The notes beneath the pieces are model-generated. The model was not told where the DNA came from and made no database searches. It saw only the letters and a program-made list of their open reading frames with translations. DNA of 64,000 nucleotides, from assembly GCA_938028765.1 (NCBI GenBank), contig CALIZF010000008.1:62001-126000 (forward strand), given 5' to 3'. The translations under genes were made by a program, and so were the position numbers. This document shows, piece by piece, positions 1 through 64,000 of this stretch. This DNA comes from an uncultured Paracoccaceae bacterium. Lineage in GTDB: Bacteria; Pseudomonadota; Alphaproteobacteria; Rhodobacterales; Rhodobacteraceae. Within the stretch, counting starts at the first letter, position 1. The number at the start of each line of letters is the position of its first letter.

Positions 1-302
1 GCCGGCGCGTCGAGGTCCGGCCCGCCGTGGACCACCCGGTGGCCTACGGCCTGCACGGGCCGGTCGGGCAGCGCCTGCGCGAAGGCCGCCAGCACCGCGT
101 CGAGCGCGCCGCGGTGGTCTGCAAACCCGTCCAGCGCGGCCAGCACCGCGCCGTCGGCCGTCGTCACCGTCAGCGTCCCCTGCCCGCCGCCGAGCCGGTC
201 GGCATGGGCGGTCGCCAGCCGTTCCAGCGACACTGCATCGAACAGCGCCGCCCGCAGCGAGGACGACCCCGCGTTCAGCGTCAGGATCGCCCCGCCCGTC
301 AT
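1..302 (-). CDS. ackA: acetate kinase, N-terminal part (cut by window edge)
   Basis: Acetate kinase makes acetyl phosphate from acetate and ATP, or ATP in the reverse direction. Only about 100 N-terminal codons lie in the window; the rest runs off the left edge. The start reads MTGGAILTLNAGSSSLR, the ASKHA-fold phosphate-binding motif LNAGSSS typical of acetate and butyrate kinases. A second family motif, AVGHRVVHGG, lies near residue 85. The ATG overlaps the TGA of the upstream phosphate acyltransferase gene (ATGA), so the two are translationally coupled and supply both steps of acyl-CoA to acyl phosphate to acid plus ATP. A propionate or butyrate kinase cannot be excluded from this fragment. 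Confidence 0.9.
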   Translation of the reverse strand, partial: MTGGAILTLNAGSSSLRAALFDAVSLERLATAHADRLGGGQGTLTVTTADGAVLAALDGFADHRGALDAVLAAFAQALPDRPVQAVGHRVVHGGPDLDAP

Positions 303-1678
303 GCCGCCCCGACCCGCGCCTGGTGCAGCGCGGCGACGGCGGCCGAGACCAGCCGCGCCATCGGCCCATCGGACCGGCTGGTGAGAATGACCGGAACCCG
401 CGCGCCCAGCACCACCCCGGCGCCCTCGGCGTGGCTGATATAGGCCAGCTGCTTGGCCAGCATGTTGCCCGCGTCGATCCCGGGCACCACCAGCACCTCG
501 GCGCGCCCTGCGACCTCGCCCCGCAGGCCCTTGGCCCGCGCCGCGCCGATGTCCACCGCATTGTCCATGGCCAGCGGCCCGTCCACGAGGCCCCCGGTGA
601 TCTGCCCCCGTTCGGCCATCTTCGACAGAAGCGCGGCGTCGATGGACGAGGGGATGGCAGGGTTCACGGTCTCGACCGCAGACAGCACGCCCACCCGCGG
701 CGTTGCGATGCCGATCGAGATGGCAAGGTCGATGGCGTTCTGCACGATATCGACCTTGGTCGGCAGGTCGGGGGCAATGTTGATCGCGGCATCCGTCACG
801 ATCAGGGGATGGGGAACGCCCGGCACGTCCATCACGAAGCAATGCGTCAGCCGTCGCCCGGCGCGCAGGCCGCGCTCGCGGTCCACGATCGGGCGCAGCA
901 GGGTGTCGGTGTGCAGGTGCCCTTTCATCAGCGCCCCCGCCCGCCCCGCGCGCACCAGATCGACCGCCGCCTGCGCCGCCGCCTCGGGTCCGGCGGCGGC
1001 CACGACCTCGATCCCGGCAAGGTCGGCCTTCGCCGCAGCCGCCGCCGCGGCGATCCGCGCAGGATCGCCCACCAGCACCGGCGTGATGATGGTGTGCCGC
1101 ATCGCCATGAGCGCGCCATCGAGCGAGGCTGCATCCTCAGGGCAGACCACGGCCGTCACCAGGGGCGGCAGCGGTTCGGCGCGCTTCAGGATGGCCTCGA
1201 AGTGCCGGTGGCGCTGCACGATCAGGCCGGGCACGTGCAGGTCGCCGAAGCGCGCCGCGCGCGGCGGCGGCGCCACCGTCGCCGCACCGGTGACGATCGC
1301 CGCCCCGTCGGCGACCCGGCGCACCTCGGTGTCGAGCCGCACCGTGCCGTCCGCGTCCTTGCCCGCGACGGTAACGCGCGCCACCACCTCGTCCCCCGCC
1401 TCGGCGCGGGCGTGGAACTCCAGCCGCTGGCTGCGGTAGAGCGTTCCAGGTCCCGGCAGAAGGTTGCCGACCACCGCCGCGATCAGCGCGCCGAGGAACA
1501 TCGCGGGCGCGACCGCCTCGGGTGCGCCGTCGCCGTCGCCGTCCACCTCGGGCAGATACATCGGGTTCTGGTTGCCCGAGATCCGGGCGAAGGCATAAAG
1601 GTCGTCGGCGGTGATCAGCCGCATCAGTTCCGCGGTGTCGCCGGGGTTCAGGCGGTCGTAGGGGCGGCTTTCGATCAT
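299..1678 (-). CDS. bifunctional MaoC-like hydratase / phosphate acyltransferase
   Basis: This 459-residue fusion has an N-terminal MaoC/hot-dog domain (about residues 1-140, with the hydratase-like stretch ARISGNQNPMYL) and a C-terminal phosphate acetyl/butyryltransferase domain (about 150-455). The C-terminal part carries typical family segments such as GHLHTDTLL and GLVDGPLAMDNAV. Family members convert acyl-CoA plus phosphate to acyl phosphate, and the following acetate kinase would turn that into acid plus ATP. I chose the ATG at 1678 (MIESRPYDRLN) because it matches where MaoC domains begin; the reading frame stays open about 20 codons further upstream, but that stretch looks non-coding. 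The true acyl substrate cannot be read from the sequence. Confidence 0.88.
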   Translation of the reverse strand: MIESRPYDRLNPGDTAELMRLITADDLYAFARISGNQNPMYLPEVDGDGDGAPEAVAPAMFLGALIAAVVGNLLPGPGTLYRSQRLEFHARAEAGDEVVARVTVAGKDADGTVRLDTEVRRVADGAAIVTGAATVAPPPRAARFGDLHVPGLIVQRHRHFEAILKRAEPLPPLVTAVVCPEDAASLDGALMAMRHTIITPVLVGDPARIAAAAAAAKADLAGIEVVAAAGPEAAAQAAVDLVRAGRAGALMKGHLHTDTLLRPIVDRERGLRAGRRLTHCFVMDVPGVPHPLIVTDAAINIAPDLPTKVDIVQNAIDLAISIGIATPRVGVLSAVETVNPAIPSSIDAALLSKMAERGQITGGLVDGPLAMDNAVDIGAARAKGLRGEVAGRAEVLVVPGIDAGNMLAKQLAYISHAEGAGVVLGARVPVILTSRSDGPMARLVSAAVAALHQARVGAA

Positions 1679-1814
1679 CGGCGTAACGGGGTCCGGACTG
1701 GCCCCGAAGGCATCGCACGCCCGCCCGCGACCTGGCAACCCGCCCTGCCGCCGCAGCCTGCGGCCTTTACGCCGCCCGCAGCCCCCCTATCCTTCCGCCG
1801 GATCGGAGGCCGCC

Positions 1815-2552
1815 CTGTTCGTCGTCACGCCCGACAGCGTCTGGAATCCCGCCGCCCTCGGCCACGGAAGGCCCGACCGGCCGCTGATGGGGCGCGCGCA
1901 GACGGTGCTGCCGCGGGGTCTTGTGGCTGACCGGACATTCTGGCGGATCCTGCTCGAATATCCGTTTCTGCGCTACGCGATCGTGCTGTTCCCGATCCCG
2001 GTGGCGATCCTCGTCTGGCCGCACCTTGCGCTGCCGATCTCGGGCGCGCCCCTGCTGATGTTCCTGCTCGTGCTCTACGTCGAAGGGAACGTGCTGTCGG
2101 TGCCGACGGCGGCGCGGCGGCGGGCGCTGATCGACGCGGCCGAGGCCGACCGGGGGCTGGACCTCCTCGCTGTGCGGGCACGGGCGGCGCTGACGCGGAT
2201 CGCGGCCGGGCGCGGGATGGCGGCGGGCCGGCTGACGCTGGTGATCGAACAGTCGCCGATGGCCGCCATGCCGCCGCTGACGCTCGCCTCGCTGCGCGAC
2301 GAGGCGGGCACAATCCTGCCGCTGTCGGCGACCGAGGCGGCCGACATCCGCGGCATCCTCGATCCCGCGCCGGGGCCGGGGCGGCTCGATGCCCGGCTTC
2401 TGCATCGCATCAACCTGTCGCGGGCCGAGACGCTGCGGGCCTTTGCGCTCGATGCCGCGGCAATTCCGGCCCATGCGCGGCTCGCCGCGATGGCGCGGGC
2501 GCGGCAGGCATCGGGCAACGAGGCATCGGGCAACGGGGCGTCGCGCGTCTAG
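1815..2552 (+). CDS. conserved membrane-anchored protein of unknown function, probable CTG start
   Basis: The protein is about 245 residues and I do not recognise a functional family. One or two hydrophobic segments ([18 protein letters not shown] and [13 protein letters not shown]) are followed by an Ala/Arg-rich soluble region. The first ATG in frame is at 1887 and has no Shine-Dalgarno sequence. The frame stays open upstream, and a GGAGG at 1805-1809 sits five bases before a CTG at 1815; the added residues ([19 protein letters not shown]) look coding in composition. I therefore favour CTG, with 1887 as the conservative alternative. The gene converges on murD, and both stop codons share a single CTAG at 2549-2552. 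Confidence 0.6.
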
Positions 2553-3952
2553 GGGTCGGGCAGCGCCGCCACGAGGGCGGCGAAATGCTCGCCGCGTTTC
2601 TCGAAATTCGGATACTGGTCGAAACTTGCGGCTGCAGGGGCCAGCAGCACGACCTCGCCCGGCTCTGCCTCCGCCGCGGCCAGCGCCACGGCACGGTCCA
2701 GCGATCCGCAGAGCGCGTGGGGCACATCGCCCAGCTGCAACGCGAAATCGGCGGCGGAGTGCCCGATCAGATAGGCCTTCACGACCGAGCCGAGATGCGG
2801 GGCCAGCGCCGCGATCCCGCCCTCCTTCGCGAGGCCGCCGGCGATCCAGCGGATCCGCGGGAAGGCGGCCAGCGCACGGGCGGCGGCATCGGCGTTGGTG
2901 GCCTTGCTGTCGTTGACGAAGCGCACCCCGGCCCTTTCGCGCAGGAACTGGCTGCGGTGCGGCAGGCCGCGGAAGCTTGCCAGCGCGCCCTCGATCTCGC
3001 GGGGGGCAAGGCCGAGCGCACGGGCGGCCGCCCAGGCGGCGGCGGCGTTCTGGTGGTTGTGGGCGCCCGGCAGGCCCGGCAGCGCGCGCAGGTCCGCCGC
3101 GGCGACCTGCCGGCCCTTGCGCCATTCCGCAAGGAACCCCTTCCGCGCGAACACCGACCAGCCGAACCCCTCGAGCTTGCGGCCGGACGAGATGCGGATC
3201 ACCCGGTCGTCGCCCGGCCCCTCGGCCAGCGCGCCGGCAAGGAAGCGCCCCTCGGCCTCGTCCACGCCGATCACCGCGCGGTCGGGCCCGCCGAGCGCGA
3301 ACAGCCGCGCCTTGGCGGCGAAATAGCCGCCCATGCCGCCGTGCCGGTCGAGGTGGTCGGGCGAGAGGTTCGTGAACACCGCCACGTCGGGCGTCAGCGC
3401 GCGGGCAAGCTCGGTCTGGTAGGACGACAGTTCGAGAACGACGATCCCCCCGTTCCCCGGCGGGTCGAGGTCGAGCACGCCGCGCCCGATGTTGCCCGCC
3501 ATCTGCGCCGGCCGCCCGGCCTCGGTCAGGATGTGGTGGATCAGCGCGGTCGTGGTGGACTTGCCGTTCGACCCCGTCACCGCCACCACCCGCGGCGCTG
3601 TGTCGAACGCCGACCAGTCGGCCTGGCCGAGACTGCGGAAGAAGAGGCCGATGTCGTTGTCCACCGGCACGCCGAGATCCAGCGCGCGGGCGATCGCCGG
3701 GTGCGGCGCGGGGTAGAGGTGCGGGATGCCGGGCGACGTGACCAGGAGCGACAGCCGCGCGAGGACCGCGTCGCGCCGCAAATCCTCGGGCGCAAGTCCT
3801 TCGGCCTCGGCCCGCGCCCGCGCCTCGGCGCTGTCGTCCCAGACGATCGGCACCGCCCCCCCGGCCGCCAGCGCCCTCGCGGCCGCGAGGCCCGACCGGC
3901 CGAGGCCTAGCACACCCACCCGCGCGCCCGCATAGCCCTGAACCGGAATCAC
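2549..3952 (-). CDS. murD: UDP-N-acetylmuramoyl-L-alanine--D-glutamate ligase
   Basis: MurD adds D-glutamate to UDP-MurNAc-L-Ala in the cytoplasm, using ATP. The 467-residue length is normal. The N-terminal Rossmann-like motif [17 protein letters not shown] is followed by the Mur-ligase P-loop [16 protein letters not shown] and then by the central-domain stretch [11 protein letters not shown]. The C-terminal domain contains [12 protein letters not shown]. It starts with GTG at 3952 (MIPVQGYAG), after a G-rich stretch that can serve as a ribosome site. It belongs to the dcw cluster but is separated from mraY by a DUF302 and an ACT-domain gene, and no ftsW/murG follows it. Confidence 0.96.
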
Positions 3953-4050
3953 CGCCCGCCCCCGTCCGCTGCCCGCGAGCCATTAGGGCCGCGCGGCCGT
4001 CGGCCGCAAGCAGGCGCGGCCGCAGACGGCCCGAGGGAAGGTCTCGGTGG

Positions 4051-4485
4051 TCAACCATCCGCCGAGGAATGTCGCGCCGACGCGGCCAGCGCCGCCAGCA
4101 CGGCGCAGGCGGCATCCGCCTGCGCCTCGGGCACCAGGACGTGATCGTGGTGGAAGGCCGCGATCACGTTGGCGGGGATCCCCGCCGCCGCCAGCGCCCC
4201 CGACACGGCCGCCGTCAGCCCGACCCCGTCGAGCGCCGATGCAACCCGCAAGGTGAGACAGGCGAACGGCGCGCGCGTCTCGAACCCGGCCGCGCGCGCC
4301 GCATCCAGCGGCAGCACGAGCGACAGCCCCTCGGCCTCGCGCATCGTCGCCAGCGCCAGCGGCGCCAGCGTCGCGGCCCGGGCCGGGTCGGCGACACTGG
4401 CGACGACGAAGGCGCCGGGCATCCGGTCCGGCACCGCGCCGGCGATCATAGCCGCCGTGCCGCGCACCGGGTCAGACGGCGGCAA
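4051..4485 (-). CDS. ACT-domain protein (DUF2241 / ACT_3 type)
   Basis: This small cytoplasmic protein of about 144 residues probably consists of two ACT-like folds. The second half has the family hallmark AGIPANVIAAFHHDHVLVPE, and the first half has TMREAEGLSLVLPLDAA. ACT folds usually bind small ligands such as amino acids; no ligand is known for this family. The longest form starts with TTG at 4485, seven bases after GGAGG inside the end of the upstream DUF302 gene, giving a 14-base overlap and coupled translation. An ATG at 4449 lacks a ribosome site. It sits, unusually, between mraY and murD, and nothing visible ties it to cell-wall synthesis. Confidence 0.8.
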   Translation of the reverse strand: MPPSDPVRGTAAMIAGAVPDRMPGAFVVASVADPARAATLAPLALATMREAEGLSLVLPLDAARAAGFETRAPFACLTLRVASALDGVGLTAAVSGALAAAGIPANVIAAFHHDHVLVPEAQADAACAVLAALAASARHSSADG

Positions 4486-4858
4486 CCGCGCCCTCCAGCA
4501 TCGCGCGCACCTGTGCTGCCACCGTCTTGAGGCCCGGATTGTCGATCGCGGCCATAGAGGCGACGGGGTCGACCGCGCTGACCTCCACGCCGTCGCCGGT
4601 CTCGCGCAGGATGACGTTGCAGGGCAGCATCGCGCCGACCCGCGGTTCCATCCCGATCGCCTCCCGGGCCATCGCGGGGTTGCAGGCCCCGAGGATGCGG
4701 TAGCCGGGCATCGACCAGCCGAGTTTCTTGTGCATCGTCGCGGCGACGTCGATCTCGGTCAGCACCCCGAACCCGGCGGCGGCTAGCGCGGCGCGGGTGC
4801 GGGCTTCGGCCTGATCGAGGGTGACGCCGGGCAGATGGCGGTCGAGCGTGTAGGGCAT
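4472..4858 (-). CDS. DUF302-domain protein
   Basis: The 128-residue DUF302 protein contains the family signature HKKLGWSMPGYRILGACNP followed by LPCNVILRE. Members are small alpha/beta proteins of unknown biochemical function, sometimes linked to copper or thiol chemistry through a conserved Cys. Cys residues sit near 59 (GACNP) and 79 (LPCNV). The ATG at 4858 is preceded by AGGAG at good spacing. It is the first gene of a two-gene unit with the ACT-domain protein, placed between mraY and murD. Confidence 0.85.
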   Translation of the reverse strand: MPYTLDRHLPGVTLDQAEARTRAALAAAGFGVLTEIDVAATMHKKLGWSMPGYRILGACNPAMAREAIGMEPRVGAMLPCNVILRETGDGVEVSAVDPVASMAAIDNPGLKTVAAQVRAMLEGAVAAV

Positions 4859-5190
4859 GGCGCGGCTCCTGTTCCGATCCCGCGGGCGATGCTAGCCGCG
4901 CCGGCGCCGGGGCGGAACCAGGCGGATGGCCGCGGCCGATCGGCAGGGGTCGCGTCGCCCCTCCACCCGGCGGGCGCGGTTCGCGCGCCCCGCGACGCAG
5001 CCCGGGGCAGGACGCGGCCCATGGGCGGCGCGGGATCGCACGTGCGACGGGGCCGCCTGCGCCCTGACGCCGCCCTGCGCCGCGACGGCCGGCAAGCACT
5101 GTCCGCCGGGCGGCGCGGCACATTCAGGCCCGGCGCCTTGCGGCGGTGTCGGCCGCGGACGAGGCCTGCATTTCGCCTGCGCCTGCCGGC
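4859..5190 (-). other. intergenic gap between mraY and the DUF302 gene
   Basis: These 332 bases have no convincing coding frame on either strand. A promoter for the DUF302-ACT pair could lie here, since it breaks an otherwise nearly gapless minus-strand series, but I see no clear -35/-10 pair and no strong terminator. Confidence 0.4.
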
Positions 5191-6273
5191 TCAGCGCACC
5201 TTCAGCGTGGCGAGCCCGATCAGCGCGAGGACGAGGCTGATGATCCAGAACCGGATGACGATCTGCGGCTCGGCCCAGCCCTTCTTCTCGAAGTGGTGGT
5301 GGATCGGCGCCATCAGGAACACGCGCCGGCCGGTGCGCTTAAAGTAGAGCACCTGGATGATCACCGACAGCGCCTCGAGCACGAAGAGGCCGCCGACGAT
5401 GGCCAGCACGATCTCGTGCTTGGTGCAGACCGCGATCGCGCCGAGGGCGCCGCCGAGCGCCAGCGACCCGGTATCGCCCATGAACACGGCCGCCGGCGGG
5501 GCGTTGTACCAGAGGAACCCAAGGCCCCCGCCGGCCAGCGCGGCCGTGAACACCAGAAGCTCGCCGGTGCCCGGCACGAAGTGGACGCCGAGATAGTCGG
5601 CGAAGTTGAAGTTGCCGACGACATAGGCGATCACGCCGAGGGTCGTGGCGGCGATCATCACCGGCATGATCGCAAGGCCGTCGAGGCCGTCGGTCAGGTT
5701 CACCGCATTGGCGGCCCCGACGATCACGATCATGCCGAAGGGCACGAAGAACCAGCCGAGGTGCAGCAGGACGTTCTTCAGCAGCGGCACCGCCACCGCG
5801 CCCGACAGCGCCGCGGGGTGCACCATCACCACCGCCGTGGTCGCCGCGCCGGCGATCACCAGCCCGAGCAGAAAGCGGACGCGCGACGACAGGCCCCGGG
5901 TGTTCTGCTTCGTCACCTTGGCATAGTCGTCGGCAAAGCCGATCGCCGCGAAGGCCAGCGTGACGCCCAGCACGATCCAGACATGGACGTTGTCCATGCG
6001 CGCCCAAAGCACGGTCGAGACCGTCAGCGCCGACAGGATCAGCAGGCCCCCCATCGTCGGCGTGCCGGCCTTGGCGAAGTGGCCCGCCGGGCCGTCGGCG
6101 CGGATCGGCTGGCCCTTCCTCTGCTTGACCCGCAGCAGGTTGATCAGCGGCCGGCCGAACAGGAACCCGAACACCAGCGCGGTGAAGAACGCCCCCCCCG
6201 CCCGGAAGGTGATGTAGCGGAAGAGGTTGAACACGTCGCCGCCGTCGGAGAACTGGATCAGGCCGTAAAGCAT
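5191..6273 (-). CDS. mraY: phospho-N-acetylmuramoyl-pentapeptide transferase
   Basis: MraY moves phospho-MurNAc-pentapeptide from UDP to undecaprenyl phosphate in the inner membrane, forming lipid I. The protein is 360 residues with about ten membrane segments, the usual size. Diagnostic motifs are [11 protein letters not shown] near residue 73, the Mg-binding [33 protein letters not shown], and the cytoplasmic histidine loop [11 protein letters not shown] near the C-terminus. The ATG at 6273 fits the family start (MLYGLI). It lies 11 bases downstream of murF in the same operon. Confidence 0.97.
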
Positions 6274-6284
6274 CGCGCGAAACC

Positions 6285-7724
6285 TCAGGGTGCCCTGGAC
6301 GGCGCGGGTTGGCCGAGTTTCAGCATGGCGTCAACCACCAGCGACACCTTCGAGCCTTTCGAGCCCTTGACCAGCACCACATCGCCGGGATCGGCGAGGC
6401 GACGCGCGCGGGCGGCAAGCTCGGCCGCGGTTTCGGTCCAGTCGCCCCGGCGCGCGGGGGGCAGCGCGTCCCAGAGGGCGCGCATCAGGGGGCCCGCGCA
6501 GTGGATGCGGTCGATCGCGGCAACGGCGGGATGGCTGGCCAGCGCGGCATGCATCGCGGCCGCGTCGGGGCCGAGTTCCAGCATGTCGCCAAGCACCGCG
6601 ATCCGCCGTCCGCGCGCGATGCGGCCGAGGCCGTCGGCGGGCCTCTGCGCGGCCAGCACCTCGAACGCCGCCGCCATCGAGGCCGGGTTGGCGTTGAAGG
6701 CGTCGTCGATCAGCGTGACGGCGGCGGTGTCGTCGGCCGGATCGAGCTGCAGGATGTGGCGCTGGCCCCGCCCCTCGGGCGGCTGCCAGCGGCCGAGGTC
6801 CAGCGCGGCGAGGGCGGGATCGGCCCCGGCGGCGCAGGCGGCGGCCAGGGCGGCCAGCGCGTTCGACGCGAGGTGCCGTCCCGGCGCCGACAGACGGACA
6901 AGCAGCGCGCCGAACGGGGTGACGGCGCGGCCCGCGCTGCCCTCGGCCCCGAGGGCAAGCTCGCTCCAGCGCCAGTCGGCGCCCTCGGCCCCGAAGGCGA
7001 CGGCGCGCGCCCCGGCCCGACCGGCCGCCGCGAAGAGGATCGGCGACTGCTCAAGCCCCGCGGGCAGAACCGCCGTGCCGCCGGGTTCGAGCCCGGCGAG
7101 GATGTCGGCCTTTTCCTCTGCGATCGCGGCCAGCGAACCGAGCGCCTCGAGATGCGCGGGCCCGATCGTGGTGATGACGGCGACATGCGGCCGTGCAAGC
7201 CGCGACAGCGGCGCGATCTCGCCGCGGCGGTTCATGCCGATCTCGACCACGGCGAAGGCGGCGGTGCGCGGCATCCGCGCGAGCGTCAGCGGCACGCCCC
7301 AGTGGTTGTTCAAGCTGGCCGCCGCGGCATGGGTCGCCCCTGCGCGCGTCAGGATGGCGCGCAGCATCTCCTTCGTCGAGGTCTTGCCCGCGCTGCCCGT
7401 CACCGCGATCACGCAGGCGCCGCTGCGGGCGCGGGCGGCCGCGCCGAGTGCCGTCAGCGCGGTCTGCGTGTCGGGCACGATCAGAAGCGGCGCATCTGCG
7501 GGCAGGCCGGGCGGCACGCGCGCCACCAGCGCCGCCGCCGCGCCGCGCGCCAGCGCGTCGGCCACGAAGTCGTGCCCGTCGCGCGCGGCGGAAAGCGCCA
7601 CGAAGAGGTCGCCGGGGGCGAGCGTGCGGGTGTCGATCGACACGCCGGTCGCCGCGAAAGGGGCGGTCGCTGTGCCGCCGGTCGCCGCCGCGGCCTCGGC
7701 CGCGCTCCAGAGGGCTTCGGTCAT
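6285..7724 (-). CDS. murF: UDP-N-acetylmuramoyl-tripeptide--D-alanyl-D-alanine ligase
   Basis: MurF adds D-Ala-D-Ala to the UDP-MurNAc tripeptide. The 479 residues carry the Mur-ligase P-loop [17 protein letters not shown]-type motif (seen as [14 protein letters not shown]), the central [15 protein letters not shown] segment and the C-terminal [11 protein letters not shown] motif. The start is an ATG at 7724. It lies 28 bases after murE and 11 bases before mraY, in the canonical dcw order murE-murF-mraY. Confidence 0.96.
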
Positions 7725-7752
7725 GGAGTGCGTCCCGTGCAGGGAGGGCGGG

Positions 7753-9279
7753 TCACCGGATGTCTCCGTCCAGCGCGGCTACGGCGAGGCTGGCTTGCTC
7801 GGCGTCGTCGAAGGGATAGACGGTGCCCGCGATCTCCTGCCCTGTCTCGTGGCCCTTGCCCATGATCAGCAGCGCATCGCCGGGTTCGAGCCGCGCGGCC
7901 GCGCGCAGGATTGCCTCGGCGCGATCGCCCACCTCGTCCGCCGTCGGGCAGCCGGCCAGCACGGCTGCGCGGATCGCCGCGGGATCCTCGCTGCGGGGGT
8001 TGTCGTCGGTGACGATGACGAGGTCGGCCCCCTCGGCAGCGGCCGCGCCCATCAGCGGGCGTTTGCTGCGGTCGCGGTCGCCGCCGGCGCCGAGGACGGC
8101 GACGATCCGCCCCACCACATGGTGGCGCAAGGCGGCCAATGCGGTCGCCACCGCATCAGGCGTGTGGGCGTAATCGACATAGACCGCCGCCCCGTTCCGC
8201 CGCCGCGCGACAAGCTGCATCCGCCCGCGCACGCCCTGAAGCCGCGGCAGCGCGTCGAGCACCGCGCCGGGATCCGCGCCCGCGCCCCCCGCGGCCCAGG
8301 CAAGACCCGCCGCCACGGCGACGTTGGCGGCCTGGAACCCGCCCACGAGATCGAGCCGCACGGTGCGCCGCCACGACCGCGGCGGGGCGGACCATGCGAA
8401 GGCCACGCTCTGCCCGCCCTCGTGGAAGATCCGCCGGTCGATCCGCAGGGCTGCGTCGGGATGCGCCCCCACCGTCAGAAGCGGCCCCCGGCCGGCCAGG
8501 CGGGCGGCGAGGTCGCGCCCCGCGGCCCCCTCGATGCAGACGACCGCCGTGCCCTCGGCCGGCAGGCAGCGCGTGAAGAGGCCCGCCTTGGCCTCGAAAT
8601 AGGCCGCCATCGTGCCGTGATAGTCGAGGTGGTCCTGCGTCAGGTTGGTGAAACCGGCCGCCGCCAGCCGGACCCCGTCGATCCGCCGCTGGTCGAGGCC
8701 GTGCGACGACGCTTCCATCGCGCAATGGGTGACGCCCGCCGCCGCCGCCGCCGCCAGCAGGCGGTGCAGCGCGACCGGGTCGGGCGTGGTGTGGGTGGCG
8801 GGGGCGGCGACATCGCCCTCGACCCCCGTGGTGCCGATGTTGATGGCCCGGTGGCCGAGCGCCTGCCAGATCTGGCGGGTGAAGCTTGCCACGCTGGTCT
8901 TGCCGTTCGTCCCGGTCACGGCGGCGACCTGGGCAGGCTGCGCGCCGAACCAGAGCGCGGCGGCGGCGGCGAAGGCGCCGCGGGCGTCGGCCGCCACGAC
9001 GACCGGCACCGTGCGGCCGGCCAGCGCGGCGCGGGCAATCGCCTCGCCCGCAGGATCGGTCAGGATCGCGACGGCGCCCCGGTCAAGCGCTGCGGCGGCA
9101 TGGTGCGCCCCGTGGTCGCGGCTGCCGGCGAGGGCGGCGAAGAGGAAGCCGGGCCGAACGGCGCGGCTGTCGGCGGTCAGACCCGCGACGGGCACCGTGC
9201 CGCCGCCCGCCGACAGCGCCAGCCCGAGGTCGGCGAGCGTCCGCCCCCCTCGCCCTGCCGCGCCTTCTTCCCCGGCCAT
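7753..9279 (-). CDS. murE: UDP-N-acetylmuramoyl-tripeptide synthetase (meso-diaminopimelate type)
   Basis: MurE adds the third residue of the stem peptide. The P-loop TGTNGKTSVASFTRQ, the segment FTNLTQDHLDYHGTM and the C-terminal DDNPRSEDP are visible. The DNPR motif marks enzymes that use meso-diaminopimelate rather than lysine, as expected for a Gram-negative bacterium. I prefer the ATG at 9279 (508 residues, MAGEEG...). A GTG at 9300 is only one base from the ftsI stop and would add seven residues, but has no ribosome site. Confidence 0.95.
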   Translation of the reverse strand: MAGEEGAAGRGGRTLADLGLALSAGGGTVPVAGLTADSRAVRPGFLFAALAGSRDHGAHHAAAALDRGAVAILTDPAGEAIARAALAGRTVPVVVAADARGAFAAAAALWFGAQPAQVAAVTGTNGKTSVASFTRQIWQALGHRAINIGTTGVEGDVAAPATHTTPDPVALHRLLAAAAAAGVTHCAMEASSHGLDQRRIDGVRLAAAGFTNLTQDHLDYHGTMAAYFEAKAGLFTRCLPAEGTAVVCIEGAAGRDLAARLAGRGPLLTVGAHPDAALRIDRRIFHEGGQSVAFAWSAPPRSWRRTVRLDLVGGFQAANVAVAAGLAWAAGGAGADPGAVLDALPRLQGVRGRMQLVARRRNGAAVYVDYAHTPDAVATALAALRHHVVGRIVAVLGAGGDRDRSKRPLMGAAAAEGADLVIVTDDNPRSEDPAAIRAAVLAGCPTADEVGDRAEAILRAAARLEPGDALLIMGKGHETGQEIAGTVYPFDDAEQASLAVAALDGDIR

Positions 9280-9301
9280 GTCGCCCGTCCCCGTCGGCAC
9301 T

Positions 9302-11083
9302 TCAGTGTCGCACCGGTATTACCCCGCCGGGTGGGCTGGGTTCAATCACGGGCCGCAGGCCGAGGAGCGGGCCGATGCGGCGCACGATCTCGCCCGTGAC
9401 CGGCACGGCGGTCCAGCCGGCGGTGCGCCGCGCCTCGGTGCCCGAGGTTTCCACGGGCTCGTCCAGCGACACCACGACCACCCAACGCGGATCCTGCATC
9501 GGGAAGGCGCCGGCGAAGGTCGCCATCACCCGGTCGTCGTAGTAGCCGCCCGTCGGGCGCATCTTGTCGGCCGTGCCGGTCTTGCCGCCCAGGGCATAGC
9601 CCGCGACCTCGGCCAGCTTCGCCGTGCCGTCGGTGACGGTGCGGCGCAGCATCGTGCGCATCGCGCGCGAGGTCGCCTCGGACATCACCCGCACGGGCGG
9701 CGGCGTCTCGGCCCCGGCGACCAGCGTCGGCGTCACGCGCAGGCCGCCGTTCACCAGCGCGGCATAGCCGACCGCAAGGTGAAGGGGCGAGGCCGCCAGG
9801 CCGTGGCCGTAACTGATCGTCGCCGCCGCGATGTCGCCCCAGCGGCGGGGCAGCTTCGGCCGGCCGGTCGGCGCCTCGGACAGTTCGAGCGTCACGGGAT
9901 CGAGGAACCCGAGGTTGCGCAGGAACGCCTCCTGCCGGACCGGCCCGATGGCGGAGATCAGCCGCGCGGTGCCGATGTTCGAGGATTTCACGATCACGTC
10001 GGTGACCGACAGCGCGGGCCCGTAGTTGCGGAAGTCCCGCACGCGGAACCGGCCCAGCATCATCGGGCCCTGGGTGTTCACCATCGTCTCGGGCGTCACA
10101 TGCCCGAGTTCCAGCGCCTGCGCGACCGGAAACACCTTCATGACCGAGCCGAGTTCGTAGACGCCCTGCACCGCGCGGTTGAAGATCGGGCTGTCGGCCG
10201 GATCGCCCGAGACGGGGGGCGGGGGGCGGTCGTTCGGGTCGAAGTCGGGCAGGGACACCATGGCGACGATCGCACCCGTCCGCGCCTCCATCACGATGGC
10301 GGCGGCGCCCTTGGCGTTCAGCATCGTCATGCCGGCGCGCAGCACGTCGGTCACCGCGGCCTGCACCGTCGTGTCGATGGTCAGGCGCAGCGGCTCGTCC
10401 AGCCGCGCGGGGTCGCGCAGGCGGGCGTCGTAGGCGCGCTCGATGCCGGCGCTGCCCACGACCTCGGCCGAATGCACGCCCTCGGCGCCGAAGGTGGCGC
10501 CGCCCAGGACATGCGCGGCGATCCGGCCGTTGGGGTAGATCCGCGTCTCGCGCGGGCCGAACAGAAGGCCGGGTTCGCCGATCTCGTGCACCGCCTGCAT
10601 CTGTTCGGGGCTGATCCGGCGCTTGATCCAGAGGAAGGCCCGGTTGCCCGTGAACTGCCGCAGCAGGTCGTCCTCCTTGAGATCGGGGAAGATCTGCGCA
10701 AGGCCCCGGGCGGCGCGGACCGGGTCGACCATCGCCCGCGGATGGGCATAGAGCGCATGGGTGACGAGGTTCGTCGCCAGAACGCGCCCGCGCGCGTCCA
10801 CGATGTCGGCCCGCTGCGCCTGGATGGTCGCGGCGCTGCCCGACCGCCGGGGCTCGGCCACCGGCGTTGCGGCCAGCACGCCCATGCGCATGGCGACAAG
10901 GCCGAAGCCCGCGACAAAGCCGCAGGCCAGCATGAGCAGCCGCACCTCGGCGCGCGCGCGGGCGCGGTCGCGCATCGCCTCGTGGCGCAGGCGCAGGTTC
11001 TCGGCCTCGATCCGGTCCGGATTCTCGCCGCGGCTGCGGGCGCTGAGGATCCGGGCGAGCGGACGCAGGGGCGTGCGGATCAT
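9302..11083 (-). CDS. ftsI: division-specific transpeptidase, penicillin-binding protein 3
   Basis: FtsI cross-links septal peptidoglycan in the periplasm. The 593-residue protein has a basic cytoplasmic N-terminus, one membrane anchor at about residues 45-65 (VRLLMLACGFVAGFGLV), a PBP dimerisation domain, and a transpeptidase domain. The three penicillin-binding motifs are present: SVMK as SxxK, SSN, and KTGTA. The ATG at 11083 overlaps the ftsL stop (ATGA). The frame is open for 63 more codons upstream, but that is only the ftsL gene in another frame. Confidence 0.96.
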   Translation of the reverse strand: MIRTPLRPLARILSARSRGENPDRIEAENLRLRHEAMRDRARARAEVRLLMLACGFVAGFGLVAMRMGVLAATPVAEPRRSGSAATIQAQRADIVDARGRVLATNLVTHALYAHPRAMVDPVRAARGLAQIFPDLKEDDLLRQFTGNRAFLWIKRRISPEQMQAVHEIGEPGLLFGPRETRIYPNGRIAAHVLGGATFGAEGVHSAEVVGSAGIERAYDARLRDPARLDEPLRLTIDTTVQAAVTDVLRAGMTMLNAKGAAAIVMEARTGAIVAMVSLPDFDPNDRPPPPVSGDPADSPIFNRAVQGVYELGSVMKVFPVAQALELGHVTPETMVNTQGPMMLGRFRVRDFRNYGPALSVTDVIVKSSNIGTARLISAIGPVRQEAFLRNLGFLDPVTLELSEAPTGRPKLPRRWGDIAAATISYGHGLAASPLHLAVGYAALVNGGLRVTPTLVAGAETPPPVRVMSEATSRAMRTMLRRTVTDGTAKLAEVAGYALGGKTGTADKMRPTGGYYDDRVMATFAGAFPMQDPRWVVVVSLDEPVETSGTEARRTAGWTAVPVTGEIVRRIGPLLGLRPVIEPSPPGGVIPVRH

Positions 11084-11445
11084 CCGTCCTCTCCGGTGCT
11101 TGTGGTATCGACCACGGCGGCGGGGTCCGGCGCGGCCGGATCGCGCGGGGGCGGCACCGGCAGTTCGCCGATGCGGGCGAATTGCTCGGGCGTCATCGGC
11201 AGAAGGCCGAGGCGGTCGAACCCTGCCGCGGTCAGGTCGGCAAGACGGTCGGGGCGGTTGAGGAACGCCCATTCCGCGCGCTGCACCGCGATCGCCTCGC
11301 GCAGTTCGGCGATCTCGCGCTGGACGGCGCGCTGGTCCTTCAGCGCCTGCTGGGTCGCATAGTTCTCGCGGTAGGCCCAGAAGGCCAGCGCCATCACGGC
11401 GACCGCGGCGGCGACGGACAGGAAGGTGCGCAGGAGGGGTCGCAT
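11080..11445 (-). CDS. ftsL: cell division protein FtsL
   Basis: The 121-residue bitopic protein has the layout of FtsL: a short cytoplasmic start (MRPLLRTF), one membrane helix (VAAAVAVMALAFWAY), and a periplasmic coiled coil (QQALKDQRAVQREIAELREA) that would pair with FtsB/DivIC. FtsL is poorly conserved, so the call leans on its position between rsmH and ftsI as well as on topology. It has a Pro/Asp-rich tail. I chose ATG 11445, four bases after the rsmH stop; the open frame upstream overlaps rsmH and is not FtsL-like. Confidence 0.88.
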   Translation of the reverse strand: MRPLLRTFLSVAAAVAVMALAFWAYRENYATQQALKDQRAVQREIAELREAIAVQRAEWAFLNRPDRLADLTAAGFDRLGLLPMTPEQFARIGELPVPPPRDPAAPDPAAVVDTTSTGEDG

Positions 11446-11449
11446 CAGG

Positions 11450-12412
11450 TCAGCGGTCTTTCCGGTCTGGCAGGCGGGGAACGGCAAGCGCGGTGGGGTC
11501 GGGTAGCGCGGCCGGGGCGGCCGTGCGGCGGCCGATCCTGAGGAGGGCGGACCGCGCACGGGGGTTGGCCGCGATCTCGGCCGCCTCGGGGGCGACCGCG
11601 CGGCGCGTGACAGGCTCGAACCGGGCCGGGCGCGGGGCGGCCTCGGGCGCGTGGCGGCTGGCGGCGGGGCCGCCCGCGGCCTCGGCGAAGAACCGCTTCA
11701 CGATCCTGTCCTCAAGGCTGTGGAAGGTCACCACCGCCAGGTGGCCGCCCGGCCGCAGCGCCCGCTCGGCCGCGGCAAGGCCCGCCAGAAGCTGCCCGAA
11801 TTCGTCGTTCACCGCGATCCGCAGGGCCTGGAAGCTGCGGGTGGCGGGGTGGCTCTGGCCCGGCTTCGGGCGCGGCAGGCAGGACTCCACCACCGCCGCA
11901 AGCTGGCCCGTGGTCGCCAGCGGTCGGGCCGCCACGATCGCGCGGGCGATCCGGCGGGCCGCGCGTTCCTCGCCGTAGTGGTAGAGGATGTCCGCCAGCC
12001 GCCCCTCCGCTGCGGTATTGACAATGTCGGCCGCCGTCGGGCCTTCGCCGCCCATCCGCATGTCGAGCGGACCGTCGCGAAGAAAGCTGAAGCCGCGTTC
12101 GGCGCGGTCGAGCTGCATCGAGGACACGCCGAGGTCCAGCACCACCCCGTCGAACGGCCCGAAGGCGTCGAGCCTGTCGAACGTCGCCTCCACGAGGCGC
12201 AGCCGGTCGCCGTAGCGTGCCTGCATGGCCCCGGCCGCGGCGATGGCGGTGGGGTCGCGGTCGAGCGCGGTGACCCGCGCGGCGCCGGCGTCGAGCAGCG
12301 AGGCGGAATAGCCGCCGGCCCCGAAGGTGCCGTCCATCCAGTCGCCCCGGATCGGCGCGCACAGGCGCAGGATCGCGCCGATCAGCACGGGAACATGCGC
12401 CGGGCGGTCCAA
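11450..12412 (-). CDS. rsmH: 16S rRNA (cytosine1402-N4)-methyltransferase
   Basis: RsmH (MraW) methylates the exocyclic N4 of C1402 in 16S rRNA. The 320-residue protein shows the family start HVPVLIG, the SAM-binding [17 protein letters not shown], and [19 protein letters not shown]. The C-terminal region contains [21 protein letters not shown]. It starts at a TTG (12412) four bases after the mraZ stop, with GAGGGG eight bases upstream inside mraZ, so it is coupled to mraZ. Confidence 0.96.
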
Positions 12413-12416
12413 CGCC

Positions 12417-12938
12417 TCAGCCCCTCGGCCGGCGCTTCAGCGCCTGCACCGCATCCTCGCCAGCGCGCAGCACGCTGGTCTCGGCCGCGGGTGCTGCGGC
12501 TTCGGCCGCCTCGGCGGCATCGTAGGCGGCCTGCGGCCAGAGCCGCAGATAGCCGCCGCGGCCGGCGAACACGACGAAGCCCTCGCCCTCGGCCAGCCCC
12601 AGCCGGTCGCGCAGCCGGCGCGACAGGACGCAGCGTCCGTCCTCGTCGATGCGGATGGTCTCGGATTTCTCAATCAGCTTCGAGGTCAGCTCGGCCTGCC
12701 GCGGATCGTCAGGGTCGAGCGCGTCGATCGCATCCGCGATCTCTTGGTGCCCCGCGAAGGTATAGCCGGTGATGTAGGGAAAGCGGTTGTCGCCCCAGGC
12801 CAGCACGAGCCGCACCTTGTCGCCCGGCGCCCCCTTCCAGGCCGGATCGCCCGCCTCGAGAACCTCGCGGACATCGCGCGGCACCGTCAGGCGCCCCACC
12901 TTGTCCACCTTGGCCTCGTTGACGCCGCCGAACCGCAA
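12417..12938 (-). CDS. mraZ: MraZ, AbrB-fold regulator of the dcw cluster
   Basis: MraZ is the first gene of the dcw cluster and usually represses its own promoter. About 173 residues are encoded from a TTG at 12938, preceded by AGGGGG at suitable spacing. Two SpoVT/AbrB-like repeats are visible: [20 protein letters not shown] near the start and [20 protein letters not shown] in the middle. The frame is open 38 codons further upstream, but that stretch lies in the leader and overlaps the terminator hairpin, so I exclude it. The tail after residue 140 is Ala/Glu-rich. See the leader, promoter and repeat entries for likely regulation. Confidence 0.88.
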
Positions 12939-12970
12939 GGCCCGCCCCCTGCCCCGCCAGGTCAGGCCCC

Positions 12971-13015
12971 GGAACGGAAACGGCGGATCGGGTGCTGCCA
13001 GGAACCCGATCCGCC
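12971..13015 (-). terminator. hairpin in mraZ leader, probable partial terminator
   Basis: A perfect 12-bp inverted repeat (12982-12993 with 13004-13015, stem GGCGGATCGGGT, ten-base loop) is followed on the minus strand by GTTTCCGTTCC. The weak U tract fits an attenuator-like terminator that lets part of transcription continue into mraZ, as known for UpsM. Confidence 0.65.
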
Positions 13016-13181
13016 GCCCTCGTCCCGTCGCCGGGTTGGACCGGACGCGCACGCCACCTGGGGGGATGTCGCTTACGCGGCGCGCCGGATCTTCGTCGTC
13101 CTAGGGGGGAGCCTGATGAAACCTGCCTCGGTGCCTTTCGGGATCGTTACCGTCGTCCCTTGTCTGCCCGCCCTTTCGGAT
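12972..13181 (-). ncRNA. upsM: mraZ 5' leader, probable UpsM-type sRNA
   Basis: Known: in Rhodobacter sphaeroides the dcw operon has an unusually long 5' leader whose first ~206 nt accumulate as the sRNA UpsM through partial termination before mraZ. Seen: here a promoter-like pair at 13188-13216 would start RNA near 13181, and a perfect 12-bp hairpin with a short U-containing tail ends near 12972, giving about 210 nt. mraZ starts 34 bases further on. Inference: this is the UpsM counterpart. The RNA ends are estimated, not measured; the primary sequence was not compared. Confidence 0.65.
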
Positions 13182-13187
13182 GACCAA

Positions 13188-13216
13188 GGTATGCCGCGGA
13201 ATTTCCCTCCAATCAA
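13188..13216 (-). promoter_or_regulatory. candidate dcw/UpsM promoter
   Basis: On the minus strand, TTGATT (13211-13216) and CATACC (13188-13193) are separated by 17 bases. The -35 matches TTGACA in four positions; the -10 keeps the central ATA but lacks the final T. The position is supported by the upstream repeats and the downstream hairpin more than by the hexamers themselves. Confidence 0.45.
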
Positions 13217-13250
13217 GGGAAATCTACGGAAATCGACGGATTCGGCGGAA
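13197..13250. repeat. 10-bp periodic CGGA repeats plus inverted repeat: candidate MraZ operator
   Basis: Consecutive 10-base blocks read AATCAAGGGA, AATCTACGGA, AATCGACGGA, TTCGGCGGAA (13211-13250), with a further CGGA at 13197-13200, all about one helical turn apart. The first block also belongs to a perfect inverted repeat, ATTTCCCT (13201-13208) and AGGGAAAT (13216-13223). MraZ binds short G-rich direct repeats with 10-bp spacing upstream of its own gene in other bacteria. These repeats overlap and extend upstream of the proposed -35, a good place for repression. The match to a MraZ box is inferred from spacing and position. Confidence 0.55.
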
Positions 13251-13467
13251 GTCGCACGCAACCCTCGGGCCGATCTGGCCAGCAGATTCAACATGGTGGG
13301 GATAGATGGTCTGCGGTCACCAGATGCGGCATGGCCCTCGAACCGGCAGTTCGGTGGGCCGACGGGCGGCACGGCGGCGAAGGGTGCGGAATCGGGCGGA
13401 ATCAGCCGGCAGGGCGCCGCGCATCACGCGCGCGCACGCCGCGGTGATTCGGCTCGAGGGGGCGCGA

Positions 13468-14535
13468 TCAGCCCATGCCGCCGTCGATCAGACGGCGGGC
13501 CAGCGCGGCATAGGCCGCAGCTTCCGGCCCGTCGCCGAGCGCGACCGGCGTGCCGGCATCGCCGGCAAGGCGGGTTGCAAGCGTGATCGGCAGCGCGCCG
13601 AGGAACGGCAGCCCGCGCCGTTCCGCCTCGGCCGCCACCCCGCCCTGGCCGAAGATCGCCGTCTCGTGCCCGCAGGCCGGGCAGCAGAAGGTTGCCATGT
13701 TCTCGATCAGCCCGAGCACAGGCACCTTCAGCGCGTCGAACATGTGGATCGCCTTGCGCGCGTCGATCAGCGCCACATCCTGCGGGGTGGACACGACGAT
13801 GGCCCCGGTCACCCGCGCGCGCTGGCACAGCGACAGCTGCACGTCGCCCGTGCCCGGCGGCAGGTCCACGATCAGCACGTCGAGCTCGCCCCAGGCGACC
13901 TGCCCGAGCATCTGCTGCAGCGCGCCCATCAGCATGGGCCCGCGCCAGATGACCGCCTCGCCTTCCTTCAGCATCAGGCCGATCGACATCAGGGTGACGC
14001 CATGCGCCCGCAGCGGCAGGATCGTCTTGCCGTCCGGCGATGCGGGATGGCCCGTCGCGCCCATCATGCGCGGCTGCGACGGCCCGTGAATGTCGGCGTC
14101 AAGCAGCCCGACCCGCCGCCCCGCGCGCGCCAGCGCCACGGCGAGGTTCGACGACACGGTGGACTTGCCCACCCCGCCCTTGCCGCTCGCCACGGCCAGG
14201 ATGCGGTCCACCCCCGGCACCGGCTGCGGCCCGCCCTGCTGCGGCGTCGGGTGGCCGCCGATCTTCAGGGAAGGCGGGGCGGGCCGGGCGGCGTGAGCGG
14301 TCATCATAGCCTGCACCCGCGCGACACCGGGCACGCGCGCGACCGCCGCCTCGGCTGCGGCGCGGGCGGGTTCGAGGGCGCGCGCCGCCTCGGCCGAGGG
14401 CGCCTCGATCACGAAGCTGACGCGGTCGCCCTCGACGGTCAGCGCGCGCACGAGGTCGGCCGAAGCCAGGGTTCCGCCGCCCGGCACAGCCACGCCCGCC
14501 AGCGCCGCCATCACGTCGTCCCGCGAAACCGCCAT
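13468..14535 (-). CDS. mrp: Mrp/ApbC-family iron-sulfur cluster carrier ATPase
   Basis: The 355-residue protein has an N-terminal MIP18-like (DUF59) segment (about 1-75) and a ParA/MinD-like P-loop ATPase with the deviant Walker [17 protein letters not shown] near residue 110. A CPAC pair in [18 protein letters not shown], near residue 287, is the cluster-binding CxxC of the family. Members carry Fe-S clusters to apo-proteins in the cytosol. It is transcribed from the region it shares with the divergent DUF1127 gene and lies upstream of, but about 250 bases from, the proposed dcw promoter, so it need not be part of that operon. Confidence 0.92.
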
Positions 14536-14711
14536 CGCCGCCCCCGCACGATTCCCGTGCCACAGTTGGCGCGACGCGCGCGCCGCCGCAAGATGCCTTC
14601 AGCGGCACTCGTGCCGCCCGGTTTTCGCGCAACCTGCCCGCGCAGCGGGCAACAGGTCACGGCAGGACGCAGCCATGCGGATGCTGCAGGGCAGCATTGC
14701 CGCGGAAAAGA

Positions 14712-14738
14712 TTGTGCAGTCGCAGAATCCCTCTATCT
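14712..14738 (+). promoter_or_regulatory. weak promoter candidate for the DUF1127-CcsR unit
   Basis: TTGTGC (14712-14717) and CTATCT (14733-14738) lie 60-90 bases before the DUF1127 start, with a short 15-base spacer. In R. sphaeroides the corresponding operon uses heat-shock sigma factors RpoHI/RpoHII. The hexamers alone do not settle which sigma factor acts here. Confidence 0.3.
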
Positions 14739-14799
14739 TTGGGATCGAGGGCGGTTGCGGCGCGAATGCGTCATCCCGCAGGAAGAACGAGGGAAGAAA

Positions 14800-15012
14800 A
14801 TGGCTTACGCACCGTCATCGCGGTCTGCACCGGCGGCCGGAGCGGCAGCGGGTTTGTTCGACCGTATCGCCCGGACGCTGCGCCGCCGCAAGGTCTATCG
14901 CGCGACCGTGCGGGAGCTAAGCGCACTGACGACCCGCGAACTGTCCGATCTGGGCATTCCGCGGTCGATGATCACCCGCGTGGCGCTGGAGGCGGCGCGC
15001 AACGCGGATTGA
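14800..15012 (+). CDS. ccaF1: small DUF1127 protein, CcaF1-like
   Basis: This 70-residue basic protein ends in a DUF1127 (YjiS-like) domain: LFDRIARTLRRRKVYRATV, then ELSALTTRELSDLGIPRSMI. The pattern of a basic helix followed by L-x-x-L-x-x-R-x-L-x-D-L-G-I is diagnostic. The ATG at 14800 has GAGGGA upstream. In R. sphaeroides the matching gene (CcaF1) encodes an RNA-binding protein made with the downstream CcsR sRNAs and affecting their maturation. The same layout is present here, with the first sRNA hairpin beginning 17 bases after the stop. The symbol rests on this synteny plus the domain; DUF1127 paralogues are common in Rhodobacterales. Confidence 0.8.
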   Translation: MAYAPSSRSAPAAGAAAGLFDRIARTLRRRKVYRATVRELSALTTRELSDLGIPRSMITRVALEAARNAD

Positions 15013-15028
15013 CGGTTGAGGATCGCGC

Positions 15029-15096
15029 GGCCCCCTCCTCCTCCCTGGGGCCGGGCGCACTTGGCGGCGGCGCGCCACTCCTCCCTGCGCGCCGCC
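15029..15096 (+). ncRNA. ccsR1: CcsR-like sRNA 1 (two CCTCCTCCC-loop hairpins)
   Basis: Hairpin A pairs GGCCCC (15029-15034) with GGGGCC (15047-15052) and has CTCCTCCTCCCT in the loop. Hairpin B pairs GGCGGCGCGC (15066-15075) with its exact complement (15087-15096) and has CACTCCTCCCT in the loop. The loop sequence is complementary to Shine-Dalgarno sites. The unit is about 68 nt and follows the DUF1127 gene directly, so it is probably cut from a shared transcript. Confidence 0.75.
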
Positions 15097-15140
15097 GCAT
15101 TTTCCGATACGGGCGCCCCCTCGGGTAGCCTGGCAGCGAC

Positions 15141-15210
15141 GCGAAGCCCCACCTCCTCCCCGGGGCGTGCGCGTTCGGCGGCGGGACCACTCCTCCCCGG
15201 TCCCGCCGCC
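15141..15210 (+). ncRNA. ccsR2: CcsR-like sRNA 2
   Basis: Hairpin A pairs GCCCC (15146-15150) with GGGGC (15162-15166) around CCTCCTCCC (15152-15160). Hairpin B has a perfect 12-bp stem, GGCGGCGGGACC (15177-15188) with 15199-15210, and the loop ACTCCTCCCC. A small CCGGCC/GGCCGG hairpin (15219-15233) separates it from the next copy and could be a processing site. Confidence 0.75.
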
Positions 15211-15240
15211 ATCCGATACCGGCCTCGGGCCGGACAGGCG

Positions 15241-15309
15241 TTCGCGGCCCGACCTCCTCCCCAGGGCCCGCGAAACGCGGCGGGCCGACCTCCTCCCCGG
15301 TCCCGCCGC
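15241..15309 (+). ncRNA. ccsR3: CcsR-like sRNA 3
   Basis: Hairpin A pairs 15241-15250 with 15264-15274 (one bulged base) around CCTCCTCCCC (15253-15262). Hairpin B pairs GCGGCGGG (15277-15284) with CCCGCCGC (15302-15309) around CCTCCTCCCC (15289-15298). It starts exactly 100 bases after copy 2. A CCGGCC/GGCCGG hairpin again follows (15318-15333). Confidence 0.75.
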
Positions 15310-15340
15310 CCCTCTTGCCGGCCCGAGGGCCGGAACGGCG

Positions 15341-15408
15341 TGTGCGGCCCATCCTCCTCCCCGGGCCGGCCACAGGCGGCGGCCCCTTCTCCTCCCCGGG
15401 GCCGCCGC
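15341..15408 (+). ncRNA. ccsR4: CcsR-like sRNA 4
   Basis: Hairpin A pairs CGGCCC (15345-15350) with GGGCCG (15363-15368) around CCTCCTCCCC (15353-15362). Hairpin B has a perfect 11-bp stem (15376-15386 with 15398-15408) around CTCCTCCCC (15389-15397). It starts 100 bases after copy 3, so copies 2-4 keep a strict period. A perfect 14-bp palindrome follows it. Confidence 0.75.
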
Positions 15409-15411
15409 TCC

Positions 15412-15425
15412 CATCCCGCGGGATG
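15412..15425. other. 14-bp perfect palindrome at the end of the sRNA array
   Basis: CATCCCGCGGGATG is its own complement and closes the CcsR-like array 39 bases before the transporter gene. It lacks a T tract, so simple Rho-independent termination is doubtful; it could be a processing or protein-binding site. Confidence 0.4.
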
Positions 15426-15463
15426 CGAAACCCGGCCAGGACCAGGCACGAACCGGGATCGCG

Positions 15464-16669
15464 ATGCCTGCTCTTGCCGGTGCCGGACGCGGACCGCATG
15501 GTGCGCGCGCGGTGTGGTCGGAGGCGTGCTTGCGCGGATCGATGGTCGCGGCGGCGCTGGTCGCGGCGCTCGCCGGATACGGCAGTTCGGTGGCCATCGT
15601 GCTGGCCGCCGCGGCGGCGGTCGGGGCGAGCCCCGCGCAGACGGCGACCTGGGTCTTCGCGCTGTGCCTGGCCAAGGCCGCGGGCAGCGCCGTCCTCAGC
15701 TGGCGGACGCGGGTGCCTGTGGTTCTGGCCTGGTCCACGCCGGGCGCTGCGCTGGTCGCGGCCTCGTCAGGGGTGACGCTGCCCGAGGCCGCGGGGGCGT
15801 TCCTCCTCGCGGGCGGTCTCGTGGCGGCGACCGCGGCAGTCCGGCCGCTCGAGCGCGCGGTTTCGGCGATCCCCGAGGGCGTGGCGGCGGGAATGCTGGC
15901 GGGCGTGCTGCTGCCCTTCGTCATGGGGCTTGCGCGGGCGGTGCCCGACGGCTGGGGGTTCGTGCTGGCCGTGGTGCTGGCCTTCGCGGCGGTCAGGCCC
16001 TTCGCGCCGAACCTCGCCGTGCTGGCCGCGCTTGCCGCCGGGGTCGCGGCGGCCGCGGCCGGGCCGGGCCTGCCGGCGGTGCCGCTTGCGCTGCCGCCCC
16101 TGCGGCCGGTCATACCCGCCTTCCGGGCCGAGGCGGTGCTGGGCCTCGGCGTGCCGCTGTTCCTGGTCACTATGGCCGCGCAGAACCTGCCGGGCTTCGC
16201 GGTGCTGCGCGCCGCCGGCTACGACCCGCCGGTGCGGCCCGCACTGGCGGTGACCGGCGGGCTGTCGGTCCTCGGGGCGCTGTTCGGAGCTCACGGCATC
16301 AACATGGCCGCGATCACGGCCGCAATCTGCCTTGCACCCGAGGTGGAGCCCGATCCGGCCCGGCGCTGGCGCGTCGGGCTGGTCTACGGCGCGGTCTGGG
16401 TGGGCCTCGGCCTTGCCGGCGGCGCGCTGGTCGCGCTCATCCCGGCGCTGCCGCCTGCGGTGGTTGCGGCCGTGGTCGGGCTGGCGCTGATCGGGCCGTT
16501 GGCCGGCGCGCTCGGCGCCGCCTTCGCGGCGCCCGAGGGGCGCTTCGCGGCGGCCGTCGCCGTGGCCGTCACCGCATCGGGCCTCGCCGCCTTCGGGATC
16601 GGTGCGGCGTTCTGGGGCCTTGCGGCGGGGCTTGCCGCCCATGCCCTCGATCGCACGGCGCGGCGGTGA
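15464..16669 (+). CDS. BenE-family (benzoate/H+ symporter-like) transporter
   Basis: About 400 residues of almost pure hydrophobic sequence form 10-12 membrane helices. The repeated pattern YGSSVAIVLAAAAAVGASPA followed by RVPVVLAWSTPGAALV matches BenE proteins, whose first half-repeat ends in a similar WSTPG segment; NLPGFAVLRAAGY and GAHGINMAAITAAICL are the second-half counterparts. The substrate is unknown: no aromatic degradation genes are nearby. I took ATG 15464, but the N-terminus before residue 25 is not typical of the family, and GTG 15512 or ATG 15542 are realistic alternatives. Confidence 0.82.
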   Translation: MPALAGAGRGPHGARAVWSEACLRGSMVAAALVAALAGYGSSVAIVLAAAAAVGASPAQTATWVFALCLAKAAGSAVLSWRTRVPVVLAWSTPGAALVAASSGVTLPEAAGAFLLAGGLVAATAAVRPLERAVSAIPEGVAAGMLAGVLLPFVMGLARAVPDGWGFVLAVVLAFAAVRPFAPNLAVLAALAAGVAAAAAGPGLPAVPLALPPLRPVIPAFRAEAVLGLGVPLFLVTMAAQNLPGFAVLRAAGYDPPVRPALAVTGGLSVLGALFGAHGINMAAITAAICLAPEVEPDPARRWRVGLVYGAVWVGLGLAGGALVALIPALPPAVVAAVVGLALIGPLAGALGAAFAAPEGRFAAAVAVAVTASGLAAFGIGAAFWGLAAGLAAHALDRTARR

Positions 16670-16673
16670 CCGG

Positions 16674-17546
16674 TCAGCCCGTCCGGCGCAGCCGTTCCCG
16701 CCACAGCGTGAACAGCCCCGCGCCCACTACAATCGCCGCGCCCGCCGCGATGTTCCAGGTCAGCACGTCGCCGAACACCGCGACACCGATGCTGGTGGCG
16801 AACACGAGCTGCAGGAAGGCGAAGGGCTGCACTGCGCTGGCCTCGGCCACTTCGTAGGCGCGGATCAAGAGGTAATGCCCCAGCACGCCGGTGACGCAGA
16901 GCACGGCCATCCAGCCCCAGTCGGGCGCCGCCATCGGCTGCCAGAACCAGATGCCGACCGCCGTCATCGCCACCGCACCCGCTGTGCCGGTCCAGAAGAA
17001 GCTGACCATCGCCGGATCGTCGCGCGAGACATAGCGGGTCAGCAGCGCATAGAGCGCGAACATCAGCGCCCCCAGCAGCGGCAGGGCCAGCGCCGGGGTG
17101 ACGGCGGCCTGGCCGGGCTGAAGGATGACGAGGACTCCGAGGAACCCGATCCCGATGGCCGTCCACCGCCGCCAGCCCACCCTTTCGCCCAGAACCGGAC
17201 CCGACAGCGCCGCCACCATCAGCGGATAGGCCGCGAAGATCGCGTGCGCCTGCACGAGGCCGAGCAGGACGAACCCCGCCACCGCGACGCAGATCTGCGC
17301 GACCAGCAGCACCCCGCGCAGGATCTGAAGTCCCGGCCGCCGCGTGCGCACTGCCGCGGCCAGGCCGCCCCGCGCGCGCGCCGCCAGCGCGGTCACGAAG
17401 GCGGCGAAGAACCAGTAGCGGATCATCACCACCATCGGCACGTTCGTCGCCTCGGCCAGATGGCGCGAGATGCCGTCCTGCGCCGCGAACACCACGGTGG
17501 TGGCCACCATGAAGGCGATGCCGCGGCGGGTGCTCTGCGCGATCAC
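16674..17546 (-). CDS. EamA/DMT-family transporter, copy 2
   Basis: The 290-residue inner-membrane protein has ten predicted helices arranged as two EamA repeats. It closely resembles the upstream neighbour: both contain MVVMIRYWFFAAFV near residue 40, a GPVLGER segment at the end of the first half, and AVQPFA(F/Y)LQLVF in the second half. Family members export metabolites or amino acids. It starts at a GTG whose TGA-overlap (GTGA) with the neighbour couples the two. The pair arose by tandem duplication. It converges on the BenE gene with a four-base gap. Confidence 0.88.
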   Translation of the reverse strand: MIAQSTRRGIAFMVATTVVFAAQDGISRHLAEATNVPMVVMIRYWFFAAFVTALAARARGGLAAAVRTRRPGLQILRGVLLVAQICVAVAGFVLLGLVQAHAIFAAYPLMVAALSGPVLGERVGWRRWTAIGIGFLGVLVILQPGQAAVTPALALPLLGALMFALYALLTRYVSRDDPAMVSFFWTGTAGAVAMTAVGIWFWQPMAAPDWGWMAVLCVTGVLGHYLLIRAYEVAEASAVQPFAFLQLVFATSIGVAVFGDVLTWNIAAGAAIVVGAGLFTLWRERLRRTG

Positions 17547-18406
17547 CGTCTTGCCCCGGTGCGCATCAGCGTGAAGAGGCCGGCGGCCGTGACGATGGCG
17601 GCGCCGATGACGGTTTCGGGCGTCAGCGCCTCGCCGAACACGGCAACCCCCATGACCGAGACGAACACGAGCTGCAGGTAGGCGAAGGGCTGCACCGCGC
17701 CCGCCTCGGCCACCGCATAGCAGCGGATCATCAGCCAGTTGGCCAGCACCGCCACCAGCCCGTTGGCCAGCGTCAGCGCCCAGTCGCGCGGGCCCATCGG
17801 CTCCCAGAACCAGATGCCTGCGGCGGTGGTCAGCACGGCGCCGAGGAGGCCGGACCAGAAGAAGGCCACAAACGGGTCTTCCCGCCGTGTGGCGAGGCGC
17901 GTCAGCACGGAATAGAGCGCGAACATCGCCGCCGAGACGAGCGGCAGCAGCGCGAGCGGCGCGAACAGATCCGATCCCGGCCGCAGGATGACGAGGATCC
18001 CCGCGAACCCCGCGGCGATGGCCAGCCAGCCCGACAGCCCCAGCCGCTCGCCCAGCACCGGCCCGGCCAGCGCGGCGATGATCAGCGGGCAGACGGCGAA
18101 CACCGCATGCGTGTTGATCAGCCCGATGGCGACGAAGCTGGCGACGATCACGAGGATCTCGGCGATGTGCAGGACCGCGCGTGCGCCGTGGATCAGCGGC
18201 TGCACCGTGCGGACGGACCCGAGCCCGCCCGGCCGCCGCAGCGCCAGCGCGACGACGAAGGCCGCGAAGAACCAGTATCGGATCATCACGACCATGAGGA
18301 CGCTGTATTCGCCGGCGAGGAACCGCGTCAGACCGTCCTGCACTGTGTAGCACGCGACCGTCGCCACCATCAGCAGGATGCCAAGGCGCGTGTTCTGCGC
18401 CGTCAT
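17543..18406 (-). CDS. EamA/DMT-family transporter, copy 1
   Basis: This 287-residue transporter with two EamA repeats is the upstream member of the tandem pair. Segments GLINTHAVFAVCPLIIAALA and AVQPFAYLQLVFVSVMG parallel those of copy 2. Its ATG overlaps the mnmD stop (ATGA), so it is translated from the mnmD message. A link between an exporter and tRNA modification is not obvious; the coupling may only reflect operon compaction. Confidence 0.88.
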   Translation of the reverse strand: MTAQNTRLGILLMVATVACYTVQDGLTRFLAGEYSVLMVVMIRYWFFAAFVVALALRRPGGLGSVRTVQPLIHGARAVLHIAEILVIVASFVAIGLINTHAVFAVCPLIIAALAGPVLGERLGLSGWLAIAAGFAGILVILRPGSDLFAPLALLPLVSAAMFALYSVLTRLATRREDPFVAFFWSGLLGAVLTTAAGIWFWEPMGPRDWALTLANGLVAVLANWLMIRCYAVAEAGAVQPFAYLQLVFVSVMGVAVFGEALTPETVIGAAIVTAAGLFTLMRTGARR

Positions 18407-19083
18407 GGAAGCCGCGCCGTCGTCATGTGCCGCTTGCGGCCGAAACCCGGGGCTCGCTCTACCCGAAACCCGGCGGCCTGCAGGGCCCGGCGGACATGGC
18501 CGGCGGCCGTGTAGGTCGCCGCCGTGCCGCCCGGCGCGGTGTGGCGCGCAACGGCGGCAAGCAGCGCGGGCTCCCAGAGTTCGGGGTTCTTCGCCGGGGC
18601 GAAGCCGTCGAGGAACCAGGCGTCCGCACATCCGTCCCAGGCCGGCAGGGTCTGCCGCGCGTCGCCCACGATCACCGTCAGGTCGAGATCGCCCGCGGCA
18701 AACCGCCGCGCGCCTGAATCCCAGACGGCCAGCAGGGGGGCAAGCGCCGCCGCCGCTGCCGGGAAGGGGGCCAGCGCGCGGGCCATCGCGGCGGCCGGCA
18801 GCGGCGCGATCTCGAAGGCGGTATAGGCCAGCGGGCCGCGCACCCCCGCCGTCCGCCAGGCGATCAGCGCGGCGGCGAGGTTCAGCCCGGTGCCGAAGCC
18901 CGTCTCGGCGATGCGGAAGCCGGGGCGGAACCGGGCGGGCAGGCCGTTGCCTGCGAGGAAGACGTGCCGCGTCTCGTCGAGGCCCCCGGTGTGGTAGGGG
19001 TCGCCGTGCGCACGGCTGACCGGCGTGTCGCCCTGCCAGTCGATCGCCGGTCCTGCGCCGCCGCTCTGGTCGCTGCCCGTCAT
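18403..19083 (-). CDS. mnmD: tRNA 5-methylaminomethyl-2-thiouridine methyltransferase (stand-alone MnmD)
   Basis: The 226-residue protein corresponds to the N-terminal half of E. coli MnmC, which methylates nm5s2U34 to mnm5s2U34 using SAM. The SAM-binding IAETGFGTGLNLAAAL, the DUF752 signature DAWFLDGFAPAKNPELW, and GGTAATYTAAGHVRRALQAA are all present. The FAD half of MnmC is absent from this chain; a candidate is encoded divergently 43 bases away at 19127. Confidence 0.9.
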   Translation of the reverse strand: MTGSDQSGGAGPAIDWQGDTPVSRAHGDPYHTGGLDETRHVFLAGNGLPARFRPGFRIAETGFGTGLNLAAALIAWRTAGVRGPLAYTAFEIAPLPAAAMARALAPFPAAAAALAPLLAVWDSGARRFAAGDLDLTVIVGDARQTLPAWDGCADAWFLDGFAPAKNPELWEPALLAAVARHTAPGGTAATYTAAGHVRRALQAAGFRVERAPGFGRKRHMTTARLP

Positions 19084-19126
19084 CCGCCCTATTCCTCCGC
19101 GGCAGCGGTGGCCGAGGGGACGGGGA

Positions 19127-20170
19127 ATGGCAAGGCCCGACGTGACGGTGATGGGCGCGGGCGTGACCGGCCTTGCCTGCGCGGTCGCGCTGGCCCGCCG
19201 CGGCGCGCGGGTGGCGGTGGCCGATCCCGGCGGCGTCGGCGCGGGCGCCTCGGGCGGCGTCGTCGGCGCGCTCGCCCCGCACGCGCCCGACCGCTGGGGG
19301 CCGATGCAGGCGTTCCAGCTGCAGGCCCTGACCGCCGCACCCGCGTTCTGGGCCTCGGTCGCGGCATGCGGGGGCGTCGATCCGGGCTATGCGCAGGTAG
19401 GCCGCCTGATGCCGCTGGCCGATGCCGCCGCCGTGGCGCGCGCGCGGGCCCGCGGGGCGGCGGCGGCCGACCGATGGGGCGGGGCCGGCCTCTGGCGCGT
19501 CGTGCCGGCGGGGGACGGGTTCGCGCCCGTCAGCGCCTCGGGCCTTCTCGTGCACGACACGCTGACCGCGCGCATCGCGCCGCGACGGGCGCTGGCGGCG
19601 CTGGCGGCGGCGCTGCGCGCGCTCGGCGGGACGATCGGCCCCGCGGCCCCGGACCTTCCCGCCGGCGCGCCCGTGCTGTGGGCCACCGGGGCGGCCGGCC
19701 TCGCCGACCTGTCGACCGCGCTCGGCCAGCCCGTGGGCGGGGGCGAGAAGGGGCAGGCGGCCCTTCTGGCCTGCGACGCCGGGGACGCGCCGGTCATCGG
19801 CGACACCGGCCTCTGGATCGTGCCCCATGCCGACGGGACGGTTGCGGTCGGGTCCACGGCGGAGCGGACCTGGGACAGCGACGGCCCCGACGCGGGCCTC
19901 GATGCGCTGCTGGCCCGCGCGGCGGCGCTGGTGCCGCAGCTGGCGGGCGCGCGTGTGCTGGAACGGTGGGCGGGCATCCGGCCGCGTGCGGCCACGCGCC
20001 TGCCCGTCCTCGGCCCGTGGCCAGGGCGGCCGGGGCACGTCGTGGCGAACGGCACCTACAAGACGGGCTTCGCGCTGGCCCCCGCGGTGGCGGCGGCGAT
20101 GGCCGACCTGATCCTCGCGGGGCGCGTCACCTATCCCGATGCATTCGCGCTTGCGGCCCCGGGCGCGTGA
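19127..20170 (+). CDS. FAD-dependent oxidoreductase, DAO family, possibly the MnmC oxidase half
   Basis: The 347-residue DAO-fold enzyme begins with the dinucleotide-binding motif VTVMGAGVTGLACAVALARR and GASGGVVGALAPHAPDRW. The late segment WAGIRPRAATRLPVLGP and KTGFALAPAVAAAMADLI are typical of glycine oxidase, ThiO and the MnmC C-terminal domain. ATG 19127 follows GAGGGGACG and removes a shadow extension into the mnmD promoter region. Its position, back to back with mnmD, suggests that it removes the carboxymethyl group from cmnm5s2U34 so that MnmD can methylate; this is inference. A simple amino-acid oxidase is the alternative. Confidence 0.82.
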   Translation: MARPDVTVMGAGVTGLACAVALARRGARVAVADPGGVGAGASGGVVGALAPHAPDRWGPMQAFQLQALTAAPAFWASVAACGGVDPGYAQVGRLMPLADAAAVARARARGAAAADRWGGAGLWRVVPAGDGFAPVSASGLLVHDTLTARIAPRRALAALAAALRALGGTIGPAAPDLPAGAPVLWATGAAGLADLSTALGQPVGGGEKGQAALLACDAGDAPVIGDTGLWIVPHADGTVAVGSTAERTWDSDGPDAGLDALLARAAALVPQLAGARVLERWAGIRPRAATRLPVLGPWPGRPGHVVANGTYKTGFALAPAVAAAMADLILAGRVTYPDAFALAAPGA

Positions 20171-20189
20171 ACTAGCTTTTGCCCGGTTG

Positions 20190-20247
20190 GCGGCACCCGG
20201 GGGGCTCGCTCCCCCGGGCCCCCACAGGATGTTTGGAGACAGAAGAA
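20190..20247 (+). repeat. Rhodobacterales-type GC-hairpin intergenic element, copy A
   Basis: A perfect 8-bp stem, CCCGGGGG (20196-20203) with CCCCCGGG (20211-20218), is followed by CCCCCACAGGATGTTTGG and AGAAGAAG. The same order (C-rich hairpin, C run, AT-rich xTATTT-like core, then AGAAGAAG or AAGATGAAG) recurs in inverted orientation at 33861-33931. It probably terminates the FAD gene and leads straight into the next gene's ribosome site. Confidence 0.55.
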
Positions 20248-20256
20248 GGGGCCGCG

Positions 20257-20826
20257 ATGAGCCTGAATGCCCTGGGCCTCTGCGGCGCGCTGCGCGTCGG
20301 ATCGACCAACCGGTTGCTTCTGGCCGAGGCGCGGCGCCTGCTTGCCCCCGACGGCTGGGAGGAGGGCGATCTGCGACTGCCGCTCTACGACGGCGATCTG
20401 GAGGCGGCCGGAGGCATTCCGCCCGGCGTGGCGCGGCTCGCCGCGCAGATCGCGGCGGCCGACTGTGTGGTGATCGCCTGCCCGGAATACAACAAGGCGC
20501 TGCCGGGCGTGCTGAAGAACGCGCTCGACTGGGTCAGCCGGGTCAAGGGCGCGCCGTGGCGGGACAAGCCGGTGGCCATCGTCTCGGCCGCCGCGGGCCG
20601 CGCGGGGGGCGAGCGGGCGCAGTCTTCGCTGCGCCTGTGCCTGAACCCGTTCCGCCCGCGCGTGCTGCCGGGGCCCGAGGTTTTGGTGGCCGACAGCGCG
20701 CGGGCCTTCGACGCCGCGGGTCGGCTGGCAGACCCGGCGGCGCAGCGCCTGCTGGCCGAGCTGATGGCGGGCCTGCGCGCCGAGGTGGCACGCAATCGCG
20801 CGAACGTATCGGGAACATCGCTTTGA
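20257..20826 (+). CDS. NADPH-dependent FMN reductase-family flavoprotein
   Basis: The 189-residue flavodoxin-like protein has the FMN phosphate-binding LCGALRVGSTNRLLLAEA and the signature VVIACPEYNKALPGVLKNALDWVSR (only part quoted by family: PEYNxxxPGxLKNAxDW). Relatives reduce FMN, quinones, azo dyes or chromate with NAD(P)H; the actual substrate is unknown. The ATG at 20257 is preceded by AAGGGG. It is followed 33 bases later by the helicase gene and may be cotranscribed with it. Confidence 0.87.
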   Translation: MSLNALGLCGALRVGSTNRLLLAEARRLLAPDGWEEGDLRLPLYDGDLEAAGGIPPGVARLAAQIAAADCVVIACPEYNKALPGVLKNALDWVSRVKGAPWRDKPVAIVSAAAGRAGGERAQSSLRLCLNPFRPRVLPGPEVLVADSARAFDAAGRLADPAAQRLLAELMAGLRAEVARNRANVSGTSL

Positions 20827-20859
20827 CGCGCCCCCCGGCGCCGGTGTAGGGTGCGCGCC

Positions 20860-23202
20860 ATGACCGATGCCGCCGCCCGTCTACCGCTGTCCGCCCGCGC
20901 CGCCGCGCTGCGCCCCGCGCCCTACCTCGACGGGCTGAACCCCGCGCAGCGCGCGGCGGTCGAGGCGCCCGACGGCCCGCTGCTGATGCTGGCCGGTGCA
21001 GGGACGGGCAAGACGCGGGCGCTGACGACGCGGATCGCGCATGTGCTGGCCACCGGGCGGGCGCGACCGAACGAGGTTCTGGCCGTGACCTTCACCAACA
21101 AGGCCGCGCGCGAGATGAAGGACCGGGTGGGCCGCCTTCTGGGGTCCGCGGTCGAGGGAATGCCCTGGATGGGCACCTTCCACGCCATCGGGGTCAAGCT
21201 GCTGCGCCGGCACGCGGAGCTGGTCGGGCTGAAGGCGAACTTCACCATCCTCGACACCGACGACCAGCTTCGCCTGATGAAGCAGGTCATCGCCGCCGCC
21301 AACGTGGACGAGAAGCGCTGGCCGGCGCGGCAGCTTGCCGGCCTGATCGACGGGTGGAAGAACCGCGCGCTGGGGCCCGCCGACGTGCCCTCGGCCGAGG
21401 CGGCGGCTTTCGGCAACCTCGGGACCGAGCTTTACGCCGCCTACCAGGACCGGCTGCGCACGCTGAACGCCTGCGATTTCGGCGACCTGCTGCTGCACTG
21501 CCTGACGATCTTCCGCAGCCACCCGGACGTGCTGGCGCAGTATCAACGGCGGTTCCGCGCGATCCTGGTGGACGAGTATCAGGACACCAACATCGCGCAG
21601 TACCTGTGGCTGCGGCTGCTTGCGCAGGCGCACCGCAACATCTGCTGCGTGGGCGACGACGACCAGTCGATCTACGGCTGGCGGGGCGCCGAGGTGGGCA
21701 ACATCCTGCGGTTCGAGAAGGATTTTCCCGGCGCGACGGTGATCCGCCTCGAACAGAACTACCGGTCCACCCCGCACATCCTGGCCGCCGCCAGCCACCT
21801 GATCGCGGCGAACAGGGGGCGGCTGGGCAAGACGCTGTGGACCGACGTGCCGACGGGCGAAAAGGTGCGCCTGATCGGCCACTGGGACGGCGAGGAGGAG
21901 GCGCGCTGGATCGGCGAAGAGGTCGAGGCGCTGGCGGCAGGCCGCCGCGCGCCGGGGCCGATCGGACCCGAGGGCTGCGCGATCCTCGTGCGCGCCGCCC
22001 ACCAGATGCGCGCCTTCGAGGACCGCTTCCTGACGATCGGCCTGCCCTACCGCGTGATCGGCGGCCCGCGTTTCTACGAACGGCAGGAGGTGCGCGATGC
22101 GATGGCCTATTTCCGGCTGGCGGTATCGCCCGACGACGATCTTGCCTTCGAGCGGGTGGTGAACACGCCCAAGCGCGGCCTCGGCGACAAGGCGCAGGCG
22201 GCGATCGCGAAGGCCGCCCGTGCGCTGGACGCGCCGCTGGCCGAGGGGGCCGCGGCGCTGATCGCGGAAGGCGGCGTGACGGGCCGCGCGGCGGGGGCAC
22301 TGCGCACCCTTCTCGACCAGATCCGCCGCTGGCACGCGGCTGCGGCAGCGCCTGGTTACGACCATATCCGGCTCGCCGAGACGATTCTGGACGAATCGGG
22401 CTACACGGCGATGTGGCAGGCGGAACGGACGCCCGAGGCGGCCGGGCGGCTCGAAAACCTGAAGGAACTCGTGAAGGCGCTCGAGGCGTTCGAGAACCTT
22501 CAGGGCTTCCTCGATCACGTCGCGCTCGTGATGGACAACGAGGCCGACGGGGGCGAAGCGCGCGTTAGCATCATGACGCTGCACGCGGCCAAGGGCCTCG
22601 AATTCCCCGCCGTGTTTCTGCCCGGGTGGGAGGACGGGCTGTTCCCCAGCCAGCGCGCGATGGACGAGGCGGGTCTGCGCGGGCTGGAGGAAGAGCGGCG
22701 CCTGGCCTATGTGGGGATCACGCGGGCGGAACGGCTGTGCACGATCAGCTTCGCCGCCAACCGCCGCGTCTACGGTCAGTGGCAAAGCCAGCTGCCTTCG
22801 CGCTTCATCGACGAGCTGCCCGAAACCGAGGTCGAGGTTCTGACGCCGCCCGGCCTTTACGGCGGCGGGTTCGGGGCGGCGGCCCCCTTCGGCCAGTCGG
22901 CAATGGAGGCGCGGGCGGCGCGGGCCGATGTCTACAACTCGCCGGGCTGGCAGCGGCTGGCGGCGCGGCAGCCCGCGCGCACGCTGGCCGCGCCGGCGGA
23001 ATCGCGCCGCGCCGCGGTGGACGACGGCGCGCCCAGCCCCTATGCCCCCGGCGATCGCGTGTTCCACCAGAAATTCGGCTACGGCACCGTGCTCGAGACC
23101 GAGGGCGACAAGCTGGCCGTGCGGTTCGACAAGGCGGGCGAGAAGCATCTGGTGGCGCGGTTCGTGACAGCGGCCGCCGCCGCGGACGACGTGCCGTTCT
23201 GA
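20860..23202 (+). CDS. uvrD: UvrD/PcrA-type ATP-dependent DNA helicase
   Basis: This superfamily 1A 3'-5' helicase of 780 residues acts in nucleotide excision and mismatch repair. Motifs in order: Q-motif LNPAQRAAV, Walker [27 protein letters not shown] (Ia), [10 protein letters not shown] (II), [13 protein letters not shown] (III), LEQNYRS (IV), [15 protein letters not shown] (V) and [10 protein letters not shown] (VI). The C-terminal basic Tudor-like end [22 protein letters not shown] is typical of UvrD/PcrA. Start: ATG 20860; a GTG at 20851 would add three residues. uvrB follows 37 bases later, a sensible repair pair. Confidence 0.95.
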
Positions 23203-23239
23203 CCGGCCGGACCCGGCCGATGCGCGAAGGGAAACGCCT

Positions 23240-25423
23240 GTGCCCCACAACATCACCAACGCCCCCGCCCCGCGGCCCGAGGTGCTGACCAAGCCGAAGC
23301 TGGAAGGCGGGCGGCGGTTCGTGCTGCACACGCCCTTCCAGCCCGCGGGCGACCAGCCGACCGCCATCGCGGACCTAGTCGCGGGGATCGAGGCGGGCGA
23401 GCAGAACCAGGTCCTTCTCGGCGCGACCGGCACCGGCAAGACCTTCACCATGGCCAAGGTGATCGAGGCGACGCAGCGCCCCGCGATCATCCTTGCGCCG
23501 AACAAGACGCTGGCCGCACAGCTTTACGGCGAGTTCAAGAGCTTCTTTCCCGAGAACGCGGTCGAATACTTCGTCAGCTATTACGACTACTACCAGCCAG
23601 AGGCCTATGTCCCGCGGACGGACACCTACATCGAGAAGGAAAGCCAGATCAACGAACAGATCGACCGGATGCGCCATGCGGCCACCCGGGCGCTGCTGGA
23701 ACGCGACGACGTGATCATCGTCGCCTCGGTCAGCTGCATCTACGGCATCGGGTCGGTCGAGACCTATTCGGCGATGACGCAGGATCTGGCGGTCGGGCAG
23801 CTTTACGACCAGCGCAGATTCCTGTCGGAACTGGTGGCGCAACAGTACAGGCGGCTCGACTCTGCGTTCCAGCGCGGAGCGTTCCGGGTGCGGGGCGACG
23901 TGGTCGAGGTCTGGCCCGCCCACCTCGAGGACCGCGCCTGGCGGTTTTCCTTCTTCGGCGAGGAACTGGAATCGATCACTGAGTTCGACCCGCTGACCGG
24001 CGCGAGGACCGACACCTTCGAGCGGATCCGGATCTACGCCAATTCGCACTACGTCACGCCGCGCCCCACGCTCCAGCAGGCGATCAGGGGCATCCGGGCC
24101 GAGCTTGCGCAGCGGCTGCGGCAGCTGACCGACGAGGGGCGGCTTCTGGAGGCGCAGCGGCTGGAACAGCGCACCAACTTCGACCTCGAGATGCTGGAGG
24201 CGACCGGATCCTGCGCCGGCATCGAGAACTATTCGCGCTATCTGACCGGCCGCGCGCCTGGCGAGCCGCCGCCGACGCTGTTCGAATTCATCCCCGACCA
24301 TGCCATCGTCTTCGCCGACGAAAGCCACGTCTCGATCCCGCAGATCGGCGGCATGTACAAGGGCGACTATCGGCGCAAGTTCACGCTGGCCGAACACGGC
24401 TTCCGCCTGCCCTCCTGCATGGACAACCGCCCCCTGAAGTTCGAGGAATGGGATGCGATGCGCCCGCAGTCGGTGTTCGTCAGCGCCACCCCCGCCGCGT
24501 GGGAACTGGAACAGGCCGGGGGCGTCTTCGCCGAACAGGTGATCCGCCCGACCGGCCTTCTCGACCCCGAGGTGGAGATCCGCCCCGTTGCGATGCAGGT
24601 GGACGACCTCCTCGACGAGGTGCGGCGCGTCGCGGCCCGCGGTCTGCGCACGCTCGTCACCGTGCTGACCAAGCGGATGGCCGAGGATCTGACCGAATAC
24701 CTGCACGAACAGGGCGTGCGGGTGCGCTACATGCACAGCGACATCGACACGATCGAGCGGATCGAGATCCTGCGCGACCTGCGCCTCGGGGCCTTCGACG
24801 TGCTGGTCGGGATCAACCTGCTGCGCGAAGGGCTCGACATCCCCGAATGCGGGCTGGTGGCCATCCTCGATGCCGACAAGGAGGGGTTCCTCAGGTCAGA
24901 AACCAGCCTGATCCAGACCATCGGGCGCGCCGCGCGCAACGCGGAGGGGCGCGTCATCATGTATGCCGACACGATCACCGGCAGCATGGAACGCGCCATC
25001 GCCGAGACCAACCGCCGGCGCGAGAAGCAGATCGCCTACAACCGCAAGCACGGGATCACCCCCGCCACCGTGAAGAAGAACGTCGAGGACGTGCTGGCCG
25101 GGCTGTGGCAGGGCGACACCGACATGGCACGGGTGACCGCGACGGTCGAAAAACCGCTGGTCGGCCAGAACCTGGCCGCCCATCTCGACGCGCTGCGCGG
25201 CCAGATGCGCAAGGCCGCCGAGAACCTGGAGTTCGAGGAGGCCGCCCGCCTGCGCGACGAGATCCGGCGGCTCGAGGCGGTGGAGCTGGCGGTGGCGGAC
25301 GATCCGTTGGCCCGCCAGTCGGCGGTCGAGGAGGCGGCCGAAGCAGCCGTGAAGGCGAAGGGGCGCTCGACGGCCGGCCGCGCCGGCATGCGCGGCGGCA
25401 AGGGGCGGCGGGGTCGGGCCTGA
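23240..25423 (+). CDS. uvrB: excinuclease ABC subunit B
   Basis: UvrB verifies DNA damage and recruits UvrC in nucleotide excision repair. The 727-residue protein has Walker [17 protein letters not shown] near residue 60, the DNA-clamping beta-hairpin with [15 protein letters not shown], the DESH motif ([11 protein letters not shown]), [26 protein letters not shown], and a C-terminal UVR domain ([20 protein letters not shown]) for UvrC contact. It starts with GTG at 23240 behind AAGGGA. A basic Gly/Arg tail ends the protein. Confidence 0.97.
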
Positions 25424-25626
25424 CACGGGTCGCGACCGGCGGCATGATCCAGGCGCCGAGGCGCCGGCTTTCGGCACCGACCGTCGCCGCGCGCCCCCTC
25501 CCGGGGCCCGACCGTGCGGGAAGACGTGTGTCGGCTGCGACGTTGCGGCCGACGCCCCGGCCATCGCCGTTCCCGGCACGCGCCGGCAGGCCTTGCGCCG
25601 CCGGCGCCGGACCGCGCCAGCGACCC

Positions 25627-26421
25627 CTATCTGCCCTTCCAGACCGGATCGCGCTTTTCGGCGAAGGCGCGCGCGCCTTCCGCGTGGTCCTCGCTCGCGT
25701 AGAGGCGGTCCACGGTCGGGAAGTGCCGCCGGGTGATGCGGTGCAGGGCGTCGTGGAAGCGCAGCGCCTCGGCCTCGCGCACCACCTCCTTGATGGCGGC
25801 GTAGACGAGGGGCGGGCCGCTTTCGAGCAGCCGCGCCAGATCCCAGGCCTTCGCCATCAGGTCGGCAGGCGCGCAGACCTCGCGCACGAGGCCCCAGCGG
25901 TGCGCCTCGGCGGCGTCGAACCACCGGCCGGTCAGCAGAAGGTCCATCGCGACGTGATAGGGAATGCGCTTCGGCAGCTTGATCGAGGCGGCGTCGGCGA
26001 CCGTGCCCGAGCGGATCTCGGGCAGGGCGAAGGTCGCGGTTTCCGACGCAAGGATCAGGTCGCAGGACAGCGCGAGTTCGAGGCCGCCGCCGCAGCAGAT
26101 GCCCTGCACCGCGGCGACGACGGGCTTGTTGAGGTTCGGCAGGTCCTGCAAGCCGCCGAACCCGCCCACGCCATAGTCGCCGTCCACTGCGTCGCCCGCT
26201 GCCGCCGCCTTCAGATCCCAGCCGGGGCAGAAGAACTTGTCGCCCGCCGCGCGCAGGATTGCAACGCGCAGGTCCGGGTCGTCGCGGAAATCGCGGAATA
26301 CCTCGCCCATGATCCGGCTTGTCGCGAGGTCGATCGCATTGGCCTTCGGCCGGTCCAGCGTCACCTCGAGCACCCCGCCCTCGACCCGCGTCCGCACGGG
26401 GCCGTCCGTCCGCATCCGCAT
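25627..26421 (-). CDS. enoyl-CoA hydratase, carnitinyl-CoA dehydratase-like
   Basis: This crotonase-fold protein of 264 residues has the oxyanion-hole segment VQGICCGGGLELALSCDLIL and the catalytic-loop region LPEIRSGTVADAASIKLPKR. These, with KPVVAAV and the opening VLEVTLDRPKANAID, resemble CaiD, which interconverts crotonobetainyl-CoA and carnitinyl-CoA. It is the last gene of the minus-strand carnitine operon, five bases after the ligase stop. In this setting it would hydrate crotonobetainyl-CoA before carnitine release. Other short enoyl-CoA substrates remain possible. About 200 bases of non-coding DNA separate it from uvrB, containing small GC inverted repeats suited to ending both convergent transcripts. 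Confidence 0.82.
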   Translation of the reverse strand: MRMRTDGPVRTRVEGGVLEVTLDRPKANAIDLATSRIMGEVFRDFRDDPDLRVAILRAAGDKFFCPGWDLKAAAAGDAVDGDYGVGGFGGLQDLPNLNKPVVAAVQGICCGGGLELALSCDLILASETATFALPEIRSGTVADAASIKLPKRIPYHVAMDLLLTGRWFDAAEAHRWGLVREVCAPADLMAKAWDLARLLESGPPLVYAAIKEVVREAEALRFHDALHRITRRHFPTVDRLYASEDHAEGARAFAEKRDPVWKGR

Positions 26422-26425
26422 CGTC

Positions 26426-28423
26426 CTAGTCCTCCACCCGGATCAGCGCATCGACCGCCACGGCGCCCTGCGCCAGCACCATCAGCGGGTTGATCTCGAC
26501 CTCGGCGATGCGGTGGGTCGCGCGCATCAGCGCCTCGACCGCCAGCGCCGCCTCGACCGCTGCCGCCAGATCGGCGCGCGGGCGGCCGCGATAGCCGTCC
26601 AGCCGCGGCCAGAGGCGCAGCCGCCGCAGCGCCGCCTCGACGGCCCCGGCATCGACCGGGGCGATCAGCGTCACGGTATCGGCCAGAAGCTCGGCCTCGA
26701 CCCCGCCGAAGCCGAGCGTGAGCGCGAGCCCGTAGACCGGATCGCGCGCCGCGCCGATCAGCAGTTCGGCCAACGCGCCCTGCACCATCTCTTCCGCGAG
26801 GTATCCGCTCACGCCCGGCATCGGCGCGACTTCCCAGGGCTCCGCCGCCAGATGCACCGCGCCCGCCTCGGTCTTGTGGGCAAGGCCGAGGCCCTTGACC
26901 GCCAGCGGCCGCGCCAGCGCAGCCGCCCGCACACCCAGTTCGTGCAGGTCCCCCGCCACGACGCCGCGCGGCACCGCGATGCCGGCCTCGGCCAGCACCG
27001 CCTTGGCCTCGTGCTCGGGCAGGAGGCGGGTCGGCCGCACCGGCCGCGATGGCAGCGGACGCCATCCGGGCGAGCCGGACGGGGTCTGGGCCGCGCGCAC
27101 CGCCGCCAGCGCCGTCTCGATCCCCATGAGCGGGGCCAGGCCGCGCGCGATCATGCCTTCGGCAAGGTCCTCGGGCAGGTTTTCGGGCAGGCTCGCCACC
27201 GGCAGGGCGGGGCGGCCCGTGGCGGCCTGCGCCGCCTCGATCGCGGCCAGCGCCGGGGCGTAGGACGACGGATCGCAGCGGTCGGGCCGCGGCGGGTCGA
27301 TCAGGTAGAGGCCGGCATCGTAGCCCGACAGCATGGCCGAGAAGACTTCGGTCGTCGCCGGCCCGTCGCCCCAGATGAAGGTGTGGTAGTCGAGCGGATT
27401 CGCGATGGCGACGAGCGGGCCGAGCACGGCCGACAGCCGCGCCGCCTGCGCGGGCGAGGGTGGCGGAAACTCGAGGCGCTGCCGGCCGGCCAGGTCGGCC
27501 GTGAGTCCGGCCTCGCCGCCCGAACAGGCCACGGCGCAGAGGCGTCGCCCGATGGCGCCGGGCCCGTGGACGTGCAGGAGCTTCAGGGTCTCGACCAGTT
27601 CGGCGGGCGTGTCCACCTCGGCCACGCCGCAGGCGGCAAGGTAGGCGGAGGAGGCCGCCCCGCCGCCCGCCAGCGCCGCGGTGTGGCTTGCCGCGGCGGC
27701 GCGTGCCTGCGCCGTCTTGCCCGACTTGATCGCCACGATCCCCTTGCCCGCCGCCCGCGCCGCCTCGGCCGCCGCGGCAAAGGCCCCCGCATCGCCGATC
27801 CCCTCGACATAGAGGCCGAGGGCCGTCACCCGGTCGTCCGCCAGAAGCGCGCCGGCAAGATCGGCCAGTCCGGTCTGCGCGGCGTTGCCGAGGCAGGCGA
27901 CGTAGGCGACCGGCAGGGCGCGGCGCTGCATCGTCAGGTTGATGACGATGTTCGACGACTGGCTGAGCAGCGCCACGCCGCGGTCCACCCGCTTTCCGCC
28001 GTGCTGGTCGGGCCACAGCAGCGCGCCGTCGAGATAGTTGATCAGCCCGTAGCAGTTCGGCCCGAGGATCGGCATGGCGCCCGCGGCCGCGACAAGCTGC
28101 GCCTGAAGGTCCGCCTCGCCCGCCTCTTCCCAGCCGCTCGCGAACAGGGTCGCGCCGCCCGCGCCCAGGGCGGCAAGCTCGGCCACCACCCCGAGGGTGG
28201 CATGCCGGTTGACGCCGACGAAGACTGCATCCGGCACGCCCGGCAGGTCGGCGAGGCTGCGGAAACACGGCAGGCCGCGGATCGCGTCGCGCGTCGGGTG
28301 CACTGGCCAGACCGGGCCTGCGAAGCCCATCTTCAGGCATTGTTCGACGACGTTCGCCGCCCATCCCCCGCCAAGCACCGCAACCGACCGCGGCCGCAGG
28401 AGGCGCGTGAGGTCGCGCGTCAT
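26426..28423 (-). CDS. NDP-forming acyl-CoA synthetase (fused alpha-beta acetyl-CoA synthetase family)
   Basis: The 665-residue fusion has, in order, a CoA-binding Rossmann domain (RPRSVAVLGGGWAANVVEQC at the start), succinyl-CoA-ligase-like domains (CSGGEAGLTADLAGRQ near 340), and a C-terminal ATP-grasp_5 domain (LPEHEAKAVLAEAGIAVPRG and LAVKGLGLAHKTEAGAVHL). Enzymes of this family make acyl-CoA through a phosphohistidine. In a carnitine operon it would activate gamma-butyrobetaine, crotonobetaine or carnitine, a job done by an AMP-forming ligase (CaiC) or CoA transferase (CaiB) elsewhere. ATG 28423 begins the conserved N-terminus; the open frame upstream is not conserved. Confidence 0.85.
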   Translation of the reverse strand: MTRDLTRLLRPRSVAVLGGGWAANVVEQCLKMGFAGPVWPVHPTRDAIRGLPCFRSLADLPGVPDAVFVGVNRHATLGVVAELAALGAGGATLFASGWEEAGEADLQAQLVAAAGAMPILGPNCYGLINYLDGALLWPDQHGGKRVDRGVALLSQSSNIVINLTMQRRALPVAYVACLGNAAQTGLADLAGALLADDRVTALGLYVEGIGDAGAFAAAAEAARAAGKGIVAIKSGKTAQARAAAASHTAALAGGGAASSAYLAACGVAEVDTPAELVETLKLLHVHGPGAIGRRLCAVACSGGEAGLTADLAGRQRLEFPPPSPAQAARLSAVLGPLVAIANPLDYHTFIWGDGPATTEVFSAMLSGYDAGLYLIDPPRPDRCDPSSYAPALAAIEAAQAATGRPALPVASLPENLPEDLAEGMIARGLAPLMGIETALAAVRAAQTPSGSPGWRPLPSRPVRPTRLLPEHEAKAVLAEAGIAVPRGVVAGDLHELGVRAAALARPLAVKGLGLAHKTEAGAVHLAAEPWEVAPMPGVSGYLAEEMVQGALAELLIGAARDPVYGLALTLGFGGVEAELLADTVTLIAPVDAGAVEAALRRLRLWPRLDGYRGRPRADLAAAVEAALAVEALMRATHRIAEVEINPLMVLAQGAVAVDALIRVED

Positions 28424-28535
28424 GCCCCAACCCCTGCGGCTGTCACCCGGCGCGGCCTTGCGGCCGCAAGCCCCTTCGTGGCCGCCGCATCCGCGGCGGC
28501 GCGGAGGGCCCGTCCGCCCTGATTGTCCTGCCGGA

Positions 28536-29702
28536 TCATCCGCCGACCGGGCGCAAGAGTTCGCGGCTGATGATGTGCCGCTGGATTTCGCTCGTCCCTT
28601 CCCAGATGCGCTCGACCCGCGCATCGCGCCAGATGCGTTCGAGCGGCAGGTCGTCCATCAGGCCCATGCCGCCGTGGATCTGGATCGCCGCGTCGCTGAT
28701 CCGTGCCAGCGCCTCGGTCGCGGCGAGCTTGGCCATCGCCATGTCGCCATCCGTAGCCGTGCCTTGCGCGTGTTTCCAGCCCGCTTCCCAGGTCAGAAGC
28801 TCGGCCGCCTTCAGCGCCAGCGCCATGTCGGCCAGCTGGAAGCTGACCCCCTGGAACTTGCCGATCTGCTGGCCGAACTGCCGCCGCTCGGCGGCATAGG
28901 CGATACTGAGCACCAGCGCGCGGTCTGCGCGGCCGAGGCAGGTGGCGGCGACCTGAAGGCGCGTGGCGCCGAGCCATTCGTTGGCCACCTCGAAGCCGCG
29001 GTGCGCCTCGCCCAGCACGTTCTCGGCCGGCACCCGGCAGTCGTCGAACTCGAGGATGCAGTTGGAATAGCCGCGGTGACTGACGTTGCGATAGCCCTCG
29101 CGCACCGTGAAGCCCCGGGTTCCCTTGTCCACGAAGAAGGCGGTGATGCGTTTCTTCGGGCCGCGGGGCGTCGTCTCCTCGCCCGTGGCCATGAAGGCGA
29201 TGGTGAAGCCCGCGATGTCGGCGTGGCTGATGAAATGCTTGGTGCCGTTCAGCACCCAGTCGCCACCCGGTTCCTGCCGGGCCGAGGCCTTCATGCCGCG
29301 CAGGTCCGATCCCGCGCCGGGCTCGGTCATGGCGAGGCAATCCCAGGTCTCGCCCCGGATGCATGGCATCAGGTAGCGTTCGCGCTGCTCCGGCGTCCCG
29401 GCGAGAAGGATGTTCGAGGGTCGCGCCACGGCCGTCCAGTGCAGCGCGTAGTTCGCCCGGCCGAGTTCCTTTTCATACATCAGCCATGCCAGGGTATCGA
29501 GGCCCGCGCCCCCGACCTCGACCGGCATATTGGCGGCGTAGAGGCCCGCCGCCATCGCCTTCTTCTGGAGCTCGCGCACGAGATCCATGTCGAGGCGGCC
29601 GGTACGCTCGACCGCCGCCTCGTGCGGGTAAAGCTCGGCCTCGACGAAGGCGCGCGTCGTCTCGGCGATCATCCGCTGTTCGTCGGTCGGGGCGAAATGC
29701 AT
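28536..29702 (-). CDS. acyl-CoA dehydrogenase (candidate gamma-butyrobetainyl-CoA dehydrogenase)
   Basis: The 388-residue flavoprotein follows the acyl-CoA dehydrogenase plan: an N-terminal helical domain, a beta-barrel with CLAMTEPGAGSDLRGMKA near residue 128, and a C-terminal helical domain with YAAERRQFGQQIGKFQGV and QIHGGMGLMDDLPLERIWRD. The catalytic base of short-chain enzymes is expected near WEGTSEIQRHII. Context suggests oxidation of gamma-butyrobetainyl-CoA to crotonobetainyl-CoA. Its ATG overlaps the last base of the carnitine dehydrogenase stop (TGATG). The 112-base gap to the ligase gene holds no gene. Confidence 0.85.
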   Translation of the reverse strand: MHFAPTDEQRMIAETTRAFVEAELYPHEAAVERTGRLDMDLVRELQKKAMAAGLYAANMPVEVGGAGLDTLAWLMYEKELGRANYALHWTAVARPSNILLAGTPEQRERYLMPCIRGETWDCLAMTEPGAGSDLRGMKASARQEPGGDWVLNGTKHFISHADIAGFTIAFMATGEETTPRGPKKRITAFFVDKGTRGFTVREGYRNVSHRGYSNCILEFDDCRVPAENVLGEAHRGFEVANEWLGATRLQVAATCLGRADRALVLSIAYAAERRQFGQQIGKFQGVSFQLADMALALKAAELLTWEAGWKHAQGTATDGDMAMAKLAATEALARISDAAIQIHGGMGLMDDLPLERIWRDARVERIWEGTSEIQRHIISRELLRPVGG

Positions 29703-31168
29703 CAGACCCTCCCTTGCCCGACGTGACGCCCGGCACCCTCGGGACGCGGCAGGGCAGCGTGGGCGGCGGCGATGGGGTCGAGCCGGTCGAGCACCCGGCG
29801 CGGCGCAGGGCAGGCGCGCGCGGCCTTCATGTCCACATGAAGCAGCATCTGCTCGATCGTGGCGAGGAGGTCGTCCCCCCGTTCGATCCGCACCCAGACA
29901 TGGATGCGCTTGTCGTCCGCGTGCAGCACCTGCACCGAGCCCGTCAGCCGGTCGCCCAGCTTACCCTCGGCGAGATGGCGGACGTGGGTCTCGGCGGAAT
30001 AATAGCTGAAGCCCTGCGCGACGTGGTTCAGCCGCGCATCGATCAGGTCGAGGAAGGCGTCGGTGGTCAGCGTGCAGGCGTGCAGGTAGCGCGCCTCGGT
30101 CATGTGGCCGTTGTAGTCGAGCCAGTCGGGCAGCACGTCGAACCGCGCGGTGACCAGAGGGGCGTCCAGACGCTCGGGCAGGGGCGGCGGTCCGGCGGGG
30201 CGGCGGGCGGCGTCCCAGGCATTCAGCACCGCGCCCGCGCCCCAGTCGTTCGCCTTCAGCACCCGCAGGAAACCCACGAGGTTGCGGTCGCGGATGCGCT
30301 CGAGCTCGCGGATCGTGTAGCGGCCCGACTGGGCGTCGGACTGGCTGGCGACGAGATCCACCAACGCATCGTCGAACGCGGGCACGTCCGTGAGGCGCGT
30401 CCAGGGCCATTGCAGCGCCGGGCCGAATTGCGCCATGAAGTGGCGCATCCCCGCCTCGCCCCCGGCGATGCGGTAGGTCTCGAAAAGGCCCATCTGGCCC
30501 CAGCGCAGGCCAAAGCCCATGCGGATCGCCTCGTCGATCTCCGCGGTCGTGGCGATGCCGTCCTTCACCATCCAGAGCGCCTCGCGCCAGACAGCTTCGA
30601 GGAAGCGGTTGCCGATGAAGGCGTCGATCTCGTGCCGGACGACGAGGGGGAACATGCCGATCGCGCGCACGAGTGCGGCGGTTTCCTCGACGAAGGCCGC
30701 GGGCGTGGCGGGCGAGCCCGAGATCTCGGCGAGCGGCAGGAGGTAGACCGGGTTGAACGGGTGCACCACGATGATGCGCGCGGGGTTCGCCGCCCCGTCC
30801 TGCAGGTCCGAGGCCTTGAAGCCCGAGGTGGACGACCCGATGGGCACATCGGCGTTGGCCTGCTGGATCTGGGCGTAGACCCGACGCTTGAGGTCGATGC
30901 GCTCGCTCACGCTTTCCTGCACCCAGGCGGCGCCTTCCACCGCCTCGCCCATGGTCGCGGCGAAGGTCAGCCGGCCCTCGGGCGGCAGGGGCACGTCGGC
31001 CAGCGCCGGCAGGGCGGCGCGGGCATTGGCGAGGACGGCGGCGATCTTGCGCCCGGCCTCGGGGTCGGGGTCGTGGACGGCGACATCCCAGCCGTTAAGC
31101 AGGAAGCGCGCGGCCCAGCCGCCGCCGATCACCCCGCCGCCGACGATGGCGGCCTTTTTCCCGGTCAT
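29702..31168 (-). CDS. L-carnitine dehydrogenase fused to a hot-dog thioesterase
   Basis: The 488-residue protein joins a 3-hydroxyacyl-CoA-dehydrogenase-like domain (about 1-320) to a thioesterase (about 345-470). The first has the NAD motif AAIVGGGVIGGGWAARFLLN, SSTSGFKASDLQDG and HPFNPVYLLPLAEI, as in carnitine 3-dehydrogenase. The second has DYNGHMTEARYLHACTLTTD, the 4-hydroxybenzoyl-CoA-thioesterase signature. Such LCDH-TE fusions are known: the first half oxidises carnitine to dehydrocarnitine, and the thioesterase is suited to hydrolysing betainyl-CoA made by the neighbouring cleavage enzyme, or carnitinyl-CoA. Confidence 0.9.
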   Translation of the reverse strand: MTGKKAAIVGGGVIGGGWAARFLLNGWDVAVHDPDPEAGRKIAAVLANARAALPALADVPLPPEGRLTFAATMGEAVEGAAWVQESVSERIDLKRRVYAQIQQANADVPIGSSTSGFKASDLQDGAANPARIIVVHPFNPVYLLPLAEISGSPATPAAFVEETAALVRAIGMFPLVVRHEIDAFIGNRFLEAVWREALWMVKDGIATTAEIDEAIRMGFGLRWGQMGLFETYRIAGGEAGMRHFMAQFGPALQWPWTRLTDVPAFDDALVDLVASQSDAQSGRYTIRELERIRDRNLVGFLRVLKANDWGAGAVLNAWDAARRPAGPPPLPERLDAPLVTARFDVLPDWLDYNGHMTEARYLHACTLTTDAFLDLIDARLNHVAQGFSYYSAETHVRHLAEGKLGDRLTGSVQVLHADDKRIHVWVRIERGDDLLATIEQMLLHVDMKAARACPAPRRVLDRLDPIAAAHAALPRPEGAGRHVGQGRV

Positions 31169-31278
31169 TCCCTCATCCTCTCTCGGGGCGCAGGTCGCCC
31201 TCCTCCGCGACCGTCGCCCCGGCGCGCCGCCCCCGCGCGCCGGAGGGCGGGCGCGCCGTTGCGATGGTCAGCCTGCGG

Positions 31279-31794
31279 TCAGCGGGCATGCCGCACCGCG
31301 ATCAGCCGCGACACGTCATAGCCGTTGGCGGCAAGCACCGCCCGCGCCTCGGCAAGCCGCGCGGCCGGCATGGCGGGGCTGCGGGCGAGGATCCAGCCCG
31401 CCGTGCCCTGCGGCACGCCGACGACCGCCGCCGAATAATCGGGCGCCACCCACAGCACCCAGTAGGGCGCCGCGAAGGGCACCCCGCCGAGCCGGACCGA
31501 CAGCCGCCCCTCGCCCGCGACCGTTGCCGTGCCCGCGATCGTGCGCACCGGCCCGTCGGGCGCGCCGTCGCGGCAGCGGTTGAGAACGCCGACCGTCCGC
31601 GCGTCGATCAGCGTGTAGGTCGCGGTCGTGGCCTCGCACCCCTGCTGGAAGCGGACGGGGAAGCGCTCGATCTCGAACCACGTCCCGGCATAGCGCGCAA
31701 GGTCCACCGGCACGGCGCGCATGGCCACGCCCGTGTCGCGGTAGGTCGCGCAGGCGGCAAGCGCGAGAAGCGCAACGGCGGCAAGCCATCTCAT
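31279..31794 (-). CDS. Blc-type lipocalin lipoprotein
   Basis: The 171-residue protein begins with a lipoprotein signal, MRWLAAVALLALAAC, with the lipobox Cys at residue 15, so it is probably anchored to the outer membrane. The lipocalin GxW motif follows in LARYAGTWFEIERFP, with GCEATTATYTL and APYWVLWVAPDYSAAVVG as later strands. Family members bind fatty acids or lysophospholipids. Its ATG overlaps the stop of the cleavage-enzyme gene (ATGA), placing it firmly in the carnitine operon; 110 non-coding bases separate it from the dehydrogenase gene. Its role there is unknown. Confidence 0.9.
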   Translation of the reverse strand: MRWLAAVALLALAACATYRDTGVAMRAVPVDLARYAGTWFEIERFPVRFQQGCEATTATYTLIDARTVGVLNRCRDGAPDGPVRTIAGTATVAGEGRLSVRLGGVPFAAPYWVLWVAPDYSAAVVGVPQGTAGWILARSPAMPAARLAEARAVLAANGYDVSRLIAVRHAR

Positions 31795-32699
31795 CGGGGG
31801 GCCTCCTTCGTCAGGTTCAGGCGCGCCCGCACCGCCTCGGGGCCGATCACGCGCGCCCCCATCGCCTCGATGATCGTCACGGCCCGTTCGACAAGCTGGG
31901 CGTTCGTCGCCAGCACCCCCTTGTCGAGCCACAGGTTGTCCTCGAGGCCGACGCGCACGTTGCCCCCCGCCAGCACCGCCGCGGCGACATAGGGCATCTG
32001 GTGCCGTCCGAGGCTGAAGCCCGACCACACCCAGCCCGCCGGCACGTTGTTCACCATGGCCATGAAGGTGTTGAGATCGTCCGGCGCCCCCCAGGGCACA
32101 CCCATGCACAGCTGGACGAGCACGGGCGCGGGGATCACGCCCTCGTCCACCAGGTGCCGGGCGAACCACAGATGGCCGGTGTCGAAGGCCTCGATCTCGA
32201 TCCGCGTGCCGTTCGCCGCCATCCGCGCGGCCATGTCGCGCAGCATCCCCGGCGTGTTGACCATCACGTAGTCGGCTTCGGCGAAGTTCATCGTGCCGCA
32301 GTCGAGCGTGCAGATCTCGGGCCGGCAGTCGAGCACATGGGCCACCCGGTCGGCCGCCGAGGCAAGGTCGCTGCGCGGCGACAGGGCGAATCGGTCGCCG
32401 CGTTCCTCGAAATACACGTCCCCGCCCATGCCGGCGGTCAGGTTCAGCACCACGTCCACCCCCGCGTCCCGGATGCGCGCGGTCACCTCGCGGTAGAGGT
32501 GCCGGTCGCGCGCGGGCTTGCCGGTTTCGGGGTCGCGCACATGGCAGTGGACGATCGCGGCGCCCGCCTTGGCGGCGTCGATGGCGCTGGCTGCGATCTC
32601 GGACGGACTGCGAGGGACATGCGGGCTGCGGTCCTGCGTGCCGCCCGCGCCGGTGACGGCGCAGGTGACGAAAACCTCGCGGTTCATGGCAAGCGGCAT
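31791..32699 (-). CDS. beta-keto acid cleavage enzyme (BKACE, DUF849), probable dehydrocarnitine cleavage
   Basis: The 302-residue TIM-barrel protein has the zinc-binding AAIVHCHVRDPETGKPARD near residue 47, VVLNLTAGMGG, and the late glutamate in VRVGLEDNLW. Known family chemistry: a beta-keto acid plus acetyl-CoA gives a CoA ester plus acetoacetate. Beside carnitine dehydrogenase it matches CdhC, which turns dehydrocarnitine and acetyl-CoA into betainyl-CoA and acetoacetate. It is the first gene of the operon and faces the regulator across 72 bases. The ATG at 32699 or one four codons later (32687) could be used. Confidence 0.9.
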   Translation of the reverse strand: MPLAMNREVFVTCAVTGAGGTQDRSPHVPRSPSEIAASAIDAAKAGAAIVHCHVRDPETGKPARDRHLYREVTARIRDAGVDVVLNLTAGMGGDVYFEERGDRFALSPRSDLASAADRVAHVLDCRPEICTLDCGTMNFAEADYVMVNTPGMLRDMAARMAANGTRIEIEAFDTGHLWFARHLVDEGVIPAPVLVQLCMGVPWGAPDDLNTFMAMVNNVPAGWVWSGFSLGRHQMPYVAAAVLAGGNVRVGLEDNLWLDKGVLATNAQLVERAVTIIEAMGARVIGPEAVRARLNLTKEAPR

Positions 32700-32734
32700 G
32701 GGCGACCCTCCCTGATCGCCCGCAGCCTAGCGGC

Positions 32735-32789
32735 GGTTGCGCGGGCGGGGTTGACCGGATACGCAACCGGCATGACCGGACGCGCAACC
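32735..32789. promoter_or_regulatory. direct and inverted repeats between the carnitine operon and its regulator
   Basis: TGACCGGA-N2-CGCAACC-type 17-mers occur at 32752-32768 and 32773-32789 with two differences, exactly 21 bases (two helical turns) apart. An inverted half, GGTTGCG, lies at 32735-32741. The set fills the divergent promoter region and reaches the regulator's first codons. AraC-type activators bind such paired direct repeats, so this is the likely operator of the adjacent regulator. Confidence 0.5.
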
Positions 32790-33755
32790 ATCTTCGCCCC
32801 CGACGACGCGCCGCTGGCCGTCGCGGTGCTGGTCCTGCCGCAGGCCTCGATCCTCGAGGTGGCCTCGGTTCTCGATCCCCTGCGCTCGGCCAATCGCCAC
32901 CTCGGCCGCGCCGCCTTCCTCTGGCGGGTGGTCTCGCCCGACGGCGGGCCGGTGCCGCTGACCTGCGGCCTCGAACTGCCGGCCGCGGGGCCGGTCGCGG
33001 CGGCCGCCGGGGCGGATGCGCTGGCGGTGATCGCAGGCTACGGCGAGGCGCGCCGGCCGCCGGCGGCGCTGGTGCGGGCGGTCGCCCGCCTCGGCGCCGG
33101 AATGCGCGCGGTCATCGGGATCGACGCGGGGCCCTGGGTGCTGGCGCGGGCGGGCCTGCTCGACGGGCACCGCGCCACCGTCCACTGGGAGGATCTCGAG
33201 GATTTTGCCGCCGCCCATCCGGGGGTCGAGGTCGTGCCCCACCGCTACGTCATCGCCGGCAGCCGCGCCACTGCGGCGGGGGCGGGGCCCGCAGCCGACC
33301 TCATGCTGCACCTCATCCGCACCCGTCACGGCGCGACCGTCGCGGCCGAGGTGGCGGGCGGCTTCCTGACCGCGCCCCGACCGGGGGACGAGCGGCAGAC
33401 GGCCGCGCGTCCCGCCGCCCCTGCCATGGCAAAGGACCCCCGCCTCGCCGCGGCGCTGGAGCGCATCGCGGCCCGGCTCGACGCGCCCGAACCCGTGGCT
33501 GCCACCGCGCGCGCCGTCGGCCTTTCGGTGCGCCGCCTCGAAGGGCTGTGCCGGACCGAAACCGGTGCGGCACCCGCCGGCTGGGGCCGCGAGGCGCGCC
33601 TGCAGGCGGCCCGCCGCCTCGTGGTCGAGGGTCGCCTGCCGGTGGCCGAGATCGCGCTGCGGTCGGGCTTCGGCAGCGCCTCGGCCCTCAGCCGCGCATT
33701 CCGCCGCCGGTTCGGCGCCCCGCCCTCGGCGCTGCGCAGCGGCCTGTCCGTCTGA
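32772..33755 (+). CDS. GlxA/CdhR-type AraC-family transcriptional regulator
   Basis: The 327-residue protein has an N-terminal DJ-1/PfpI-like sensing domain (about 10-190) and a C-terminal pair of AraC helix-turn-helix motifs (about 230-325), with [19 protein letters not shown] and [20 protein letters not shown]. This is the architecture of the carnitine regulator CdhR and the betaine regulator GbdR. Divergent placement from the carnitine operon supports a role as its activator. ATG 32772 is the conventional start; a TTG at 32751 is in frame and would add LTGYATG, which repeats the following residues because of the DNA repeat. Confidence 0.88.
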
Positions 33756-34392
33756 CGGCACCAGCCGCCGCCGTCCCCCGGCGCGCGGCCGCGCGACCGA
33801 ATCGCACGGCCGCCCGGTCCGGCCGCCCTGCCGCCGCGGGACCTTCCCGATCCCTCCGGGCTTCTGCTTCATTCTGCTTCATCTTGTCGAAAATACTCCG
33901 CGGGGGGTCCGGGGGGCGCGACGCCCCCCGGGGCGCGGGAGGAAAGGCCCGGGGCTCAAGCGGGCACGAAGCCGTTGCGCCCGACCCGGCAGGACGCGGT
34001 CCTGCCGGCGGCGGCGGCGCGGCCGAACGGCCTTTCGGCTGCAGTCGGCGGCGTTCGCACACCGCCCGGACACCGGCGCGATCGCGCTGCCCGTCGCCAT
34101 CCCGCAACCGGCGCGGCCGCCGGGCATCCTGCCCGGGATCAATGCCGCGCGCCCGGTCGCGTCGGACCGCGTCGCCCGGCACATGGCCGCCAGGGTCGGG
34201 GACCTCCGCCGCCGGATCGGGCGGCACCCGGGCGCGGCGGATGCCGGATGCGCCCCGCGCGCCCGGCTGCGCGCGGGACGGTGCCGTATCGGCGGGCAGT
34301 TGGGCCCCCGGCAGCGCGCGCGGGCGGCGCGCGCCTTGGCAGCGCCGCGCGATCCGTGCAACCCTGCGCGGGACCTGCGAACCGGAACCCCC
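33756..34392 (+). other. 637-base intergenic region
   Basis: No credible gene is seen on either strand. The region holds the GC-hairpin element described separately and, beyond it, about 450 bases of GC-rich DNA without clear motifs. The long open frames crossing it on both strands have no recognisable protein segments. It should contain the promoter of the transglutaminase cassette. Confidence 0.5.
33861..33931 (-). repeat. Rhodobacterales-type GC-hairpin intergenic element, copy B
   Basis: A perfect 10-bp stem, CCGGGGGGCG (33909-33918) with 33922-33931, has a three-base loop. On the minus strand it is followed by a C run, GAGTATTTTCGACAAGATG and two tandem 10-mers ending GAAGCAGAATGAAGCAG. 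The architecture equals copy A at 20190-20247. It may be a terminator for the regulator gene. Confidence 0.55.
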
Positions 34393-37300
34393 ATGTCGAT
34401 CAAGGCCGCGATCCACCACCTCACGCACTACCGCTACGACCGGCCGGTGATCATGACGCCGCAGATCGTGCGCCTGCGCCCCGCCCCGCACAGCCGCACC
34501 CGCGTCATCAGCCACAGCCTGAAGGTGTCGCCGCAGCCCCACTTCGTGAACCACCAGCAGGACGTCTACGGCAACTGGCTCGCGCGATTCGTCTTTCCCG
34601 AACCGGTGACGGAATTCCGCATCGAGGTTGACCTGACCGCCGACATGTCGGTCTACAACCCCTTCGACTTCTTCGTGGAGGACACGGCGGAACACTGGCC
34701 CTTCCTCTACCCTGAGGACATCGCGCCCGACCTCGCCATCTACCTGCGCGCCGAGCCGCCGGGGCCCCGGCTGCAGAAGTTTCTCGCCGGCATTCCGCGC
34801 AACCGGCGGCGCAGCGTGGACGTGCTCGTTGACCTCAACCGTCGGGTGGCCGAGACGGTGGGCTACATCATCCGCATGGAACCTGGCGTGCAGACGCCAG
34901 AGGAGACGCTGGAAAAGGCGAGCGGGTCGTGCCGCGATTCCTCCTGGCTCCTCGTCCACACGCTGCGACACCTCGGGATCGCGGCGCGCTTCGTGTCGGG
35001 CTATCTCATCCAGCTCAAGCCCGACCTCAAGGCGCTCGACGGGCCGTCGGGGACCGAGGTGGACTTCACCGACCTGCACGCCTGGGCCGAGGCCTATCTG
35101 CCCGGCGCGGGGTGGATCGGGCTCGATCCCACCTCGGGCCTCCTTGCGGGCGAAAGCCACATCCCGCTGGCCGCCACCCCGCATTACCGCACCGCCGCGC
35201 CGATCGCGGGGGGCTATATCGGCGAGGCCAAGGTCGATTTCGCCTTCGCCATGCGCGTGACCCGCGTGGCCGAACATCCGCGGATCACCAAACCCTTCGA
35301 CGACGCGGCATGGGAGGCGCTCAACGCGCTCGGCCGCAGGGTGGACGCAGCGCTCGCGTCGGGCGACGTGCGGCTGACGATGGGGGGCGAACCCACCTTC
35401 GTCTCGATCGACGACTTCGAAAGCGCGGAATGGAATACCGCCGCGGTCGGGCCGACCAAGCGGGTGCTGGCCGACCGGCTGATCCGCCGCCTGCGCGGCC
35501 GCTTCGCGCCGGGCGGGTTCCTGCACCACGGCCAGGGCAAGTGGTATCCGGGCGAGACGCTGCCGCGCTGGACCTTCAGCCTCTACTGGCGGCGGGACGG
35601 GCAGCCCGTGTGGCAGAACCCCGACCTGATCGCCGACGAGGGCGCGGACGAGGGCGCCACCGCCCTTCAGGCGCAGGAACTCTTGCGCGAGATCGCGGCC
35701 GAACTCGACCTGCCCGAGCAGAACATCCTGCCGGCCTACGAGGATCCGGCCGAATGGCTGATCCGCGAGGCGAAGCTGCCGCCGAACGTCACGCCCGAGA
35801 ATTCCGAGCTCGAGGACGCGGAGGCGCGGCATCGCATCGCCACGGTCTTCGACCGGGGGCTGACCACGCCCGTGGGCTTCGTCCTGCCGGTGCAGGCCTG
35901 GCAGCGGCGGGCCTCGGGGCGGCGCTGGATGTCGGAACGCTGGCGGCTGCGCCGGGGGCATGTGTTCCTCGTGCCCGGCGACAGCCCGGCCGGTTACCGC
36001 CTGCCGCTGTCGTCGCTGCCCTACCTTGCACCCGCGCAATATCCTTACATCAACCCTGCCGACCCGACGGTCGAGCGTCCGCCGCTGCCCGAAGGCGAGG
36101 CGCTCGACCCCAACCGGCGCACGCAGCCGATGGCGTCCTTCGTGCCCAACACACCGCTGCCGGGCTATGTCGAGCAGGTGGCTGGCCCCGAGGTCGAGGG
36201 CTTCGTGCGCACTGCCATGACGGTGGAGCCGCGGGGCGGGCGGCTCTGCGTGTTCATGCCGCCGGTGGCGACGCTCGAGGATTACCTCGACCTCCTGGCA
36301 GCGGCCGAGGCAGCGGCGCTGCGGCTGGGCCTGCGTGTCCACATCGAGGGCTATGCGCCGCCCTCGGATCCGCGGCTGAACGTCATCCGCGTGGCCCCGG
36401 ATCCCGGCGTGATCGAGGTGAACATCCACCCCGCCCATTCCTGGGACGAGGCGGTCGCGACGACCGAGGCGGTCTATGAAGAGGCACGCCTCGCCCGCCT
36501 CGGCGCCGACAAGTTCATGATCGACGGCAAGCATACCGGGACCGGCGGGGGCAACCATGTGGTCGTCGGCGGGGCCACGCCGAACGACAGCCCGTTCCTG
36601 CGCCGGCCGGACCTTCTGCGCTCGCTGATCCTCTACTGGAACCGGCACCCGTCGCTCAGCTACCTCTTCTCGGGGCTCTTCATCGGCCCGACCAGCCAGG
36701 CGCCCCGGATCGACGAGGCGCGCCACGATGCGCTCTACGAGCTCGAGATCGCGCTGGCGAACATCCCCCGCCCCGGCGAGGGGCCGTCGCCGCCGCCCTG
36801 GCTGGTGGACCGGCTGTTGCGCAACCTCCTTACCGACGTGACGGGGAACACGCACCGGTCCGAGATCTGCATCGACAAGCTCTATTCGCCCGACGGCCCC
36901 ACCGGCCGGCTGGGCCTCGTCGAGTTCCGCGGCTTCGAGATGCCGCCGAACGCGCGGATGAGCCTGGCCCAGCAACTCCTGCTGCGCGCCATCATCGCGC
37001 GGTTCTGGCGCGTGCCCGCAGGGGGCAGCCTCACCCGCTGGGGCACCGCGCTGCACGACCGCTTCATGCTGCCGCATTACGTCTGGATCGATTTCCTCGA
37101 CGTGCTGGCCGACCTGCGCACGCATGGCTTCGACTTCAGCCCCGACTGGTTCAAGGCGCAGGCCGAGTTCCGCTTCCCCTTCTGCGGCGCGGTGGACTAC
37201 GAGGGCGCCGCGCTCGAGCTGCGGATGGCGCTCGAGCCCTGGCACGTGCTGGGCGAGACGGGCGCGATCGGCGGCACGGTGCGCTATACCGACAGCTCGA

Positions 37301-37719
37301 CCGAGCGGTTGCAGGTCAGGCTCGAGGCGGCCGACGCGGGGCGCTATACCGTCACCTGCAACCGGCGCACCGTGCCGCTGCGCCCCGCCGGCAACGGCGT
37401 GGCGCTGGCAGGCGTGCGGTTCAAGGCCTGGCGCCCGCCCGAGGCGATGCATCCCACCCTGCCGGTGCAGGCACCCCTCACCTTCGACATCTTCGACACC
37501 TGGTCGAACCGCGCGCTTGGCGGTTGCGTCTATCACGTCGCGCACCCGGGCGGGCGGAACTATACCACCTTCCCCGTCAACGGGAACGAGGCCGAGGCGC
37601 GGCGGCTGGCCCGGTTCGAGGCGCAGGGGCATACGCCCGGCGCCTATCATCCGGCGCCCGAACAGCCCCACCCGGACTTCCCGATGACGCTGGACCTGCG
37701 CCGTCCGCCGGGGGTCTGA
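34393..37719 (+). CDS. transglutaminase-like protein fused to DUF2126
   Basis: The 1108-residue protein has a bacterial transglutaminase N-terminal beta domain (about 1-85), a papain-like transglutaminase core (about 155-250) and a long DUF2126 region (about 320-1105). The Cys-His-Asp triad is visible: Cys in [18 protein letters not shown], His in [15 protein letters not shown], Asp in [12 protein letters not shown]2126 shows [51 protein letters not shown] and [19 protein letters not shown], rich in potential metal or nucleotide ligands. Families COG1305 and COG4196 are often fused like this and occur with ATP-grasp and alpha-E proteins; the chemistry is not established. First gene of a three-gene operon. 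Confidence 0.88.
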
Positions 37720-37723
37720 GGCG

Positions 37724-40117
37724 ATGGAGGGGCGCGCCCCGCGACAGCCGTCCGAACCGGTCGCGCGCCTGCTGGCGGGCTACCGCATCGCGCCCGACAC
37801 GGCGGACGAGATGCTGGACGCCACAGGCGCCGTCCGGCCGGTGTGGCAGCCGTTCCTGCGGCACCTCGCCAGCCTGCCGCCCGCCCGCGCGGAAGCCGCC
37901 TTCGCGCGCGGCGACCAGTATCTGCGCGACGCCGGGGTGTTCTACCGCCTCTACGCCGACACCGCCGCATCGGAACGCGACTGGCCGCTGAGCCATATCC
38001 CCGTGATCGTTCCCGAAGCGGAATGGACTGCCATCGCCGAGGGGCTGATCCAGCGCGCGGATCTGCTGGAGGCGGTGGTGCGCGACCTCTACGGGCCTGC
38101 CCGCCTCGTCGCCGACGGGCACCTGCCCGCGGCCCTCGTCGCACAGAACCCCGAATGGCTGCGCCCGCTCGTGGGGGTCGAGCCGCGGGGCGGGCACTTC
38201 CTGCACTTCCTTGCGTTCGAGATCGGGCGCAATCCGGACGGTTCGTGGTTCGTTCTTGGCGACCGGACGCAGGCGCCCTCGGGCGCGGGATTTGCGCTGG
38301 AAACGCGCGTGGCGACCAGCCGGGTGTTCGCCGACCATTTCGCGCAGGCGAACGTGCTGCGGCTGGCGGGTTTCTTCCGCGCCTTCCGCGACGCGATGAA
38401 CGGCCTGCGCGGGCCCGAGGCGACGCGGGTCGGGATCCTGACGCCGGGCCCGATGAACGATACCTATTACGAACACGCCTATGTCGCCCGCTACCTCGGC
38501 TTCATGCTGCTCGAGGGCGAGGACCTCGCGGTGCAGGACGGACAGGTGATGGTCCGGACGGTGGCCGGCCTGCGCCCCGTGGACGTGCTGTGGCGCAGGC
38601 TCGACTCCCGCTTCGCCGATCCGCTCGAACTGGACCCGGCCAGCCGGATCGGGACGCCCGGCCTCGTCGCCGCAGTGCGGGCGGGGGGCGTGTCGGTGGT
38701 CAACGCGCTCGGCTCGGGTGTGCTCGAGGCGCGGGCGCTGATGGCCTTCATGCCGCGGCTGGCCGAGGTGGTGCTGGGCGAGCCGCTGAAACTGCCGAAC
38801 ATCGCCACCTGGTGGTGCGGCGACGCCGCTGCGCGCGCCGCCGTGCGCGACCACGCCGACCGGATGGTCCTGGCCCCTGCCCTGTCGTCGCGCCTGCCCT
38901 TCGACGGGGACGACAACTGGCCCTGCGCAGGCCATGATGCCGCCACGCTCGCGGCGCGCCTTGCGACGGAGGGGCCGGCGCTGATCGGGCAGGAAAGGGT
39001 CACGATCTCGACCGCGCCGGCCTGGCAGGACGGCCGGCTGGTGCCCCGGCCGATGAGCCTGCGCGCCTTCCTGATCCGCACGCCCGACGGATGGCAAGCG
39101 ATGCCGGGTGGCTTCGCCCGCATCGGGCGCGGCGACGATACCGCGGCGATCGCGTTGCAGCGCGGGGGCTCGGTGGCCGACGTCTGGATCGTCTCGGATC
39201 GGCCGGTGCCGCCCGACACGATGCTGCCCGACCGGGGCACCCCGACCCCGCGGGCCGAGGCGGGCCTTCTTCCCGCACGGGCGGCCGACAACCTCTACTG
39301 GCTGGGCCGCTATGTCGAGCGCACCGAGCATGCCGTGCGGCTCCTGCGCGCCTGGCACCTCCGGGTCGCAGAGAGCGGGACGGCGGACCGCCCCGTGATC
39401 GCGGCGCTCGGCCAGCATCTGGGGCAGCTGGGCCTCGACCCCGCCCGGGCCTGGGCGCGGGCGCTGGCCGACCGGGTGGCGGCGGCGCGGAACTGCGCGT
39501 CCAAGGTGCGCGACCGCTTTTCGGTCGATGGCTGGGCCGCGATCGGGATGCTGGCGCAGGACGTGAGCCGGCTGAACCCCGAACCGGCGTCGGGCGACGA
39601 CGCCGCGCGGATGCTGGGCGGCATCCTGCACCGGCTGGCGGCCTTCACGGGTCTGGTGCACGACAACATGTACCGGTTCGTCGGGTGGCGGTTCCTCACG
39701 CTCGGCCGCGCGGTGGAGCGGGCGGATTCGATGACCTTCGCGCTGGCTGCCTTCGCCGATCCCCGCGCGCCCGAGGGCGCGCTGGACCTCTGCGTGGAGG
39801 TCGGCGACAGCGTGATGACGCACCGCCGCCGCTTTGCCGTCGCGACCAGCCGCGAGACGGTGATCGACCTCCTGGCACTCGACGAGATGAACCCGCGGTC
39901 GGTCCTCTACCAGCTGACCGAGGCGCAGGAACAGGTGCGCCACCTGCCCGGCAACGGTCAGCCGGGACCTCTGACCCCGGTGGCGCGGCGCCTTCTGCGC
40001 CTGCGCACGGACCTTGCGGTCTCCTCGGCAGCCGAGTTGACGACGGCGCGGCTTCTGGGCCTGCGGGCCGATGTCGCCGCCTTCTCGACCCTCCTGGGCG
40101 AAACCTATTTCGGCTGA
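37724..40117 (+). CDS. circularly permuted ATP-grasp domain fused to an alpha-E domain
   Basis: The first ~480 of 797 residues are a circularly permuted ATP-grasp (COG2308): FLHFLAFEIGRNPDGSW, WFVLGDRTQAPSGAGFALE, ILTPGPMNDTYYEHAYVAR and NALGSGVLEARALMAFMP are visible. Residues ~495-795 are an all-helical alpha-E domain (COG2307) beginning ARAADNLYWLGRYVERTEH. In many genomes these are two genes; here they are one. ATP-grasp enzymes join carboxylates to amines, and comparative genomics predicts peptide ligation for this family. It follows the transglutaminase-DUF2126 gene by four bases and precedes a second transglutaminase by three. Confidence 0.9.
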   Translation: MEGRAPRQPSEPVARLLAGYRIAPDTADEMLDATGAVRPVWQPFLRHLASLPPARAEAAFARGDQYLRDAGVFYRLYADTAASERDWPLSHIPVIVPEAEWTAIAEGLIQRADLLEAVVRDLYGPARLVADGHLPAALVAQNPEWLRPLVGVEPRGGHFLHFLAFEIGRNPDGSWFVLGDRTQAPSGAGFALETRVATSRVFADHFAQANVLRLAGFFRAFRDAMNGLRGPEATRVGILTPGPMNDTYYEHAYVARYLGFMLLEGEDLAVQDGQVMVRTVAGLRPVDVLWRRLDSRFADPLELDPASRIGTPGLVAAVRAGGVSVVNALGSGVLEARALMAFMPRLAEVVLGEPLKLPNIATWWCGDAAARAAVRDHADRMVLAPALSSRLPFDGDDNWPCAGHDAATLAARLATEGPALIGQERVTISTAPAWQDGRLVPRPMSLRAFLIRTPDGWQAMPGGFARIGRGDDTAAIALQRGGSVADVWIVSDRPVPPDTMLPDRGTPTPRAEAGLLPARAADNLYWLGRYVERTEHAVRLLRAWHLRVAESGTADRPVIAALGQHLGQLGLDPARAWARALADRVAAARNCASKVRDRFSVDGWAAIGMLAQDVSRLNPEPASGDDAARMLGGILHRLAAFTGLVHDNMYRFVGWRFLTLGRAVERADSMTFALAAFADPRAPEGALDLCVEVGDSVMTHRRRFAVATSRETVIDLLALDEMNPRSVLYQLTEAQEQVRHLPGNGQPGPLTPVARRLLRLRTDLAVSSAAELTTARLLGLRADVAAFSTLLGETYFG

Positions 40118-40120
40118 GCG

Positions 40121-40996
40121 ATGCTTTACGACGTCACCGCCACCATCACCTACGCCTACGCCGCGCCCGCGATCGCCGGGCGCACGCTGCTGCGGCTGAT
40201 GCCCGCGTCCGTTGCAGGGCAGCGGCTGGTGGCGGGACGGATCGAAGCGCAGCCCACGCCGGCCGAACGGCAGGACCGGATCGATTTCTTCGGCAACGCC
40301 GTCACCGAACTGACCTTCCGCACCCCGGCCGACATCGCGCGGTTCCGCCTCGTGGCGCGGGTGGACCGCACCTCCGAGGCGCCGGAACTCGACCTGTCGC
40401 CGGACCTCGCGCGGCTGGCTGCCGAGCTCGACCTGCCCGGCACGCTCGGGCCCGAGGCGCCGCACCACTACCTCGGGCCGTCGCCGCGGATTGCGCCCGA
40501 CCCGGCCATCGCCGCCTTCGCGGCCGAGGCGGCGGACGGCGCACCGACGACCCTCGCCGCCCTGACCGCCGTGGGCAGGGCGCTGCACCGCACGATGCGC
40601 TTCGACGCGGGTGCGACCACGGTGGAGACCGATCCTGCCACCGCCTTTGCCGCGCGGCAGGGCGTCTGCCAGGACTTCAGCCACATCCTGATCGCAGCGC
40701 TGAGGTCGCTGAAGGTTCCGGCAGGCTATGTCAGCGGCTATCTGCGCACGATCCCGCCACGGGGCGGCCTGCGCCTTCAGGGGGCGGATGCGATGCACGC
40801 CTGGGTGCGCGCCTGGTGCGGGATCGAGACGGGGTGGATCGACTACGACCCGACCAACGATTGCCTGGTGGGTGCGGACCACATCCGCGTCGCCGTCGGC
40901 CGCGACTACGACGACGTGGCCCCCGTGCGCGGCGTCCTGCGCAGTGCCGGCGGGCAGATCAGCGCGCAGGAGGTAGACGTGGTGCCGCTCGGCTGA
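40121..40996 (+). CDS. transglutaminase-like cysteine protease-fold protein
   Basis: The 291-residue protein has an N-terminal beta domain and a transglutaminase core with Cys in ARQGVCQDFSHILIAALRSL (near residue 184), His in DAMHAWVRAW, and Asp in WIDYDPTND. It completes the cassette. No signal peptide is seen in any of the three proteins, so the system should act in the cytoplasm. The Anbu proteasome-like peptidase that often follows such a cassette is missing; a TetR gene converges instead. Confidence 0.9.
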   Translation: MLYDVTATITYAYAAPAIAGRTLLRLMPASVAGQRLVAGRIEAQPTPAERQDRIDFFGNAVTELTFRTPADIARFRLVARVDRTSEAPELDLSPDLARLAAELDLPGTLGPEAPHHYLGPSPRIAPDPAIAAFAAEAADGAPTTLAALTAVGRALHRTMRFDAGATTVETDPATAFAARQGVCQDFSHILIAALRSLKVPAGYVSGYLRTIPPRGGLRLQGADAMHAWVRAWCGIETGWIDYDPTNDCLVGADHIRVAVGRDYDDVAPVRGVLRSAGGQISAQEVDVVPLG

Positions 40997-41005
40997 CGCC
41001 GGCCG

Positions 41006-41704
41006 CTACTGGTCGGGCCGCAGCGCAAGCCCCCCCGCGATCGGGCCCTTCGGCCCGAAGTGGCGCGGAAAGAAGGCCGCGGCGCAGGCGTAGACGGTCG
41101 CCAGCGCCTCCTCCCGCGGATAGGGTTCGCGCATCGTCATCAGGTCGAGCCACAGGCCCTCGACCGTCACGCGCAGGACGCGCGCAACGCGAACCGGATC
41201 GGCGTCATAGCCGCCCGCAGCGATCAGGGCGCGGCAGGCGGCCTCCAGATGCTCGATGTATTCCTGATCGTTCGCGGAACATTCCTCGCGATACAGCGGG
41301 CGACACTGGGCCTCGCCCCAGAACGAACACCAGGCGGCGAGGCGCGCGGGCGTGTAGATCTGCGGGTTGAAGTCGGCCGCCAGCATGGCATCGAGCCGCG
41401 CAGCCGGATCGGACGGCGCGGCCTCGACTGCGGCCAGCCAGTTCTGCCGGTATTCCTCGGCCAGGTAGCGCAGCGTTTCGGCCAGCAGCAGGTCCTTGGT
41501 CTTGAAATGGAAGTTGACCAGACCGTGGCTGAGCCGCGCGACCTGCGCCACCTCGGCCAGCGTCGTGCGGGCATAGCCGCGCGTGGCAAGCGTCTCGATC
41601 GTGGCCTCGATTAGCTGGACGCGACGCGCATCCCGCGGCTGCTTGCGCGGCGCCGGCGCGGCGCGCAGCTGCAGGGATGCCGGGGCGGGGTCGGTCGCGT
41701 CCAT
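41006..41704 (-). CDS. TetR-family repressor, BetI-like
   Basis: The 232-residue regulator has a TetR helix-turn-helix at about residues 30-75 (ATIETLATRGYARTTLAEVA, then VARLSHGLVNFHFKTKDLL), the HFKTKDLL pattern being close to BetI. The C-terminal ligand domain contains WCSFWGEAQ and LWLDLM segments, also seen in choline-responsive BetI. I chose ATG 41704; the open frame upstream crosses the operators. It is divergent from an aminotransferase gene with two dyads between them, which it probably binds. The inducer is not evident: no choline dehydrogenase genes are in the window. Confidence 0.85.
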   Translation of the reverse strand: MDATDPAPASLQLRAAPAPRKQPRDARRVQLIEATIETLATRGYARTTLAEVAQVARLSHGLVNFHFKTKDLLLAETLRYLAEEYRQNWLAAVEAAPSDPAARLDAMLAADFNPQIYTPARLAAWCSFWGEAQCRPLYREECSANDQEYIEHLEAACRALIAAGGYDADPVRVARVLRVTVEGLWLDLMTMREPYPREEALATVYACAAAFFPRHFGPKGPIAGGLALRPDQ

Positions 41705-41789
41705 GGCGGGCCTGAGACAAGATCGCCGCCCTATGTAAGCCATCGCCCGCAGATCGGAAGGGGGCATCGGGGGATCCCGCCGGCGGCAG

Positions 41790-41833
41790 TTCTGACTGGC
41801 CTATCAGTCAGAATCATATTGACTGAACGGTCA
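41790..41833. promoter_or_regulatory. two dyad operators between betI-like gene and aminotransferase
   Basis: TTCTGACTG (41790-41798) and CAGTCAGAA (41805-41813) form a perfect 9-bp inverted repeat around GCCTAT. A second dyad, TGAC-TGAACG-GTCA, lies at 41820-41833 and shares the TGACTG half. Both have six-base centres. The arrangement suits a TetR dimer-of-dimers controlling both divergent genes. Confidence 0.6.
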
Positions 41834-41871
41834 GAATGATGAGACCATGCGGCGTCAGATCAGAGGTTCCC

Positions 41872-43212
41872 ATGCAGACCCGCCCAGCAACCCGACGGCT
41901 TGCCGCCTCGAACGCGCACTGGCGGCGCGCCGTCACGCGCCTGCCGCTCGGCGTCGCCTCGACCTTCCGCTACTGGGGCGAGGAACGGACGATCTACGTC
42001 GCCCGCGGCAAGGGTGCCCGCATCTGGGACATCGACGGCAACGCCTATGTCGACTACCGTCTCGGCTACGGCCCCGCGATCCTCGGCTATGCCGACGACC
42101 GGGTGGATGCGGCCGCCCGCGCCGGGATGGATGTGGGCGGCGTCTTTGCCCTCTCGACCGAACGCGAATACGCGGTGGCAGACCGGCTGTGCCGCATGGT
42201 GCCGGGGATGGACCTCGTGCGGTTCTCCAACTCGGGGACCGAGGCGGTGATGGCCGCCCTGCGGCTGGCCCGTGCGCATACGGGGCGCGAGGGCTATGTG
42301 CTGGTCGAGGGCAGCTATCACGGCCTGTTCGACGCGGCGATGTGGATGGCCGACCTTCGTGCCTGGGACGGGCGGGGCGACCCGCCGGTGGCGCCCTATT
42401 CGGCGGGGATCCCCGCGGGGCTGCGGTCGCTGGTGCACCTTGCGCCCATGAACGACCCGCAGCGGCTCGAGGACACGTTCCGCCGCCACGGCGACACCCT
42501 CGCCGCCATGCTGATCGAGCCGATCATGGGCAACTGCTGCGGCATCGCGGCGACACCCGAATACCTGCGCCTTGCGCGCGACCTCTGCGACCGGCACGGG
42601 ACGGTGCTGATCATCGACGAGGTGAAGTCGGGCTTCCGCGTCGGCCGCGCCGGTGCGCAGGGGCTCTACGGCGTCCGGGCCGATCTTGCGACCTTCGCCA
42701 AGGCGATGGGGAACGGCTATCCGATCGCCGCCGTCGCGGGCCGAGCCGACATCATGCGCGGCTTCCGCCCGGGCGGGGCGGCGCATGGCGGCACCTACAC
42801 GGCCCACGCCGTCAGTCTTGCGGCGGCGGACGAGACGCTGCGGATCCTCGACGAGACCGACGCGCTGCACCGGGTCGCGGCGCAGGGCGCGCAGCTGAAG
42901 GCCGGGCTGTCGGCGATCCTGAAGCGGCGCGGGATCGTGCACAGCTTTGCCGGGCACGATGCGATGTTCGGCCTCTTCTTCGCCGCGCAGCCGCCCGTGG
43001 ACTACCGCGACTGGAAACGGTCGGACTACACGTTCTATGACACGCTGGCCCCGCATCTGCACGACCTGGGCGTCATCGTGGAACCCGACAGCCGCGAGCC
43101 CTGGTTCCTCAGCGCCGCCCACGACGAGGCCACGCGGGCCGAGACGCTGGCCGCCTTCGAGACGGCGCTGGACCGGACGCTGGCGGTGCTGGAACCCGCG
43201 CGGCGGGCCTGA
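41872..43212 (+). CDS. class III aminotransferase, glutamate-1-semialdehyde aminomutase-like
   Basis: This PLP enzyme of about 446 residues contains RFSNSGTEAVMAALRLARA (phosphate-binding), VEGSYHGLFDA, LIIDEVKSGFRVGRAG, and the PLP-lysine region LATFAKAMGNGYPIAAVAGR. It resembles glutamate-1-semialdehyde 2,1-aminomutase, but its placement under a BetI-like repressor away from haem genes argues for a catabolic role. The substrate is unknown. ATG 41872 has AGAGG upstream. The frame is open a further 12 codons into the operator, which I exclude. Confidence 0.87.
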   Translation: MQTRPATRRLAASNAHWRRAVTRLPLGVASTFRYWGEERTIYVARGKGARIWDIDGNAYVDYRLGYGPAILGYADDRVDAAARAGMDVGGVFALSTEREYAVADRLCRMVPGMDLVRFSNSGTEAVMAALRLARAHTGREGYVLVEGSYHGLFDAAMWMADLRAWDGRGDPPVAPYSAGIPAGLRSLVHLAPMNDPQRLEDTFRRHGDTLAAMLIEPIMGNCCGIAATPEYLRLARDLCDRHGTVLIIDEVKSGFRVGRAGAQGLYGVRADLATFAKAMGNGYPIAAVAGRADIMRGFRPGGAAHGGTYTAHAVSLAAADETLRILDETDALHRVAAQGAQLKAGLSAILKRRGIVHSFAGHDAMFGLFFAAQPPVDYRDWKRSDYTFYDTLAPHLHDLGVIVEPDSREPWFLSAAHDEATRAETLAAFETALDRTLAVLEPARRA

Positions 43213-43248
43213 CGCGACGCGCCGGCCACGTCCCCCCGCCCACGGGGT

Positions 43249-43803
43249 GTGCCGGCGGTTCCGCCGCGCTGCGCGGCATGGGCGCGGCGGCGGGCCTGTC
43301 AGCCCGGATCGGGCTGGCCGAGGTGGCCCCTGGCCTCTGCCCTTTCCGCCGGGCTGCTTCGATGTCGTGGTCTCGAAGGACGCGATCGTCCACATCCCCG
43401 ACAAGGCCGCGCTCATGGCCGAGGTGTTCCGCGTGCGGCGCCGCGGCGGGCGGTTCATCGCGTCGGACTGGCTGATCGGCAGCGACCGGCCGCCCTCGGC
43501 CGCGATGGCGGCCGATATCGCGGCCGAGGGGCTGAACTCCGGCGTGGCCTCGCCCGCGCCTGGCGCGCCGCGATGCCGGGCGCGGGTTTCGGCGATGTGG
43601 CGGTCGTCAGCCGGAACGCCTGTTCCCGGGCCGCGGCGCGGGCCGAACGCGCCCGCCTGCGCGGCCCCGAGGGCACCGCCACCGCCGCCCGCGTGGGACG
43701 CGACGTCGTGGAGCACAACATCGCCCTGTGGGACCGGATGATCGGCGTCCCCGACCCGGGCGCGCATTGCCCGAGCCACCTGCGGGCGACCAGGCCGCGC
43801 TGA
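43249..43803 (+). pseudogene. decayed SAM-dependent methyltransferase (N-terminus lost, two frameshifts)
   Basis: Methyltransferase-like sequence continues through three reading frames. First AAAGLSARIGLAEVAPG (about 43280-43330); then, after a shift, LPFPPGCFDVVVSKDAIVH and FRVRRRGGRFIASDWLIGSD (about 43335-43545); then, after a second shift near 43560, GAGFGDVAVVSRNA and VVEHNIALWDRMIGVPDPG to the stop at 43803. The order matches the middle and end of phosphoethanolamine/sarcosine-type N-methyltransferases (post-II motif FDVVxSKDAIxH). The N-terminal SAM motif I is not found. The decay follows directly after the aminotransferase, which may once have been its operon partner. Bases 43804-44092 show nothing else. 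Confidence 0.7.
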
Positions 43804-44092
43804 CCCGGGCGGCGGTCACGACCGGTCTGCGGCGGTCTGCCGGCGTCCGCACCGCCTGCCGGGCCGGCCGCGCGGGTGGGCAAGGGCCGCCGCGTGCCCG
43901 ACGCCAGTCGCGGCGGCGCCGCGTCAGCCCTGTGCCGCAGTCTGGGGCAGCGGGCCCCTCAGGGTCCGGGCGAAGGCCGCCCCCTGCGGCGCACGGCGAT
44001 GCGCCAGTCCCCGCCGGCGGCTCGGCTCGCGCAACCGACAGGCCATCGAGCGGGCAACGAAATCAGGCGCCTTGCGCGCGCCCCGCGCGTCG

Positions 44093-46378
44093 TCACGCGC
44101 ATTTCGAATAGCCGCAGTCGCCGCAGGTCAGGCAGCCTTCCAGGTTCACCAGATTGTAGCTGCCGCAGGACGGGCAGGCCGGGCCGCGGGGGCGGGCCCC
44201 GGCGGCGCCGATCCCGGCCTTCGGGTCGGCCTTCAGACCCTGGCCCTCGCCCGCGATGAACCCGATCTCGACCAGGTGCCGCTCGATCACGCCGCCGATG
44301 GCTGCGAGGATCGACGGGATGTAGCGCCCGTCCATCCAGGCCCCGCCGCGGGGGTCGAAGACGGCCTTGAGTTCCTCCACCACGAAGGACACGTCGCCGC
44401 CGCGCCGGAACACGGCGCTGATCATCCGCGTCAGCGCGACGGTCCAGGCGTAATGCTCCATGTTCTTCGAGTTGATGAAGATCTCGAAGGGCCGCCGGTG
44501 GCCGGCGATGACGATGTCGTTGAGCGTGATGTAGAGCGCATATTCGCTGTCGGGCCACTTGAGCTTGTATGTCCGGCCCTCGAGCGCTGCAGGACGGTCG
44601 AGCGGATCGGCCAGATAGACGATCTCGCCCTTCGCGGGCGGCGCGGGCTGTGGCGCGGGCGCCGGCGCCGCCTTTGGCGTCGCGTCGGCCACCGCCAGCA
44701 CGCTGCCCGTCACCGCGTTCGGCCGGTAGGTGGTGCAGCCCTTGCAGCCCATGTCCCAGGCGGCGAGGTAGACATCCTTGAAGTCGTCGAAGGAAATGTC
44801 CTCGGGGCAGTTGATCGTCTTGGAGATGGACGAATCCACCCACCGTTGCGCCGCCGCCTGCATCCGCACATGGTCGAGCGGCGCGAGCGTCTGGGCATTG
44901 ACGAAGTGATCGGGCAGGGGCGCGTCGCCGAACCGCCGCCGCCACAGGGCGACGGCGTAATCGACCACCTCTTCCTCGGACCTGGTGCCGTCCTTCTGCG
45001 TGACCTTGCGGGTGTAGCTATAGGCGAACACGGGCTCGATCCCCGAGGACACGTTGCCGGCCAGAAGGCTGATCGTGCCCGTCGGGGCGATCGAGGTCAG
45101 AAGGGCGTTTCGGATCCCGTGCTTTCGGATCGCGTCGCGCACGTCGGTGTCCATGCCCTGCATCGTGCCCGAGGCGAGGAACGGGTCGGCCTCGAACAGC
45201 GGGAAGGGCCCCTTTTCCCGCGCGAGATCGACCGAGGCAAGGTAGGCCGCCCGCGCGAGCCGGTGCATCCACCGCCCGGTCGCCGCCACGGCCGCATCCG
45301 ACCCGTAACGCAGCCCCACCATCAGCAGCGCATCGGCAAGCCCGGTCACGCCGAGGCCGATGCGGCGCTTGGCCCGCGCCTCCTGTTCCTGCTGCGGCAG
45401 CGGGAAGCGCGATGCGTCCACCACGTTGTCCATCATCCGCACGGCCGTGCGCACGAGGTCGTCCAGCGCGTCCTCGTCCAGCGCGGCCGAAGGCCCGAAG
45501 GGATCGGTCACGAGGCGCGCGAGGTTGACCGAGCCCAGAAGGCACGCGCCATAGGGCGGCAGGGGCTGTTCGCCGCAGGGATTGGTGGCAGCGATGGTCT
45601 CGACATACCGCAGGTTGTTGGCCGCGTTGATCCGATCGATGAAGATCACGCCGGGTTCGGCGTAGTCGTAGGTGGACCGCATGATCCGGTCCCACAGCGC
45701 GCGCGCCTGCACGGTGCGGAAGGTGCGGCCGCCGAAGACCAGCGGCCAGGGCGCATCCGCCTTGACCGCGTCCATGAAGGCATCGGTGACAAGCACCGAC
45801 AGGTTGAAGTTGCGCAGGCGCAGCGGGTCGCGCTTGGCGTCGATGAACGCCTCGATGTCGGGGTGGTCGCAGCGCAGCGTCGCCATCATCGCGCCGCGGC
45901 GGCTGCCGGCGGACATGATGGTGCGGCACATCGCATCCCACACGTCCATGAAGGACAGCGGGCCCGAGGCGTCGGCCGCCACCCCGGCGACGGGCGCGCC
46001 GCGCGGGCGGATGGTCGAGAAATCGAAACCGATGCCGCCGCCCTGCTGCATCGTCAGCGCGGCTTCCTTCAGCATCTCGAAGATGCCGCCCATGCTGTCG
46101 GGGATCGTGCCCATGACGAAGCAGTTGAACAGCGTCACCGTCCGGTCGGTGCCCGCGCCGGCGACGATCCGGCCTGCCGGCAGGAAGCGGAAATCCTCGA
46201 GCGCGGCGCGAAAGCGCGGCTCCCACGCGGCGGGTTCGGCCTCGACGGCGGCCAGCGCGCGGGCGATGCGCGCCCAGGTATCCTCGATCGTCCGGTCGAG
46301 CGGCGTGCCGTCGGCGGCCTTCAGACGGTATTTCATGTCCCAGATCTGTTCGGCGATCGGCGCGGCGAAGCGGGACAT
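44093..46378 (-). CDS. nrdJ: class II (adenosylcobalamin-dependent) ribonucleoside-diphosphate reductase
   Basis: NrdJ makes deoxyribonucleotides without oxygen, using B12. The 761-residue protein shows FLPAGRIVAGAG, TLFNCFVMGTIPDSMGGIFE with an active-site Cys, MQQGGGIGFDFS, the catalytic NPCGEQPLPPYGACLLGSVN and LTSIAPTGTISLLAGN. It ends in a Cys-rich module, CPSCGSYNLVNLEGCLTCGD, used for re-reduction. No NrdB partner is adjacent, as expected for class II. I looked for a cobalamin riboswitch in the 130 bases upstream and found neither room nor motif. Confidence 0.95.
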   Translation of the reverse strand: MSRFAAPIAEQIWDMKYRLKAADGTPLDRTIEDTWARIARALAAVEAEPAAWEPRFRAALEDFRFLPAGRIVAGAGTDRTVTLFNCFVMGTIPDSMGGIFEMLKEAALTMQQGGGIGFDFSTIRPRGAPVAGVAADASGPLSFMDVWDAMCRTIMSAGSRRGAMMATLRCDHPDIEAFIDAKRDPLRLRNFNLSVLVTDAFMDAVKADAPWPLVFGGRTFRTVQARALWDRIMRSTYDYAEPGVIFIDRINAANNLRYVETIAATNPCGEQPLPPYGACLLGSVNLARLVTDPFGPSAALDEDALDDLVRTAVRMMDNVVDASRFPLPQQEQEARAKRRIGLGVTGLADALLMVGLRYGSDAAVAATGRWMHRLARAAYLASVDLAREKGPFPLFEADPFLASGTMQGMDTDVRDAIRKHGIRNALLTSIAPTGTISLLAGNVSSGIEPVFAYSYTRKVTQKDGTRSEEEVVDYAVALWRRRFGDAPLPDHFVNAQTLAPLDHVRMQAAAQRWVDSSISKTINCPEDISFDDFKDVYLAAWDMGCKGCTTYRPNAVTGSVLAVADATPKAAPAPAPQPAPPAKGEIVYLADPLDRPAALEGRTYKLKWPDSEYALYITLNDIVIAGHRRPFEIFINSKNMEHYAWTVALTRMISAVFRRGGDVSFVVEELKAVFDPRGGAWMDGRYIPSILAAIGGVIERHLVEIGFIAGEGQGLKADPKAGIGAAGARPRGPACPSCGSYNLVNLEGCLTCGDCGYSKCA

Positions 46379-46510
46379 GGACTGTCCTTCCCTTGGTGGA
46401 GCGGCGACGGGGAAGGCGCACGATACGCCGCGGGCAGGGGCCGGTCAACGCTGGACGGCGCGGGCGGCGGCGCTAGGATCGCGGCCGGCGGAACGGGCGC
46501 GGGGTTTGCG

Positions 46511-46933
46511 ATGATCCACCTTCTGAAACTCTGCGTCGGCGCGGACAGCGTCGCGGACCTGACCGCCTGGCAGGCGAGCCAGGCGCACCGCTGGCCGGCG
46601 GGGCGGGCGATCCACGTCACCCGGATGTGGCCCAAGCGCGAGGCCGAGATCCTGGCGGGCGGGTCGCTCTACTGGGTCATCAGAGGCGTCATCCTCGCCC
46701 GCCAGCGTATTCTGGCGCTCGAACCCGCCGACGAGGGCGACGGCATCGCCCGCTGCGCGCTGCATCTCGAGGCCGAGGTCCACCGCACCGAACCCGTGCC
46801 GCGCGCGCCGTTCCAGGGCTGGCGCTACCTCGATCCGGCGGCGGCCCCGCGCGACCTCGCGCCGGCGGGGGCGACGGAGGATCGCCTGCCCCCCGGCCTC
46901 GCCGCCGCGCTGGCCGAAATGGGCGTGCGCTAG
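46511..46933 (+). CDS. DUF1489-family protein
   Basis: This 140-residue cytoplasmic protein belongs to the alphaproteobacterial DUF1489 family, recognised by HLLKLCVGADSVADL at the start, THVTRMWPKR-like HVTRMWPKREAEILAGGS, SLYWVIRGVILARQ, and the end PFQGWRYLDP. No function is known. It faces nrdJ divergently across 132 bases and converges on phhA. Confidence 0.88.
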   Translation: MIHLLKLCVGADSVADLTAWQASQAHRWPAGRAIHVTRMWPKREAEILAGGSLYWVIRGVILARQRILALEPADEGDGIARCALHLEAEVHRTEPVPRAPFQGWRYLDPAAAPRDLAPAGATEDRLPPGLAAALAEMGVR

Positions 46934-46940
46934 GCTCCGG

Positions 46941-47738
46941 TCAGGCGGGGCTGAACCGGGCCGGCAGATCGCCGAGGTGCCTCGCCTCGTCGATCAGCGC
47001 GGCCACGTCGGCATCGAGCGCCGCGCGCAGCTGCGCGAAGCCGTCGATGACGAAATAGACCGGCTGGAGGATGTCGATCCGGTAGGGGGTGCGGAACACG
47101 GTCGTCAGGTCGAACGGCAGCATCTCGGCCGCCCCGCCCGTCGCATGCCGCGCCTCGGCCGGCGAGGACACGATGCCCGCCCCGTAGGCGCGCAGCCCCT
47201 CGGCGGTGCGCAGCATCCCGAATTCCACCGTGAACCAGAAGAGGCGGAACATCCGCCAGGAATAGGGCTTTCCGAGCGCGACGGCGATCTGGCCGAACCG
47301 TTCGACGAAGGCGGCATAGTCGGGGTCGGTCAGCATCGGGCAGTGGCCGAACACCTCGTGGAAGAGGTCGGGCTCTTCGATGTAGTCCATGTCCTCGCGC
47401 CGGCGCAGGAAGGTCGCGACGGGGAACTTCCGCCGCGACAGCAGGTCGAAGAACTGCGCAGGCGGAATGATCGCCGGCACCCCTTCCACCCCCGCCCCGG
47501 TCAGCGCCGCAAGACGCGCGTCGATGTCGGCGACCTGCGGCACATGGTCGGGCGTCAGGCCCAGCTTGGCCACGCCGGCAAGGTATTCGGGCGCGACCCG
47601 GCCCGGCAGGAAGGCCATCTGCCGCGCGAAGAGCTCGCCCCAGACGGCGTCCTCCTCGGGCGAGTAGGGATAGCGGCCGTCGGGGCCTGGCTGTTTCGAG
47701 ACGTAGGGCTGTTTCGCAGGCGCGGCACGGTCGAGCAT
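46941..47738 (-). CDS. phhA: phenylalanine 4-monooxygenase
   Basis: PhhA converts phenylalanine to tyrosine with tetrahydropterin and O2. The 265-residue length is normal for bacteria. The Fe(II) facial triad is visible: two His in FHEVFGHCPMLTDP and Glu in FWFTVEFGML. PYSPEEDAVWGELFARQ is the family start. ATG 47738 follows GGAGGA; the frame upstream runs into the regulator's promoter. It is divergent from an Lrp-type regulator gene. Confidence 0.95.
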   Translation of the reverse strand: MLDRAAPAKQPYVSKQPGPDGRYPYSPEEDAVWGELFARQMAFLPGRVAPEYLAGVAKLGLTPDHVPQVADIDARLAALTGAGVEGVPAIIPPAQFFDLLSRRKFPVATFLRRREDMDYIEEPDLFHEVFGHCPMLTDPDYAAFVERFGQIAVALGKPYSWRMFRLFWFTVEFGMLRTAEGLRAYGAGIVSSPAEARHATGGAAEMLPFDLTTVFRTPYRIDILQPVYFVIDGFAQLRAALDADVAALIDEARHLGDLPARFSPA

Positions 47739-47770
47739 GGCGGATCCTCCTCGTGGAGAGCATCGCCTGA

Positions 47771-47806
47771 CGGGCCCGGATTTTTCTTTCTTTCCTGCCG
47801 GGTCCG
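47771..47806. promoter_or_regulatory. imperfect dyad in the phhA-lrp divergent region
   Basis: CGGGCCCGG (47771-47779) and CCGGGTCCG (47798-47806) are inverted copies with one mismatch around a T-rich 18-base centre. It is the only symmetric element in the 108-base divergent region, so it is a reasonable site for the adjacent Lrp protein. Confidence 0.35.
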
Positions 47807-47846
47807 CGCAATCCTGCGGCATGGCCTTTCACCAACCCGCCCGCCC

Positions 47847-48305
47847 GTGGAACTGACCGAGCAGGACCGCCGAATCCTCCGCGCGCTCCAGCGCGACGCG
47901 GCCGAACCGCTGGGGCGGCTGGCCGAGCGGCTGGGAATGGCGCAATCGACGCTGTGGCGGCGGTTGCAGGCGCTGGAGGCGGCCGGGGTGATCCGCGGGC
48001 GGGTGGCGCTGCTCGACCCTGCGAAGGCGGGATGCGGGCTGATGGTGCTGGTGCAGGTGCATCTGGCCGACCACGCCGAGGCGTCGGTGGCCGCCTTCGC
48101 CGCGATGGTGAACCGCTGCCCCGAGATCCTCGAATGCCACGCCGTCACGGGGGGCAGCGACTACCAGCTGAAGGTGCGTGTGCCCGACGTGGCGGCCTAC
48201 GAGGCTTTCATGACCCGCAACCTCCTGCGCGCGCCCTTCGTGCGCAGCGTCACGTCGGCCATCGTCCTGCGCGAGATCAAGGCGACGACGGAGCTGCCGC
48301 TGTGA
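47847..48305 (+). CDS. Lrp/AsnC-family transcriptional regulator
   Basis: The 152-residue protein has an N-terminal winged-helix domain (LTEQDRRILRALQRDAAEPL, then RLGMAQSTLWRRLQALEAAG) and a C-terminal RAM ligand domain (CPEILECHAVTGGSDYQLKV). It starts with GTG 47847. Divergence from phhA suggests that it senses an aromatic amino acid and controls phenylalanine catabolism. Its stop overlaps the GTG of the next gene (GTGA). Confidence 0.92.
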   Translation: MELTEQDRRILRALQRDAAEPLGRLAERLGMAQSTLWRRLQALEAAGVIRGRVALLDPAKAGCGLMVLVQVHLADHAEASVAAFAAMVNRCPEILECHAVTGGSDYQLKVRVPDVAAYEAFMTRNLLRAPFVRSVTSAIVLREIKATTELPL

Positions 48306-49099
48306 CCCTGCGGATCGAGACCCGCGACGCCATCCGCATCCTGACGCTCGACCGCCCCGCCGTTCGAAACGCGGTGGACCCGGCGCTGGCGCAGGCCCTG
48401 TTCGACGCCGCGCGGGCGGCCGAGGCGGATGCGGAGGTGGGCGCGGTGATCCTGACCGGCGCCGGCGGGCACTTCTGCGCAGGGTTCGACCTTCGGGCCG
48501 TGGCAGAGGCCGGAGACTGGATCGCCGCCTGCGCGATCCCGCCGGGCTGGGCCGATCCGGCCGCCATGCCCCTGCCCTCGCCCATGGGCCCGGCGCGGCT
48601 GTGGATGACCAAACCGGTGATCGCCGCGGTCGAGGGCCATGCGGTGGCAGGAGGCCTCGAACTTGCGCTCTGGGCCGATCTGCGGGTGGCGGCCGCGGGC
48701 GCGATCTTCGGGGTCTTCTGCCGCCGCTGGGGCGTGCCGCTGATCGACGGCGGCACCCTGCGCCTGCCGGCGGTCGTGGGCGCGGGGCGGGCCGCCGACC
48801 TGATCCTGACCGGCCGTCCGGTTGACGCGGCCGAGGCGCTCGCAGCCGGTCTGGCCAACCGCGTCGTGCCCGAAGGGGCGGCGCTGGACGGGGCGCTCGA
48901 CCTCGCGCGGCAGCTGATGCGCCTGCCGCAGGCGGCGCTGCGGGCCGACCTCCTGTCGGCGCGGATGCCGCCGGCAGAGCTGGCCGCCCGCCTTGCGCGC
49001 GAATGGGACAGCTGCGCCGCGCTGGCCGAAGGTGCAGCGGGGGCCGCGCGCTTTGTCGCCGGCGCCGGGCGCGGCGGGGCGACCGACGACGGGGGCTGA
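48302..49099 (+). CDS. enoyl-CoA hydratase/isomerase-family protein
   Basis: The 265-residue crotonase-fold protein carries VGAVILTGAGGHFCAGFDL (first oxyanion hole) and KPVIAAVEGHAVAGGLELAL (second). The catalytic-loop region reads CRRWGVPLIDGGTLRLPAVV; Asp-Gly-Gly stands where hydratases usually have a Glu, so activity may differ from a classical hydratase. It starts at GTG 48302, overlapping the regulator stop, and so is made from the lrp message. Its substrate is unknown. Confidence 0.88.
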   Translation: MTLRIETRDAIRILTLDRPAVRNAVDPALAQALFDAARAAEADAEVGAVILTGAGGHFCAGFDLRAVAEAGDWIAACAIPPGWADPAAMPLPSPMGPARLWMTKPVIAAVEGHAVAGGLELALWADLRVAAAGAIFGVFCRRWGVPLIDGGTLRLPAVVGAGRAADLILTGRPVDAAEALAAGLANRVVPEGAALDGALDLARQLMRLPQAALRADLLSARMPPAELAARLAREWDSCAALAEGAAGAARFVAGAGRGGATDDGG

Positions 49100-49139
49100 G
49101 CCGCGCGCGGCGGCGGCGCCTGCTATCGACAGCGCGCGC

Positions 49140-49346
49140 CTACCAGTGCGGCGGCCGTTCGTCGCCGATCACGACGCCGCCCGACTCCTCGGCCATCCGC
49201 GCGGCCTCGCGTTCCATCAGCATCGCCACCCGGCGTTCCAGGTGGTCGATGGCGTCGGCCTGCCGTGCCGCGACCGCCGACAGGTCGTCCACCATGCGCA
49301 TCAGTTCGGCCACCGCCGCCTCCAGCCGCTCAACCCGCTCGCTCAC
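49140..49346 (-). CDS. slyX: SlyX-family protein
   Basis: The 68-residue protein is a short coiled coil with heptads RVERLEAAVAELMRMVDDLS and a C-terminus ending DERPPHW, both typical of SlyX. Its function is unknown. It starts with GTG 49346 and converges on the hydratase gene across 40 bases. Confidence 0.85.
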   Translation of the reverse strand: MSERVERLEAAVAELMRMVDDLSAVAARQADAIDHLERRVAMLMEREAARMAEESGGVVIGDERPPHW

Positions 49347-49406
49347 CTTGCCCCCCCGTGCCCCATCCGCTAGACGGCGCGCGCAAGCCTAGACCGGGGG
49401 GCCGCG

Positions 49407-50888
49407 ATGGCCAAGGACAAGCCCGCGCGCCGCCCGCGCGCCGAGACGCCCAGGGGGTTCCGCGACTGGTTCGGCGCCGAGGTGGACCGCCGCCGCGCCA
49501 TGCTGGAGGCGATCGCCGAGATCTATCGGCTGCACGGATTCGAGGCGCTGGAAACACCGGCGGTGGAAACCGTCGAGGCGCTCGGCAAGTTCCTGCCCGA
49601 CGTCGATCGGCCCAACGAAGGCGTGTTCGCCTGGGTCGAAGAGGGCGACTGGCTGGCCCTGCGCTATGACCTGACCGCGCCGCTCGCGCGGGTGGCCGCG
49701 CAATACCGCAACGATCTGCCGCAGCCCTACCGCCGTTACGCCATGGGCCCCGTCTGGCGGAACGAGAAGCCCGGGCCGGGCCGGTTCCGGCAGTTCACCC
49801 AGTGCGACGCCGACACGGTCGGCGCGCCCACCGTCGCAGCGGATGCCGAGATCTGCGCCATGCTGGCCGCGGCGCTGGAGGCGACCGGGATCCCCCGGGG
49901 CGACTACGTCATCCGGGTCAACAACCGCAAGGTGCTGAACGGCGTGATGGAGGCGGCGGGCGTGCTGGACCCGGCCGACCCCGACCGCTTCGCGGCCGAG
50001 CGCGGGATCGTCCTGCGCGCCATCGACAAGCTCGACCGGCTGGGCGAGGCGGGCGTGCGCGCGCTGCTGGGGGCCGGGCGGCGCGACGAGTCGGGCGATT
50101 TCACGAAAGGCGCGGGGCTGTCGGAGGCGCAGGCCGACATCGTGCTGGCCTTCACCCGCGCGCGCGGCGCCGACGGGGCGGCGACGCTGGCAGCCCTGCA
50201 GGCGCTGGTCGGCGGTTCGGCCGCGGGGGCCGAGGGCGTGGCGGAACTGGCCGAAATCGCGACGCTTCTCGACGCCCAGGGCATCGGTGCCGACCGGCTG
50301 GTGCTGGACCCGGCGGTGGTGCGCGGCCTTGGCTACTATACCGGCCCGGTGTTCGAGGCCGAGCTGACCTTCGAGATCGCGGACGAGAAGGGAAACCCTC
50401 GGCAGTTCGGCTCGGTCGCCGGGGGCGGGCGCTACGACGACCTCGTGAAACGCTTCACCGGCCAGACCGTCCCCGCGACGGGCGTGTCCATCGGCGTGGA
50501 CCGGCTCCTGTCGGCGCTGACCGCGAAGGGCCGCTTCGCCGATCGTGCGCGCGGGCCGGTCGTCGTCACGGTGATGGACCGCGGCCGGATGGCCGACTAT
50601 TTCGCCATGGCGGCCGAGCTGCGGGCGGCCGGGATCGCGGCCGAGGTGTTCCTCGGCAATCCGAAGGATTTCGGCAAGCAGCTGCGTTATGCCGACCGCC
50701 GCGCCAGCCCCGCCGCGGTCATCCAGGGGTCGGACGAGGCCGCGCGCGGGGCGGTGGTGGTGAAGGATCTGGTGCTCGGCGCGCAGATCGCCGCGGGCGC
50801 GACCCGCGCGGAATGGGCCGCACGGCCGGCGCAGGTCGAATGCGCGCGGGGCGATCTGGTCGCGACCGTGCGCCGGATGCTGGGCTGA
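49407..50888 (+). CDS. hisS: histidyl-tRNA synthetase
   Basis: This class II aminoacyl-tRNA synthetase of 493 residues has motif 1 near residue 15-60 ([19 protein letters not shown]), motif 2 as [20 protein letters not shown], the histidine-binding [20 protein letters not shown] and motif 3 as [17 protein letters not shown]-terminal anticodon-binding domain follows from about residue 390. The ATG is preceded by GGGGGG. hisZ, a catalytically altered paralogue of the same fold, follows two bases after the stop. Confidence 0.96.
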
Positions 50889-50890
50889 CC

Positions 50891-51991
50891 ATGCCGGTAT
50901 CGCCCGCCGCTTGGGCCGAGGCCGACCGGATCTTCGCGGCCTTCCGCGCCGCCGGCGCGCAGCCGGTCGAGGCGGACGTGCTGCAACCGGCGGCCGTCCT
51001 TCTCGATCTCTACGGCGAGGACATCCGCGCACGCGCCTACGTCACCCACGACCCGGTCCGGGGCGAACTGATGCTGCGCCCCGACTTCACGGTGCCGGTG
51101 GTGCGCGCGCACATGGACGGCGGGGCAGAGCCCGCGCGCTACTGCTATCGCGGCCTTGTCTTCCGCCAGCAGGACGGGCGAGGGGGGCAGCCGTCGGAAT
51201 ACCTTCAGGTGGGCTACGAGGCCTTCGACCGCGACGCGCCCGCCGCCGACGCCGAGGTCTTCGCGCTGATCGCCGCACAGCTTGCCGACCTGCCGGTGCG
51301 CCCCGCGACCGGCGACATCGGCGTGCTGACAGCGGCGGTGCAGGGTCTTTCGACGACGCCCGCCCGGCGCAGGGCGCTTCTGCGCCACATCTGGCGGCCG
51401 AAGCGGTTCCGCGCGCTTCTCGACCGGTTCGCCGGGCGCACCCCGCCGCATCCCGCGCGACTGCGGCTGATCGCCGAGCTGGCCCGGACGCCCGCCGCCG
51501 CGCTGATGGCCGCCGCGGGCCCCGCCATCGGCGCGCGCACGGCAGAGGACGTGGAGATCCGCGCCGCAGCACTGGCCGAGGATGCGAAGGCCCCGCCCAT
51601 CCCGGCGGCCGAGGCGGCGGCGCTGGACGATCTGATGGCGGTGGCCGACACCGCCCCCCGTGCGCTCGACCGCATCGCCGACATCGCCGTAGACCTGCCC
51701 GCGCTGATCCCGGCGGTCGAGCGGATGGCGGCGCGGCTCGGCGCACTGCGGGTGGCCGGCGTGGACGTGGAGGCGCTGCCGTTCGAGGCCGCCCACGGGC
51801 GCACGACGCTCGAATACTACGACGGCTTCGTGTTCTCGTTCCATGCCGCGGTCCATGCCCTGCCGCCGGTGGCCTCGGGCGGCCGCTACGACGCGCTGAC
51901 GGCGGTGCTGGGGCGCGGGCGGTCGATCCCGGCGGTCGGCGGCATCCTGCGCCCCGGCATCGTCGCGCAGCTGCGGGAGGCGGGGGCATGA
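50891..51991 (+). CDS. hisZ: ATP phosphoribosyltransferase regulatory subunit
   Basis: HisZ is a HisS-like protein without the anticodon domain that activates short-form HisG in histidine synthesis. The 366 residues contain the HisS-like ELMLRPDFTVPVVRAHM, YCYRGLVFRQQDG and SEYLQVGYEAF, and a late GGRYDALTAVLG. No synthetase activity is expected. ATG 50891; its TGA overlaps the hisG ATG. Confidence 0.94.
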   Translation: MPVSPAAWAEADRIFAAFRAAGAQPVEADVLQPAAVLLDLYGEDIRARAYVTHDPVRGELMLRPDFTVPVVRAHMDGGAEPARYCYRGLVFRQQDGRGGQPSEYLQVGYEAFDRDAPAADAEVFALIAAQLADLPVRPATGDIGVLTAAVQGLSTTPARRRALLRHIWRPKRFRALLDRFAGRTPPHPARLRLIAELARTPAAALMAAAGPAIGARTAEDVEIRAAALAEDAKAPPIPAAEAAALDDLMAVADTAPRALDRIADIAVDLPALIPAVERMAARLGALRVAGVDVEALPFEAAHGRTTLEYYDGFVFSFHAAVHALPPVASGGRYDALTAVLGRGRSIPAVGGILRPGIVAQLREAGA

Positions 51992-52704
51992 CGCTGCGCA
52001 TCGGCGTGCCGTCCAAGGGGCGGCTGATGGACAAGACCTTCGACTGGTTCGGGCAGCGCCGTGTGCCCATGCGGCTGGCCGGGGCCGACCGCGAGTATTC
52101 GGGCGTCATCGACGGGCTGCCCGGCGCGGCGCTGGTCCTTCTGTCGGCCTCCGAGGTGCCGCGCGAACTGGCCGCCGGGCGCATCCACCTCGGCGTCACC
52201 GGGTCGGATCTCGTGCGGGAAACCCTGCCCGACTGGGCGTCGGCGGTGGCCGAACTGGCGCCCCTGGGCTTCGGTTACGCCGATCTCGTGATCGCCGTTC
52301 CGGCGTTCTGGATCGACGTCGCGACGCTTGACGACCTCGACGCCGCCTGCGCCGCCTTCCGCCTCCGGCACGGGCGGCGGCTGCGGATCGCCACCAAGTA
52401 TCACCGGCTGACCCGCGATTTCCTGAAGGCGCACGGCGTGGCCGATTATGCGCTGGTGGACAGCCAGGGGGCGACCGAAGGGACGGTGCGCAACGGCACC
52501 GCCGAGGCGATCGCCGACATCACCTCGACCGGCGAGACGCTGCGGGCCAACCACCTCAAGCCCCTCGACGGGGGCGTGATCCACCGGTCCGAGGCGACGC
52601 TGTTCCTGTCGCGCGTCGCGCCCTGGGACGCGCCGGCGCAGGCCACTCTGGGGCAGCTCGCCGGTCGCCTCGGCATCGAGGTGCCGTTCGGCCCGGAAGG
52701 CTGA
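51988..52704 (+). CDS. hisG: ATP phosphoribosyltransferase, short form
   Basis: HisG joins ATP and PRPP in the first step of histidine synthesis. At 238 residues it is the short form lacking the C-terminal regulatory domain and needs HisZ, encoded just upstream. Motifs: LRIGVPSKGRLMDKTFDWF at the start, GVTGSDLVRETL, RIATKYHRLTRDFL, and the PRPP loop DSQGATEGTVRNGTA, followed by DITSTGETLRANHL. A 14-bp palindrome of GGCC blocks (52713-52726) follows the stop and could end the transcript. Confidence 0.95.
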   Translation: MTLRIGVPSKGRLMDKTFDWFGQRRVPMRLAGADREYSGVIDGLPGAALVLLSASEVPRELAAGRIHLGVTGSDLVRETLPDWASAVAELAPLGFGYADLVIAVPAFWIDVATLDDLDAACAAFRLRHGRRLRIATKYHRLTRDFLKAHGVADYALVDSQGATEGTVRNGTAEAIADITSTGETLRANHLKPLDGGVIHRSEATLFLSRVAPWDAPAQATLGQLAGRLGIEVPFGPEG

Positions 52705-52806
52705 GCGCAGCCGGCCGCCGGCGGCCGACAAGCGCCGCGCGCATCGCCGCCATGCGCCGCGCGCCGCCCCCTTGCGCGGGATGCACAATGGTGGTCCGAA
52801 AGGCGC

Positions 52807-53889
52807 ATGACGTTCGACGCGCGTGCGCTGACCGCGGGAATTCCGCCGTTCACGCTTCTCGCCACCTTCGGCATCGGGGCCGCTGGCGCGGCGGCCGGGA
52901 TCGCGCTGGCGCTGCCGCTCGGCGCGATGCTGGGCGCGCTGATCGCGGTCGGGGGCTGCGCGGTGGCCGGCCTGCGGGTGAAGGGTCAGCCGGTCGCGGT
53001 GCCGCAGGCCTGGCGGTTTGTGCTGATCCCCGTGATCGCGGTCGCCATCGGGGCGGCCTTCACCCCCGAGCTTGTGGCGCAGGCGCCCGCCTGGGGGTGG
53101 AGCGTCGCGGCGCTTGTCCTCTATGTCCCCGCGGCCCATGGTCTTGGCGCGCTGATCTACCGGCGGATCGGCGGGCTCGACCGCGTGACCGCCCATTACG
53201 CCGCGATCCCCGGCGGCCTGATCGAATCCGTGCAGATGGGCGAAGAGGCCGGAGCCGACGTGCAGATGCTGACGATGCTGCAGTTCCTGCGGCTGATCCT
53301 CGCCATCGTGTTGATCCCCCTGGGGTTCAGCGTGATCGAGGGCCATGCCGTCGGGTCCGCCTCGGGCGTGCGGGTGGCGGGGGCGGACCTGCCGCTGGGG
53401 CCGGCGGACGTGGTCTGGCTTCTGGTTGCCGCGGCGGGCGGCTGGTGGGCCGGGCGCAGGCTGCACCTTCCCGCGCCGCTGATCTCGGGGCCCATCCTCG
53501 CGTCGGCCGCCATCCACATGGCCGGCCTCACGCGCGGGGTGCCGCCCGACTGGCTGATCGTCGTGACGCAGTGGGTGGTCGGCACCAGCCTCGGCGCGCG
53601 GTTCACGGGGCTGACCGGCCGGCGGCTGGGCCGGGCGGTGGCGCTGGCCGGGGCCTATACGGCGATGGCCTTCGCGCTCGCCCTGGCCGCGGCGCTGACG
53701 CTCGGCGGCCGGGTGGGGGAGCCGGCGGTGGCGGTGTTCCTCGCCTTCGCGCCCGGGGGCGTGTCCGAGATGACGCTCGTCGCGCTGTCGCTGCAGGTCA
53801 GCGTCGTCTACGTCACGCTGCACCACATCCTGCGCATCCTGCTGGCGATCGGCTTTGCCCGGCTGCTGGCCGGCCACCCGGGGCGGTAA
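52807..53889 (+). CDS. AbrB/AmoA-like integral membrane protein
   Basis: The 360-residue protein has about ten membrane helices in two similar halves, each with a PLGAMLGALI or APLISGPILASA-like segment. The sequence AHYAAIPGGLIESVQMGEEAGAD-type motif (here YAAIPGGLIESVQMGEEAG) and its second copy LAFAPGGVSEMTLVAL mark the AbrB-duplication family, often misnamed ammonia monooxygenase or AbrB regulator. A transport role is likely but unproven. It stands alone between hisG and the cold-shock gene. Confidence 0.85.
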   Translation: MTFDARALTAGIPPFTLLATFGIGAAGAAAGIALALPLGAMLGALIAVGGCAVAGLRVKGQPVAVPQAWRFVLIPVIAVAIGAAFTPELVAQAPAWGWSVAALVLYVPAAHGLGALIYRRIGGLDRVTAHYAAIPGGLIESVQMGEEAGADVQMLTMLQFLRLILAIVLIPLGFSVIEGHAVGSASGVRVAGADLPLGPADVVWLLVAAAGGWWAGRRLHLPAPLISGPILASAAIHMAGLTRGVPPDWLIVVTQWVVGTSLGARFTGLTGRRLGRAVALAGAYTAMAFALALAAALTLGGRVGEPAVAVFLAFAPGGVSEMTLVALSLQVSVVYVTLHHILRILLAIGFARLLAGHPGR

Positions 53890-53892
53890 GGC

Positions 53893-53921
53893 TTGCACAC
53901 GGGTCGCCTTTCGCGCATAAT
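53893..53921 (+). promoter_or_regulatory. promoter of the cold-shock gene
   Basis: TTGCAC (53893-53898) and CATAAT (53916-53921) are 17 bases apart, a good sigma-70-type match for alphaproteobacteria. Transcription would start near 53928 and leave a leader of about 110 nt before the start codon, as in many cold-shock genes. Confidence 0.65.
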
Positions 53922-54039
53922 ATCCGCGCGACTTTCCCGCCTGTTCGACCTGTCTTCCTTCTGGCTGCGGTTCTCGATCGTGACGTGACTGCGCCGGGCC
54001 GCCGCATTCCCGCGGGCGGCAAGAAGAGGAGACATCACG

Positions 54040-54246
54040 ATGGCCAAGGGCACCGTGAAATGGTTCAACGCCACCAAGGGCTATGGCTTCATCGCCCCTG
54101 AAGGCGGCCGCAAGGACGTGTTCGTCCACATCACCGCGCTGGAGCGCGCGGGCCTGCGTGATCTGCGCGACGGGCAGGCGGTGACGTTCGACATCGAATC
54201 CGGCCGCGACGGCCGCGAATCGGCGACGAACCTCAAGCTCGCCTGA
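54040..54246 (+). CDS. cold-shock protein, CspA family
   Basis: The 68-residue OB-fold RNA chaperone has RNP1 KGYGFIAPE and RNP2 DVFVHI, and the start [13 protein letters not shown]. It binds single-stranded RNA/DNA and prevents RNA folding. AGAGGAG at 54025-54031 is a strong ribosome site. It is monocistronic, with its own promoter and a strong terminator. Confidence 0.96.
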
Positions 54247-54269
54247 TCCGACCGCCGGTTTCGGCGCGC

Positions 54270-54310
54270 GGGCGGCCCCCCGGCCAGCGGGGGGCCGCCC
54301 GTTTGCGTTT
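54270..54310 (+). terminator. Rho-independent terminator of the cold-shock gene
   Basis: A perfect 12-bp stem, GGGCGGCCCCCC (54270-54281) with 54289-54300, and a seven-base loop precede GTTTGCGTTT. It starts 24 bases after the stop codon. The rest of the gap to 54572 shows no gene. Confidence 0.85.
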
Positions 54311-54572
54311 CGCGGCCGAACCCCGGCGGAACGGCCGACCCTGCGGGCCGGACCTGCCTGCCCGATGCCCGCGCGCGCCTAACGGCCGCCGGCAAACCGG
54401 CGGCCGCCTGCGCCCCCCCTGCCCGCCACGCGCCCGCGGCTGCCGCGCAGACCCGCTGCGCGACCGCCTGCCCCGCATGTCGCTTTCGCACCGCCGGGCG
54501 TCGGACGGCACGGCCCCCGCCGGCCCCGCACGCGGCAGGAATGGGCTATCGAACCGCGGGGGAGACGCGCCC

Positions 54573-57065
54573 ATGAAAACCCATGTCCGTGCCCTGGTCG
54601 TCGGCGGCGGAGCTGTCGGCGTCGGGGTCGCCTACCATCTGGCGAAGGCGGGGTGGGACACGCTGCTGATCGAGCGGGACGAGCTGACGGCCGGGTCCAC
54701 CTGGCACGCCGCGGGCCTTCTGCCCCTCTTCAACATGGGCTACGCGACCAGCCACATCCACGACTACAGCGTGAAGTTCTACAAGGGCCTGAAGGATGAA
54801 ACCGGCCTCGATCCCGGCTTCTTCGTCGTCGGCAACCTGCGGATGGCGCAGACGCAGGCGCGGATGGACGAATACATGCTCTATTCCGCGACCGCCGAGA
54901 CGGTGGGGATCCCGCACGAGTTTCTGACGCCCGCGCAGATCCGGGACCGCTGGCCGCTGGTGCGGACCGACGACCTCGTGGGCGCGCTGTTCCACCCGAC
55001 CGACGGCTACATCAACCCCGCCGACGTGACGCAAGCGATGGCGAAGGGCGCCCGTCAGCTTGGCGCGCAGATCGAACGGCGCGTGCAGGCGGATGGATAC
55101 CGCTGGACCGGCCGCGACTGGGTGGTGACTTGCGCCCGGCTTGACGAGAAGGGCGGCCGCCTCGTGCCCTCGGGCGAGACGGTCGAGATCGTCGCCGAAC
55201 ATGTCGTCGTCGCCACCGGCAACCATGCGCAGCGCACCGCGCGGCTTCTGGGCCTCAACCACCCCGCGATCCCGGTCGAGCACCAGTATATCGTGACCGA
55301 ACCCGACCCCGCCCTGGTCGCGTGGCGGGCGTCGAACCCGCAGCATCCCGTGCTGCGGGACGCCGACGCAAAGTGGTATGTGCGCGAGGAACGGGGCGGC
55401 TGGATCCTCGGCCCCTACGAGATGGGCGCACCCGCCCGCTTTCCCTATGGCGTGCCCGAGACGTTCCGCGCCGATCTCTTCCCCCTCGACCTCGATCGGA
55501 TCGAGGCGGAGTACGCGAGCTTCATCCACCGCATCCCGTCGTCCGAACACGTCGGCCTCAAGGGCGACTACAACGGCCCGATCTGCTACACGCCCGACGG
55601 CAACCCGCTGGTCGGCCCCGCGCCGGGCTTGCGCAACCTCTGGCTGGCCGAGGGGTTCTCGTTCGGCATCACCGCGGCCGGCGGCACCGGGCATTACCTC
55701 GCGCAGATGATGACCGCGGGCGAGGCCGAGATCGACATGTCGAGCCTCGACCCCCGGCGGTTCGGCGACTGGATGACGACCGAATACGCCATGCGCAAGA
55801 ACGAGGAGTGCTATGCGCATGTCTTCATCCTGCACCACCCCGACGAGGAACGCGAAGCCTGCCGGCCCCTGCGCACTGCGCCCGCCTACGACCGGCAGCG
55901 GGCGCTCGGCGCACAGTTCGGGCAGGTGAACGGGTGGGAACGTCCGAACTACTACGCGCCCGGCGCGCCGGCCGGCTTCGACCACGACGCCCGATCGTTC
56001 CGCCGCGGCGCCTGGTGGCCCCACGCCGAGGCCGAGGCGCGCGCGGTGCGCGAGGCGGCGGGGCTGATCGACGCCACCGCCTTTGCCAAGCATCGCGTGG
56101 CCGGGCCGGGGGCTGCGGCCTTCCTCGACTGGTTCACCTGCAACCGCCTGCCCGCACCGGGGCGGATCAACCTGACCTACGCGCTAACGCCTGCGGGCAC
56201 GGTGCGCAGCGAATACACCATCGTCCGGATCGCCGCGGACGATTTCTGCCTGATCTCGGCCGGGGCCTGGGCCGCCTATGACGGCGACTGGCTGCGCAAG
56301 TGCGCCGAGGACCGGCGGGCGGATGTCGGCCATGTCGAAATCCAGGACGTGACGACGCAATGGGGCGTCTTCGCGCTGGCCGGGCCGCGGTCGCGCGATA
56401 TCCTAAAGGCGCTGGTGCGCGACGCCGAGCCGGAGACGGTCCTGGGCAACCGGCGTTTCCCCTGGCTGTCCTGGCGGCGGATCGAGCTCGGCATGGTGCC
56501 GGTCCGGGCCGTGCGCGTGGCCTATACGGGCGAGCTCGGCTGGGAACTGCACCACCCGATCGAGATGCAGAACCGCCTGTGGGACATGCTGATGGAGGCG
56601 GGCGCGGCGCATGGCCTGCGCCCCGTGGGGGCTCGGGCGCAGAACTGGCTGCGGCAGGAAAAATCCTATCGCGCCTTCGGCGCGGAGCTCGGCCGCGATG
56701 CCACCCTGCTCGAGGCGGGGCTCGAGCGGTTCGTGGACCTGTCCAAGGACTTTCTCGGCAAGCCGGCGATGCGGGACACCGGCATCCGGGCGCGGTGTGT
56801 CACGCTTCTGATCGACGGGCCGCCGGACGCCGACCCCTGGGGGCGCGAGGGCATTTTCCACAACGGCGCGAAGGTCGGCCGGCTGACCTCGGGCGGCTGG
56901 TCGGTGGCGTTCGGCCGGCAGATCGGCATGGGCTACGTCGCCCCCGCGCTGGCCGAACCCGGCACGCGGCTCAAGGTGCGGATGTTCCGCGACCTCTGGG
57001 ATGCCGAAGTGGTCGCCGACAGCCCGCACGATCCCGCGAACGCGCGGATCCGCGCGGACGGCTGA
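54573..57065 (+). CDS. dimethylglycine/sarcosine dehydrogenase-like FAD and folate-binding enzyme
   Basis: The 830-residue protein has an N-terminal DAO FAD domain (LVVGGGAVGVGVAYHLAKAG; about 1-370), a linker FAO_M-type domain (about 375-430), and GcvT N- and C-terminal domains (about 430-825) that bind tetrahydrofolate. TAGSTWHAAGLLPLFN holds the Trp-His pair whose His carries covalent FAD in dimethylglycine and sarcosine dehydrogenases. It would oxidise an N-methyl group and pass the C1 unit to folate. With the carnitine-to-betaine genes in this window it could act after betaine demethylation. ATG 54573 follows GGGGGAG; the 90 codons upstream in frame are non-coding. A DMSP-demethylase-like activity is a less likely alternative. 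Confidence 0.87.
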   Translation: MKTHVRALVVGGGAVGVGVAYHLAKAGWDTLLIERDELTAGSTWHAAGLLPLFNMGYATSHIHDYSVKFYKGLKDETGLDPGFFVVGNLRMAQTQARMDEYMLYSATAETVGIPHEFLTPAQIRDRWPLVRTDDLVGALFHPTDGYINPADVTQAMAKGARQLGAQIERRVQADGYRWTGRDWVVTCARLDEKGGRLVPSGETVEIVAEHVVVATGNHAQRTARLLGLNHPAIPVEHQYIVTEPDPALVAWRASNPQHPVLRDADAKWYVREERGGWILGPYEMGAPARFPYGVPETFRADLFPLDLDRIEAEYASFIHRIPSSEHVGLKGDYNGPICYTPDGNPLVGPAPGLRNLWLAEGFSFGITAAGGTGHYLAQMMTAGEAEIDMSSLDPRRFGDWMTTEYAMRKNEECYAHVFILHHPDEEREACRPLRTAPAYDRQRALGAQFGQVNGWERPNYYAPGAPAGFDHDARSFRRGAWWPHAEAEARAVREAAGLIDATAFAKHRVAGPGAAAFLDWFTCNRLPAPGRINLTYALTPAGTVRSEYTIVRIAADDFCLISAGAWAAYDGDWLRKCAEDRRADVGHVEIQDVTTQWGVFALAGPRSRDILKALVRDAEPETVLGNRRFPWLSWRRIELGMVPVRAVRVAYTGELGWELHHPIEMQNRLWDMLMEAGAAHGLRPVGARAQNWLRQEKSYRAFGAELGRDATLLEAGLERFVDLSKDFLGKPAMRDTGIRARCVTLLIDGPPDADPWGREGIFHNGAKVGRLTSGGWSVAFGRQIGMGYVAPALAEPGTRLKVRMFRDLWDAEVVADSPHDPANARIRADG

Positions 57066-57112
57066 GGCGGCCCGGGCCCGCTCCAGCGATGCCGCCCGGG
57101 CACCGTCCGCCG

Positions 57113-57463
57113 TCAGGTTCCCTGCGGCGGCGAGGCGAGCTGGTCCCAGCACTGCAGGGCACGCGCCGCATACATCAGCGCGGGCCCGCCGCCCATCTGA
57201 ACGGCCATGGCGAGGACATCCGCCATCTCGTCCCGCGTCGCGCCGGCCTTCATCAGCGCCTCGACGTGGAAGGCGATACAGTCGTCGCAGCGCACGGCGA
57301 TCGAGATGCCGAGGGCCACATACTCCTTCTCCTTCACCGACAGGGGCCCATTCTCCTTCACCGCTTTCGAGAGGGCGGCAAAGCCCTTCGTCGCCTCGGG
57401 GATGCTCCGGTTCAGGACGCGCAGCGCGCCCCGGGTGTCCTCGATCTTGTCTTTCCAGTCCAT
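57113..57463 (-). CDS. AhpD-like carboxymuconolactone decarboxylase-family protein
   Basis: The all-helical 116-residue protein carries the AhpD-type redox motif CxxC with a downstream His, in AVRCDDCIAFHVEALMKAGA. That motif fits peroxide or alkyl hydroperoxide reduction rather than lactone decarboxylation. ATG 57463 follows GGAGGG. It is probably the last gene of the minus-strand dnaE-FAD oxidoreductase series, 63 bases downstream of the latter. Confidence 0.87.
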   Translation of the reverse strand: MDWKDKIEDTRGALRVLNRSIPEATKGFAALSKAVKENGPLSVKEKEYVALGISIAVRCDDCIAFHVEALMKAGATRDEMADVLAMAVQMGGGPALMYAARALQCWDQLASPPQGT

Positions 57464-57526
57464 TGCGCCCTCCGTTCCGGTCGGCGCGGGCCTAACCGCC
57501 CGGGCGCCGCGCGGCATTGATGCAGG

Positions 57527-58597
57527 TCAACCGAAGCGCGCGGGGTCGAGCGCGCGGGCCACGTCCGCGCCGATGGCGGGCGGACGGCCCGCAGCAATGT
57601 CGGCCAGATGCGCGGCGGCGGCGGCCGAGGTCTGGAACCCGTAACCCCCCTGCCCCGCGCACCACAGGAAAGCAGGCGCGGCCGGATCGCGGCCGAGGAC
57701 CAGCACCCGGTCGGGGGCGAAGCTGCGCAGGCCGGCCCATCTGGCGACCAGCCGGGTGACGGGTTCGGTCACATGCGCCTCGTACCGGGCGATGCCCTCG
57801 GCCAGAACCATGTCGTCGGGCCAGGCGTCGTGCGGGTCGGTCGCATCCTCGTCGGCGGGCGAGACCAGCAGCGCGCCGGCGTCGGGCTTGGCATACCAGG
57901 TCTCGCCCGGGCCGAACAGCATGGGCCAGCGCGCCACGTCGAGCCCCGCCGGGGCGGGAATGCGCGCCATCGACCGGCGGAACGGCCGGATCCCGAGGGG
58001 GCGCAGGCCCGCCAGCGCCGCCACCTCGTCGGCCCAGGCACCGGCCGCGTTCACCAGGACCCGCGCCTCGACCCTCGACCCGTCGCCGGCGGTCACGCGC
58101 CAGCCGTAGCGCTCCCGCGCCACCGCGGCGACGCGGGCCTTCGTCCGCGTCTCGCCCCCGGCGGCGCGGATCGCCTTCGCATGGGCCTGCAACAGCCGGT
58201 CGGTGTCGATGTCCCAGGCGTTGTCGGTATGCGCCGCCGCCGCGACGTCGGGCGACAGGATCGGCACCATCGCCCGGGCCGACGCGAGGTCGAGCGTCCG
58301 CAACCCCAGATGCGGGCAGTCGGCGGCGAAGGCCTCAAGCTCGCCCGCGGTCGCCACCATCATCAGGCCGCGAGGCGACAGCACGCCGGCGGCCCGCAGG
58401 GCATCGCCCGAGGCGATCGCCAGCGCGCGGTTCGGCGCCGCGCCGTAATTGGGTTCATAGAGCGCGGCCGACCGCCCCGAGGCGTGATGGCCGAAGGCGG
58501 CCTCGGCCTCGAGCAGGCAGACGCGCCCCAGGGCAGACAGCGCCGCGCCGGCCGAAAGACCGGCGATGCCGCCGCCGATGATGCAGAAATCGAACAG
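57527..58597 (-). CDS. DAO-family FAD oxidoreductase, probable CTG start
   Basis: The protein has about 356 residues. The FAD motif (FDFCIIGGGIAGLSAGAAL), the stretch HHASGRSAALYEPNYG (as in D-amino-acid/D-arginine dehydrogenases) and the C-terminal WCAGQGGYGFQTSAAAAAHL are all in one frame. No ATG, GTG or TTG occurs before the FAD motif in that frame: the first is a GTG at 58384, 71 codons inside the gene. The best start is a CTG at 58597, just before FDFC, preceded by a GGCGGGG stretch. It lies 41 bases after dnaE. The substrate is unknown; D-amino acids are plausible. Confidence 0.75.
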   Translation of the reverse strand: MFDFCIIGGGIAGLSAGAALSALGRVCLLEAEAAFGHHASGRSAALYEPNYGAAPNRALAIASGDALRAAGVLSPRGLMMVATAGELEAFAADCPHLGLRTLDLASARAMVPILSPDVAAAAHTDNAWDIDTDRLLQAHAKAIRAAGGETRTKARVAAVARERYGWRVTAGDGSRVEARVLVNAAGAWADEVAALAGLRPLGIRPFRRSMARIPAPAGLDVARWPMLFGPGETWYAKPDAGALLVSPADEDATDPHDAWPDDMVLAEGIARYEAHVTEPVTRLVARWAGLRSFAPDRVLVLGRDPAAPAFLWCAGQGGYGFQTSAAAAAHLADIAAGRPPAIGADVARALDPARFG

Positions 58598-58638
58598 TCC
58601 GACACCCCGCCGCCCAACCGGGCGGTCCCTTCTCCGAT

Positions 58639-62121
<3,483 letters not shown>

Positions 62122-62340
62122 GGCGCGATCCTATCGCTGCCCGGCCTGCGGGCGCATCCCCCGAAATGCGGTGCCTGCGCGCCCGTCGCTGCGGCATTGC
62201 CGGGTCAGCCGACGCGAAGGTCTTGTCAAGGGCGGGCGGCTTGCCGATCTTTCGGCGGTCAAGCGCGCCCTGCCTTACGCCGCATCGGGCAGGGTCCGCC
62301 GGGGAACCGGCGCGCGGCGCGAACAGCGGCGCAGGGTTTC

Positions 62341-63705
62341 ATGACCGACATCACCTTCACGCTGAACGGCGCGCCCGTGCGGGTCGCAGGACAGCCGCCG
62401 ACACGCACGCTCCTCGACTGGCTGCGCGAGGATCGCAAGCTGACCGGCACCAAGGAGGGCTGCAACGAGGGCGATTGCGGCGCCTGCACCGTCTGGGTCA
62501 GGGATCGTGCGGGCGTGCGCGCGCTCAACGCCTGCATCCTGTTCCTGCCGCAGGTCCACGGCACGGCCGTGCGCACCGTCGAGGGGATGGCGGCGCCCGA
62601 CGGAACGCTGCACCCGGTGCAGCGCGCCATGATCGACCACCACGCCAGCCAGTGCGGCTTCTGCACGCCCGGTTTCGTGGTGGCGATGGCCGCCGCGCAT
62701 GCCCGGGGCGAAGCCGACCACGACACCGCGCTGGCGGGCAACCTCTGCCGCTGCACCGGCTATGCCCCGATTGTCCGCGCGGCCGAGGCGGCGGCGCGCG
62801 AACCCGTTCCCGCCTGGCTGGACGACCCGCTGCCAGAAGCGGGCGATCCGGGCGTGGCCATGCCCGAAACCGCCGACGCGCTGGCCGCCTGGTTTGCCGC
62901 CCATCCCCACGGGACCCTGGTCGGAGGGGGGACCGACGCGGGCCTCTGGGTGACCAAGCAGTTCCGCAGCCTCGCGCCGGTGGCCTTCACCGGGCGCTGT
63001 GCCGACCTCCGGCGGATCGAGGTCGGGGCGGACCGCGTCCGCATCGGCGCCGCCGTGACCCTGGCCGAGCTCGAACCCGCGATGGCCGCGCTGCACCCCG
63101 CCTTCGCCGCGCTGATCCGCCGCTTCGGCGGGCCGCAGGTGCGCGCCGCGGCCACGATCGGGGGCAACATCGCCAACGCCAGCCCGATCGGCGACAGTCC
63201 GCCGCCGCTGATCGCGCTGGACGCCACGCTGCACCTGCGCCGGGGCGATGCGCGGCGGTCCATCCCGCTCGAGTCCTTCTTCCTCGCCTACGGCCGGCAG
63301 GACCGCGCGCCGGGCGAGTTCGTCGAGGCCGTCAGCTTTCCCCGCCAGCCCGACCGGCTGCGCGTCTGGAAGGTGTCGAAGCGTTTCGACGACGACATCT
63401 CGGCGGTCTGCGGGGCGTTCCGGATCGCGCTGGACGGCGGCCGCGTGGCCGCGGCACGCATCGCTTTCGGCGGGATGGCGGGCATCCCCGCCCGCGCCCG
63501 CGCGGCCGAGGCGGCGCTGACGGGCCGCGTCTGGGACGAAACCGCCGTCGCCGCCGCGCAGGCGGCGCTGGCAAAGGATTTCCGCCCGATCGACGACCAT
63601 CGCGCCTCGGCCGCCTACCGCATGGCGGTGGCGCAGGCGATGCTGACGCGCTGCCTGATGGCCGACCGCGGCAGCGCCCCGTCGGTGCTGGAGGTTTCGC
63701 CATGA
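62341..63705 (+). CDS. xdhA: xanthine dehydrogenase small (FeS/FAD) subunit
   Basis: XdhA passes electrons from the molybdenum subunit through two 2Fe-2S clusters to FAD and NAD. The 454 residues have a plant-type ferredoxin domain (GCNEGDCGACTVWV), a second cluster domain (SQCGFCTPGF and NLCRCTGYAPIV), and an FAD domain (LVGGGTDAGLWVTK and TIGGNIANASPIGD). ATG 62341; its TGA overlaps the xdhB start. The 219 bases upstream, shared with divergent dnaE, show no gene. Confidence 0.95.
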   Translation: MTDITFTLNGAPVRVAGQPPTRTLLDWLREDRKLTGTKEGCNEGDCGACTVWVRDRAGVRALNACILFLPQVHGTAVRTVEGMAAPDGTLHPVQRAMIDHHASQCGFCTPGFVVAMAAAHARGEADHDTALAGNLCRCTGYAPIVRAAEAAAREPVPAWLDDPLPEAGDPGVAMPETADALAAWFAAHPHGTLVGGGTDAGLWVTKQFRSLAPVAFTGRCADLRRIEVGADRVRIGAAVTLAELEPAMAALHPAFAALIRRFGGPQVRAAATIGGNIANASPIGDSPPPLIALDATLHLRRGDARRSIPLESFFLAYGRQDRAPGEFVEAVSFPRQPDRLRVWKVSKRFDDDISAVCGAFRIALDGGRVAAARIAFGGMAGIPARARAAEAALTGRVWDETAVAAAQAALAKDFRPIDDHRASAAYRMAVAQAMLTRCLMADRGSAPSVLEVSP

Positions 63706-64000
63706 GCCTCGGCACCGCCCTGCCGCACGACAGCGCGACGCTGCATGTCACCGGACAGGCGCGCTATACCGACGACATCCCGCTGCCTGCGGGCACGCTG
63801 CATCTGTGCTTCGGCCTGTCGGCCGTTGCGCACGGGGTGATCACGGAGATGGACCTGTCGGCCGTCCGCGCCGCGCCCGGCGTGGTCGATGTGATCACGG
63901 CCGCCGACCTCGCCCGCCCCGCCGACACCTCGCCCGGATGGCACGACGAGCCGCTTCTGGCCGACGGCACAGTGCATCATGTGGGGCAACCGGTGTTCCT
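63702..64000 (+). CDS. xdhB: xanthine dehydrogenase large (molybdopterin) subunit, N-terminal part
   Basis: The gene starts with ATGA overlapping xdhA and runs off the right edge after about 99 codons. The visible part is the a/b-hammerhead domain: HDSATLHVTGQARYTDDIP, then AHGVITEMDLSAVRAAPGVV and the end TVHHVGQPVF, all typical of XdhB. The molybdenum-binding part lies outside the window. Confidence 0.93.
   Translation, partial: MSLGTALPHDSATLHVTGQARYTDDIPLPAGTLHLCFGLSAVAHGVITEMDLSAVRAAPGVVDVITAADLARPADTSPGWHDEPLLADGTVHHVGQPVF

Follow-up and report, generated by a model that had tools for sequence, protein, structure and literature searches.

A CcaF1-CcsR-like array of anti-Shine-Dalgarno hairpins with candidate PhaR operators at a predicted RpoH-type promoter in a Rhodobacteraceae genome

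Which kind of operon is formed by a small DUF1127 gene and the row of G+C-rich hairpins behind it, and which signals might act on its promoter? Both questions are raised by a locus in the window, the whole stretch of 64 kb that was analyzed here. The genome that contains the window is Rhodobacteraceae-like, 2.94 Mb in size, 83.6% complete and divided into 75 contigs. It is the sole member of its genus in the comparison set and has Tabrizicola, Gemmobacter, Sinirhodobacter and others as its nearest named relatives. The DUF1127 gene is located on the + strand at positions 14800-15012 and encodes a CcaF1-like protein of 70 amino acids that matches PF06568 with an E-value of 2e-12, while NCBIfam gave no match for it. 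The locus is flanked upstream by a divergent Mrp/ApbC gene and downstream by a benE-like transporter gene. The Mrp neighbor is conserved in all seven named relatives examined, the benE neighbor in two of the seven. A second DUF1127 gene of the same genome (L001, G000:C1:55824-55934) has no CTCCTCCC nearby, and no CTGCN3GCAG site was seen by eye before it. Taken jointly, the data described below make it probable that we are dealing with a CIN1/cuckoo locus of the CcaF1-CcsR type whose promoter is controlled by PhaR together with an RpoH-type sigma factor.

The motif CTCCTCCC occurs eight times on the + strand between 15038 and 15396. The remainder of the 64 kb contains two copies. By chance 3.2 copies are expected, with a maximum of 7 in 100 shuffles. 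Every copy in the array lies in the loop of a hairpin that is closed by a stem of 10-12 pairs, and the hairpins are arranged in four units of two, the first loop being located about 25 nt past the stop codon of the DUF1127 gene. Unit 1 (15018-15103) consists of hairpins at 15024-15057 and 15064-15098 with loops at 15038 and 15078, and unit 2 (15138-15212) of hairpins at 15140-15173 and 15177-15210 with loops at 15153 and 15190. Unit 3 (15238-15314) has its hairpins at 15238-15278 and 15279-15307 and its loops at 15254 and 15290, and unit 4 (15338-15413) has hairpins at 15340-15373 and 15375-15409 with loops at 15354 and 15389. All four lie on the + strand and fold more stably than dinucleotide shuffles, with z-scores of -5.1, -4.8, -3.7 and -4.4 for units 1 to 4, respectively. 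An earlier note on this DNA had described eight loop hairpins in four pairs, several of them with perfect stems of 10-12 bp, and its observation was confirmed. Its unit length of 68-70 nt was not, as the measured spans are 70-75 nt, and the exact spacing of 100 bases that it gave for copies 2-4 has to be corrected to 101 and 100 bases between the first loops and 100 and 99 bases between the second loops. The inter-unit spacers at 15216-15236 and 15315-15337 contain self-complementary stretches (CCGGCCTCGGGCCGG and GCCGGCCCGAGGGCCGGA), which are paired to one another, with unit 3 between them, when the whole array is folded.

No Rho-independent terminator was detected by a terminator scan of positions 14540-15560, and no U-run follows unit 4. 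In 29 of 38 loci the last hairpin precedes a run of four or more T residues, which is missing in the window. A terminator at the 3' end was not counted as a defining trait of the CIN1/cuckoo kind, because further loci also lack one. As there is no terminator between the array and the benE-like gene, transcripts may read through into the transporter gene. A perfect palindrome, CATCCCGCGGGATG, is located at about 15411-15424 within the terminator-less stretch 15409-15500.

The divergence of the stems around a constant loop, in which the earlier note had seen selection on an RNA, was assessed by an arm-swap test and by counts of covarying pairs, and both uphold it. The loop sequence is fixed across 257 hairpins while the stems vary with compensation. 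Hairpins with their own arms have an average folding energy of -19.2 kcal/mol, compared to -9.0 kcal/mol if the 3' arm is taken from another locus and -10.7 kcal/mol if it is exchanged between hairpins within a locus (P about 1e-110, a value that is only indicative because hairpins of the same locus are not independent). The arm-swap test provides a simple, alignment-free test of structure for RNA families in which covariance models fail to cope with the variability of the stems. In the stem of the second hairpin, 92.1% of the cells are paired in 31 hairpins versus 81.0% in shuffles, both sides have changed somewhere in 8 of 11 pairs, and slid registers score far lower. The claim that stems differ in sequence yet remain paired holds for the inner half of this stem, which is variable and covarying, but not for its outer half, where GCGGCG...CGCCGC is conserved in relatives. 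Due to this conserved outer stem and the T-run after the last hairpin, the second hairpin probably also serves as a terminator in other loci.

The covariance model of CcsR1 (RF02791) aligns from end to end (1-83) with exactly the four units, yielding 35.3 bits (E 9.2e-7) for unit 1, 41.0 bits (E 2e-8) for unit 2, 27.8 bits (E 1.6e-4) for unit 3 and 34.6 bits (E 1.5e-6) for unit 4. The search with the CcsR family that the earlier note had proposed thus returned a full-length match to all four units, but at scores of 27.8-41.0 bits, which are below the gathering score of 65.3 bits. Across 149 genomes of the family the model matched in 121, of which 8 reached the gathering score and 113 missed it, so that a score below gathering is usual in this family. 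The control genome of Thermus composti also matches RF02791 below gathering, and a match to this model alone is therefore not proof. Units 1, 2 and 4 also match the ar14 model (RF02344) weakly, the best score being 35.8 bits compared to a gathering score of 58.8 bits. A search of the whole window against Rfam at gathering scores gave zero matches; the CcsR1 matches were obtained with permissive thresholds on a short stretch. Because the gathering score of RF02791 is not reached, the locus is filed under the wider CIN1/cuckoo kind and not under RF02791. The arm-swap test, the covariation counts and the RF02791 alignment agree in favor of an RNA.

The paired CTCCTCCC motif was detected in 247 of 296 Rhodobacteraceae genomes, each representing one genus. 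A DUF1127 ORF is found near the array in 35 of 38 oriented loci, mostly with 21-36 nt between its stop codon and the first loop; this recurrence and the PF06568 match bear out the synteny with CcaF1-CcsR1-4 that had been recognized before. The fetched loci contain between 2 and 26 loops. The highest number occurs in L026 (G164:C1:334949-336510), whose 26 CTCCTCCC loops lie within about 1.2 kb, in 140-nt repeats of three hairpins each that are nearly identical and suggest a recent tandem amplification. One genome (G167) harbors four separate DUF1127 loci (L138-L141), each of which has dual operators and between one and seven loops, and in another (L044, G290) a tandem pair of DUF1127 genes has CTCCTCCC loops after each gene. 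In two genomes the locus is split. One half (L142 in G048, L144 in G252) has the operators and one anti-Shine-Dalgarno hairpin pair without a DUF1127 gene, and a U-run follows its second hairpin directly. The other half (L143 in G048, L145 in G252) has the operators and the DUF1127 gene without CTCCTCCC, so that the dual operators are retained by both halves in both genomes. Six loci that contain the paired motif without a DUF1127 ORF (L154, L155, L169, L170, L159 and L161) were omitted from the operator counts; some matches of this type are chance occurrences in G+C-rich DNA.

Upstream of the DUF1127 gene, an RpoH-type promoter is predicted on the + strand at 14712-14739, with TTGTGC at 14712-14717 as the -35 and CTATCTT at 14733-14739 as the -10 element. 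A -10 sequence of the form (C/T)A(T/G)NT is positioned 22-23 nt past the TTG in 32 of 42 aligned loci; as the alignment was anchored on TTGTGC, only the -10 element is independent of the anchor. No sigma-70 promoter was detected by a promoter scan of 14540-15560. TTG is the key -35 element of RpoHI/RpoHII promoters (PMC3441632), and the combination of a TTG -35 with a TATCT-like -10 is consistent with published RpoHI/HII promoters and with the one reported for ccaF1 of R. sphaeroides (PMC10253847), although this evidence is indirect. Nearly all relatives share an upstream block that consists of CTGC-N3-GCAG-CATTG, about 10 nt, A-TTGTGCA-N2-YGCAGCAT, about 5 nt and (C/T)A(T/G)NT. No known sigma-factor element corresponds to the two TGC-rich palindromes of this block.

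PhaR was considered as a regulator since a search for dyads in the promoter regions mainly yielded two TGC-rich elements. The first of these in the window, operator 1 (CTGC-AGG-GCAG, 14684-14694), is located upstream of the -35 element inside a 21-bp palindrome (14679-14699). The second consists of degenerate half-sites (TGC-AGTC-GCAG, 14715-14725) that start about 30 bp past operator 1 and lie between -35 and -10, the window reading GCAGAAT instead of GCAGCAT. Operator 1 fits the published PhaR site of R. sphaeroides, CTGCNNNGCAG (CTGCN3GCAG), as cited in PMC12542648. Among 35 upstream regions, CTGCN3-4GCAG is present in 25 (0.75 in shuffles) and TGCN3-5GCAGCA in 32 (about 0.8 in shuffles). 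The loose pattern CTGCN3-4GCAGCA is by itself unspecific, since the window genome contains 62 matches to it and 34 to its reversed control. A further symmetric TGCTGC-N4-GCAGCA is located at G000:C1:8053-8068 (L048), apparently within a coding sequence.

A matrix was built solely from 41 phaP-type sites of phaR loci in the family (consensus with flanks AAATGCTGCACTGCAGCATTT). As these sites were chosen by their core pattern, the independent information sits in the flanks. On the window, the matrix placed 14679-14699 at the top of the 64 kb with 18.8 bits, the runner-up scoring 11.8, and 33 of the 35 CIN1 upstream regions exceeded the 99% level of random 260-bp segments. The spacing of the two operators is 30-31 bp in 24 of 30 CIN1 promoters versus 26-30 bp in 17 of 18 phaP pairs. 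The dual-operator pattern was found in 160 of 292 genomes, whereas the reversed control gave zero matches. In the loci fetched from such matches the anti-Shine-Dalgarno motif is located downstream in 30 of 30 and a DUF1127 ORF in 29 of 30, but these are not a random draw because many of the genomes had already been fetched for their anti-Shine-Dalgarno motifs.

The window genome itself encodes PhaR (TIGR01848, 154.8 bits, E 2e-45; G000:C10:8769-9086) in a phaC-phaP-phaR neighborhood, in which phaC and phaP were named by sequence and position. Two CTGCN3GCAG sites are present upstream of its phasin-like ORF (phaP-phaR), and upstream sites of this type occur in 22 of 31 phaR loci of the family. 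A search for PhaR was positive in 282 of 292 genomes. Two complete genomes (G003 and G149) lack PhaR and retain the locus, and in both of them both operators are eroded while TTGTG is kept. With a matrix score above 8.6 taken as presence of a site, a site is present in 46 of 50 other loci versus none of the two complete genomes without PhaR, a small sample that was partly picked for a missing strict pattern and in which named loci were counted without regard to PhaR status. Four incomplete genomes without PhaR (G098, G165, G222 and G264; 71-89% complete) retain an operator-like site, but they are uninformative because PhaR may be unassembled. Operator 1 is weak or absent in four PhaR-positive genomes (G148, G202, G120 and G042). 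Loss of the operator along with PhaR was observed in two cases only.

The RNA operon is a further case of a known operon type, as the earlier note had largely recognized; the PhaR operators and the missing terminator had escaped it. Judged from its operators, the array promoter would be controlled by PhaR and thereby by the PHB state. We consider it probable that ccaF1-CcsR is a core PhaR target across the Rhodobacteraceae, with a PHB-sensing repressor and RpoH acting on one promoter and the state of the storage polymer gating RNAs that dampen translation. We infer the transcription of the array, its processing by RNase E, its sigma factor, the binding of PhaR and the sign of its effect, and the targets as follows. 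A single transcript carrying the small DUF1127 protein CcaF1 would start at the stress (RpoH-type) promoter and would be cut into four two-hairpin RNAs, which offer eight anti-Shine-Dalgarno loops. By pairing of their CCUCCUCCC loops with Shine-Dalgarno sequences (GGAGG), these RNAs may reduce the translation or the stability of target mRNAs. PhaR bound to the two operators, one upstream of -35 and one between -35 and -10, would repress the promoter until PHB is made. The release of PhaR by PHB is known for phaP. Most likely, the array promoter needs RpoH, and PHB would permit transcription by releasing PhaR, so that the amount of the anti-Shine-Dalgarno RNAs would depend on both stress and carbon storage. 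If direct PhaR control is true, a single promoter would connect the state of carbon storage with the stress-induced control by RNA, which would help to explain the metabolic link of CcsR. This PhaR link appears to be new: no tie between PhaR and bacterial CcsR RNAs was found in the literature searched, though an earlier mention is possible because three defining CcsR/cuckoo papers lay outside the scope of the search.

The sign of the PhaR effect might also be the opposite. PhaR might bind as an activator or as a granule-linked co-regulator, and the RNAs would then fall when PHB accumulates. Rhizobial PhaR homologues indeed act more widely than in phasin repression and both activate and repress genes (PMC12542648). 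However, the site between -35 and -10 resembles the placement of a repressor, and the parallels in S. meliloti, mmgR and phaP, are repressed (PMC8401924, PMC12542648), which renders activation rather unlikely. It is also unlikely that the locus is a plain CcaF1-CcsR operon under RpoH alone, in which the palindromes extend the promoter or bind another regulator. For R. sphaeroides, the publications describe control by RpoHI/HII (PMC10253847; PMC8307010); they name these factors and, within the literature searched, were not found to name PhaR. Moreover, the second site overlaps the -35/-10 spacer, and its conservation may in part reflect constraint on the promoter. This does not apply to operator 1, which lies upstream of -35 at a position without a known RpoH element and was recovered by a matrix trained solely on phaP promoters, and in the two complete genomes that lack PhaR, both sites have decayed jointly while TTGTG was kept. 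Finally, an array of terminators or attenuators or a DNA repeat with no RNA acting in trans is very improbable and was rejected: the second hairpin is terminator-like and frequently followed by a U-run in relatives, directly so in the sRNA-only loci, but the loops are constant in 257 hairpins whose stems change in compensation, and the homologous RNAs of R. sphaeroides have been detected as sRNAs (PMC8625941).

With PhaR and RpoH-type control of a CcaF1-CcsR-like operon as the preferred reading, the locus most closely parallels ccaF1-CcsR1-4 of R. sphaeroides (RF02791), with which it shares a DUF1127 gene for a protein of 70-71 amino acids followed by four CCUCCUCCC-loop units and an RpoH-compatible promoter. 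Of the stress RNAs known from Alphaproteobacteria, those of the CcsR type have been studied comparatively well; in R. sphaeroides they act on C1 metabolism and pyruvate dehydrogenase. The R. sphaeroides operon is the studied CIN1 case: gene and RNAs are co-transcribed from an RpoHI/RpoHII promoter, the transcript is cut by RNase E, and the RNAs have roles in C1 metabolism and stress defence (PMC10253847, PMC8625941, PMC8307010), the ccaF1 promoter being reported as RpoHI/HII-dependent (PMC10253847). In contrast to this operon, the locus in the window scores below gathering and has no terminator after its last unit, and it contains candidate PhaR operators, of which no mention was found for ccaF1-CcsR1-4 in the literature searched. 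The CCUCCUCCC loops have been described as anti-Shine-Dalgarno motifs (PMC3927594; PMC10746234). Ultraconserved loops of this sequence on variable stems are likewise characteristic of ar14 (RF02344), e.g. NfeR1 of S. meliloti (PMC10746234), which differs from the locus in the window in having three hairpins and is described in the literature as an sRNA transcribed from an RpoD-type promoter. For the regulation, the closest parallel is MmgR of S. meliloti, an sRNA repressed by PhaR/AniA via a dyad between -35 and -10 (PMC8401924). MmgR belongs to another RNA family (ar8), so that the parallel concerns the promoter and homology is not claimed. In S. meliloti phaP1 and phaP2, two palindromes flank the -35 element (PMC12542648). 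The paired sites of the window promoter also resemble those of Rhodobacteraceae phaP-phaR promoters, which have two CTGCN3GCAG sites 26-30 bp apart, whereas the downstream site of CIN1 promoters differs from these phasin-driving promoters by a spacer of 4 bp and by GTGC as its left half.
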